From: Methanolinea sp.
Lineage (GTDB): Archaea > Halobacteriota > Methanomicrobia > Methanomicrobiales > Methanospirillaceae
NCBI GenBank assembly: GCA_030055515.1
Contig: JASFYI010000004.1
Coordinates: forward strand, 1-42,604
Direction: 5' to 3'
DNA length: 42,604 nucleotides
In this document: positions 1 to 42,604 of the stretch, piece by piece
Numbering within the stretch: the stretch's first letter is position 1
How the letters are laid out: each line of letters starts with the position of its first letter
Made by a program: the position numbers and the translations under genes
The notes under the pieces: generated by a model
The model's database searches: none
Told to the model about the DNA's origin: nothing
Seen by the model: only the letters and a program-made list of their open reading frames with translations

Positions 1-136
1 GGCAGACCTTCCCCTCGTTCACCGGCGACCGGTGGTACGGCGCCGTTCCGACGACCTTCCCGTCCTTCACCACGAGGTTGAAGGAACATCCCGTCCCGCA
101 GTAGGGACAGGTCGTCTGCACGTACTTGACGTCCAT
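1..136 (-). CDS. fdhA: Formate dehydrogenase alpha subunit, N-terminal fragment (runs off the window)
   Basis: Only the first 45 codons lie in the window. The reverse-strand reading begins [20 protein letters not shown], with the C-x2-C-x3-C start of the N-terminal [4Fe-4S] motif of molybdopterin oxidoreductases; the fourth cysteine follows in GKVC at the very edge. The [10 protein letters not shown] stretch is typical of methanogen F420-linked formate dehydrogenase, which oxidises formate to CO2 in the cytoplasm. The ATG at 136 is preceded by GAGGT, and a TATA-like element lies at about 174-183. The cofactor residue (Cys or Sec) is outside the window. A related molybdopterin enzyme is the only realistic alternative. 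Confidence 0.88.
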
Positions 137-172
137 GTGTGAAACCTCGAACAGTGGTACATCTCCCGCCGG

Positions 173-184
173 CCTTATTTAACG
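173..184 (-). promoter_or_regulatory. TATA box of fdhA
   Basis: On the reverse strand the sequence reads CGTTAAATAAGG. It is the only A/T-rich island in a GC-rich gap and lies about 40 bases upstream of the fdhA ATG. That spacing leaves a short leader containing the GAGGT ribosome-binding site. The assignment rests on composition and spacing only. Confidence 0.5.
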
Positions 185-331
185 ATACTGATTTACGGCG
201 GAAAATCGATGAATACCGGTGGGTACCATGGCGCGTGCGGGGAGAGGGGGGCAAGAGGGATGCCGCCACGGCGTGGCTGCCCGGGGAGATCGGGGCTCAT
301 TCCTCCGGGATCCGGCGGGGAGGGGACGCCC

Positions 332-817
332 GTGAGGCCGCCGCGCGTGCACCCCATGCTCGCGGCCCTCGTCACGGAGGGGGTCCTCTCTGTCGGGGGG
401 AGGGTCTTTTCCGACCTCGAGGCGTGCCCGCACTGCGGGGGCGAGGTCTCCGGGTACGACACGAAGGAGCGGCGGTTCGCCGTGGTCATCGTGGGGGACG
501 AAAGGAGGACGGTGAACGTGCGGGTGAAGAGGTTCTCGTGCGCCGCCTGCGGGAGGGTCTCGCCGGCACGCGCGCCGTTCTACCCCGGGACGCGCCACGG
601 CTCGCCGGTCGTCGACCTCTGCGTCGCCCTCTCGCGGAACATGACCCCCGGCCGGGCGGCCCGCGTCGCCGCGTGCCTCGGGATCTCGGTCGACAAGAAC
701 ACCGTCCGCTCCTACGCGCGGGGCGCCTTCCCCGCGGTCCCGGTCGAGCCTCTCTTCGGCATCCCCCTCCCGCGGTCGCTCCTCTCGCTCTCCCTCACGG
801 CCGCGACCCGTCGGTGA
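332..817 (+). CDS. Orphan zinc-ribbon/HTH protein resembling a transposase N-terminus
   Basis: This is a 161-residue protein. I chose the GTG at 332 because a GGGGAGGGG purine run lies just upstream; the frame stays open to an ATG at 209, but that stretch looks non-coding. A CPHCGG knuckle and an FSCAACG knuckle about 35 residues later form a zinc ribbon. It is followed by an HTH-like segment (MTPGRAARVAACLGISV, then NTVRSYAR). The order matches the N-terminus of ISL3-like transposases, but no DDE/RNase-H domain follows and I see no terminal inverted repeats. It may be a domesticated or decayed DNA-binding protein. The function is unknown. The last 23 bases overlap the convergent neighbour. 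Confidence 0.6.
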   Translation: MRPPRVHPMLAALVTEGVLSVGGRVFSDLEACPHCGGEVSGYDTKERRFAVVIVGDERRTVNVRVKRFSCAACGRVSPARAPFYPGTRHGSPVVDLCVALSRNMTPGRAARVAACLGISVDKNTVRSYARGAFPAVPVEPLFGIPLPRSLLSLSLTAATRR

Positions 818-1016
818 GGGGCGTCCCGTCGTACGGGCAGAAGGCGATTCTCTCGTCCCGCGTCGCGAACCCGCACGCGGGGCACCGGCGGGCCGGCGCC
901 TCCCGCCACACGTGCGGGATGAGCGGGATGAAGAGGAAGAGGAAGAAGAACGGGAAGCCCGCGAGCCAGAGGAGCGCTGTCGCGAGGAGCGATCCCGCGA
1001 GGAGCAGGACGCTCAA
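795..1016 (-). CDS. Small membrane-anchored zinc-ribbon protein
   Basis: This is a 73-residue protein. Residues 1-38 are almost entirely hydrophobic (SVLLLAGSLLATALLW, then a Phe-rich stretch), giving one or two membrane segments. The C-terminal half carries CPACG...CPYDG, a zinc-ribbon-like tail of the kind that ends with a second short knuckle. The best start in frame is TTG at 1016, overlapping the mfnF stop codon; a strong GGAGGTGATG sits about 19 bases further upstream. No ATG is available, so translation is probably coupled to mfnF. It is the last gene of the mfnD-mfnF unit. Its function is unknown and a role in methanofuran synthesis is only guilt by association. Confidence 0.6.
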   Translation of the reverse strand: MSVLLLAGSLLATALLWLAGFPFFFLFLFIPLIPHVWREAPARRCPACGFATRDERIAFCPYDGTPLTDGSRP

Positions 1017-1948
1017 AACGATAGGCCTCGTCTCATCACCTCCATGACGGCGTGGGCGGGGAGGGCTGCCGCCGCGTCGCCGAGGTCGCGCGAGAGGTCG
1101 CGGGCGGGGATGAGCGACGAGACCAGCCGCGAACCGGTCCCCGCCGCGACCACGGTCTTTGCGCCGCAGGCGCACCGCGCCGCATCCACCGCCTCCCGCA
1201 CCGACCTTCCCTGCGCCTCCCAGAAGGAGACCGCGACGTCCGTCGCGCCCTCGGCCCCGATCTCCTCGAGGTCGGCGCAGACCACGCGCGCGAGGCGGCG
1301 GAGGCAGGACCCGCGGTCCTTTCCCCTCCCGTCCGGCGTGTCGCACGTGTAGTCCTCCTCCCGGATGTGGCCGAGGACGAGGTGGGCGTCCGCGCTCTGC
1401 GCGAAGTACTCGGCGCTCACGGGTGTCGGAATCCCGCCGACGGTGGCGGAGCGGATGACCGCGGGGACGGGCGTCCGCAGGAGCCCGGTGTAGAGGAGGT
1501 AGCCGCGCCGGAGCCTCCCGAGGTCCGAGAGTCCCCGCAGGTGGCCGGGGGAGGAGAGGGGGACGATGTCCGTCGTCGTGCTCCCCATGTCGACGAGGAG
1601 AGCCCGCGGGTACAGGGTGTGGAGGTAGACCGCGGACGCGTACCAGTTCGCCGCGGCGAGGGAGGGGTCGGGGTCCCTGTGGAACGCCCCGTCCGTCCCG
1701 AAGAAGAGGGCGCCGGGGAAGACCCCCTTCACCGCCCGGACGATCCACGCGATCCCTTCCGCCTTGGAGGAGAAACAGTCGGCAAGCTCGCCGCTCATGA
1801 CGACCGCGCACCCGTCGTCCCCCTCGTCCCTGTACCGGGAGAGGACTTCCGCGAGGGGTGCACCCTTCCAGAGGGGGCAGTAGACGGTCTCGACACCCTC
1901 CTCCGTCGCGAACTTGACGTTTGCCCCCCCGACGTCGATCCCTAGCAC
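1013..1948 (-). CDS. mfnF: Methanofuran-pathway condensing enzyme MfnF (hydantoinase/oxoprolinase-like)
   Basis: This 311-residue protein belongs to the H4MPT-linked C1 pathway family. It has an ASKHA-type phosphate loop at the N-terminus (VLGIDVGGANVKFAT) and a second glycine/threonine loop, VDMGSTTTDI, at about 119-128. MfnF joins gamma-glutamyltyramine to the furan-methyl diphosphate to build the core of methanofuran, the first C1 carrier of CO2 reduction. The GTG start at 1948 lies inside the end of mfnD, so the two are translationally coupled. The neighbouring MfnD makes one of its substrates, which supports the assignment. Older annotations call this family hydantoinase or DUF protein. 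Confidence 0.82.
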   Translation of the reverse strand: MLGIDVGGANVKFATEEGVETVYCPLWKGAPLAEVLSRYRDEGDDGCAVVMSGELADCFSSKAEGIAWIVRAVKGVFPGALFFGTDGAFHRDPDPSLAAANWYASAVYLHTLYPRALLVDMGSTTTDIVPLSSPGHLRGLSDLGRLRRGYLLYTGLLRTPVPAVIRSATVGGIPTPVSAEYFAQSADAHLVLGHIREEDYTCDTPDGRGKDRGSCLRRLARVVCADLEEIGAEGATDVAVSFWEAQGRSVREAVDAARCACGAKTVVAAGTGSRLVSSLIPARDLSRDLGDAAAALPAHAVMEVMRRGLSF

Positions 1949-2832
1949 AGCCGTTCCACCCTCCCGTGGCTGTCGAACCGCGCCCTCCCCACGAGGTGGA
2001 CGGAGTCGGGCCCTTCCCCCCTCGATGCCCGGACGAGCACGTCGGCGATCTCCTCCTCCATGCAGGCCGCGATGCCCACGACGCTCGTCGTGACCCGGGG
2101 GTTGACGTCGACCACGTACGGCCGGTCCGCAAGGACGATGTCCACGCCGACGTACCCCTGGCAGCCGAGGACCGTCACCGCCTTTGAAGCCGCCTCCACG
2201 AGTTCCCCGTGCCGCGGGTGGGAGACCGGGGTCTCGCCCCCGCAATATGTAAACTCCCCTGAAGGGCCGATCCTCACGTCCTGCCGGTTCACGGCGAGGA
2301 GGAGGGGGGGCCTGCCCGTGTAGTAGGCGCACGCGTTCCCGACGACCCTGCTCCCGACGAGGCTCACGCTCAGGTGCTCCCCCTCGATGAAGTCCTGCGC
2401 AAACTCGCCCTGCCCCGGCGGGTCGCCGGAGAGCCGCACGCCGAGCGAGCCGCACCCCGCGACGGGCTTGACGACCTGCCTCCCGGCCCGTGGCTCGCCC
2501 GGGACCGCGATCCCGTGCCGCCGGAGGATCTGGCCGCACCGTTGCTTGTCCGCGCAGATCGCGGCGTTCATGCTCCCGCACCCGATGTTGTGGGTCACCC
2601 TCTCGAGGGCGGAAGTGTACCGGAAGAGGAGGTGGTCCGGGGCGATCACGAGCCCGACGTCGCAGGAGGGGGCGAGGCGGCGGATCTCCCCGAGGAGGTC
2701 GCCCCGCTCGGGGAGGACGACCTCGTACCCGCACCGCGCAAAGCTCCCCGCGAGGACATCGAGCATCGCCCTCCCCTCGGGGGCGAGGAGCGGGTCGTGG
2801 AACGTCGCGTACTCGGCGAGGAACGCCTTCAT
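1942..2832 (-). CDS. mfnD: Tyramine--L-glutamate ligase MfnD (ATP-grasp)
   Basis: This 296-residue ATP-grasp enzyme joins L-glutamate to tyramine to give gamma-glutamyltyramine for methanofuran. Visible elements are the nucleotide-binding Lys in VVKPVAGCGS (about 121-130), the FIEGEH adenine-side motif (149-153) and the metal-binding DVNPRVTTS (242-250). The ATG at 2832 opens a unit of three overlapping genes (mfnD, mfnF, small membrane zinc ribbon). The gene diverges from surE, with about 80 bases between the two starts. The family has close ATP-grasp relatives, but adjacency to mfnF makes this assignment firm. Confidence 0.87.
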   Translation of the reverse strand: MKAFLAEYATFHDPLLAPEGRAMLDVLAGSFARCGYEVVLPERGDLLGEIRRLAPSCDVGLVIAPDHLLFRYTSALERVTHNIGCGSMNAAICADKQRCGQILRRHGIAVPGEPRAGRQVVKPVAGCGSLGVRLSGDPPGQGEFAQDFIEGEHLSVSLVGSRVVGNACAYYTGRPPLLLAVNRQDVRIGPSGEFTYCGGETPVSHPRHGELVEAASKAVTVLGCQGYVGVDIVLADRPYVVDVNPRVTTSVVGIAACMEEEIADVLVRASRGEGPDSVHLVGRARFDSHGRVERLC

Positions 2833-2914
2833 CCCTAGAGATCACGACCTCTCCCGTGATAGGCGTGACGATCGGTCACTTATTTCTCCCCCACATACCC
2901 AATGGTTGGTGACC

Positions 2915-3718
2915 ATGAGACACCGGATCCTCCTCACCAATGACGACGGGATCAATTCTGCCGGCCTCTGGGCGGCCTACGAGGCCCTCGCGCCCTTCTC
3001 GGACGTGACCATCGTCGCACCGGCGACCCAGCAGAGCGCGGTGGGACGGTCCATATCCATATTCGAGCCGATACGCGCCCACGAGGTGGAGGTGAACGGG
3101 GTGACGGCCTACGCCGTCGGGGGGAAACCGACCGACGCGGTGATCATCGGCCTCTACGCCCTCGGTATCCGCCCCGACCTCGTGGTGAGCGGGATCAACA
3201 TCGGGGAGAACCTCTCCTTCGAGTCGATCATGACGTCGGGGACGGTGGGGGCGGCGCTGGAGGCGGCAAACCAGGGGACGCGGGCGATCGCGTTCTCGCT
3301 CCAGGTGGAGGACCAGGGCGACAAGTTCGACGACCCGCGGCGGCACAGGCAGAGCTTTGAATCGTCAAAGAGGGTCGTCCGCGAGGTCTGCAGGATGTTC
3401 CTCGACAGGCCGTTCCCGGCGGGCACGGACGTCCTGAACGTGAACATCCCGTCGGTCGTGAGGGGAGGGTACGAGGTGACGAGGCTCGCCGAGAAGCTCT
3501 TCGCGACGGGCGTCGAGAGGAGGCTCGACCCGAGGGGGCGGCCGTACTTCTGGATCAACGGCCCGCTCATCGAGGACGCGGACGAGGGGACGGACGTCCA
3601 CGCCATCCGGAAGGGGAACATCTCGCTCACCCCCATCACCCTCGACTGCACCGCCCACGGCGCGACCGGCGAGCTCTCCCGGCTTTTCTCCGGGCTGTGG
3701 GAGAGGGGGGGAGCGTGA
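2915..3718 (+). CDS. surE: 5'/3'-nucleotidase SurE
   Basis: This 267-residue survival-protein-E phosphatase dephosphorylates nucleoside monophosphates. The N-terminal ILLTNDDGINSAG carries the metal-binding Asp pair (about 10-11), and VVSGINIGENL carries the conserved Ser/Asn metal ligands. I start it at ATG 2915, directly after GGTTGGTGACC, which contains a GGTG ribosome-binding core; a TATA-like CACTTATTTC lies about 35 bases upstream. The open frame runs further back, but through antisense mfnD sequence. The stop overlaps the start of rpiA, so the two are one operon. Confidence 0.9.
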   Translation: MRHRILLTNDDGINSAGLWAAYEALAPFSDVTIVAPATQQSAVGRSISIFEPIRAHEVEVNGVTAYAVGGKPTDAVIIGLYALGIRPDLVVSGINIGENLSFESIMTSGTVGAALEAANQGTRAIAFSLQVEDQGDKFDDPRRHRQSFESSKRVVREVCRMFLDRPFPAGTDVLNVNIPSVVRGGYEVTRLAEKLFATGVERRLDPRGRPYFWINGPLIEDADEGTDVHAIRKGNISLTPITLDCTAHGATGELSRLFSGLWERGGA

Positions 3719-4416
3719 CGCCGGGAGATGCCGGGACCGGGAAGAGGAATGCCGGCGAAAGGGCGGCGGAGTTCGTCCGCGACGGGATGGTCGTCGGGCT
3801 CGGGACCGGGTCGACCACGTACCACTTCCTCGTCCGGCTCGCGGAGAGGATAAAGGCAGAGGGCCTCTCCGTTGCCGGGGTCCCGACGTCGCACCAGACC
3901 GCGATTCGCGCGCGGGAGCTCGGGATCCCGCTCGCGACGCTCGACGATTACCCCGCGCTCGACCTCGCGGTCGACGGGACGGACCAGGTGGACCCGGCGC
4001 TGCGCCTGATCAAGGGGAGGGGCGCGGCCCTCACGAGGGAGAAAGTGGTCGCGGCAGCTGCTGCACGCCTCGTCATCGTCGCGGACCGTGAGAAGGTGGT
4101 CCCGGCGCTCTCGGGGACGGTCCCCCTCGAGGTGATCCCGTTCGCGGCAACGCCGGTCATCCGCTCCCTGCGGGAGATGGGGGGTGTCCCTGTCGTCCGC
4201 GAGGGGAAGGCAAAGGACGGCCCTGTCATCACCGACAACGGCAATTACATCGTCGACTGCACGTTCCCCGCGATCCCGGATCCCGAGGGGCTCGAGGACG
4301 CTCTCACCCTCATCCCCGGCGTGCTCGAGTGCGGCCTCTTCTGCAAGTTCACGGGAAAGACGACCCTCGTTTCCGGGAGCGCGGGGGGCGTGGAGGTGAG
4401 GGGAAAGCCGGTATGA
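3715..4416 (+). CDS. rpiA: Ribose-5-phosphate isomerase A
   Basis: This 233-residue enzyme interconverts ribulose 5-phosphate and ribose 5-phosphate. Signature blocks are GLGTGSTTYHF (about 28-38), DGTDQVD (87-93) and KGRGAALTREK (100-110), which holds the catalytic base region. The GTG at 3715 overlaps the surE stop (GTGA) and follows a GAGAGGGGGGA site. Together with the Fae-Hps fusion at 28.2-29.4 kb it would complete the archaeal reversed ribulose-monophosphate route to ribose: Hps and isomerase activities give ribulose 5-phosphate, and RpiA gives ribose 5-phosphate. Confidence 0.93.
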   Translation: MTPGDAGTGKRNAGERAAEFVRDGMVVGLGTGSTTYHFLVRLAERIKAEGLSVAGVPTSHQTAIRARELGIPLATLDDYPALDLAVDGTDQVDPALRLIKGRGAALTREKVVAAAAARLVIVADREKVVPALSGTVPLEVIPFAATPVIRSLREMGGVPVVREGKAKDGPVITDNGNYIVDCTFPAIPDPEGLEDALTLIPGVLECGLFCKFTGKTTLVSGSAGGVEVRGKPV

Positions 4417-4487
4417 TCCCGCGTGCGGGGGAGGATGCGGCGCGGAAAATTGAGTGCACGGTGGAGGAGGTCAGGGGCGGGATCGCG

Positions 4488-4877
4488 TCACGAGATGTAC
4501 TCGCGGACCTGCTGGATGAGCTCGAGCTGGTTTGAGACCTCTTTTTTCTTCTCCTGCTCGATGCAGTCCATGATCTCGCGGATGGGCCGGGAGAGCCTGT
4601 AGATCTTGACGGGCCGGCCCTTGTTCTCCGTCTTCGTCGCCCTGTTCTCGACCCACTTCTGTTCCATGAGCGTCGCCATGGCGATGCTCACCTCGGGCTG
4701 GCGGAGGTCGGTCCCGCGCTCTATCTCCCGGGACGTTGCCTCCTGCGTGTGGGCGAGGTAGACGAGGACCTTGGCGACGTTCTTCTTGAGGCCTATGCGG
4801 ACCAGGAGATCTGCGAGTTCCTCCTCCCTCGGGGTAAAATACATGATATTCCTCGATTTCATGCGATTCCCTGTCAT
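4488..4877 (-). CDS. Winged-helix transcriptional regulator
   Basis: This is a 129-residue protein. Residues 33-98 form a winged-helix domain of MarR/TrmB-like character: a helical TSREIERGTDLRQPEVSIAM recognition segment, then a basic wing NKGRPVKIYRLS. The last 30 residues (EIMDCIEQEKKKEVSNQ...) look like a dimerising helix. No ligand domain is present. Three in-frame ATGs compete: 4877, 4862 and 4844. A TATA-like TTTTTATC lies about 25 bases above the first, which fits a nearly leaderless transcript from 4877. The target is unknown. The gene sits next to tbp and is separated from it by an A/T-rich stretch (about 4895-4955). Confidence 0.78.
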   Translation of the reverse strand: MTGNRMKSRNIMYFTPREEELADLLVRIGLKKNVAKVLVYLAHTQEATSREIERGTDLRQPEVSIAMATLMEQKWVENRATKTENKGRPVKIYRLSRPIREIMDCIEQEKKKEVSNQLELIQQVREYIS

Positions 4878-4954
4878 TCCTAACGGGTTGGAACCAATTA
4901 GATAAAAATATTATTATTATTTATATCTCCATATTAAAAACGAAATAAAATTTA

Positions 4955-5515
4955 TCACAGGAGCCCGAGGTTCTTGAGGTCCGTGAGGATCTTCTGGACG
5001 GCTTTCCGGGCATCGTCGGGCTCCTTCCCGCCGGTGATGATGAGCTTCCCCGAGCCGAAGAGGAGGACGACGACCTTTGGGTTCTCCAGCCTGTAGACGA
5101 GCCCGGGGAACTGCTCGGGCTCGTACTCTATCCGGTCGAGGTTGAAACCGACCGCGATCTTGTTGAGGTTGATGCCGGAGCCGAGGTCCGCGGAGGTGAC
5201 GATATTCTGGATCTTGTACGTGAGCTTCTTTGGGATCTCGATGTTCAGCCCACGCAGGAGGTTGCCGAGGATCTCGAGGCCCTGGGAGAGACTCTCGATG
5301 CTCTTTGCCCCCGTGAGGACGACCTTCCCCGACCCAAAGACGAGGGCAGCGATCTTTGGCTGCTGCATCCTGATGACGACGCCCGGGAACCTCTTCTTAT
5401 TGTATTCGGCGTCTTTTATCTGGGAGGCGAGGGCGGGGAGATCGAGGTAATCCGTGACCTTCGCAGAGGCAACGATATTTTCGATCTTGAGAGAATCCTC
5501 CGGTTTGACCTTCAT
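4955..5515 (-). CDS. tbp: TATA-box-binding protein
   Basis: This 186-residue general transcription factor binds the promoter TATA box and recruits TFB and RNA polymerase. Two imperfect copies of the TBP fold are plain: FPGVVIRMQQPKIAALVFGS (43-62) and FPGLVYRLENPKVVVLLFGS (136-155), each followed by a K-(V/L)-(V/I)-(L/I)-TG segment. The length is normal for archaeal TBP. The ATG at 5515 lies about 25 bases from the centre of a TATA box at 5537-5546, so the mRNA is probably leaderless or nearly so. That TATA box is enclosed by a perfect inverted repeat, described separately. Confidence 0.96.
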   Translation of the reverse strand: MKVKPEDSLKIENIVASAKVTDYLDLPALASQIKDAEYNKKRFPGVVIRMQQPKIAALVFGSGKVVLTGAKSIESLSQGLEILGNLLRGLNIEIPKKLTYKIQNIVTSADLGSGINLNKIAVGFNLDRIEYEPEQFPGLVYRLENPKVVVLLFGSGKLIITGGKEPDDARKAVQKILTDLKNLGLL

Positions 5516-5528
5516 ATTTATAAATGAA

Positions 5529-5562
5529 CCCGGGCAGTATATAAACAGTTGGGTTGCCCGGG
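5529..5562. promoter_or_regulatory. tbp TATA box inside an 8-bp inverted repeat
   Basis: CCCGGGCA at 5529-5536 and TGCCCGGG at 5555-5562 are exact reverse complements. Between them lies GTATATAAAC (5537-5546), which reads as a TATA box on both strands. On the reverse strand it is correctly placed for tbp. On the forward strand it could start a transcript with a roughly 100-base leader towards the pilin gene. A third copy of CCCGGGCA is at 5612-5619. The layout suggests an operator that would occlude TBP binding, but no binding protein is identified. Confidence 0.5.
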
Positions 5563-5666
5563 CCGGCGGGGCGCGGTCAGGAGCGGGGGAACCCGGTGGT
5601 CTCCACGCGGCCCCGGGCAGGGTGCGGGAAGGTCAGTTTATCATCCCGCGCGCAGAGGGAATAACG

Positions 5667-6623
5667 ATGGAGAGGGAGGGAGACGCAGGCATCGACGAGG
5701 TGATCGGGACGATACTCCTCGTCGTTCTCGTCATCGCGCTCGTGGCAATCATCGGGGGCATCGTATTCGGATACATCACCCTCCAGCCCAAGTCGGCGTA
5801 CATCCCGCCGAGGGTCGCGGTCGTCGACTACGCGGGGGGCAAGGCGATCAGCCTCTATTCCCGCGGCGGGGACCCTGCCGTCCTCGACCCGTCGCAGGAA
5901 GGCCGCTACGTGCTCGGGTTCTACCTCGACACCGGGAGGGGGACCTTCAAGGCCGTCCCGGACCCGGGCGTGGCGACGTGGAACCCCGGGGAGACGATCT
6001 ACATCTACTACGATGCCTCGGCGGAGAAATACCGGGTGGGAGGCCGGGTGCCCGCGTATCCGCCGGGCCAAATCCCCGACGCGAAACTGTACCTCCGCGT
6101 GGTGGACGAAAGGGCGAAGCTCCTCGTCCTGAAGGAGGGGATCGGGGAGCCGGGGGGAGGGACGGGGACACCCACGACGACACCGACGACGGTACCGACC
6201 ACGACGCCGACGACGACACCTCCCACGACGACACCGACGACGGTACCGACCACGACGCCGACGACGACACCTCCCACGACGATACCCACGACGACACCCA
6301 CGGCGACTCCGATACCCGCGTGCGGGACCATCACGGGGCGCGTGGTAAACAACTCGAATAATGTCGGCATCCCCGGGGTCACAATCCAGTACAGGTACAG
6401 GGAGAACCAGGGGCAGGCGCCATGGACCCCCTGGTATTCCACGGTGACGGGGGCAGGCGGGACCTACGCCATCACAGGTGTTCCATACAATCCGGCGCAC
6501 TTCTATCAGGTCACCGTAGTAGTTCCCCCGGGCTATTCCGGGGTGTCGCCGTCCATCCAGGAGTTCATCCTGAACCCCGGCAATTGTTACCAGACGGGGA
6601 TCAACTTCAGTCTCCTGCCATAG
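5667..6623 (+). CDS. Type IV pilin-like surface protein with Thr/Pro linker and Cna-B-like C-terminal domain
   Basis: This 318-residue protein begins with a short charged leader and the hydrophobic helix of archaeal pilins (GIDEVIGTILLVVLVIALVA, residues 8-27). Residues about 40-160 form a pilin-like globular part. A Thr/Pro linker follows (about 168-216) and includes two exact copies of a 17-residue unit. From about 219 on, a beta-sandwich of carboxypeptidase-regulatory or Cna-B type is suggested by TITGRVVNNSNNVGIPGVTI and the later GTYAITGVP. The ATG at 5667 has GAGGGA 7 bases upstream. It is presumably processed by an archaeal prepilin peptidase and displayed on the cell surface. A pilin head carrying an adhesin-like domain is unusual. 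Confidence 0.75.
   Translation: MEREGDAGIDEVIGTILLVVLVIALVAIIGGIVFGYITLQPKSAYIPPRVAVVDYAGGKAISLYSRGGDPAVLDPSQEGRYVLGFYLDTGRGTFKAVPDPGVATWNPGETIYIYYDASAEKYRVGGRVPAYPPGQIPDAKLYLRVVDERAKLLVLKEGIGEPGGGTGTPTTTPTTVPTTTPTTTPPTTTPTTVPTTTPTTTPPTTIPTTTPTATPIPACGTITGRVVNNSNNVGIPGVTIQYRYRENQGQAPWTPWYSTVTGAGGTYAITGVPYNPAHFYQVTVVVPPGYSGVSPSIQEFILNPGNCYQTGINFSLLP
6174..6275 (+). repeat. Two exact 51-bp tandem repeats coding for Thr/Pro linker
   Basis: Units 6174-6224 and 6225-6275 appear identical base for base. Each codes for TTTPTTVPTTTPTTTPP. A degenerate third unit continues to about 6315. Identity at synonymous positions points to recent duplication or gene conversion. Length variation between strains is likely. 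Confidence 0.88.
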
Positions 6624-6645
6624 TGAAAGGGAGAGGTCTTACCCC

Positions 6646-6665
6646 GCGGGAGAAAATACTCCCGC
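6646..6665 (+). terminator. Hairpin just downstream of the pilin-like gene
   Basis: GCGGGAG at 6646-6652 and CTCCCGC at 6659-6665 pair perfectly around the 6-base loop AAAATA, 23 bases after the stop codon. It is the right place for a transcript end or an mRNA 3' stabiliser. No long T-run follows directly. Confidence 0.45.
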
Positions 6666-6681
6666 ACCGCCTCCCGGAAAT

Positions 6682-6728
6682 CACCGGGCGCGCGTCTCTT
6701 CTCCCGCGGGGGCGGGCAAAGCCCGGTG
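6682..6728. repeat. Long inverted repeat in the pilin-tfs intergenic region
   Basis: CACCGGGC at 6682-6689 is the exact reverse complement of GCCCGGTG at 6721-6728. The 31-base interior also contains the self-complementary CCCGCGGG. It could be part of a bidirectional termination region between two convergent genes. Confidence 0.4.
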
Positions 6729-6753
6729 CTCCCCCATTCCCACGCGGGAGGGG

Positions 6754-6784
6754 AAAAAGGTCAAAAAAAAAGGGGGATTTTTTT
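6754..6784 (-). terminator. Oligo-T terminator of tfs
   Basis: Read on the reverse strand, a T9 tract (6771-6763) and a T5 tract (6758-6754) follow an A7 tract and CCCCC, starting about 20 bases after the tfs stop. Stretches of T on the coding strand are the main intrinsic termination signal in archaea. Confidence 0.6.
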
Positions 6785-6793
6785 GCGGATCGT

Positions 6794-7105
6794 TCAGTCG
6801 TACTCCCGCCACGTGTGCCCGCACTCGCAGCAGCGGAAGAACCGGACCTCGCTCTCGTCGGCGGCCCGGAGCTGGCGGAGCCACCAGAACGCGAGGTTGT
6901 GCTCGCATTTAGGGCACTTCGTCGCGATCGTGGGGAGCGTGCGGACCGGCCCCTCCTCCTCGACGATGGTGATCTCCTTCTCCTTCCTGTTCTTCTTTAT
7001 CTGGAGCTTCTCTTTCTTCTCGATATTCCTGATGTACCCGCACTTCCGGCACTTGAGCTGGCCCGCGGACGAGATCATCAGGCTTCCGCACTCGGGGCAG
7101 AACAT
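6794..7105 (-). CDS. tfs: Transcription factor S (TFIIS-like RNA polymerase cleavage factor)
   Basis: This 103-residue protein rescues backtracked RNA polymerase by stimulating transcript cleavage. The N-terminal zinc ribbon is CPECG...CRKCG (3-23). The C-terminal ribbon is CPKC...CCECG (64-96), and its hairpin tip carries RAADE with the catalytic acidic pair Asp83-Glu84. The length and both ribbons match archaeal TFS. I start it at the ATG at 7105, where the first ribbon begins two residues later; longer starts add unrelated sequence. It has its own oligo-T terminator. Confidence 0.94.
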   Translation of the reverse strand: MFCPECGSLMISSAGQLKCRKCGYIRNIEKKEKLQIKKNRKEKEITIVEEEGPVRTLPTIATKCPKCEHNLAFWWLRQLRAADESEVRFFRCCECGHTWREYD

Positions 7106-7259
7106 CCGGGGATCAATGCGTTCTCCCGGGAGATTAAGGCTTGGATGAGCACGGGGCAGGCGAGGCAGGGGGCGGCAGCGCGAAAGGAGCAACGCGCGTT
7201 TCCCCGCCCGGCAGCCCCCACGGCACCCTTTTTCTCCCCGTAAAGCCCATGGGATCGGG

Positions 7260-8066
7260 ATGAAGGATCTCCTCGTCCTCGCTTCCTGCATCTCTTTCCT
7301 CGCTTTCCTCGTCCCGTGGCGGTTCCGGAACCACTGTGCAATCCTCGGGTGGACGGGGATGGTCCTCTTCCTCTTTGCAGAGATCCCCTACTACCTCTCC
7401 ATCAACAACGTCCTCTACCCGTTCATGGCGGCCCTCTCCGTCCCGTTCCTCGCGCTCACCGCGCGGTTCCTCCTCGCGGGCGAGCGGCTCGCGGAGCAGC
7501 TCTCGGGGGCCGCCGCCGTCGCGTTCCTCCTCTACGCCCCCTTCGGCTTTACGCCCCTCGGTGACTGGCTGATCCGCGTCGTCGTGGACCAGACGGCCGC
7601 CGTCCTCTCGCTCGCCGGGTACCCCGTGGAGCGGCTCGCGTGGAACCTCGTCTCGCGCAACGGCTACCGCGTCGAGATCATCCTCGCCTGCACGGGCATC
7701 CAGGCGATCGCCATCATGCTCGGCGTCGCGAGCGCCGTGCCGACGACCCTGCGCCAGAAGGTGCTCGCGTTCCTGCTCGTCGTCCCGGTCATCTACGCCC
7801 TCAACATCGGGAGGAACGTCGGCGTCATCGTCGCCTACACCGAGCAGTGGTTCCCGTACCTCCCGGAGATCGCGGGGAACGGGGAGCCGGGGTACGAGAG
7901 CTTCTTCTGGGCGCACAACGTGATCGCGGAAGGCCTCGCGCTCCTCCTCCTCGTCGGCATCGCGTGGGGTCTCTTCTCGCTCATCCCCGACCTCGCCCGG
8001 TTCGCGACCGACCTCTCCGCCCTCTACATCCGGGAGATCAGGAGAACGTTCGGTAGAGGTACGTGA
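7260..8066 (+). CDS. artA: Archaeosortase A
   Basis: This 268-residue multi-pass membrane protein has the exosortase/archaeosortase triad in place: Cys144 in EIILACTGIQ, Arg185 in ALNIGRNV, and His219 in SFFWAHNVIAE. About eight hydrophobic helices are visible. ArtA enzymes cut the PGF-CTERM tail of surface proteins and take part in joining them to a lipid. The gene converges on, and overlaps by 29 bases, a CDP-alcohol phosphatidyltransferase. In haloarchaea, archaetidylserine-type lipid synthesis is linked to ArtA processing, so the pairing looks functional. No PGF-CTERM substrate is complete in this window. Confidence 0.87.
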   Translation: MKDLLVLASCISFLAFLVPWRFRNHCAILGWTGMVLFLFAEIPYYLSINNVLYPFMAALSVPFLALTARFLLAGERLAEQLSGAAAVAFLLYAPFGFTPLGDWLIRVVVDQTAAVLSLAGYPVERLAWNLVSRNGYRVEIILACTGIQAIAIMLGVASAVPTTLRQKVLAFLLVVPVIYALNIGRNVGVIVAYTEQWFPYLPEIAGNGEPGYESFFWAHNVIAEGLALLLLVGIAWGLFSLIPDLARFATDLSALYIREIRRTFGRGT

Positions 8067-8670
8067 TCCTCTGGGCGGCCGAGAGGTTCGTGCAGGCCGC
8101 GATCACGATGACCGAGAGCCAGATGAAACCCGAGAACCCGCCGGCGAGGAGGACGAGGCACGTCTCGGGCCTTCCGAAGAATCCGATGCCCTCGAGGGGG
8201 TCCTCTATCTTCCCGTCGACCCTCTCCCTGTACCCGATCTCCGCGTAGACGACCGGCTTGATGAACGTGTTCATCAGGGAACCGGTGATGGCGAGCCCGA
8301 CCACGGCGAGGTCGGCGGCCGGGGCAACCGGGAGGAACCGGGAGACGAGCGGGATGCCCGAGATGCCGATCCCGAGGATCACGAGGGCGTCCACGTACTT
8401 GTCCACGATCCAGTCGAATACCGCGCCGAAACGCGACTGGGTGGACGTCTGGCGGGCCACCGACCCGTCGACGAGGTCGAGGATGGCGGATGCGAGGAGG
8501 GCGAGGCTCCCGGCGAGGAACATCCCGCGGGAGAAGAGGAGGGCACAGAGGAGTCCAAAGGCGAGCGAGAGGACCGAGACCTGGTTCGCGGAGAGGCCCG
8601 TCCGGGAGACTATCGCTGCCACCGGCTCGATGTAGCGCGCGAAGCGCGGCCGGAGGGCAGTGATGTTCAT
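8038..8670 (-). CDS. CDP-alcohol phosphatidyltransferase (archaetidylinositol-phosphate or archaetidylserine synthase type)
   Basis: This 210-residue membrane enzyme makes a polar lipid by moving a CDP-activated archaeol onto an alcohol head group. The full family motif is present: Asp65-x2-Asp68-Gly69-x2-Ala72-Arg73-x8-Gly82-x3-Asp86-x3-Asp90 (DLVDGSVAR...FGAVFDWIVD). About six membrane helices surround it. The ATG at 8670 was chosen because the family begins shortly before the first helix. The sequence alone does not settle the acceptor: inositol 3-phosphate and serine are both possible. The neighbour artA makes archaetidylserine, or another anchor lipid, an attractive guess. Confidence 0.82.
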   Translation of the reverse strand: MNITALRPRFARYIEPVAAIVSRTGLSANQVSVLSLAFGLLCALLFSRGMFLAGSLALLASAILDLVDGSVARQTSTQSRFGAVFDWIVDKYVDALVILGIGISGIPLVSRFLPVAPAADLAVVGLAITGSLMNTFIKPVVYAEIGYRERVDGKIEDPLEGIGFFGRPETCLVLLAGGFSGFIWLSVIVIAACTNLSAAQRITYLYRTFS

Positions 8671-8804
8671 GTGTACGTACGAGGCGTGGAGGGCCGATAA
8701 TGGTAGTGGTTCCCCCCCGCCGGGCAGCCCCGGCCGCAAGGAGGGGAAAACCTGCCTCCCCGCGCGGAAAAACGGGATTCGTCTGTCCCTTGCCGCCTGG
8801 GAAC

Positions 8805-8813
8805 CTCTATAAG
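8805..8813 (+). promoter_or_regulatory. TATA box of the pyrimidine reductase gene
   Basis: CTCTATAAG stands out in GC-rich DNA about 45 bases before the chosen GTG start. This leaves room for a leader containing the GAGGAGA ribosome-binding site at 8843. It serves the reductase-sppA operon. Confidence 0.6.
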
Positions 8814-8852
8814 AGGGCAGCGCGAAACAGTTGTCAGGTGCGAGGAGATCCC

Positions 8853-9572
8853 GTGTCCCGGACGAGAAACAGGCCCCACGTCCTATTGATGTCAGAGATC
8901 ACCGTGGACGGCAAGCTCACCCTCAAGAAGGGTGTATCGAGCAAGATCCTGATGAAGTACATGGACCACGAGACCGAGATCCTCCTGCACAGGACGCGGG
9001 CCGCGTGCGACGCGATCATGGTCGGGTCCCAGACGATAAAGATCGACAACTCCTTCCTCACGGTCCGGCTCGTCCCCGGGAGGAACCCCCTCCGCGTCAT
9101 CCCCTGCAGCATGGGGGACATCCCGTCGGACGCAAACGTCCTCCGCCCCGACGCTCCCACCGTGATCGCGGTCTCGGAGAGGGCCCCGCCCGAAAACGTC
9201 GCGATGCTCGAGGAAAAAGGGGTCCGCGTGGTGCGGGCGGGCAGGGAGAAGGTGGACCTCCCCCTCCTCATGGAGATCCTCCACGACGAATTCGGTGTGC
9301 GGAAGCTGATGGTGGAGGGTGGGCCGACGCTCAACTGGCACATGCTCCACCACAGGCTCGTCGACGAGATACGGCTCATCCACCTCCCCTTCATCGTCGG
9401 GGGGGCGGACACCCCCTCCCTCGTCGGCGGGATGCACATCGAGGACGAGTCCCAGATGATCCGGCTCGAGCTCGTCTCCCACACCATGTGCGGGACGAAC
9501 CTCGTCACGGAGTGGCGGGTCCTCTACGCGAAGGGAACGGAGGGAGAGGGTGGAGGGGGACGGGGACCGTAG
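8853..9572 (+). CDS. arfC: 2,5-diamino-6-ribosylaminopyrimidinone 5'-phosphate reductase
   Basis: This 239-residue reductase of the RibD C-terminal (DHFR-like) family reduces the ribosyl group to ribityl in archaeal riboflavin and F420 synthesis, using NAD(P)H. Supporting blocks are SEITVDGKLTLKKGVSS near the N-terminus, RTRAACDAIMVGSQTI, and LMVEGGPTLNWHML with the conserved Gly-Gly-Pro. The GTG at 8853 has GAGGAGA 5-10 bases upstream; earlier frame extension lacks such a site. The 3' end overlaps sppA by 23 bases. No deaminase domain is fused, as expected for the archaeal enzyme. Confidence 0.88.
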   Translation: MSRTRNRPHVLLMSEITVDGKLTLKKGVSSKILMKYMDHETEILLHRTRAACDAIMVGSQTIKIDNSFLTVRLVPGRNPLRVIPCSMGDIPSDANVLRPDAPTVIAVSERAPPENVAMLEEKGVRVVRAGREKVDLPLLMEILHDEFGVRKLMVEGGPTLNWHMLHHRLVDEIRLIHLPFIVGGADTPSLVGGMHIEDESQMIRLELVSHTMCGTNLVTEWRVLYAKGTEGEGGGGRGP

Positions 9573-10335
9573 GGAAAGGCGATTCCGCAAGGCCCTCCTC
9601 CCCGCCGCCGTCCTCGTCGCGGGGATGGTCCTCGGGGCTCTCGCCTGCGGGGTACTCCTCCTCTCCGGGACGGGCGGTGCAGGGGTCCCGGTCATCCGGA
9701 TCGAGGGCATCATCGTCGCGGGAGAGGACCACGGCGGGGGGTACATCGGTTCGGAGTACGTGGGGAGGGCGATCCGGGACGCGGCCGACGATCCCTTCGT
9801 CGAGGCGATCGTCCTCAGGGTCAACAGTCCGGGCGGGACACCGGCTGCCGCGCAGGAGATCGAGAGAGACATCCTCTACGCGAGGCAGAAGAAGCCGGTG
9901 GTCGTCTCCATGGGGGACATCGCGACCTCCGCGGCGTACGCGGTCTCCGCCGCGGCCGACAGGATCTACGCGAACCCCGACACCCTCACCGGCGGGATAG
10001 GGACGAGCTGGATGTTCCTCGACATCTCGGGCTGGCTCTCGGAGAGGAACATCAGCGTCGAGGTGGTCAAGGCCGGCGCGAGCAAGGACATGGGCTACGG
10101 CCTCCGGCCCCTCACGGGCGAGGAACGCGAGTACGTGGCCCGGCTCGTGAACGGGAGCAACGAGCGGCTCGTCTCCCGGATCCTCGCGGCGCGGCCGGTG
10201 AACAGGAGCCAGATCGAGGACGCCCGCGTCCTCCTCGGCGAGGAGGCGCTCGCCGCGGGGCTCGTCGACGAGCTCGGGAACCTGAACGACGCGATCGAGG
10301 GGGCGAGGAGACTCGCGGGCGAGCGGCGGACGTGA
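9550..10335 (+). CDS. sppA: Signal peptide peptidase SppA, short archaeal form
   Basis: This 261-residue membrane-anchored serine protease degrades cleaved signal peptides. One transmembrane helix lies at about 16-39. The ClpP-like fold holds the catalytic Ser127 in DIATSAAYAVSA and Lys179 in KAGASKDMG; VNSPGGTPAA (91-100) forms the oxyanion-side loop. Its length suits the single-domain archaeal/Gram-positive type, not the duplicated E. coli form. The GTG start at 9550 lies inside the end of the upstream reductase gene, so the two are co-transcribed although unrelated in function. Confidence 0.9.
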   Translation: MEGDGDRRERRFRKALLPAAVLVAGMVLGALACGVLLLSGTGGAGVPVIRIEGIIVAGEDHGGGYIGSEYVGRAIRDAADDPFVEAIVLRVNSPGGTPAAAQEIERDILYARQKKPVVVSMGDIATSAAYAVSAAADRIYANPDTLTGGIGTSWMFLDISGWLSERNISVEVVKAGASKDMGYGLRPLTGEEREYVARLVNGSNERLVSRILAARPVNRSQIEDARVLLGEEALAAGLVDELGNLNDAIEGARRLAGERRT

Positions 10336-10360
10336 AAAACACCCCGTGCCGACGGACGCG

Positions 10361-11632
10361 TCAGGCCATGGAGGAAGGGTCCGCCTTCATGAACTCCCTG
10401 CAGACCGTCGTCGCGTAGCACCCGGGCTCGAGCGTGAAGGAGAGCGTGACATCCCTCCCCTCGATGCGCGTGGAGACGGCCGTCGAGAGGACGACGGGGC
10501 GGAGCGTCCCCTCGTACGGGACGCCCGCGATCTCCGCGGCCCTCGCGAAGTCGCCCGGGCCGATCCCGTGGCGGGAGAGGAGGAGGGCCATCTCCCGGTC
10601 GTCGTCGCCCGCCGGGTGGAGCGGCCGGCAACCCGGGATAGCGACCGCGACGCGGCACCTCCCCCTCGCGGCCATGGTGCGGGCCGCCGCGAGCATCGGC
10701 GGGGTGACCACGTCCTCCCTCCCGTCCGGAAAGACGAGGCGGTCGCCCGGCTGGGGGACGGTGAACTCGTCGCCCAGCCTCTCCATCCGCGACGAGACCA
10801 CGCAGTTGTAGAGGAAGGACTGGAACGCGCTCACGAAGAGGGAGAGGAGGCGCGGGGGGAGGACGCGGAGCGCACCCGCGTAGTCGCCCGGGCGGGAGAC
10901 GAGGTGGTGGAGGAGCGCCCGCTCGTAGGTGAGCGTTTGGGGGAACGACCGCAGGGCAGCCGCGGCGTCCCTGGAGGAGAGGAACTCCTCCCTCGCCTCA
11001 CGGACGGCCGGGCTCTCTCCGGGACCGGTCCACCCGACGTAGCAGGTGACCGCCCCCTCGAGGTCCCCCCGCAGGACGTGGAGGCCGACGAGGTGGGTGA
11101 CCGGGCGGGCAACGCCGAACCTCTGGATGCCGTAGTAGTTGGGGATTCCGCGCGCGCACGTCTCCGCGACTGCCGCGACCTCCCCCTCGAGGTCGGGGGC
11201 GCGCGTGTCCCTGATGGTGACCGAGAACCGGTTCGCCGCGTGGCCTCCCAGCAGGAGGGGCTGGCGCGACCGCCCCACCGGGACGATCTCGATGTCCCGG
11301 AGAGAGACCCGCGCGAGGTCGGCCTCGGAGATGCCGTAGATCGCGATCGCCTGGGTGGTGAGGGCGTGCGTGTCCTTCGTCCCGGTCCACGAGATCCGCC
11401 GGTGGGAGATCCCGAGTTGCCGCGCGATCTCGCGCGCGGCCCGCTGCATCTCCCAGTTCTTCTTCGTGAGGCGGCAGACGAGGTACGGCCCCTCGTTGCC
11501 GGGGGAGAGCGCGACCTCCTCGACCGCGAAGTCCTCCGCCCGTTCCCGCAGCCTGCCCCCGATCCCGGGCGTGTCGCTCGCGTAGTACCGCATGCCGAGC
11601 GACTTCTCGAGGGGATACGGGCTCTCTCTCAT
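10361..11632 (-). CDS. truD: tRNA pseudouridine(13) synthase TruD
   Basis: This 423-residue archaeal TruD isomerises U13 (or U35 in some archaea) in tRNA. The catalytic motif SWTGTKDTHALTTQ holds Asp87. NYYGIQRFG and the later FQSFLYNCVVSSRM are further family signatures. The length is typical of archaeal/eukaryal TruD-Pus7 proteins with the large insertion domain. It is followed upstream on the same strand by pth2, 33 bases away, so the two probably form a small tRNA-related operon (pth2 first). Confidence 0.93.
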   Translation of the reverse strand: MRESPYPLEKSLGMRYYASDTPGIGGRLRERAEDFAVEEVALSPGNEGPYLVCRLTKKNWEMQRAAREIARQLGISHRRISWTGTKDTHALTTQAIAIYGISEADLARVSLRDIEIVPVGRSRQPLLLGGHAANRFSVTIRDTRAPDLEGEVAAVAETCARGIPNYYGIQRFGVARPVTHLVGLHVLRGDLEGAVTCYVGWTGPGESPAVREAREEFLSSRDAAAALRSFPQTLTYERALLHHLVSRPGDYAGALRVLPPRLLSLFVSAFQSFLYNCVVSSRMERLGDEFTVPQPGDRLVFPDGREDVVTPPMLAAARTMAARGRCRVAVAIPGCRPLHPAGDDDREMALLLSRHGIGPGDFARAAEIAGVPYEGTLRPVVLSTAVSTRIEGRDVTLSFTLEPGCYATTVCREFMKADPSSMA

Positions 11633-11665
11633 GGGAAACTGCCCCGGGAAAATCCTCGCCCGCTC

Positions 11666-12028
11666 TCAGAGGAGGGCGAGGGACCCCGTGATCCTGTCGA
11701 GGTCCTCGCACTTCGCGGGCCCCAGCCCGAGCGCGGTCACCGTCCCGGGCGGGATCTCGGTCAGCCCCGCGTCCTGCACGAGCGCGGCCGGGATCCCCGC
11801 GTGCTCGGCGAGGGCCTTCAACTCGTGGAGTTCCCTCTCCCCCGGGACCTTCAGGACGACCTTCTTCTGCCCCTCGAGGAACCACTTCCTCTTCGCCGCG
11901 GCATCCGCCCGCTCGTACGCGGCGACCGCGGCGTGGGCGACCTGCGCGCAGGTCTTCCCGCAGCTCATCTTGAGGTCGGCACGCACGACGATGCACTGTT
12001 TCCAGGCGAACTGTGGTGCGCTCTCCAT
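11666..12028 (-). CDS. pth2: Peptidyl-tRNA hydrolase, Pth2 family
   Basis: This 120-residue enzyme frees tRNA from prematurely released peptidyl-tRNA. The Pth2 core is visible as QCIVVRADLKMSCGKTCAQV (about 11-30), followed by AHAAV, LKVPGERELHEL, the Ala-Gly-Ile-Pro region, and the C-terminal TALGLGPAKCEDLDRITG. The KMSCGK segment has Cys where most homologues have Arg or Lys, a mild oddity. The ATG at 12028 gives the normal length. The gene probably shares a transcript with truD. Confidence 0.93.
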   Translation of the reverse strand: MESAPQFAWKQCIVVRADLKMSCGKTCAQVAHAAVAAYERADAAAKRKWFLEGQKKVVLKVPGERELHELKALAEHAGIPAALVQDAGLTEIPPGTVTALGLGPAKCEDLDRITGSLALL

Positions 12029-12122
12029 CCGTGGGAGAATGTTTCCGCGCGCGAGGTGAAAAAGGGGTGCGCGGGGGCACGCGGGTCCCACGGGATCCCT
12101 TGATGCGGCACCGCGCTGAGAC

Positions 12123-13313
12123 ATGGAAGGGGACATGGGAAGGGAGTACGACGTCGTCGTGGTCGGCGGTGGGCCCGCGGGGAGCGCGTGCGCGAGGTTC
12201 TGCGCCGAGAGGGGGCTTTCCGTCTGCATCGTCGAGGAGCACGCCGCGGCGGGGATCCCCGTCCAGTGCGCGGGACTCCTCTCCCTCTCGGCGTTCGAGG
12301 AGTGCCGCGTCTCCCGCGCGTCCATCATCTCGACAGTGACGGGTGCCCGCGTCGTCTCGTCGCTCGGCCCCGTCCTCTCCTTCGACGCCGGGACGCCGAA
12401 GGCCCACGTCGTCGACCGTGCAGTGCTCGACCGCGAGATGCTCGAGCGCGCGGCCCGCGCGGGGGCGGAGGTGAGGGTGAAGACCGCGTACTTCCGGAGG
12501 GACGGCCGGCGCATCCTGACGAGGGGAGCGGGGGGGCGGGGGGAGATTGGCTTTCGCATCCTCGTGGGTGCCGACGGCGCGGCGAGCAGCGTCGCGCGGC
12601 ACGCGGGGATGCCCCGCCCCGCGTACATCCTCTCGGGCCTCCAGGCCGACATCCTCCACGGGATGGACGGGAATCTCGTCGAAATTTACCCGGACGCTTC
12701 CCCGGACTTCTTCGGGTGGGCGATCCCGATCGGGCGGGGGAGGGCACGCGTGGGGCTCGCCGCCCTCTCGGGCACGAGGGAGCACTTCTCCCGGTTCCTC
12801 TCCCGCTTCTCGCGCCAAGGCCCGTGCGCGTCGGTCCACCTCGTCGCGGGCGGAATCCCCGTCGGCCCGAGGGCCCGGACGTGCGGGAACCGGACCATCC
12901 TCGTCGGCGACGCGGCGGGCCTCGCGAAGCCCACGTCGGGGGGAGGGGTCTACACGGGCGTCCGGTCGGCGGCACACGCCGCGCGCACCATCGCGGAGGC
13001 CGTGGCGCGCGGGCGGTACGACGACGGGTTCCTCTCGCGATACGAGAGCGCGTGGAGGGCAGATTTCGGGCGCGAGCTCTCCGCCGGGCTCCTCCTCTTC
13101 GAGGCACGCCAGAGGATGGGCCCATCCGAGGTCGCGGGGCTCGTGAGGGCACTCGGCGACCCCGCCATCGTTTCGGACATCGTCTCCCTCGGGGACATGG
13201 ACAGGCCGTGGAGGCTCGTCCGCCGCCTCGCGCTCCGGCCCGCGCTCTTCCCCTCCCTCGGCGCAATTTTGCGTTCTTGGGTAACAAAAAAGAACAAAAA
13301 TAATATGTTTTGA
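12123..13313 (+). CDS. Geranylgeranyl reductase family FAD-dependent oxidoreductase
   Basis: This 396-residue flavoprotein has the dinucleotide-binding VVVVGGGPAGSACARF at its N-terminus, the family motif PVQCAGLLS (residues about 46-54), and the second FAD motif ILVGDAAGLAKPTSGGGVYTG. Members saturate the isoprenoid chains of archaeal lipids or related prenyl compounds. The residue context PTSGGGVYTG is typical of the methanogen group. ATG 12123 is annotated; the ATG at 12135, which follows GGAAGGGGAC, is an alternative. The C-terminus ends in a lysine/asparagine-rich, A/T-rich tail unlike the rest of the gene. Which lipid it reduces cannot be told. Confidence 0.82.
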   Translation: MEGDMGREYDVVVVGGGPAGSACARFCAERGLSVCIVEEHAAAGIPVQCAGLLSLSAFEECRVSRASIISTVTGARVVSSLGPVLSFDAGTPKAHVVDRAVLDREMLERAARAGAEVRVKTAYFRRDGRRILTRGAGGRGEIGFRILVGADGAASSVARHAGMPRPAYILSGLQADILHGMDGNLVEIYPDASPDFFGWAIPIGRGRARVGLAALSGTREHFSRFLSRFSRQGPCASVHLVAGGIPVGPRARTCGNRTILVGDAAGLAKPTSGGGVYTGVRSAAHAARTIAEAVARGRYDDGFLSRYESAWRADFGRELSAGLLLFEARQRMGPSEVAGLVRALGDPAIVSDIVSLGDMDRPWRLVRRLALRPALFPSLGAILRSWVTKKNKNNMF

Positions 13314-13318
13314 GGAAA

Positions 13319-13350
13319 GAGTAAAACTGTTCAATATAAATGTAATACTC
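13319..13350. promoter_or_regulatory. cbiM promoter with flanking short inverted repeat
   Basis: TCAATATAAATG at 13331-13342 is the likely TATA region of the metal-transport operon. GAGTA (13319-13323) and TACTC (13346-13350) flank it as a perfect 5-bp inverted repeat. I see no cobalamin riboswitch and no match to the usual NikR site. Confidence 0.4.
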
Positions 13351-13361
13351 TGGTGGTCATC

Positions 13362-14003
13362 GTGCACATCCCTGACTCTTTCATTCCACTCGCCCAGGCA
13401 GCCGTGTACTGGGCAATCGCCCTCGTCTTCATCGCCCTCTCCCTCCGCTGGGCCCGGGAGGAGATGAAGGACGAGAAGGTCCCGCTCGTCGCGGTCCTCG
13501 CGGCGGGTATCTTTGCCATCCAGGCCGTCAACGTCCCCATCCCGTGGGGGACGAGCGGGCACATGATGGGGGCGGCCCTCGCCGCGATCGTGCTCGGGTC
13601 CCCCTTCGCTGCCGTGTTCGTCCTCACGCTCGTCCTCATCGTGCAGGGGGTCCTCTTCGGCGACGGCGGGATCACGGTGATGGGTGCAAACATCATCAAC
13701 ATGGGCGTCATCGGCGGTTTCTCCGGGTTCTACGGGTACAGGGCCCTCTCGAGGGTGGCCGCGAACCCCTATGCCTCGGCGTTCGGCGCGGCATGGCTCT
13801 CCCTCTTCCTCGCGGCCCTCGCGTGCGCTGTCGAGATGGCAGTCGCTGGGACGTTCCCGCTCGGCCTCGGCCTCTTCTCCATGGGCCTCTACCACGCGGT
13901 CATCGGGATCATCGAGGGGGCGATCACGACCGTCGCGCTCTACCTCATCTATACTGCGCGGCCGGACCTCCTCCCGCGTGCCTCGGGGGTGGCGGCGGAA
14001 TGA
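13362..14003 (+). CDS. cbiM: ECF transporter metal-binding subunit CbiM (cobalt; nickel possible)
   Basis: This 213-residue membrane protein captures Co2+ (or Ni2+) for an energy-coupling-factor importer. I chose GTG 13362 over the upstream GTG 13353 because it gives the N-terminus Met-His-Ile. In NikM/CbiM proteins the N-terminal amine and His2 bind the metal, and another ligand, His67, is present here in GTSGHMMG. Six to seven hydrophobic helices follow. The stop overlaps the next gene (ATGA). Cobalt suits a methanogen's corrinoid need, but nickel for F430 and hydrogenase is equally reasonable. Confidence 0.87.
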
Positions 14004-14356
14004 AGAGGGACAACATCGTCGTGTTCGGCGTCATCGTCGCCCTCGCGATCGCGGTCGCCGCGCCGTTCATCGCGTCGAGCAACCCCGACGGCCTCGAGAG
14101 CGCGTTCTTCGGGATATTCGGGGCCAAGGAGATCCACGGGTCGGAGCTCGACGAGGATGCCGCGGCGGTTGCGGAGGAGCAGGTCGTCGGGATCACGGGG
14201 AACACGTTCTCGTTCCCCGCGCCGTTCCCCGACTACTCGATCGAGGGGTTCTCGAAGATGGGCGAGGCCCTTGCCATCGCGATCGGGACGATCCTCGTCT
14301 TTGGAATCGCGATAAGCCTCGGGAAGGTCCTGTCCCGTCCCGGGGCAAAGGAATAG
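14000..14356 (+). CDS. cbiN: ECF transporter small subunit CbiN-like (PDGLE protein)
   Basis: This 118-residue protein has a membrane helix near each end (about 6-25 and 89-108) and the hallmark [10 protein letters not shown] just after the first helix. PDGLE/CbiN proteins stabilise or activate the M subunit of cobalt and nickel importers. The ATG at 14000 overlaps the cbiM stop. The extracytoplasmic loop between the helices ([14 protein letters not shown]...) is acidic and may attract cations. A 48-base gap separates it from the ATPase gene. Confidence 0.85.
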
Positions 14357-14404
14357 CTATTTCCTTTTTTACCCACCACGTACCCGGAAAGCGGGCTGGC
14401 ACGC

Positions 14405-15238
14405 ATGCACCTCATCGAGACGCGGGACCTCTGCTACGTCTACCCCGGCAACGTCACGGGCCTTGACAGGGTGAACTTCATCGCGCCGCGGAACACGAGG
14501 ATAGCGGTGATCGGCGCGAACGGCGCGGGGAAGAGCACGCTCTTCAAGCACTTCAACGGCATCCTCACGCCCACGTCGGGCTCGGTCCTCGTCCGCGGGG
14601 AGCCGGTGACGCGGGGGAACCTCAAAGAGGTGCGCAAGTTCGTGGGCGTGGTCTTCCAGAACCCCGACGACCAGATCTTCTCCCCCACCGTGGAGCAGGA
14701 CGTCGCGTTCGGGCCCCTGAACCTCGGGCTCGACGAGGAGACAGTCCGGCACAGGGTGGAGGAGGCCCTGCGCGTCGTCGGGATCTCGCACCTGCGCGAC
14801 CGCGTCCCCCACCACCTCTCCGGCGGGGAAAAGAAGAGGGTCGCGATCGCGGGGATCATCGCGATGGAACCGCAGGTCCTCGTCCTCGACGAGCCGACCG
14901 CAGGGCTCGACCCCGCGGGCGTGAGGGACCTCGTCGGCTTCGTGAACGGGCTCTCCCGCAGCTACGGGATGACCGTGATCTTCTCGACCCACGACGTCTC
15001 GCTCGTCCCCGAGATGGCAGACCTCGTGTACGTCATGGACAGGGGGAGGATCGTCGCGTCGGGCACGTGCAGGGAGGTCTTCGCGCAGGCAGAGATGCTC
15101 TCGTCCGCCCGCCTCGAGGCCCCGGCCATCCCGAGGCTGATTTGTGCCCTGCGGGAGGAGGGGATCGAGATCTCCATGGCCTACACGTTCGAGGAGGCGA
15201 GGGAGGCATTCCTCGACGCGTTCAGGAGGAGGGGATGA
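14405..15238 (+). CDS. cbiO: ECF transporter ATP-binding subunit CbiO
   Basis: This 277-residue ABC ATPase powers the metal importer. It has Walker A GANGAGKST (about 37-45), a Q-loop in VVFQNPDDQIFSP, signature LSGGEKKR, Walker B VLVLDEPTAGLD, and the switch His in STHDVSL. NPDDQ in the Q-loop and the following VEQDVAFGP are hallmarks of ECF-type (CbiO/EcfA) ATPases. It precedes cbiQ, with an ATGA overlap at its end. The order M-N-O-Q differs from the common M-N-Q-O. Confidence 0.93.
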   Translation: MHLIETRDLCYVYPGNVTGLDRVNFIAPRNTRIAVIGANGAGKSTLFKHFNGILTPTSGSVLVRGEPVTRGNLKEVRKFVGVVFQNPDDQIFSPTVEQDVAFGPLNLGLDEETVRHRVEEALRVVGISHLRDRVPHHLSGGEKKRVAIAGIIAMEPQVLVLDEPTAGLDPAGVRDLVGFVNGLSRSYGMTVIFSTHDVSLVPEMADLVYVMDRGRIVASGTCREVFAQAEMLSSARLEAPAIPRLICALREEGIEISMAYTFEEAREAFLDAFRRRG

Positions 15239-16062
15239 TAGAGGACCTTTTCGCGATCGAGAAACAGGCGGCGGGCAGGAGCCCGGTCCACGCGCTCGAC
15301 GCGAGGGCAAAGATCGTCCTCTGCTTCTCCGCGGTCGTCGCGATGGTCGCGGTCCCCTACTCCCCGCTCGTCTTCCCCGTGGGGCTCGTCTTCTTCCTCC
15401 TCTTCTCGGTGCTCTGGGCGATCTCGCGCCTCTCCCCGGTCGCCTACGCAAAGAGGTTGCTCATGGTCGTCCCGTTCGGCTTCTTCCTCGTCTTCGTCCA
15501 GATATTCGTCCAGAACCCCTACTACGCGTCCTTCACGCCGGTCGTCGACCTCCCGCTCGGCATCCACGTGTACAGGGAGTCGGTGGAATTCGCGACCATC
15601 CTCGCGGTGAAGTTCCTCGTCTGCGTCTCGTTCGTCATCCTCCTCTCGTCCACGACGCGCGTTCCAGACCTCCTCGAGGGCGCGGGGAGGCTCGGCCTCC
15701 CCCCGGAGTTCTCGCTCGTGCTCGGCATGATGGTGCGGTATATCTTCGTCTTCGGCTACATGGCCCGGAAGACAGTGGATTCGCTCTCCGCGCGCTGCTT
15801 CTCGCCGTTTGACGCGCGCCTGCCCTACAGGTACCGCCTGCGGGTCCTCGCGTACGCGATCGGCACGCTCTTCGTCCGCGCGTACGAGCAGGGCGAGCGG
15901 ACGTACACGGCGATGCTCTGCCGGGGGTACGGGAGGGAGAGCCACCTCTACATCAGGAGAAAACCCCTCCGGCGTGCCGACGTCGCGTTCCTCGCGGCCT
16001 GCATGCCGGTCGTCGTCTGCACGCCGGTCGCCGCGTGGCTCCTCTCCGGCGGGGTGCACTGA
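15235..16062 (+). CDS. cbiQ: ECF transporter transmembrane coupling subunit CbiQ
   Basis: This 275-residue T-component couples ATP hydrolysis to substrate uptake. The N-terminal IEKQAAGRSPVHALDARAK is the usual CbiQ opening before the first helix (the Asp-Ala-Arg-Ala-Lys block is strongly conserved). Five to six helices follow. The coupling motifs are ARCFSPF and, near the C-terminus, AMLCRGYGR (the A-x3-R-G type box that docks on the ATPase). The start codon overlaps the cbiO stop. It ends the four-gene operon. Confidence 0.91.
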   Translation: MIEDLFAIEKQAAGRSPVHALDARAKIVLCFSAVVAMVAVPYSPLVFPVGLVFFLLFSVLWAISRLSPVAYAKRLLMVVPFGFFLVFVQIFVQNPYYASFTPVVDLPLGIHVYRESVEFATILAVKFLVCVSFVILLSSTTRVPDLLEGAGRLGLPPEFSLVLGMMVRYIFVFGYMARKTVDSLSARCFSPFDARLPYRYRLRVLAYAIGTLFVRAYEQGERTYTAMLCRGYGRESHLYIRRKPLRRADVAFLAACMPVVVCTPVAAWLLSGGVH

Positions 16063-16102
16063 ACCGCAACCCTTTTTCCCGCGCGAAAACCCACTCTCCC
16101 CC

Positions 16103-16411
16103 ATGGCGAGCACGTTCGGGAGGGGTTTCGTCACGAACCTCATGCACATCTGCAAGCACTTCGCCGGGAGGCCTGAGGAGGCATTCTACGGGGCCGCCGA
16201 CCACCTGCAGGAGTTCGTCGTGCCGGACCAGTTCAAGGGGACCGAGGTGGAGGAGCTCGCGGAGAAACTCCGCAAGCGGATCGCGTGGCACCAGCCGGGG
16301 ACGCTGGACAGGGAGGAGGCAGAGGAGGTGAGGAGGATCCTCAACAGGCTCGTCGTCGCGATCGACAGGGCCCTTGGGATCAAGGACGCGGACATCGGCG
16401 AATTCCAGTGA
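16103..16411 (+). CDS. Conserved-looking small protein of unknown function
   Basis: This 102-residue soluble protein is largely helical and charged (for example EVEELAEKLRKRIAWHQPGT, then DREEAEEVRRILNRLVVAID). A Cys-His pair occurs in HICKHFAGR. There are no membrane segments and no recognisable catalytic motif. The ATG at 16103 lies 40 bases after cbiQ; a T6 tract (16423-16428) ends the unit before gyrB. I do not recognise the family. Coding potential is supported by codon pattern, start position and a tight fit between neighbours. Confidence 0.65.
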   Translation: MASTFGRGFVTNLMHICKHFAGRPEEAFYGAADHLQEFVVPDQFKGTEVEELAEKLRKRIAWHQPGTLDREEAEEVRRILNRLVVAIDRALGIKDADIGEFQ

Positions 16412-16422
16412 AAATGGGACAA

Positions 16423-20959
<4,537 letters not shown>

Positions 20960-21030
20960 ACCCCCATCCCCCCTCCGCGACACTTTTTTTCGCGATACAT
21001 TCATCCCGGTGCGGGTCTCTCTCTCCCACG

Positions 21031-21444
21031 ATGTACCAGACGAGGATCACCGTGGAGACGCGTGGGGAGGGGGACATCGTCGACATCACCCCCCGTGTGC
21101 GGGAGGCCATCCGGGAGAGCGGTGCCCGTGAAGGCCTCGCGAACGTCTTTGTCGCGGGGTCTACCGCGGCCGTGACGACGATAGAGTACGAGAAGGGAGT
21201 CCTGCAGGACCTCCGGAGGGCGCTCTCCGGGATCGCGCCCGAGTCCGTCCCCTACGCCCACGACGCCGCGTGGGGGGACGGCAACGGCCGGTCGCACGTC
21301 AAGGCCGCGATCGTGGGGCCCTCCCTCACGATCCCCGTGACGGGCGGGGAGCCTGCGCTCGGGACGTGGCAACAGGTCGTCCTCCTCGAGCTCGACGTGA
21401 GGGAGTCAAGGAGGCGGACGGTCACCATCACGGTCCTCCCGTGA
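21031..21444 (+). CDS. YjbQ family protein (UPF0047)
   Basis: This 137-residue single-domain protein has the family's conserved His and Asn pattern YAHDAAWGDGNGRSHVKAAI, then LTIPV and LGTWQQVVLLELD. Members are trimeric, bind metal at the His cluster, and some show weak thiamine-phosphate synthase activity in vitro; the physiological role is unsettled. The ATG at 21031 is preceded by a purine-poor leader, and the unit seems monocistronic, 71 bases after gyrA. It converges on UPF0147. Confidence 0.88.
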   Translation: MYQTRITVETRGEGDIVDITPRVREAIRESGAREGLANVFVAGSTAAVTTIEYEKGVLQDLRRALSGIAPESVPYAHDAAWGDGNGRSHVKAAIVGPSLTIPVTGGEPALGTWQQVVLLELDVRESRRRTVTITVLP

Positions 21445-21518
21445 CGAAAAAGTATCGCTCCGGTGCGGGAGATCCCCACACCGCGGGTCGCCCCCGGTGG
21501 GAGCGGCAGCCGGTCTCT

Positions 21519-21782
21519 TCAGTCCAGCGGGATCGTCTCCAGCTGCGAGACGAGCTCCCAGATCCGCGTCCGCGCGTGGACAGGCATGTTCGGATCGTTG
21601 CTGATCTCGTCGATCTTCGAGATCGCCTCCGCGGCCCGCAGCCCCGATTTCTTGGAGGTGTTCATCAGCAACTGGCGGGTCTCGTCCGCGACCCTCCGGA
21701 TGTTCCGCGGGATGGTGCTGTCATCCATGATGTGCTGGAGCATCTGGATGCAGTTCTCGATGGTCTTCTCAGGGTTGGTCAT
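21519..21782 (-). CDS. UPF0147 family protein
   Basis: This 87-residue helical protein ([20 protein letters not shown], then [11 protein letters not shown] and [20 protein letters not shown]) belongs to an archaeal-only family of unknown function. The ATG at 21782 is preferred because GGAGGGG lies 6 bases before it and the resulting length is normal; a further in-frame ATG at 21818 adds an unlikely basic extension. It diverges from the p27-like gene, sharing about 97 bases of promoter DNA. Confidence 0.87.
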
Positions 21783-21879
21783 GGGTATCCCCTCCGGTGT
21801 CTCTCGCGAAAAACTCATCTATAACGAGTCATTCCTGAACCATACTTATATAGAGGACAGGCAATATAAACCATGCGAA
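21783..21879. promoter_or_regulatory. Divergent promoters of UPF0147 and p27-like genes
   Basis: On the reverse strand CGTTATAGATGAG (about 21815-21827) is a TATA box for UPF0147; ACTCAT and ACGAGT flank it as a near-perfect inverted repeat. On the forward strand CTTATATAGA (21845-21854) lies 25-30 bases before the ATG at 21880, so the p27-like mRNA may be leaderless. A second A/T block, CAATATAAA, follows at 21862-21870. Confidence 0.5.
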
Positions 21880-22281
21880 ATGACGGCGGGAGGAGAGACG
21901 GGACCGGGCGTGCGCGAGGACGAGGTCATGGCCCGGTACCTCCTGAAGGGCGGCAGGATGCTCTCCGCGACCTGCCCGGCCTGCGGGTGCCCCCTCTTCG
22001 ACGTGAAGGGGGAGACGCTCTGCGTGGTCTGCAGGGAGAAGGAGGGAGGACGCGGCGTCCCCCCGGGAACCGCGCCGGTGCCCGCGCCGGCCGCGGGGGA
22101 GCAGGGGATACCCGCCGTGCGCGGCGGGAGGGTGCGTGAGGCACTCGAGCGCGCGGTCGTTGCCCTCTGCGCGAGGGCCGAGTGCGAAGAGGACCCGCGC
22201 CGCGCGAGGATCCTCATGGAGGCCGTCCGCGCCGGCGTGGAGGCGCTGCGGGCACTCCCCCCGGAACCCGGTCAGGAGTAG
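21880..22281 (+). CDS. Sjogren/scleroderma autoantigen-1 (p27, ZNRD2)-like zinc-ribbon protein
   Basis: This 133-residue protein carries the p27-type core MARYLLKGGRMLSATCPACG, then CPLFDVKGETLCVVC, a zinc ribbon found in archaeal and eukaryotic members. A low-complexity Pro/Gly/Ala linker leads to a C-terminal helix (RVREALERAVVALCARAE...). The start is uncertain: ATG 21880 fits a leaderless transcript, ATG 21928 begins exactly at the conserved core, and GTG 21910 is between. The biochemical role is unknown. The stop overlaps the convergent hef by 10 bases. Confidence 0.78.
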   Translation: MTAGGETGPGVREDEVMARYLLKGGRMLSATCPACGCPLFDVKGETLCVVCREKEGGRGVPPGTAPVPAPAAGEQGIPAVRGGRVREALERAVVALCARAECEEDPRRARILMEAVRAGVEALRALPPEPGQE

Positions 22282-24533
22282 GGTGCCTCCGAGACCTCCC
22301 TCACCTTCCTCGCCCTCTCCTTTCCTATCCCCTTCACCCTGACGAGGTCTTCCTCGCGCGCGTTGACCACGGCCTGCACGGACCCAAAGTGCGAGAGGAG
22401 GGCGCGCGCGTGCCGCAACCCGATGCCCGGGAAAGACGCGATGACCATCTCGGCCTGCGCCCGCGGGGACTCGGCGGACTTCCGGATGGGCAGTGTCCTC
22501 TCCCTCTCTCCTCCCTCCTCGCGCCGCGCGAGGACCGCGATGATCTGGGCGGTCTCCTCCTCGCTCCGCGAGAAGAGCACGGATATCCCGAGGTCGACGG
22601 CGATGGCCGCGAGCGTCCCCCGTATCGCGTTCGGGTGGATGTCCCTCACCGCGTAGATGTCCTCGGTCCCCTCGATGATCAGGACCGGCCGCGGGGCACT
22701 CGCGGAGAGGTCCTTCAACTGGGAGAAGAGGTCGCGGTCGACGAGCGTGTCCACGAAATCCCGGACGGTCTTCCTCTCGACGAGGACCCTGTCTCCCACC
22801 GCGTAGTCGCCGGCGGGAAGCCTCCCTATCTCCATCGGGACGCGGAGCGCGGACAAGGCCTCGACGACCCCCGAGGACGTCTCGCGGTCGTCCACCCTTA
22901 CCACGGTGCCATGGCCCGCGCCGTCGCCCGGGGGGTCGTCGAAGTCCCGGATCGATGTCTGCGAGGTTGATGGGGGGACGTCGCTGCCCGCCGGCCGGCT
23001 CGCCTCGCGGTGCATCCGGCGGATCCCGGAGAGCATCGTCCTCTCGCGGGTCTGGCTCACGTAACGGAACACCTCGTCGGTCGTCCCCCTCGTGACGAGG
23101 ACGACGATCCTCCCCTTCCCGCTCCTCCCCGTCCTCCCCTTCCGCTGGATGCTCCGGATCTCGGAGGGGACAGCCTCGTAGAAGACGACGAGATCAGTGG
23201 AAGGGATGTCGAGCCCCTCCTCCCCGACCGAGGTCGCGACGAGCACGCGGAATTCCCCCTCGCGGAACTTCCGGATCGCCTCTATCTGCTTCTTCTGCGA
23301 GAGGCCCTTCTCGGTGTCCCTCGACGCCTGCCCGACGAACCTCTGGCTCGGGATGCCCCTCGCCGCGAGGAAGTCCACGATCTGCTGGACCATGTCCCGG
23401 TAGGTCGCAAAGACGATGATCCTGCTCCCCGGCGAGGCCTCGACCTGCTCGCGCACGACGTCGGCGAGGACCCCGAGTTTCGGGTGGAGCTCCTCCTTCC
23501 ACGAGATGCACTGCTCGAGGACGCGGACGAAGACGGGGTCCCTCGCGAGGCGGGCCGCGGACTTCGGGCTGCCGCTCCCGGTCCCCTCGGCAAAGAGCCT
23601 GTTCACGTACTGGCAGAATACGCGGCTCCCCTGCGATTCCACGAGGCCTACCGCGTGCCGGAGCTTCAGGAGCTCGGCGTGGAGGGATGCCGCCGTGAAT
23701 CCCGTGGGATCCCTCTCCTGTATCCTCTGCTGGATCTGGGCGTTGAGGGCGTTGAGGACCTTCATCGAGAGTTCCGCGCGGGGAGGCACCGGGAACCCGA
23801 GGGACCGGAGCTGGGCGAGCCGGTTGTCGATGAGGGAGTTGAGGGATGCCGCCGCCTGCCGGAGCTCGGCGGGGAGCTCGACCTCGATCACCTCGATCTC
23901 CCTCTCGTGGACGTAAGGCGCGACGTCCGGGTCGCTCTCCGTGCGGGTCTCGACGCGGGTAACCCCGAGGTTCCTGCAGACCTCCTCGACTTTCTCCCTC
24001 TTTCCCCCCGGGGACGCGGTCATCGCGAGCACGAGCGGAGAGCGCGCCGTCTCAAGGTAGCGCTTCGCGATGAAGACGTACGCGTAGTTCCCCACGGCCC
24101 TGTGGCACTCGTCGAAGACCGCGAGCACGACGTCGGAGAGGTCGTAAGCCCCGGAGAGGACGTCGTTCTTGATGACCTGCGGCGTCGCGAAGACGACCCG
24201 CGCGTCCTCCCATGCCTTCTCCCGTTCCGCGGCGGGCGTCTCCCCCGTGAACATCGCGAACGTCCGCTCGTCCCGCCCGGGGAGGGTGAGGAACGCCGAG
24301 AAAAACCGCATGTGCTGCTCGACGAGGGGTTTCGTTGGGGCGAGCACGAGGACCTTGCCGCCCTCGTTGTAGAGGCGCGATGCCGCGACGAGGAGCGCGA
24401 TCGCCGTCTTCCCGAGCCCCGTCGGGAGGACGACCATCGTGTGGCCTTCCAGCGCCTTCATCGCGATCGAGAGCTGGTACGCGCGCGACTCGAGGGCTCC
24501 CTGCACGATGTAGGGGTGGGAGATGGTGGTCAT
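22272..24533 (-). CDS. hef: Hef helicase-nuclease (XPF/FANCM family)
   Basis: This 753-residue full-length Hef acts at stalled replication forks. The helicase part has Walker A PTGLGKT (37-43), DECH (141-144), the TAS motif (172-174) and a C-terminal helicase domain ending in VGEEGLDIPSTDLV and QRKGRTGRSGKG. The XPF nuclease core GDYAVGDRVLVERKTVRDF lies near 575-595, and tandem helix-hairpin-helix motifs (ASFPGIGLRHARALLSHFG) end the protein. The start overlaps the glyS stop by 4 bases (ATGA). The intact helicase and nuclease motifs suggest both activities remain. Confidence 0.95.
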   Translation of the reverse strand: MTTISHPYIVQGALESRAYQLSIAMKALEGHTMVVLPTGLGKTAIALLVAASRLYNEGGKVLVLAPTKPLVEQHMRFFSAFLTLPGRDERTFAMFTGETPAAEREKAWEDARVVFATPQVIKNDVLSGAYDLSDVVLAVFDECHRAVGNYAYVFIAKRYLETARSPLVLAMTASPGGKREKVEEVCRNLGVTRVETRTESDPDVAPYVHEREIEVIEVELPAELRQAAASLNSLIDNRLAQLRSLGFPVPPRAELSMKVLNALNAQIQQRIQERDPTGFTAASLHAELLKLRHAVGLVESQGSRVFCQYVNRLFAEGTGSGSPKSAARLARDPVFVRVLEQCISWKEELHPKLGVLADVVREQVEASPGSRIIVFATYRDMVQQIVDFLAARGIPSQRFVGQASRDTEKGLSQKKQIEAIRKFREGEFRVLVATSVGEEGLDIPSTDLVVFYEAVPSEIRSIQRKGRTGRSGKGRIVVLVTRGTTDEVFRYVSQTRERTMLSGIRRMHREASRPAGSDVPPSTSQTSIRDFDDPPGDGAGHGTVVRVDDRETSSGVVEALSALRVPMEIGRLPAGDYAVGDRVLVERKTVRDFVDTLVDRDLFSQLKDLSASAPRPVLIIEGTEDIYAVRDIHPNAIRGTLAAIAVDLGISVLFSRSEEETAQIIAVLARREEGGERERTLPIRKSAESPRAQAEMVIASFPGIGLRHARALLSHFGSVQAVVNAREEDLVRVKGIGKERARKVREVSEAPYS

Positions 24534-26260
24534 GGGGACTTGAGCTGCGCAAAGGTCGTCCAGCCCTTCACGAGCGAGTAGACTATCGAGGGGATCTCCC
24601 GAGCCGGGACCCTCACCTGCTCCATGCTGTCCCTCTCGCGGAGCGTCACGGTCCCGTCCTCCGGGGTCTGGTAATCCACCGTGATCCCAAACGGTGTCCC
24701 GATCTCGTCCTGCCTCCTGTACCTCCGGCCGATCGCCCCCGAGTCGTCGTACTCCGCGACGATGCCGCGGGCGGCGAGGCTCTCCGCGATCCCGCGCGCG
24801 ATCTCGGGGAGGTTGTCCCTGTTCATCAGGGGGAAGACCGCCGCCTGGATGGGCGCGATGCGCGGCGGGAGCCGGAGGACCCTCCGTTCCTCGTCCCTCA
24901 CGACCTCTTCAGAGTAGTTGTGCTCGAGGACCGCGTAGATCATCCTGTCGATCCCGTAACTCGGCTCGATCACGTGGGGGACGACCTCCTCGCCCGGGAT
25001 CTCGACCTCCTCCTCGCGGACGTCGTAGAGGTCGGGCGTGACCTCGATCTCCTCGCCGTCCACCATGACCCTCACCACGCCGCCGGCGGCAGCGGGGTCC
25101 GCGGCCTCGAGCGCCGCCGCGATCGCCTTTGCCCTGTCCCTGAACCGGGGTCCGAGCGCGCCCATGCGCGGCACGACCCTCGTCCGCTTCACCCTCCTCG
25201 GCTCGGGGAACGGGATGAAGACCGAGAACCTCTCCCCGCTGTGCCTCTCGTGGGCCCGCAGGTCGTAGTCTGTCCGGTCCGCGATCCCGACCGTCTCGAC
25301 CCACCCGAACCGCCCGGAGTAGATCTCCGCGTCCCAGCAGTCCACCGCGTAGTGGGCCCTCTCCTCGGGGAGGTGCTGCCGGAACCGGAGCCTCTCGGGT
25401 CTCACCCCGATCGTGACGAGGATCTCGTGGGTGAGCGCGATGCAGTACGCGAGGAAGCTGTGGGCGACGGTGCCGGAATCCACGGCCTCCTGCATGGTCA
25501 TCTCGACGGGGGGCGACCCCTCCTGCTGCTGCGCGATCCCGAGCAGGGGGACGCGGTAACCGCTGTACCGCGAGAACCGCGGGTGGTCCTTCTTCTCCGG
25601 GTGGACGAATATCTCGGCCTCGGCCTGCGTGAATTCCCGCAGCCGGATCATCCCCTGCCGGGGCGATATCTCGTTCCGGTAGGACTTCCCAATCTGGACA
25701 GCCCCGAAGGGGAGCCTGTCCCTGTAGAACCGGAGGAGCCGCGAGAAATCTGTAAACATCCCCTGCGCGGTCTCCGGCCGGAGGTAGCCCTTCCGCTGGG
25801 AGCCGGGCCCGATGGAGGTCTCGAACATGAGGTTGAACGAGAAGACCTCGACGTTCCCGAACCTCTCGTTGCAGGACGGGCAGGGGAGGTCGCGGATGGT
25901 CTCCGCGAGCCGTGCCGCGTCGAGGGAGGATGCCGCCGGGAGGCCTGCCCCCTCCGCGAGGTGGTCTGCCCTGAAGTACTCTCTGCAGTGGGGGCACTGG
26001 CACATCTTGTCGGTGAAGCCGCTGACGTGGCCCGAGGCGACGAAGATCTCCTCCTGGCCGATCGTCGGGCACTCGATCTCGTAGTAACCCTCCCCCGCCA
26101 CGTAGAACTCCCGCCAGACGTCCTCGATCCTCCTCTTCATCATCGCGCCGAGCGGGCCGTAGTCGACGAACCCGGCGACCGAACCGTAGCACTCGGCCGT
26201 CGGCCAGATGAAGCCCCTCCGCTTCGCGAGGTCCATGACTGCATCGTAAATATCGCTCAT
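24530..26260 (-). CDS. glyS: Glycyl-tRNA synthetase (alpha2, archaeal/eukaryal type)
   Basis: This 576-residue class II synthetase charges tRNA-Gly. Motif 2 appears as YRNEISPRQGMIRLREF, preceded by KGYLRPETAQGMF; motif 3 as GIDRMIYAVLEHNY. A zinc-binding CPHC...CPSC pair lies in the N-terminal third. The N-terminus YDAVMDLAKRRGFIWPTAE is characteristic. A TATA-like AGATATAGG about 20-25 bases upstream on the reverse strand and GTGACC form a short-leader promoter. It heads a two-gene unit with hef. Confidence 0.97.
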   Translation of the reverse strand: MSDIYDAVMDLAKRRGFIWPTAECYGSVAGFVDYGPLGAMMKRRIEDVWREFYVAGEGYYEIECPTIGQEEIFVASGHVSGFTDKMCQCPHCREYFRADHLAEGAGLPAASSLDAARLAETIRDLPCPSCNERFGNVEVFSFNLMFETSIGPGSQRKGYLRPETAQGMFTDFSRLLRFYRDRLPFGAVQIGKSYRNEISPRQGMIRLREFTQAEAEIFVHPEKKDHPRFSRYSGYRVPLLGIAQQQEGSPPVEMTMQEAVDSGTVAHSFLAYCIALTHEILVTIGVRPERLRFRQHLPEERAHYAVDCWDAEIYSGRFGWVETVGIADRTDYDLRAHERHSGERFSVFIPFPEPRRVKRTRVVPRMGALGPRFRDRAKAIAAALEAADPAAAGGVVRVMVDGEEIEVTPDLYDVREEEVEIPGEEVVPHVIEPSYGIDRMIYAVLEHNYSEEVVRDEERRVLRLPPRIAPIQAAVFPLMNRDNLPEIARGIAESLAARGIVAEYDDSGAIGRRYRRQDEIGTPFGITVDYQTPEDGTVTLRERDSMEQVRVPAREIPSIVYSLVKGWTTFAQLKSP

Positions 26261-26416
26261 GGGAACAGGGTCACTCTCCCTATATCTGGGCCCGCGGCCA
26301 CAAAAAACTGTGGGGATTTCCCGGGGGACGACTCACAAAATATTTGTATGAGGAAGACCATTCCAACAGATCATTGCCCTGTACGGGAGAATCCGGCGAT
26401 TCCGGGGCAGAAAGGT

Positions 26417-26427
26417 AAGGTTAAATA
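26417..26427 (+). promoter_or_regulatory. TATA box of the HTH gene
   Basis: GGTTAAATACG lies about 50 bases before the ATG at 26470, and GTGAGG (about 26460-26465) provides the ribosome-binding site. The rest of the gap from 26261 holds the glyS promoter and no convincing gene. Confidence 0.5.
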
Positions 26428-26469
26428 CGAAGGACGGTATCTAATTCGGTAGTCTGCCAGTGAGGCTTC

Positions 26470-27081
26470 ATGCAGGACGAAAAAAAGAGGAAGCGAGAAC
26501 TCCTCCGTTTGTTCTCAGACATCTCAGGGAAGACAAAGATCGTGGAGCCGATGAAGAAGATCCATGGCACCCTGCGTGACCGCGACGCGGTGGAGAGGGA
26601 GATCGCACTCGTCATGCGTGAGATCCTCGAGCAGGGAATTTTCAAGACGAAGCTCAAGCCGATCCAGCTCGCGAGGCTGATTTCCGCATACTACGCGGGC
26701 AAGAACGACACGGAGATCGCGAGGGAACTCGGCGACGAGAAACTCTCAAAGACCGTCGCGAGGGCAAGGGTCAGGCTGAAGCTCTTCAGGGACCTCGACT
26801 TCAAGATGCCGTTTGACCAGAAACGCCTCGAGGAACTCCTCGCGTCGGGCAAGACGATGAAGGAGATCTCCGAGGAGCTCGGCGTGAGCCCCTCGACGCT
26901 CCGGGAGTACCGCCATGTCCTCGAGCAGAGGGACGATACCACGATCGACCCGTACCTCGAGCGGATCAGGGACGTGATGGAGGACCGCGACCTCTCGGAG
27001 CAGATGACGAGGAGCGCGACGAAGGACGGCCTAGGGGAGACAATCGACATCACCGAGGCGGAGCTGATCGACGTCACGTGA
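26470..27081 (+). CDS. Helix-turn-helix protein, archaeal conserved type
   Basis: This 203-residue protein has two HTH-like segments: AYYAGKNDTEIARELGDEKL, with KTVARARVRL (about 74-103), and SGKTMKEISEELGVSPSTLR (about 127-146). The N-terminal third (KTKIVEPMKKIHGTLRDRD) and the acidic tail ending ETIDITEAELIDVT are distinctive. It may belong to the archaeal group annotated as conditioned-medium-induced protein 4, but I hold that only loosely. It has its own promoter. It is probably a DNA-binding regulator; the target is unknown. Confidence 0.72.
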   Translation: MQDEKKRKRELLRLFSDISGKTKIVEPMKKIHGTLRDRDAVEREIALVMREILEQGIFKTKLKPIQLARLISAYYAGKNDTEIARELGDEKLSKTVARARVRLKLFRDLDFKMPFDQKRLEELLASGKTMKEISEELGVSPSTLREYRHVLEQRDDTTIDPYLERIRDVMEDRDLSEQMTRSATKDGLGETIDITEAELIDVT

Positions 27082-27169
27082 GCGCGTGGCGCCGCGGACC
27101 GCAAAGTTCTTTTCTCCCGCCCCTCACCCTCCCAAGGGAACCATGCCTTTTCGCACGGAGGGAACGAAA

Positions 27170-27826
27170 ATGGAGATCACGTGGTTTGGGCACGCGTGCG
27201 TCCTCGTCTCGGGGAGCAGGAAGGTCCTCCTCGACCCGTTCGTGCCCGGCGGGAAGATCGGTGCAGAGCCCGACGTCATCGCCCTCACCCACGGGCACGC
27301 CGACCACACGGGGTGCCTCCCGGACTTCCCCGGCGTCCCGGTCGTCGCGGTCAACGAGATTGCGAAGTTTCTCCGCTCGCGGGGGTGGGAGACGGAGCCG
27401 ATGAACATCGGGGGGACGATCGAATTCCGGGGGGTCACCTTCACCATGACCCCGGCGGTCCACTCGGCGTGGCTCGAGGAGGCAGGGCCGGGGTTCACGG
27501 CGGGCGCCGCCGCGGGTTTCGTCGTGAGGATGGACGGGAAGTCCGTGTACCACGCGGGGGACACCGCGCTCTTCTCCGACATGGCACTCGTCGGGAAGCT
27601 GTACCACCCGGACGTCGCCCTCCTCCCGATAGGGGGCAGGTACACGATGGGCCCCGAGGAGGCCATGGTTGCCGCCCAGATGATCGGGGCGCCGGTCGTC
27701 GTCCCCATCCACTACGGCACGTGGCCCGCCATCGCAAAGGACCCGCGGGAATTCGCCCGCGCCCTCGAGCGCACGACGGACTGCAGGGCGGTCATCCTGC
27801 GGCCCGGGGAGAGCCTCTCCCTCTGA
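27170..27826 (+). CDS. Metal-dependent hydrolase, beta-lactamase fold (UPF0173)
   Basis: This 218-residue protein has the metal-binding THGHADHTG (His-x-His-x-Asp-His), preceded by WFGHACV and followed by VYHAGDTALF and PIHYGTWP, all family marks. The substrate is unknown. ATG 27170 is chosen because GGAGG stands 8 bases before it and the conserved MEITWFGHA starts there; the open frame runs back to 27086. A perfect 9-bp inverted repeat with a TATA box begins 12 bases after its stop and belongs to the next unit. Confidence 0.87.
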   Translation: MEITWFGHACVLVSGSRKVLLDPFVPGGKIGAEPDVIALTHGHADHTGCLPDFPGVPVVAVNEIAKFLRSRGWETEPMNIGGTIEFRGVTFTMTPAVHSAWLEEAGPGFTAGAAAGFVVRMDGKSVYHAGDTALFSDMALVGKLYHPDVALLPIGGRYTMGPEEAMVAAQMIGAPVVVPIHYGTWPAIAKDPREFARALERTTDCRAVILRPGESLSL

Positions 27827-27837
27827 TAGGGGGGAGC

Positions 27838-27868
27838 CGCCCGGGATACTTTTATATAGTCCCGGGCG
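27838..27868 (+). promoter_or_regulatory. TATA box enclosed by a perfect 9-bp inverted repeat
   Basis: CGCCCGGGA at 27838-27846 and TCCCGGGCG at 27860-27868 are exact reverse complements. The 13 bases between them are TACTTTTATATAG, holding the TATA box (about 27851-27858). Transcription would start near 27880, just before a ribosome-binding site and a 28-codon ORF. The arrangement resembles that at the tbp promoter (5529-5562). It could be a repressor operator. A hairpin ending the upstream transcript is the alternative reading. Confidence 0.55.
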
Positions 27869-27898
27869 AACCCTCGGTTATCCAGGGGTGACAGAAAC

Positions 27899-27985
27899 GT
27901 GGAGCTCGACGGGAAGACGGTGATAGGGACGGGGATCATCCTCTTCATCATCGTTGTCGGTCTCTGGTACCTGTTCATCAGGTGA
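27899..27985 (+). CDS. 28-residue single-pass membrane microprotein
   Basis: The GTG at 27899 opens a short frame: a polar start MELDGKTVIG, then the hydrophobic helix TGIILFIIVVGLWYLF, ending Ile-Arg and TGA. GGGGTGA (27885-27891) stands 7 bases upstream, ideal for ribosome binding. A TATA box lies about 45 bases before the start, and two hairpins and a T6 tract follow the stop. This complete set of signals argues that the ORF is expressed, or that the same unit makes a small RNA. It resembles the small membrane subunits that tune larger complexes, but I do not recognise it. Confidence 0.62.
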   Translation: MELDGKTVIGTGIILFIIVVGLWYLFIR

Positions 27986-28002
27986 CCGGGGGAGGGAGAG
28001 GG

Positions 28003-28052
28003 AACGGCGGGGAGTGCCGTTTCGCGGGGAGACCCCGGGCGTTTCCTTTTTT
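28003..28052 (+). terminator. Double hairpin with T-tract after the microprotein ORF
   Basis: AACGGC (28003-28008) pairs with GCCGTT (28016-28021) around a 7-base loop. GGGG-AGA-CCCC follows at 28026-28036, then a T6 tract at 28047-28052. A further T7 tract lies at 28099-28105. The remaining bases up to 28183 hold only T-rich signals on the opposite strand, probably the end of fae-hps. Confidence 0.5.
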
Positions 28053-28183
28053 CGTGAAGTTGCGTGGCGGCAGCGGGAGGCAGGAAAAGGGAGGGGACTT
28101 TTTTTGATGGGAGGAGAGTCCCGCGCGGGAATTCCACGGGTGGTTGGCGGGGGACGCGGAGAGGGGGAAAAGGGAGAAAAAGG

Positions 28184-29365
28184 TCAGAAGTCCGTCATCA
28201 CCCGGAACTGGTCGATCTCCTCCCTGTTCAGCTGCTCGAGGAAGAGGTCGGCCGCGGAGTGGACGTCCTTGCTCATGGTGATCGCTCTCCCCACGACCAC
28301 GATGTCGGCCCCCGCGGCGAGCGCTTCCTTCACGTTCTCCACGCGTATCCCGCCCGCCGTCGCGACGAGGATCCGCCGTCCCGCGGCCTTCCGGATCGCG
28401 GGGATGTCGCCCCACGCGTGGGCACTGTCCTCGGCATCGATGGCGCGGTGGAGCTCGACGACGTCGGGCTTGACACCGAGTCCCCGCAGGATTGCCACGG
28501 GGTCCTGCACGTTGAGCATGTCGACGATGGAGTAGATCCCCGTCTTCCTCGCCTCCGCGATCGCCTTCTCGAGCGTGGCCCTCGGCGCGAGGCCCGAGAT
28601 GACGACCGCGTCTGCCGACGCGTCGGCCGCCATCCTCGCCTCGAGGTTCCCCGTGTCGAGGACCTTGAGGTCGGCGATGACGAAGGCCGCGGGCCTGACC
28701 TTCCGGATCTCCCCGATGACCGAGAGACCGAACTTCTTGATGAGCGGCGTCCCCGCCTCGATGATGAGGTGGTCGTTCTCCGGGAGGGCGGATAGGACGG
28801 ACCTCACCTTGCCCATGTCCACGATGTCGAGGGCGACCTGGAGGTACGGTGGATCCCAGAGGCGCTGGACCTTGAACCCCATGACCGCGTGGGGTGCCCT
28901 GTCCTTCTCGTAGAGGAGGGTCTTCTTGTCGGGGAAGTTCTCGAGCGCGCGCGCGACGGCGAGCTTCGTCGCCCCGTAATTGTACCGGTAGATCTTGTTG
29001 TAGTCCTGTGCTTCCGGGTCGAGGTAGACGCTCGCGAGGATGACGATCGACTCGAGGTCGGCATCGCCGAACGCGCCCTCCTCGACAGCGTCCGCGACCG
29101 CCTTCGCGACGGCAGCCTGCACGGGCCCGAACATCTCGCGGATCTGGCTCGCCTTGCGCAGCGTTACCTTCGGGATGACGAGGGTCGCCGGTTTCGCCAT
29201 CAGGTTGGGCCGGATCACGGCGAGCAGGGGCGTGTGCCCTGCCGAGAGCTGGGAGAGGGCGTTTGCGAACGCCGCTCCCACGGGGCCGTCCTTGTCCCCG
29301 AGGATGAGGTCCACGTGGGCCAGCTCCGGCCCCTCCCCGACCAGTGCTTCACCGATGTGGTACAT
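28184..29365 (-). CDS. fae-hps: Bifunctional formaldehyde-activating enzyme / 3-hexulose-6-phosphate synthase
   Basis: This is a 393-residue fusion. Residues 1 to about 165 are Fae, with catalytic His17 in ELAHVDLILGDKDGPVG; it condenses formaldehyde with tetrahydromethanopterin. From about 170 on is the Hps (orotidine-decarboxylase-like) barrel, with ADLKVLDTGNLEARMA and VATAGGIRVENVKEALAAGA. In methanogens the fusion works backwards, splitting hexulose 6-phosphate to ribulose 5-phosphate and trapping the formaldehyde. ATG 29365 gives the standard MYHIGEALVGEG start; a GTG at 29386 is less likely. A TATA box at about 29404-29415 (reverse) and a tandem repeat lie upstream. Confidence 0.95.
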   Translation of the reverse strand: MYHIGEALVGEGPELAHVDLILGDKDGPVGAAFANALSQLSAGHTPLLAVIRPNLMAKPATLVIPKVTLRKASQIREMFGPVQAAVAKAVADAVEEGAFGDADLESIVILASVYLDPEAQDYNKIYRYNYGATKLAVARALENFPDKKTLLYEKDRAPHAVMGFKVQRLWDPPYLQVALDIVDMGKVRSVLSALPENDHLIIEAGTPLIKKFGLSVIGEIRKVRPAAFVIADLKVLDTGNLEARMAADASADAVVISGLAPRATLEKAIAEARKTGIYSIVDMLNVQDPVAILRGLGVKPDVVELHRAIDAEDSAHAWGDIPAIRKAAGRRILVATAGGIRVENVKEALAAGADIVVVGRAITMSKDVHSAADLFLEQLNREEIDQFRVMTDF

Positions 29366-29415
29366 GAAACGGATCGATCTCCTCACTCACTATGTGGACC
29401 GGCACGTTAATAAAT

Positions 29416-29439
29416 GTGCGAGGAACGGTGCGAGGAACG
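29416..29439. repeat. Two exact 12-bp direct repeats next to the fae-hps TATA box
   Basis: GTGCGAGGAACG occurs at 29416-29427 and again at 29428-29439 without a gap. Read on the reverse strand, the pair ends exactly where ATTTATTAACG, the fae-hps TATA region, begins. The position suits an activator site or a modified TFB recognition element. Confidence 0.6.
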
Positions 29440-29569
29440 GCGCGAAAGACCGGGGAGACCGCACGGGGACACGCGGGGAAACGGGATGCTGCCCGCCGGT
29501 GCGGGGTGGTCCGTGAAGATCTCGCCGGGTTCGCCCGGGCAAAAGAGATGTCTCAACCGCGGGAGAATG

Positions 29570-29731
29570 TGGGGCCGGTGAGATTTGAACTCACGACCGA
29601 CGGGTCTCTCCGACATGCGTCAGTGCTCCAACGGATCATCACCAATCCAATCAGGAGACCCATTGTTCATCATCCGCACGACGCGAACTACCGCTGGAGC
29701 CCGTCGCCATACCGGACTAGGCCACGACCCC
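29570..29731 (-). tRNA. tRNA-Trp (CCA) with an 88-base intron
   Basis: On the reverse strand, exon 1 (29731-29694) and exon 2 (29605-29570) fold into a standard tRNA. The acceptor is GGGGTCG/CGGCCCC with discriminator A, the anticodon stem ACGGG/CCCGT has loop CTCCAGA (anticodon CCA), and the T arm is GTGAG-TTCAAAT-CTCAC. The intron interrupts between positions 37 and 38. The bulge-helix-bulge site is textbook: CTCC pairs with GGAG, and both 3-base bulges are cut after AG. The 3' CCA is not encoded. A TTTAAGGAT-like box about 35 bases upstream is the likely promoter. Confidence 0.96.
29606..29693 (-). ncRNA. Box C/D guide RNA within the tRNA-Trp intron
   Basis: The intron holds all four boxes in order: C (ATGATGA, 29673-29667), D' (CTGA, 29654-29651), C' (GTGATGA, 29642-29636) and D (CTGA, 29623-29620). 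The stretch before D' (GGGTCTC) pairs with the intron-exon 2 junction GAGACCC and puts C39 at the fifth base from the box. The stretch before D (TGGAGC) pairs with GCTCCA of exon 1 and puts C34 at the fifth base. The RNA therefore should direct 2'-O-methylation of C34 and position 39 of its own tRNA, as shown for Haloferax tRNA-Trp. Confidence 0.92.
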
Positions 29732-29834
29732 TTGGATGTATTAGGTCACATCGCGCGGATTTAAGGATTATGCTGTGGCCACGGCCGGTGCGATTCCGGT
29801 GGGGCTATATGAATGCAGCGCGAACAGGTTCTGG

Positions 29835-31535
29835 ATGGTTGCAGCCAGTTACGACTGCGGAGTCTCGGACAAGCCCCTCCTCGGGCTCACGATAGGCGAG
29901 ATGCTCACCCTCGTCGCGCAGGAGTACCCCCACAACGAGGCGCTGGTCTCGGTGCACCAAGGTGTCCGGTACACCTACAGGGAGTTCCTCCGGAAGGTGG
30001 AGGAGTTCGGGAAGGGCCTGATGGCGATAGGAGTCGAGAAGGGCGACCGCGTCGGGATATGGGCCATGAACCACGCCGAGTGGGTCGTGACCCAGTTTGC
30101 GACCGCGAAGATCGGGGCGATCATGGTCAACATCAACCCGGCCTACCGCCCCTACGAGCTCGACTACGTGCTGCGGCAGGCAGAGATCCAGACGCTCATC
30201 GTGCAGGGGAGGTTCAAGACATCGGACTACGTGGGCATGCTCCTCGAGACGTGCCCGGAGGTCGCCACCTCTCGGCCCGGTCACCTGAACACCGAGAGGT
30301 TCCCGTTCCTCAAGAACGTCATCTTCATGGGGAGCGAGGCTCCCCCCGGGATGTTCTCGTGGGACGAGATCGTGAGGGGGGGACACGACGTGACGCGGGA
30401 CGAGCTCCTCGCGCGGGAGGACTCCCTCTCCTTCGACGACGCGATCAACATCCAGTACACGAGCGGGACGACGGGGTTCCCTAAGGGTGTCGTCCTCTCC
30501 CACCACGGGATCCTGAACAACGGGAACATCATCGCCGACGGGATGAACTTCACGGAGAAGGACAGGCTCTGCATCCCCGTCCCGTTCTACCACTGCTTCG
30601 GGATGGTCCTCTCGAACCTCGCCTGCGTGACGCACGGCGCGACCATGGTCATCCCCTCGCCGGTGTTCAACGCGGGCGACGTCCTCGCGACCGTCGAGAA
30701 GGAGAGGTGCACCGCCCTCCACGGCGTCCCGACGATGTTCATCGCGGAGCTCTCCCACCCGGACTTCCCGAGCTACTCGATGGAGACGCTCCGCACGGGG
30801 ATCATGGCGGGCTCCCCGTGCCCCATCGAGGTGATGAAAGAGGTGAACCGGAAGATGAACATGTCCGAGATAGTCATCGTCTACGGCCAGACCGAGACAT
30901 CGCCGGGGATCACCATGACGACGACGAGGGACCCGCTGGAGCGGCGCGTCTCGACGGTGGGGAAGGTCTTCCCCCACACGGAGCTGAAGATCGTCGACCC
31001 GAAGACCGGGAAGATCGTGCCGCGCGGCGAGGTCGGCGAGATATGCGCCCGCGGGTATTGCGTCATGAAGTGCTACTACAACAACCCGAGCGCGACGCAC
31101 GCGGTGCTCGACGAGAACGGCTGGATCCACACGGGGGACCTCGGGACGATCGACGCGGAGGGGTACGTGAAGATCGTCGGGCGCTTAAAAGACATGGTCA
31201 TCCGGGGCGGCGAGAACATCTACCCCCGCGAGATAGAGGAGTTCCTCCACAACCACCCGAAGATTGCGGACGTGTACGTGATCGGGGTCCCCGACGAGAA
31301 GTACGGCGAGGAGCTGATGGCGTGGGTCATGGTCAGGGAGGGGGAGACGATGACCGAGGAGGAGGTCCGCGAGTTCTGCAGGGGCAAGATCGCGCACTAC
31401 AAGATCCCCCGGTACGTGAAGTTCGTGACCGAGTTCCCGATGAGCGTCACCGGGAAGGTCCAGAAGTTCAGGATGAGGGAGATCGCGATAAAGGAGCTCG
31501 GCCTCGAGGCAGTCGCGAAGATAGAGACGGCGTGA
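29835..31535 (+). CDS. Acyl-CoA synthetase, AMP-forming (medium/long-chain type)
   Basis: This 566-residue adenylate-forming enzyme activates a carboxylic acid to its CoA ester. Motifs are the P-loop [29 protein letters not shown], the hinge Lys region [16 protein letters not shown], and the C-terminal catalytic Lys in [14 protein letters not shown] start at ATG 29835: a TATA box (GCTATATGAA, about 29803-29812) lies roughly 25 bases upstream, which implies a leaderless mRNA and rules out the frame extension to 29775. The substrate is uncertain: fatty or branched acids are typical of this clade. It diverges from tRNA-Trp. Confidence 0.88.
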
Positions 31536-31605
31536 GAACGCCCCCCGAAACGACGTTCCCCCCTTTTCCCGCAATCCCCCCGCGAATCGCGGGCGGGTAG
31601 CCTGC

Positions 31606-32940
31606 CTATCCCTTTTCCCCTCTCGCCCTCGTAACGAGCCTCTTTGCAGCCTTCGATGCCCCCCGGAGTACCTCCTCCTCGCCCGGCACGATCCCTTCGT
31701 GCATGAGGACGCTCCCGCGGCAGATCGTGGTCCGCACGACGCTCCCCGTGCAGGAGTACACGATGTTCGAGGCGATGCTGTGCGCGGGGGTGTTGCAGAC
31801 GGCACGCGGGTCCACGAGGATGATGTCCCCCGGCTCCCCCGGCGCGATCCTCCCGTTCCCGAACCCGAGCGCCCGGGCACCCGCGGATGTCGCCATCGCG
31901 AGCGCCTCCCCGGCGGAGAGGAGCGTCGGGGAGTTCCACGCGAACTTCTGGAGGAGTGCTGCGACCTTCACGTCCGCGAGGAGGTCGAGGCTGTTGTTCG
32001 AGGCGCACCCGTCGGTCCCGAGGGTGACCGAGGCCCCCGCCTCCGCGAGCCAGTGGAAGGGCATCGCGCGCCCCGTCGCGAGCTTCATGTTGCTCACCGG
32101 GCAGTGGGAGACGTGGACCCCCCGGCGGGCGAAGAGGGCGCACTCGTCGCGGTCGAGCCAGCAGCAGTGCGCGGCGACCGTCCGGGGGGTGAGGATGCCG
32201 CACTCGTCGAGGATCGCGACGGGGCGCCTGCCGTAAAGCGCGACCGCGTCTTTGACCTCCTTTTCCGTCTCGCAGACGTGGACGTGGATCCCGATCCCCT
32301 CCGTGCGCGCGTACTCCGCGCACCAGCGGAGCCCTTCCCGCGAGACCGTGTACACGGCGTGGGGGCCCACGGCGGCCCTGATCCGCGGATTCCGGAGGTC
32401 CTTCACGAATTTCACGAACTTCTCCGTGTTCTTGATCTCTGCCTCGCGCTTCTCTTCAGAGGAGAGGTCGATGAAGCCGTACGCGAGGACCGCGCACATC
32501 CCCGTCTCCGCGACGGCCCTCGCCGCGTCCTCCATGAAGAAGTACATGTCGTTGAACGCGACGGTCCCGGAACGGACCATCTCGAGGCATGCCAGCTTCG
32601 TCCCCCAGTAGACGTCCTCCCCGGTGAGGTGTGCCTCGATGGGCCAGATCTTCTCGGAGAGCCACTTGTCGAGCGGCATGTCCTCGGCGTAGCCCCGCAG
32701 GAGCGACATTGCCGCGTGCGTGTGGGTGTTGACGAGGGCGGGGAGGGCAAACGCCCCGTGCCCCTCGATCACGCGGTCCGCGTCGCGCCGGGCAGCGCGG
32801 CCAATTCCTGCCCCTACAGACGCGATCGTCCCGTCCCCTTCGATGAAGATGTCGACCCTCTCCCCCCCGATCCTCACGTCCCCGACGAGGAGGGACCCCC
32901 TCCCGAATACCCCGGTATCCAAGAGCTCCCCTCCCTTCAC
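31606..32940 (-). CDS. dadD: 5'-deoxyadenosine deaminase / MTA-SAH deaminase
   Basis: This 444-residue amidohydrolase deaminates 5'-deoxyadenosine, methylthioadenosine and S-adenosylhomocysteine. Metal ligands lie in VNTHTHAAMSLLRG, in HVHVCETEKE and in LGTDGCASNNSLDLL. PLDKWLSEKIWPIEAHL is typical of the family. The GTG at 32940 overlaps the mtiP stop (GTGA); an in-frame TTG 18 bases later has the better GGAGGGG site, so the true start may be there. With mtiP it forms a salvage pair for the by-products of radical-SAM and methyl or aminopropyl transfer reactions. Confidence 0.88.
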   Translation of the reverse strand: MKGGELLDTGVFGRGSLLVGDVRIGGERVDIFIEGDGTIASVGAGIGRAARRDADRVIEGHGAFALPALVNTHTHAAMSLLRGYAEDMPLDKWLSEKIWPIEAHLTGEDVYWGTKLACLEMVRSGTVAFNDMYFFMEDAARAVAETGMCAVLAYGFIDLSSEEKREAEIKNTEKFVKFVKDLRNPRIRAAVGPHAVYTVSREGLRWCAEYARTEGIGIHVHVCETEKEVKDAVALYGRRPVAILDECGILTPRTVAAHCCWLDRDECALFARRGVHVSHCPVSNMKLATGRAMPFHWLAEAGASVTLGTDGCASNNSLDLLADVKVAALLQKFAWNSPTLLSAGEALAMATSAGARALGFGNGRIAPGEPGDIILVDPRAVCNTPAHSIASNIVYSCTGSVVRTTICRGSVLMHEGIVPGEEEVLRGASKAAKRLVTRARGEKG

Positions 32941-33608
32941 GACAGTCCCCCGATGATCCTCGCGAGGATCTCCCCGTTCCGCTCCGCGTACGCGGCCGAG
33001 GACTCGAGCAGTTTCTCGTACGTGAACGTCTCGTCCGAGATGCCGTTTGCGTAGTTGTCCACGGTGCACAGGGCCGCGACGTCGATCCCGAGCTCCGCGG
33101 CGAGGGTCGCCTCGGACGCAACCGTCATCCCCACGATGTCTCCCACCGCGGAGAGCGCCTTCACCTCGGCGACCGTCTCTATCCTCGGCCCCGGCGTCTG
33201 GACGTATGTCCCCCCGAACCGCGCCTCGGGGACGATCCCGCGCAGGCGCGCGAGGAGCCCTCGGGAGAACCCGGGCGTGACGTGGCGGATCGCGTGGTCG
33301 TGGATGGACGGCACACCGGAAAACGAGAAGTAGTCGGTCGGGATGACGAGGGAACCCGGCGGGATCTCCCTCTTCAGCGAGCCCGATGACCCGATCAGGA
33401 CGAGGCGGTCCACGCCGAGCAGGGCGAGCGCGGCAAGGTGCGCGCGGTGGTTGATCCTGTGGGGGGGAACGGACCCCTGGTGCCGGAGGAGGATCGCGAT
33501 CTCCCCTGTCATCACCGTGCAGTTCCCGTAGGGGGTGTGAACGACCCTCTCCTCGAGGCGGGGGACCCGCGCGTAGAGGAGGCTCGTCCCCCCGATGATT
33601 CCCAGCAT
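32937..33608 (-). CDS. S-methyl-5'-thioinosine (6-oxopurine nucleoside) phosphorylase
   Basis: This 223-residue enzyme of the MTAP/PNP family cleaves a nucleoside with phosphate. It shows LGIIGGTSLLY, a phosphate-binding RHQGSVPPHRINHRA, VLIGSSGSLK, TYVQTPGPRIET and the base-binding TVDNYANG. The Asn in the last motif, rather than the Asp pair of adenosine-specific MTAP, fits a 6-oxopurine such as methylthioinosine. The DadD encoded next would make that substrate. The ATG at 33608 has GGAGGGAG upstream. Exact substrate preference is inference. Confidence 0.88.
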   Translation of the reverse strand: MLGIIGGTSLLYARVPRLEERVVHTPYGNCTVMTGEIAILLRHQGSVPPHRINHRAHLAALALLGVDRLVLIGSSGSLKREIPPGSLVIPTDYFSFSGVPSIHDHAIRHVTPGFSRGLLARLRGIVPEARFGGTYVQTPGPRIETVAEVKALSAVGDIVGMTVASEATLAAELGIDVAALCTVDNYANGISDETFTYEKLLESSAAYAERNGEILARIIGGLS

Positions 33609-33777
33609 CAGTCTCCCTCCATTTCCCGAGCACCCCGCGGGTGGCAGGACATGTACCTTTCGGGAGGGACCCTGTTCTCGTTTTCGGTTCGCGCGACCGC
33701 GGGGCCGCGGGGCAGGGCGACCATCCACGGGAAAGAAGAATCATTTTTTAGGCAGCGCAGCGTACACCATAAGGTAC

Positions 33778-33849
33778 GGGCCGATAGATCAGCGGAAGAT
33801 CGCTTCCTTGGCATGGAAGAGGCCGCGGGTTCAATTCCCGCTCGGTCCA
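33778..33849 (+). tRNA. tRNA-Ala (GGC)
   Basis: This is a 72-base cloverleaf without intron. The acceptor GGGCCGA/TCGGTCC includes the G3-U70 wobble pair that identifies tRNA-Ala. The D stem is GATC/GATC, the anticodon arm CTTCC-TTGGCAT-GGAAG (anticodon GGC), and the T arm GCGGG-TTCAATT-CCCGC. The discriminator is A and CCA is not encoded. A T-rich CATTTTTTAGG about 25 bases upstream is the likely promoter. Confidence 0.97.
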
Positions 33850-33915
33850 TGGAATTCCCCGGGGAAAAACCGCATCATTTTATCTCCCATCAGGATTCTC
33901 TTCTTGTGATCTCAC

Positions 33916-34545
33916 TTGGCCATCAAGGAGTGGATAATTCCCCAGGACGAGGCCTTCTTCTCCCAGTTCGAGAGGCTCGCTGCCGTTGCCGTGCGCGCTT
34001 CCGACAGTCTCGTCGACCTCGTCAGCGATTTCTCTGACGTGAGGGAGAAGGTGCGCAGGATCGAGGAGCTCGAACACGAGGGCGACAGGATCACCCACGA
34101 GATCTACGAGCAGCTCAACCAGACGTTCATCACGCCCCTCGAGCCCGAGGAGATCTCGCGCCTCGCGTCGGCGCTGGACGACATCCTCGACTACATCAAG
34201 AGCACCGCGACGCGGATGTACCACTACCGCATCAAGGAGACCGATTCCCACATGGTCGAGCTCGCGAGGCTGATCCAGCTCTCGGTCGTCGAGCTCGAGG
34301 TGGCAATAAAGGGGATCCGGGCCCTGCGGAACCCGCGCCAGATCGAGGAGAGGTGCATCGAGGTGAACCGGCTCGAGAACCTCGCCGACGACGCACTCCA
34401 CGCGGCGTACGACGATCTCTTCCAGACGGATGACCCCATCGCCATCATCAAGCGCAAGGACATCTACGAGTACCTGGAGATCGCGACCGACAAGTGCGAG
34501 GACGTCGCAAACGTCATCTCCGACATCGCGATCCGCCATTCCTGA
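33916..34545 (+). CDS. PhoU-like phosphate transport regulator (DUF47)
   Basis: This 209-residue all-helical protein with repeated acidic heptads (RRIEELEHEGDRITHEIYEQ, then RLENLADDALHAAYDDLF) is typical of DUF47, which pairs with Pit permeases and probably gates them. The start is TTG 33916, with GTGAT 7 bases upstream; no ATG precedes the conserved region. TTTTATC at about 33876-33882 is a likely TATA box, so it does not depend on the tRNA-Ala promoter. The permease gene follows after 9 bases. Confidence 0.88.
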   Translation: MAIKEWIIPQDEAFFSQFERLAAVAVRASDSLVDLVSDFSDVREKVRRIEELEHEGDRITHEIYEQLNQTFITPLEPEEISRLASALDDILDYIKSTATRMYHYRIKETDSHMVELARLIQLSVVELEVAIKGIRALRNPRQIEERCIEVNRLENLADDALHAAYDDLFQTDDPIAIIKRKDIYEYLEIATDKCEDVANVISDIAIRHS

Positions 34546-34554
34546 CGTATTTTT

Positions 34555-35739
34555 ATGGATCTCCTCCTCCTCGCCGGCATCTCCCTTGCCCTCCTCTTCA
34601 ACTTCACGAACGGCCTGAACGATGCGGCGAACTCGATCGCGACGGTCGTCGCGACGCGCGTGCTGTCGCCGCTCAAGGCTGTCGCGATGGCCGCGTTCTT
34701 CAACATGGTCGGCCCGTTCGTCTTCACGACCGTCGTCGCGAAGACCATCGGCAAGGGGATCATCGACCCGGGTTTCCTCACCCCGTGGGTGATCGTCTGC
34801 GGCCTCTGCTCGGCGGTCCTGTGGGTGACCCTCTCCTCGTACGCGGGGATCCCCATCTCGGCGAGCCACGCGCTCGTCGGGGGGCTCATCGGCTCGGCCA
34901 TCGCGTGGGGCGGGCCCGGCGCGGTCCTCTGGCCGTCAACCGATCTCCTCGTCCGGTCCGGGATCGCCATCTTCGCGGGCGGTGTCGCGGGGGCGTTCGT
35001 CCTCTCGGCGCTCGCGAAGAGGAAGAACCAGGTCTCGAAGAAGGTCGAGTACGCGGGACTCGGTTTCCTGTACGGGGCGGCACTCGTCCTCCCGCCCGCG
35101 ATCGTCTCCGGTCTCCTCCCGCTCAAGGGGATCCTCGCGATCGTCATCTTCATCGTGGTCTCGCCGGTCCTCGGCCTCGTCGCCGCGTACATGATCGGGA
35201 TGGTGGTCCTGCGCCTCTTCCGCAACGCGTCCCTGCGCCGGATGAACCCCTTGTTCTCGAGGCTGCAGCTCTTCTCGGCAGCCTTCTACAGTCTCGGCCA
35301 CGGGAGCAACGACGCCCAGAACGCGATGGGGGTGATCACCGCCCTCCTCTTTGCGGCCGGAGTCCTCGACGAGTTCGTGGTTCCCACGTGGGTCATCGTC
35401 GTCTCGGGACTCGCGATCGCTCTCGGGACGCTTCTTGGGGGGTGGCGCGTGGTCGAGACGATGGGAAAGAGAATCACGAAGCTCCGCCCGTACCAGGGTT
35501 TCTGCGCGGAGACGGGGGGTGGCGTCGTCCTCTCCTTCGTGACCGCGTTTGGTGTCCCGGTCTCGACGACGCACGCGATCAGCGGGGCGATCATGGGCAT
35601 CGGCGCGACGAGGGGCTACTCGGCGGTCCAGTGGGGTATCGTGAGGAGGATAGTGGCGGCGTGGGTCCTCACGATCCCCCTCACCGCCGCGTGCGCGTTC
35701 TTCTCATTCGTCGCCCTGGACCTCGCGGGACTCCTTTGA
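34555..35739 (+). CDS. pit: Low-affinity inorganic phosphate transporter, Pit family
   Basis: This 394-residue permease has about ten membrane helices in two related halves. Each half carries the family motif, NGLNDAANSIATVVATRVL near the N-terminus and GHGSNDAQNAMGVI in the second half, plus the paired SASHALVG and STTHAISGAIMG segments. It takes up phosphate with a cation (H+ or Na+). It is co-transcribed with the DUF47 partner. The last 36 bases overlap the convergent nth gene. Confidence 0.93.
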   Translation: MDLLLLAGISLALLFNFTNGLNDAANSIATVVATRVLSPLKAVAMAAFFNMVGPFVFTTVVAKTIGKGIIDPGFLTPWVIVCGLCSAVLWVTLSSYAGIPISASHALVGGLIGSAIAWGGPGAVLWPSTDLLVRSGIAIFAGGVAGAFVLSALAKRKNQVSKKVEYAGLGFLYGAALVLPPAIVSGLLPLKGILAIVIFIVVSPVLGLVAAYMIGMVVLRLFRNASLRRMNPLFSRLQLFSAAFYSLGHGSNDAQNAMGVITALLFAAGVLDEFVVPTWVIVVSGLAIALGTLLGGWRVVETMGKRITKLRPYQGFCAETGGGVVLSFVTAFGVPVSTTHAISGAIMGIGATRGYSAVQWGIVRRIVAAWVLTIPLTAACAFFSFVALDLAGLL

Positions 35740-36393
35740 AGCCTCCCCCGTCCCCGCGGTCCCCCGCGAGGGGCAGAGGTGCCCGAGGGGGCACGTCGCG
35801 CAGGAGGGATTCCGCGCGGTGCAGACCGCCCTCCCGTGCCGGATGAGGAGGTAGTTGAGGTTTCCCCACGTGTCCCTCGGGAAGAGCGCCATAAGGTCCC
35901 GCTCGATTCCCGCGGGGTCGCGCCTGCGCGTGAAACCGAGGCGGCGGGAGAGGCGGGCCACGTGGGTATCGACCGCGACACCCTCGTGCACCCCGAACGC
36001 GTGGTCGAGCACGATGTTTGCGGTCTTCCTGCCCACGCCCGGGAGCGAGAGGAGGTCGTCCATCGTCCGCGGGACCTCTCCCCCGAACCTCCCGACGAGC
36101 GCGCGCGCGGTCCCTATAAGGCGCCGGGCCTTCTCGCGGTAGAAACCGAGGGGGCGGATGATCTCCTCGAGCTCGCGCGGGTCTGCCGCGGCGAGGTCCG
36201 CGGGCCGCGGGTACCTCGAAAAGAGCCGATCCTTTATCGCATTGACGCTCCTGTCCGTCGTCCGCGCGGAGAGGATCGTCATGACGAGGATCTGGTACGG
36301 GTTATCGAAGGAGAGAAAAGTCCGCGGGGATCCCGGTTCCATGTAGAGGCGCTCGAGGATCCCGTAGATCCTGCGCGCGTGCTCCCTGTCCAT
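35704..36393 (-). CDS. nth: Endonuclease III (DNA glycosylase/AP lyase)
   Basis: This 229-residue base-excision repair enzyme removes oxidised pyrimidines. The helix-hairpin-helix LPGVGRKTANIVLDHAF carries the catalytic Lys123. VDTHVARL has Asp142. The [4Fe-4S] cluster ligands are Cys191-x6-Cys198-x2-Cys201-x5-Cys207. The ATG at 36393 stands only 9 bases after the tRNA-Pro 3' end, with no ribosome-binding site, so the message is probably made from a tRNA-mRNA precursor. Confidence 0.94.
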   Translation of the reverse strand: MDREHARRIYGILERLYMEPGSPRTFLSFDNPYQILVMTILSARTTDRSVNAIKDRLFSRYPRPADLAAADPRELEEIIRPLGFYREKARRLIGTARALVGRFGGEVPRTMDDLLSLPGVGRKTANIVLDHAFGVHEGVAVDTHVARLSRRLGFTRRRDPAGIERDLMALFPRDTWGNLNYLLIRHGRAVCTARNPSCATCPLGHLCPSRGTAGTGEASKESREVQGDE

Positions 36394-36402
36394 TGCCGGC
36401 AA

Positions 36403-36477
36403 TGGGGTAGGGCAGATTCGAACTGCCGTCAAAGCGTCCCAAACGCTCTAGGATGGACCAGGCTACCCTACTACCCC
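36403..36477 (-). tRNA. tRNA-Pro (TGG)
   Basis: This is a 75-base cloverleaf on the reverse strand. The acceptor is GGGGTAG/CTACCCC with discriminator A, and the anticodon stem GAGCG/CGCTT has loop TTTGGGA (anticodon TGG). The T arm is GGCAG-TTCGAAT-CTGCC. There is no intron and no encoded CCA. It directly precedes nth on the same strand. Confidence 0.96.
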
Positions 36478-36513
36478 GGGAGATCAGAATTCTGTTCCCC
36501 GCCGGCAAATACG

Positions 36514-37236
36514 TTATGGTTGGGAATCGGGGAGCAGGGGGAGCGGATTCTCGCCGGGGGCGCACACGAGTGTCCCCGCCGTCTTTCTCCCGGCGAGGAC
36601 GTCCAGCAGGAGGCCGGGAACCCTCCCGTCGAGGACGAGGAGCGGGATACGGCTCCTGCTGATGACTTTCGCGGCGACGATGTCGATCACGGTGTGCGAC
36701 CCGGCCTCGAGACCGGCCTTCCCCACGATCGCGAGGAGCCCCGGGAAGTCAAGGCGGTCGAACCGGCGGGCGGAGGGGTCGGACTCCGGGTCCGCCGAGT
36801 AGATGCCGTCGACCGAGGTGAGGTTGACGAGGAGGTCGGCCCGCGAGATCTCCGCGAGGACCGCCGCGACAGCATCCGTCGTCTGGCCGGGGGTCACGCC
36901 GCCCATCAGGACGACCTTCCCCCTCCCCATCGAGGCCGCGGCCTCGCCCGGCGATCCGGCGACGGTGTAGTGCGCCGCGTCCCCGAGTGCCGCGCGGAGC
37001 ATCGTCGCGTTCAGCCGCGTGACGAGGATCCCGACCTCGTCGCACGAGGCCTCGTCCGCGCCGCACTCCCGCGCGACCCTGATGTAGCGGCGCGCCTCGC
37101 CCCCGCCGCCGACGACGACGGCGATGTCTGCCCGCGCGCAGAGCTGCCTGAGGACGGAGGCGTAGGGGGCGAGGGCGTGGGATTCGAGCGTGGGGAAAAG
37201 GACGGATCCCCCGAGCGAGAGGACGATGCGGGCCAT
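36514..37236 (-). CDS. pyrH: UMP kinase (archaeal PyrH type)
   Basis: This 240-residue amino-acid-kinase-fold enzyme phosphorylates UMP to UDP. MARIVLSLGGSVLFP is the nucleotide-binding start, VVVGGGGEARRYI the UMP/phosphate loop, MGGVTPGQTTDAVAA the acceptor site and NLTSVDGIYSADPE the ATP site. The ATG at 37236 follows GGGTGACT, and CTATATGTGG (37270-37261 on the reverse strand) is a well-placed TATA box. The gene is monocistronic, ending just before the tRNA-Pro promoter. Confidence 0.92.
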   Translation of the reverse strand: MARIVLSLGGSVLFPTLESHALAPYASVLRQLCARADIAVVVGGGGEARRYIRVARECGADEASCDEVGILVTRLNATMLRAALGDAAHYTVAGSPGEAAASMGRGKVVLMGGVTPGQTTDAVAAVLAEISRADLLVNLTSVDGIYSADPESDPSARRFDRLDFPGLLAIVGKAGLEAGSHTVIDIVAAKVISRSRIPLLVLDGRVPGLLLDVLAGRKTAGTLVCAPGENPLPLLPDSQP

Positions 37237-37260
37237 AGTCACCCATTCATTGCACCATGC

Positions 37261-37270
37261 CCCACATATA
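37261..37270 (-). promoter_or_regulatory. TATA box of pyrH
   Basis: The reverse-strand CTATATGTGG lies about 30 bases upstream of the pyrH ATG. It abuts the start of the divergent zinc-ribbon gene, so transcription in the two directions may interfere. Confidence 0.55.
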
Positions 37271-37271
37271 G

Positions 37272-37430
37272 ATGTTGAAGGCGATGGAACGCTGTCCGGC
37301 CTGCGGGAGCAGGGATATCTTCCTCCTCGCCGGGGGATGCCTCGGCCAGGTCTACGCGTGCAAGGAATGCGGGTACCGCGGGTCGCTCGTGGTCGCGTGC
37401 GAGGAGGACGACGGGGAGGAAGGTCACTAG
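37272..37430 (+). CDS. Small zinc-ribbon protein
   Basis: This is a 52-residue frame from ATG 37272, or 48 residues from ATG 37284, which follows GAAGGCG. Two CxxC knuckles are clear: ERCPACGSRDIFLLAGG and VYACKECGYRGSLVVACE, with the aromatic/glycine pattern of the GYRGS type found in other archaeal small zinc ribbons. The acidic tail EEDDGEEGH ends it. It may bind nucleic acid or a protein partner. It lies 35 bases before amrS and may share its transcript. Confidence 0.72.
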   Translation: MLKAMERCPACGSRDIFLLAGGCLGQVYACKECGYRGSLVVACEEDDGEEGH

Positions 37431-37465
37431 GTTTATCTCCGGGGACCGGCGAAAGTGAGACTACA

Positions 37466-38491
37466 ATGAGAGAGATGCACAGGGCACTCCAGTGGGCGCC
37501 GGAGGGCGGGGAGGGTGCGGTGCGGTGTTCCCTGTGCGCCCACCGGTGCCTGATCCGGCCGGGGAAGGAGGGAATATGCGGGGTCCGCCACAACCGCGGG
37601 GGGGAGCTCTTTGCCCTCACCTACGGGCGGGTGAGCGCGGAGGCCGTCGACCCCGTCGAGAAGAAACCCCTGTACCACTTCCTCCCCGGGACGCTCTCCT
37701 ACTCCCTCGGGAGCGTGGGGTGCAACTTCCACTGCGCGCACTGCCAGAACTGGCACATCTCGAGGGCGGGCACGGACATGCCGGGACTCCGCGACCTCCC
37801 GCCGGAGGTGGGCGTCGCGCGGGCGAAGCAGGCGGGGTGCGCGAGCATCTCGTGGACCTACAACGAGCCCACGATCTGGCACGAGTACGCGCTCGACATG
37901 GGGAGGCTCGCGCGAAAGGAAGGGCTCGCGACGATCTACGTGACGAACGGGTACATCACGGAGGAGGCACTCAGGGAACTCGCGCCCGTGCTCCAGGCGT
38001 TCCGCGTGGACATCAAGGCGTTCTCCGAGGATTTTTACAGGAAGGTCTGCGGCGCCCGCCTCCAGCCCGTCCTCGACGCGGCGGTCCTCGCCCGCGAACT
38101 GGGGATGCACGTCGAGGTCGTGACGCTCGTGATACCCGGGAAGAACGACAGCCGCGAGGAGATGGGCGCACTCGTCCGGTGGATCCGCGACAACCTCGGG
38201 GCCGAGACACCGGTCCACTTCACGCGCTTCCACCCCGACTACAGGATGCGCGACGTGGGCGCGACGCCCGTCCAGACCCTCGAGCGAATCTACCGGCAGG
38301 CGCGGGAGGAAGGGCTGAAGTTCCCGTACCTCGGCAACGTCTCGCCCCACCCGTGGGAGAGCACGTACTGCCCTGCCTGCGGAGCGCTGTGCATCGAGAG
38401 GTACGGGTACGCGGTCTCGTTCCGGAACATCTCGGGGAACGCGTGCAGCAAGTGCGGGGAACCGATCCCCTATGTCAGGGCGAAAGGCTAG
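37466..38491 (+). CDS. amrS: AmmeMemoRadiSam-system radical SAM enzyme
   Basis: This 341-residue radical SAM protein has the cluster motif GCNFHCAHCQNW (Cys86, Cys90, Cys93). It is preceded by a cysteine pattern CSLCAHRC and CGVRHN that is usual in this family, related to pyruvate formate-lyase-activating enzymes. The C-terminal part has a zinc-like YCPACG...CSKCG pair. Partners AMMECR1 and Memo are not in this window. The reaction is unknown. The ATG at 37466 has GTGAG upstream. The stop lies inside the next gene, overlapping by 20 bases. Confidence 0.88.
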   Translation: MREMHRALQWAPEGGEGAVRCSLCAHRCLIRPGKEGICGVRHNRGGELFALTYGRVSAEAVDPVEKKPLYHFLPGTLSYSLGSVGCNFHCAHCQNWHISRAGTDMPGLRDLPPEVGVARAKQAGCASISWTYNEPTIWHEYALDMGRLARKEGLATIYVTNGYITEEALRELAPVLQAFRVDIKAFSEDFYRKVCGARLQPVLDAAVLARELGMHVEVVTLVIPGKNDSREEMGALVRWIRDNLGAETPVHFTRFHPDYRMRDVGATPVQTLERIYRQAREEGLKFPYLGNVSPHPWESTYCPACGALCIERYGYAVSFRNISGNACSKCGEPIPYVRAKG

Positions 38492-39026
38492 GGGAGAGAA
38501 GGCCCCCCGGTTCCTCGCGGACCGGATGCTCGGGACGCTCTGCCGGTACCTGCGGTTCATGGGGTACGACACGGTGAGCGCGACGGAGATGGGCGAGGGA
38601 AACACCCGCGAGGACACGATCCTCCTCGCCCGCGCCCGCGCCGAGGGGAGGATCCTCCTCACCATGGACCGCGAGCTTGCCCGCCGGGGGGGACCCGATG
38701 CATTCCTCGTCGAGGAGAGGGAGGTCATGGACCAGGTCCGGGCACTCGCCCGCGCCGGCCTCGTCGTGCCGGAGGCGAGGTTCACCCGGTGTTCGCTCTG
38801 CAACACGCCGCTCCGGCCCGCGCGCCCGTCAGAGGTGGCGCGGGCAGACTACGCGCCGGCGAGGGAGAGCGGGCGGACGTTCTACTGGTGCCCCCGGTGC
38901 AGGAAACTCTACTGGGACGGGACCCACGGGAAGAATCTCGAAAAGAGGTTCAGGGAGGTATTCCCCCCGGGCAGGGGGGAAGTCACGCGGCGGGAACCCT
39001 CGCCCTCTCCCGGGAACGGCGCCTGA
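38472..39026 (+). CDS. Mut7-C domain (PIN-like) putative RNase with zinc ribbon
   Basis: This 184-residue protein has an N-terminal PIN-like Mut7-C fold: RFLADRMLGTLCRYLRFMGY with its early Asp, ILLARARAEGRILLTMDREL with the second Asp, then a helical part. The C-terminal ribbon is TRCSLCNTPL...WCPRCRKLYWDGTHG. Proteins of this design are predicted ribonucleases. The ATG at 38472 overlaps the end of amrS, so the two are co-expressed. The last 44 bases overlap a convergent gene. Confidence 0.85.
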   Translation: MSGRKARGEKAPRFLADRMLGTLCRYLRFMGYDTVSATEMGEGNTREDTILLARARAEGRILLTMDRELARRGGPDAFLVEEREVMDQVRALARAGLVVPEARFTRCSLCNTPLRPARPSEVARADYAPARESGRTFYWCPRCRKLYWDGTHGKNLEKRFREVFPPGRGEVTRREPSPSPGNGA

Positions 39027-39393
39027 GCCAGACGAGGGTCTCGCCCTCGTACCCGAAGCTCCTCATGGGGATGAGCTCGACGTCTCCCGGGAGATCCGCC
39101 GCGTCTGCGCCCTGCGGGGCCATGACGACGAGCCGCGGGGTGGGTACACCGCCGATGGGCGATCCCGCGGCGATCTCCCGGAGCGTTCTTGCGGACTCCC
39201 CGGTGACCTTCCTCCCGAACGTGACGAGGACGTGTGCCCCCTCCGTCCTCCCGAGGATCCTCCGCGAGACGACGAACGCCGCCCCTTCGGGGGTCCGGGG
39301 GAGACTCTTTACCTGCCAGCCGTCGACGGCCGGGAAGAGCCGCTTGAGTTCCCGGCGGACGAATTCGTGCATGATGTCTTCGTTGGTTCCCAT
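38983..39393 (-). CDS. Protein of unknown function
   Basis: This 136-residue soluble protein begins MGTNEDIMHEFVRRELKRLF, followed by alternating strands (GAAFVVSRRILG, GAHVLVTFGRKVTG, PRLVVMAP, VELIPMRSFGYEGETLVWL). The alpha-beta pattern, with short basic strands, suggests a compact fold without visible catalytic motif, cysteines or membrane segments. A nuclease-like or restriction-endonuclease-like core is conceivable from the start helix plus the beta-hairpin, but nothing confirms it. It diverges from ruvC and converges with the Mut7-C gene. Confidence 0.65.
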   Translation of the reverse strand: MGTNEDIMHEFVRRELKRLFPAVDGWQVKSLPRTPEGAAFVVSRRILGRTEGAHVLVTFGRKVTGESARTLREIAAGSPIGGVPTPRLVVMAPQGADAADLPGDVELIPMRSFGYEGETLVWLRRRSRERARVPAA

Positions 39394-39453
39394 TCTCTCT
39401 CACCGCTGTGGAGAGGTAGACACTGGCACGGTAAAACCGTTTTGCATCCGCGG

Positions 39454-39487
39454 ACCGGGGGCTCCACCCGGGCAAGCGGCCCCCGGT
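39454..39487. repeat. Inverted repeat between the unknown gene and ruvC
   Basis: ACCGGGGGC (39454-39462) is the exact reverse complement of GCCCCCGGT (39479-39487), with a 16-base loop that contains CCCGGGCA. It stands in the 182-base divergent promoter region. No clear TATA box for ruvC is visible; TTGATGCC-type A/T islands near 39508-39520 are the best candidates. Confidence 0.45.
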
Positions 39488-39575
39488 TCTCTTTCGCGCC
39501 CCCATGGAAAGGTATTTGATGCCATTTCCCGATAGATCGAGTGGAAAACCACGGAAAAATGGTCTTTTACGTCCC

Positions 39576-40061
39576 ATGATCGTGATCGGCATCGACCCGG
39601 GGCTCGCGACTGTCGGGTACGGTATCCTCTCCTCCGACGGGAGGGCCGTGAGTCCCCTCGCGTACGCGTGCATAAGGACCTCCCCATGCCCCGGCGGGAC
39701 GCCGGAGCGCCTCGAGCGCATCTTCGACGGGGTCTCCCGCCTCCTCGAGGAGTACTCCCCGGAGTGGATGGCGGTGGAGACCCTCTTCTTCTCGCGCAAC
39801 GTGACGTCCGCGCTCGGCGTCGCGGAGGTCCGCGGCGTCATCATGCTCGCCGCACGCAAGCAGGGCGTCCCGGTCGCCGAGTACACGCCCAACCAGGTGA
39901 AGCAGGCGATCACAGGCTCGGCGAGGGCGGACAAGCGCCAGATGCAGGAGATGATCGCGCGGCTCCTCTCCCTCCCCGCGATCCCGCGGCCCGACGACGT
40001 CGCGGACGGGCTCTCCGTCGCCCTCTGCCACATCCACACCGCGAGGGGATACCCGGGATGA
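39576..40061 (+). CDS. ruvC: Holliday junction resolvase RuvC
   Basis: This 161-residue bacterial-type junction endonuclease has all four acidic active-site residues in place: Asp7 in GIDPGLATVGYG, Glu68 in MAVETLFF, and Asp141 and Asp144 in RPDDVADGLSVALCH. The length is normal. ATG 39576 is chosen because RuvC proteins begin with this strand; the frame is open to 39504, but that extension has no family counterpart. It overlaps ruvA by ATGA. RuvABC is otherwise rare in archaea, which use Hjc. Confidence 0.94.
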   Translation: MIVIGIDPGLATVGYGILSSDGRAVSPLAYACIRTSPCPGGTPERLERIFDGVSRLLEEYSPEWMAVETLFFSRNVTSALGVAEVRGVIMLAARKQGVPVAEYTPNQVKQAITGSARADKRQMQEMIARLLSLPAIPRPDDVADGLSVALCHIHTARGYPG

Positions 40062-40657
40062 TCGCGCGGCTCCGCGGGAGGATCGTGGGACGGGAGGAAG
40101 GGGCGGTGATCGTCGAGGCAGGGGGTATCGGGTACCAGGTCTTCATGCCGCGCCCGCTCCTCGAGAGGCTCGCGGGGGCGGAGGGGGAGGTGGTCCTGCA
40201 CACCCACCTCGCCGTGAGGGAGGACGGGATCGCGCTCTACGGGTTCCTCACGCCGGCAGAGCGCGAGATGTTCCGGATGCTCATCTCTGTCACGCGCGTC
40301 GGTCCTGTGCTCGCCTGCTCCATCCTCTCGCAGGTATCCGTGCCGGAACTCGCGGCCGCGGTCATCGGCGGGGACGAGAAGGCGCTCACGAGGATTTCCG
40401 GGGTGGGGAAGAGGAACGCCGGCAGGATCATCCTCGAGCTGCGCGACACCATGAAGAAGAGGGCAGACCTCCTCTCGGGGGAGGTCCGCGTGGTCCCGGA
40501 GGACCCCGTGCGGAGGGACGCCGAGGCCGCGCTCATCGCGCTCGGGTTCTCCTCCCGCGAGGCGGGCGACGCCGTGGAGCGCGTGGCCCGCGGGATGACG
40601 AGCCCGTCGGTGCAGGACGTGGTGCGGGCTGCACTCAGGGTCCTGCGGGAGGGGTGA
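40058..40657 (+). CDS. ruvA: Holliday junction DNA-binding subunit RuvA
   Basis: This 199-residue protein has the three RuvA domains: an OB fold ([20 protein letters not shown]...GIGYQVFMP), tandem helix-hairpin-helix motifs ([13 protein letters not shown] and [18 protein letters not shown]), and a flexible linker leading to domain III ([20 protein letters not shown]), which contacts RuvB. The acidic pin region of the OB domain cannot be judged closely. The start overlaps the ruvC stop and ruvB follows after 4 bases. Confidence 0.94.
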
Positions 40658-40661
40658 GAGG

Positions 40662-41660
40662 GTGCCGGATACCGGGGTGACCGGACTTCCCCGCGGGGGA
40701 GGGGAAGACCTCGACGAGGCGGCCATCAGGCCCGAGAGGTTCGAGGACTTCGTGGGGCAGGATGTCCTCAAGGAGACGCTGCGCATTGCCATCGAGGCCG
40801 CGCGGGCGAGGGGCGAGCCGCTCGACCACACGCTTTTTTCCGGCCCGCCGGGCCTCGGGAAGACGACGCTTGCCCACATCATCGCGAGGGAGATGGGGAC
40901 GAACCTCCACTGCACGAGCGGCCCGGTCCTCGAGAAGCCCGGGGACCTCGCCGCGATTCTCACGCTCCTCAAGAGGGGTGACGTCCTCTTCATCGACGAG
41001 ATCCACAGGCTGCACGCGGTCATCGAGGAGATCCTCTACCCCGCGATGGAGGACTACTGCATCGACGTGATGATAGGCGAGGGGCCGAGCGCGCGGTCCA
41101 TCCGGATCACGCTCGAGCCCTTCACCCTCGTCGGGGCGACGACGAGGGTCGGCCTCCTCGGCTCACCCTTCAGGGACAGGTTCGGCATCGTCGTCCGCTT
41201 AAACCTCTACAGCACGGCCGAACTGACCCGCATCGTCACGAGGAGCGCGGGGATCATGAAGATCCCCATCCTCCCCGAGGGGGCGGAAGAGATCGCGAGG
41301 AGGAGCAGGGGAACACCGAGGATCGCAAACAGGCTCCTCCGGAGGGTCGCGGATTTCGCGCTCGTGCGGGGCGAGGGCATCATCACGAGGGAGATCGCGG
41401 ACCAGGCACTCGGGATGCTCGGCATCGACAAGCTCGGGCTCGACGAGGTCGACAGGCGGATCCTCCACGCGATCGTCCACCAGTTCGGCGGAGGCCCCGT
41501 GGGCCTGAAAACGATCGCCATCGCGGTCGGCGAGGACATCCGCACGATCGAGGACGTCCACGAGCCCTACCTCATCCAGGCGGGGCTTATCAAGAGGACC
41601 CCGAAGGGGAGGGAGGCGACGCCGGCCGCAATGGGCCACGTCTCGCGCACGTGGTGGTGA
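40662..41660 (+). CDS. ruvB: Holliday junction branch-migration ATPase RuvB
   Basis: This 332-residue AAA+ motor begins [19 protein letters not shown], with Walker [10 protein letters not shown] (Lys67), Walker [11 protein letters not shown], sensor [19 protein letters not shown] and the Arg finger region within it, then a winged-helix end ([20 protein letters not shown]). The GTG start at 40662 follows GGGGTGAGAG. It completes a ruvC-ruvA-ruvB operon whose tight spacing indicates regulated co-expression of the resolvasome. Confidence 0.96.
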
Positions 41661-41689
41661 ACGGCGGAGAGAGCCGCGTTCCCGGGGAA

Positions 41690-41784
41690 TATATAAATAC
41701 CTTGAGGATTCATCGGAATTTATACCATTCTCCCCGCGATCCGGGGGAGTCCCGCCCGCGGGGCGGGCGGATCGCGCGAGGGGA
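41690..41784 (+). promoter_or_regulatory. TATA box and long leader hairpin of the secreted-protein gene
   Basis: ATATATAAAT (41690-41699) is a strong TATA box; a second A/T element lies at 41717-41726. Downstream, GCGATCCG (41736-41743) pairs with CGGATCGC (41768-41775), and inside it CCCGCCC (41751-41757) pairs with GGGCGGG (41761-41767). TCCCC (41731-41735) can extend the stem with GGGGA (41780-41784), which touches the ribosome-binding region. The hairpin lies inside the predicted leader. It could instead terminate ruvB transcripts. Confidence 0.5.
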
Positions 41785-41797
41785 TGGGGGTGTGGAG

Positions 41798-42604
41798 ATG
41801 CGCGCGTCGTGGAGGTGTGGCGGTCCCGTGCGACCGCACGGGCTCGCAGTGCTCTTTCTCTTCCTGCTCCCGGTCCTCTGGGTACCGGCGGGGGCACTCG
41901 TGGTGTACGCGACCGACTGCACGATTCCTTCGCCCGGGGAATCGGGGGAGTGCTCCATCATCGCGGACGAGCTCCTCGCGGGGCTCTCGGAGTACGAGGT
42001 CACCGCATGGATCGCCGACCCGCGCGTCGGCACGATCACGGCCCTCCGGTTCCCCCCGTTCGCCCGGCTCAACAGCAGGAGCAAGGTTCCCGCGGGGTCC
42101 GTGACGTTCAAGGGTGCGGACACGAGCAACCAGGTCCGACCCGGGCACCGGGACGTCCTCCTCGCGACCCTGAAGGTCAGGGGGAGCACGGCGGGGACGA
42201 CCGAGCTCGCCGTGACGGTCCTTTCCCTGAAGGACGAGGGTGGGACTCCGCTCCAAGTGACGGGGAGGAACGGGAGGCTCGTCGTGCGGGCTCCCCCCGG
42301 GGACGCACCTGACCCCGTCGCTTCCGCGAGTAATACCCTCGTCCCTGAGGACCTCGCGGTCCACGCGGACCTGTCCGGGGAGGTGCAGGGTGCATGCGGG
42401 AACGACCCGGGACAGGTGGCCACCCCTGTCACCGCGCAGCCGACAACCTCGCCTCCGCCCTCCCCCGCCCCGACGGCTGGACCGGGTCAAGCGCTCTCCC
42501 CCGTCCTCGTCCCTCCCGCCGCGCCAGTTCCGGACGCCGAGGAGACACCGCCTCCCACCCCGACACCGGACGTCGCGGTGACACAGTCTCCTGCTCCGAC
42601 TCCG
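41798..42604 (+). CDS. Secreted Pro/Thr-rich surface protein, N-terminal part (runs off the window)
   Basis: 269 codons stay open to the window edge. Residues 1-33 form a signal peptide (basic start, core LAVLFLFLLPVLWVPAGA). A beta-rich domain of about 130 residues follows (VVYATDCTIPSPGESGEC..., VTAWIADPRVGTITALRFPP, DVLLATLKVRGSTAGTTELA), with the feel of cohesin-like domains in methanogen surface proteins. From about residue 215 the chain is Pro/Thr/Ala-rich (PTTSPPPSPAPTAGPG...). A PGF-CTERM anchor, the ArtA signal, would be at the unseen end. ATG 41798 has GGGGGTG 5 bases upstream; GTG 41792 is in frame. Confidence 0.72.
   Translation, partial: MRASWRCGGPVRPHGLAVLFLFLLPVLWVPAGALVVYATDCTIPSPGESGECSIIADELLAGLSEYEVTAWIADPRVGTITALRFPPFARLNSRSKVPAGSVTFKGADTSNQVRPGHRDVLLATLKVRGSTAGTTELAVTVLSLKDEGGTPLQVTGRNGRLVVRAPPGDAPDPVASASNTLVPEDLAVHADLSGEVQGACGNDPGQVATPVTAQPTTSPPPSPAPTAGPGQALSPVLVPPAAPVPDAEETPPPTPTPDVAVTQSPAPTP

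Follow-up and report, generated by a model that had tools for sequence, protein, structure and literature searches.

The locus

The window analysed here is the whole stretch of 42,604 nucleotides from Methanolinea sp. (contig JASFYI010000004.1), with a G+C content of 66.8%. The following features were located around the gene under study:

27166..27826 (+): upstream neighbour, gene for a putative UPF0173-type metallo-beta-lactamase-fold hydrolase (family name taken from an earlier sequence-only reading of this DNA)
27838..27868 (no strand): perfect 9-bp inverted repeat around the TATA box, species-specific and of doubtful function
27850..27858 (+): archaeal TATA box TTTTATATA with a GATAC-type BRE region before it (upstream alignment)
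27885..27891 (+): Shine-Dalgarno-like GGGGTGA, 7 nt before the GTG at 27899
27899..27985 (+): gene for a 28-aa microprotein with GTG start and TGA stop, MELDGKTVIGTGIILFIIVVGLWYLFIR, one predicted transmembrane helix
28003..28052 (+): hairpin(s) and T6 tract, a possible terminator judged from the sequence
28184..29386 (-): downstream convergent neighbour, a putative gene for a fused formaldehyde-activating enzyme / hexulose-phosphate synthase, which we take it to be by recognition of the sequence

The sequence-only reading had described an ORF of 28 codons starting with GTG at 27899 and ending at 27985, a GGGGTGA 7 bases before this start, a perfect 9-bp inverted repeat enclosing a TATA box, and two hairpins with a T6 tract after the ORF; each of these was found exactly so. 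Upstream of this start codon, the window offers no ATG, GTG or TTG in frame. Beyond the convergent neighbour, at 29570-29731 on the reverse strand, Rfam identified a tRNA missed by ARAGORN, with a long intron containing an sR3 C/D-box RNA (29618-29677), presumably the archaeal pre-tRNA(Trp) intron guide RNA.

Conservation and distribution of the reading frame

A DNA search of the window's own genome and 60 relatives (61 genomes in all) revealed a separate conserved block at query positions 301-391, corresponding to window positions 27900-27990 and thus reaching from the start of the ORF to just past its stop codon. Identity in this block was 89% in genome G009 and, over a slightly longer stretch, 83% in G003. 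Translated relatives read MELDGKTVIGAG(I/V)(V/I)LF..VVG(I/L)WY(M/V)F(I/L)(R/K) wherever the frame was present in this search. The position of the start codon, which is ATG or GTG, is shared by every Methanolinea copy; past the stop codon conservation ceases, and the flanking sequence is not conserved.

Differences among Methanolinea copies were distributed over the three codon positions as 352:57:894, with third positions taking most of them. Synonymous change was near saturation (pS 0.67) and nonsynonymous change was low (pN 0.11), which corresponds to a pN/pS of 0.16 over 66 pairs; the 33-aa form of Methanoregula gave 0.20 over 120 pairs, the pairs in both sets being related sequences and hence non-independent. 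This codon pattern is far from the expectation for an unconstrained frame and indicates strong purifying selection. Conservation of the frame in relatives and a bias toward synonymous change, which the sequence-only reading had put forward as checks, are thus both borne out, and the coding status of 28 codons can be settled by such comparative codon statistics.

A profile search covered 232 genomes of Methanomicrobiales and detected homologues at E <= 1e-10 in 39 genomes, all Methanoregulaceae. By genus, the genomes carrying the gene numbered 12 of 13 in Methanolinea, 23 of 39 in Methanoregula (g5), 2 of 3 in g10 and 2 of 8 in g11, with one match per genome. By these comparisons, the ORF very strongly exceeds chance. 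In the one remaining Methanolinea genome, G006, which has a completeness of 76%, the flanking UPF0173 region found no match either, so that an assembly gap is likely. No convincing relatives were found in the remaining Methanomicrobiales or among 393 Halobacteriota genomes, and in other genera the tpiA locus yielded no divergent homologues. Matches in other orders at E 0.0001-0.1 were rejected as helices within much longer frames or as chance; a match in G183 fell on the N-terminal helix of a TPR-like protein of 178 aa. At the level of these searches, the microprotein family is shown to be restricted to Methanoregulaceae.

Furthermore, the libraries were searched. Pfam gave no match to the microprotein and NCBIfam none over its cut-off, Rfam had no match at the site, and a profile search of the PDB returned nothing but stretches of insulin receptors and polyproteins at E > 1. 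A viral origin was discarded because the 45 pattern matches in IMG/VR included no relative. The family is therefore absent from Pfam, PDB and IMG/VR and from NCBIfam over the cut-off, though it is of a well-known kind. No ribosome-profiling or proteome data for Methanolinea were found in the literature searched.

Members of the family are 28-36 aa long and consist of a short acidic N-terminus followed by the core TVIGxGVVLFxxVVGxWYLF[LI][KR]; in Methanoregula, g10 and g11, the acidic N-terminus is 4-8 residues longer, reading MAEESxEISSM in the Methanoregula forms. G12 and Y24 are invariant in 32 of 32 distinct sequences, T7, V8, F16 and F26 are kept in 31, V20 in 30 and W23 in 29. The most divergent intact homologue (L072, MTDEAGEISNMLILGIGVALFLVIIGIWYVFLKG) belongs to a small Methanoregula genome (G199), where it is flanked by a transposase-like gene upstream and by tpiA downstream. 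Hydropathy reaches 2.5 over 19 residues, and for the Methanoregula form of 33 aa AlphaFold predicted a single helix at residues 2-32 with a mean pLDDT of 85. By hydropathy and this model, one hydrophobic helix fills most of the protein; together with an interspecies-conserved coding gene of fewer than 50 codons, this places the family among the predicted single-pass membrane microproteins of prokaryotes, a descriptive class (<50 aa). The acidic N-terminus and the basic C-terminal residue suggest, by the positive-inside rule, an N-out/C-in topology. Conservation showed a helical periodicity of 90-100 degrees in the membrane core (p about 0.04), whereas p was 0.25 for the whole stretch; this weakly significant periodicity of the core is consistent with one interacting face.

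Neighbourhood, promoter and transcript ends

The downstream gene at 28184..29386 is not a conserved neighbour. The UPF0173-type gene precedes the microprotein gene in most Methanolinea genomes, sometimes at a distance; the synteny proposed earlier thus holds within Methanolinea only and fails in some Methanolinea and in all other genera. In Methanoregula and g11, an XRE-CBS regulator gene and tpiA converge, with the microprotein gene in the spacer that separates them, and in G001 and g10 the neighbours differ again. The microprotein gene thus occurs in at least four unrelated gene neighbourhoods and stands alone in all of them. As no conserved neighbour or operon was found across the compared loci, an assignment of function from the gene neighbourhood was abandoned.

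The convergent pair of tpiA (triosephosphate isomerase) and the XRE-CBS gene, with nearby 3' ends, occurs in most Methanoregulaceae genera examined (L123-L155). Its spacer is mostly short in other Methanoregulaceae, with about 12 nt between the coding ends in the window's own genome, and holds several hundred other bases in some genomes (L124, L129). Eight Methanoregula genomes have kept the pair and lack the microprotein gene in the spacer; together with the spacer of about 12 nt in the window's own genome, this points to a separable and dispensable unit. Two further Methanoregula copies have apparently decayed, one by a change of the start codon from ATG to ATA (L153, G196) and one by replacement of the conserved W with R (L152, G198). 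Given the patchy occurrence in Methanoregula and the two apparently decayed copies, no core complex can depend on the product as an obligatory subunit. Judged from these loci, the gene is an autonomous, relocatable and dispensable unit without an informative neighbour.

All 12 Methanolinea genomes with the gene have a TATA box 47 to 50 bp upstream of its start codon, which predicts a leader of about 20-25 nt; by this comparison, the TATA box exceeds chance. At the position of GGGGTGA, relatives carry GGTG- or GTGTG-type motifs. The arms of the inverted repeat, CGCCCGGGA (27838-27846) and TCCCGGGCG (27860-27868), are separated by a 13-nt spacer that holds TTTTATATA. In the window, 16 perfect inverted repeats of at least 9 bp with spacers of 3-25 nt were counted, so that in such GC-rich DNA the repeat is unremarkable by itself; its landing on one given TATA box is a rarer coincidence, with a chance of about 5e-4. 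In the 11 Methanolinea relatives, the arms around the TATA box reach 4-6 bp at best, and the 9-bp palindrome is private to the window species. Tight repression, which had been suggested from the enclosed TATA box, is unsupported, since the palindrome is missing in 11 of 11 relatives while the TATA box is retained. We have therefore dismissed the palindrome as an operator, similar repeats being frequent in the window.

At the 3' end, the hairpin AACGGC..GCCGTT (28003-28021) is followed by a weaker GGGG..CCCC hairpin (28026-28035) and the T6 tract (28047-28052). A scan of the window for terminator-like structures found 1 as compared to 0.7 expected; an intrinsic terminator was rejected as no better than shuffled sequences. 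Archaeal termination mainly requires oligo-T. A second tract, T7, lies about 50 nt beyond the T6, and oligo-T tracts follow the gene in some relatives and not in others.

Most Methanoregula leaders contain a small hairpin between TATA box and Shine-Dalgarno sequence, which is absent in Methanolinea. It occurs in GTGG..CCAC and GTGAC..GTCAC variants with several G-U pairs, some 14-36 nt upstream of the start codon at the predicted 5' end of the mRNA (e.g. L036, L040, L049, L066, L068). The mean folding z of the leaders was -1.6 in Methanoregula as compared to +0.1 in Methanolinea and g10. We regard the hairpin as a lineage-specific leader element.

Taken together, the comparative data show that 27899-27985 is a monocistronic gene with codon-level conservation, present once per genome and served by a TATA promoter of its own, and that its predicted product is a single-pass membrane microprotein of 28 aa. 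Conservation and library searches support the central proposal of the sequence-only reading, namely that a self-contained gene with an independent promoter encodes an unrecognised membrane microprotein with a single predicted helix.

Possible function and known systems

In our view, the gene, dispensable and transcribed on its own, probably encodes a single-pass protein that serves a larger membrane complex as accessory subunit or modulator, a partner role that we infer. The peptide would insert into the membrane unaided, and its conserved helix face G-x3-F-x3-V-x2-W, with an interfacial Trp-Tyr, would dock on the larger complex, where it may serve as a dispensable accessory subunit or modulator like CydX, KdpF, AcrZ or MtrI. 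Its expression would be controlled separately from the operon of the partner. Two results speak against this reading: the gene context points to no partner, and the helical periodicity of conservation is weak. Natural candidates for the partner in these hydrogenotrophic methanogens are the energy-conserving complexes Mtr, energy-converting hydrogenase and A-type ATP synthase, as well as transporters.

The chief rival, though an unlikely one, is a free-standing membrane-acting peptide, a stress or dormancy effector or a type I toxin-like peptide of the TisB/ShoB/YohP kind, which upon induction would self-assemble and lower the membrane potential or silence metabolism. Size, single helix, basic C-terminus, independent promoter, patchiness and decay all fit such a peptide, and the 27-aa YohP is a precedent for a metabolism-silencing small membrane protein (PMC12719787, PMC7549839). 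However, the gene is present as a single copy without paralogue arrays, viral carriage was not found in IMG/VR, and G, F, W and Y positions are strictly conserved, beyond mere hydrophobicity. Likewise, no conserved antisense-RNA sequence was seen beyond the frame in Methanolinea, a comparison that covers the sequence outside the frame only.

Such strict positions also bear on the idea of an orphan structural peptide that contributes to lipid packing, or acts as a filler, in the archaeal membrane without a specific partner. A very short protein with a single helix and no context would suit this role, to which we give a small chance; the position-specific conservation of G12, F16, V20, Y24, F26 and, nearly, W23 suggests a specific contact instead, an argument tempered by the weak periodicity statistic.

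It is highly improbable that the product acts at the translocon as a specialised helix of the Sec61beta type. This reading, in which it would be truncated and related to the C-terminal half of archaeal Sec61beta, was considered because the best NCBIfam match is NF002318 (residues 3-26 against profile positions 30-53, E 0.02), and a search with this family weakly recovers the microprotein loci; both proteins have a single C-terminal helix with weak local similarity. The match scores 14.5 bits against a curated cut-off of 55, however, hhalign between the two families gave a probability of 2%, and the conserved cytosolic half of Sec61beta with its SSAGL..YY segment is missing from the microprotein. 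A separate Sec61beta match exists in every genome searched except G003, which has only a weak one; the window's genome has its own full-length Sec61beta (G000:C4:53242-53397, 61 bits). Homology to Sec61beta is thus strongly disfavoured by the score below cut-off, the negative profile comparison and the genome's own Sec61beta.

A small non-coding RNA, which the sequence-only reading had allowed, or a fortuitous ORF in a GC-rich spacer is rejected: the fold is slightly better than that of shuffles (z -2.0), but conservation is codon-patterned (pN/pS and codon positions as given above) and breaks off at the stop codon, the frame with its start and stop is kept while the flanks are not, and Rfam is silent.

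An accessory subunit or modulator remains the preferred reading. In a bolder form, which we hold to be rather improbable, the product would be a Methanoregulaceae-specific regulatory subunit of a central energy-conserving complex (e.g. Mtr or an energy-converting hydrogenase), encoded outside the operon of the complex, relocating between chromosomal sites and controlled in Methanoregula by the 5' mRNA hairpin. If true, this subunit would be the hydrogenotrophic counterpart of MtrI.

The gene adds a family of 28-36 aa microproteins, encoded by frames of a length easily overlooked by annotation, to methanogens of wetland, sediment and digester habitats. Stand-alone small proteins regulate Mtr and ammonium transport in related methanogens, which makes the family a defined target for pull-down experiments in culturable Methanoregula or Methanolinea.

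Several known systems resemble the microprotein and serve as precedents by description (MtrI, MtrR, sP36, CydX, KdpF, AcrZ and YohP), with no claim of homology. YohP and type I toxin-like hydrophobic peptides share its size (27-30 aa) and a single helix with little else. They are stress-induced or antisense-controlled and usually lack a strict pattern of aromatic residues and glycine. CydX, KdpF and AcrZ range from about 29 to 49 aa. Like the microprotein in its proposed role, they have one transmembrane helix and are subunits or modulators of bigger membrane complexes, CydX being 37 aa long (PMC4325964, PMC7267776); in contrast, they are bacterial with known partners, and no sequence relationship to them was found in Pfam or NCBIfam. 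Among methanogens, stand-alone small proteins that act on membrane complexes include MtrR with 49 aa (PMC13370731) and the 61-aa sP36, which acts on AmtB1 (PMC10714827). MtrI of Methanosarcina mazei (MM_2401) is a 68-aa protein that binds Mtr and is encoded by a stand-alone gene in variable context (PMC12774963). It resembles the microprotein as a lineage-restricted, non-essential small protein of a methanogen whose gene lies outside the operon of its partner; it differs in its length of 68 aa, in being sandwiched between the cytoplasmic domain of MtrA and MtrCDE, and in its description within Methanosarcinales (PMC12774963).
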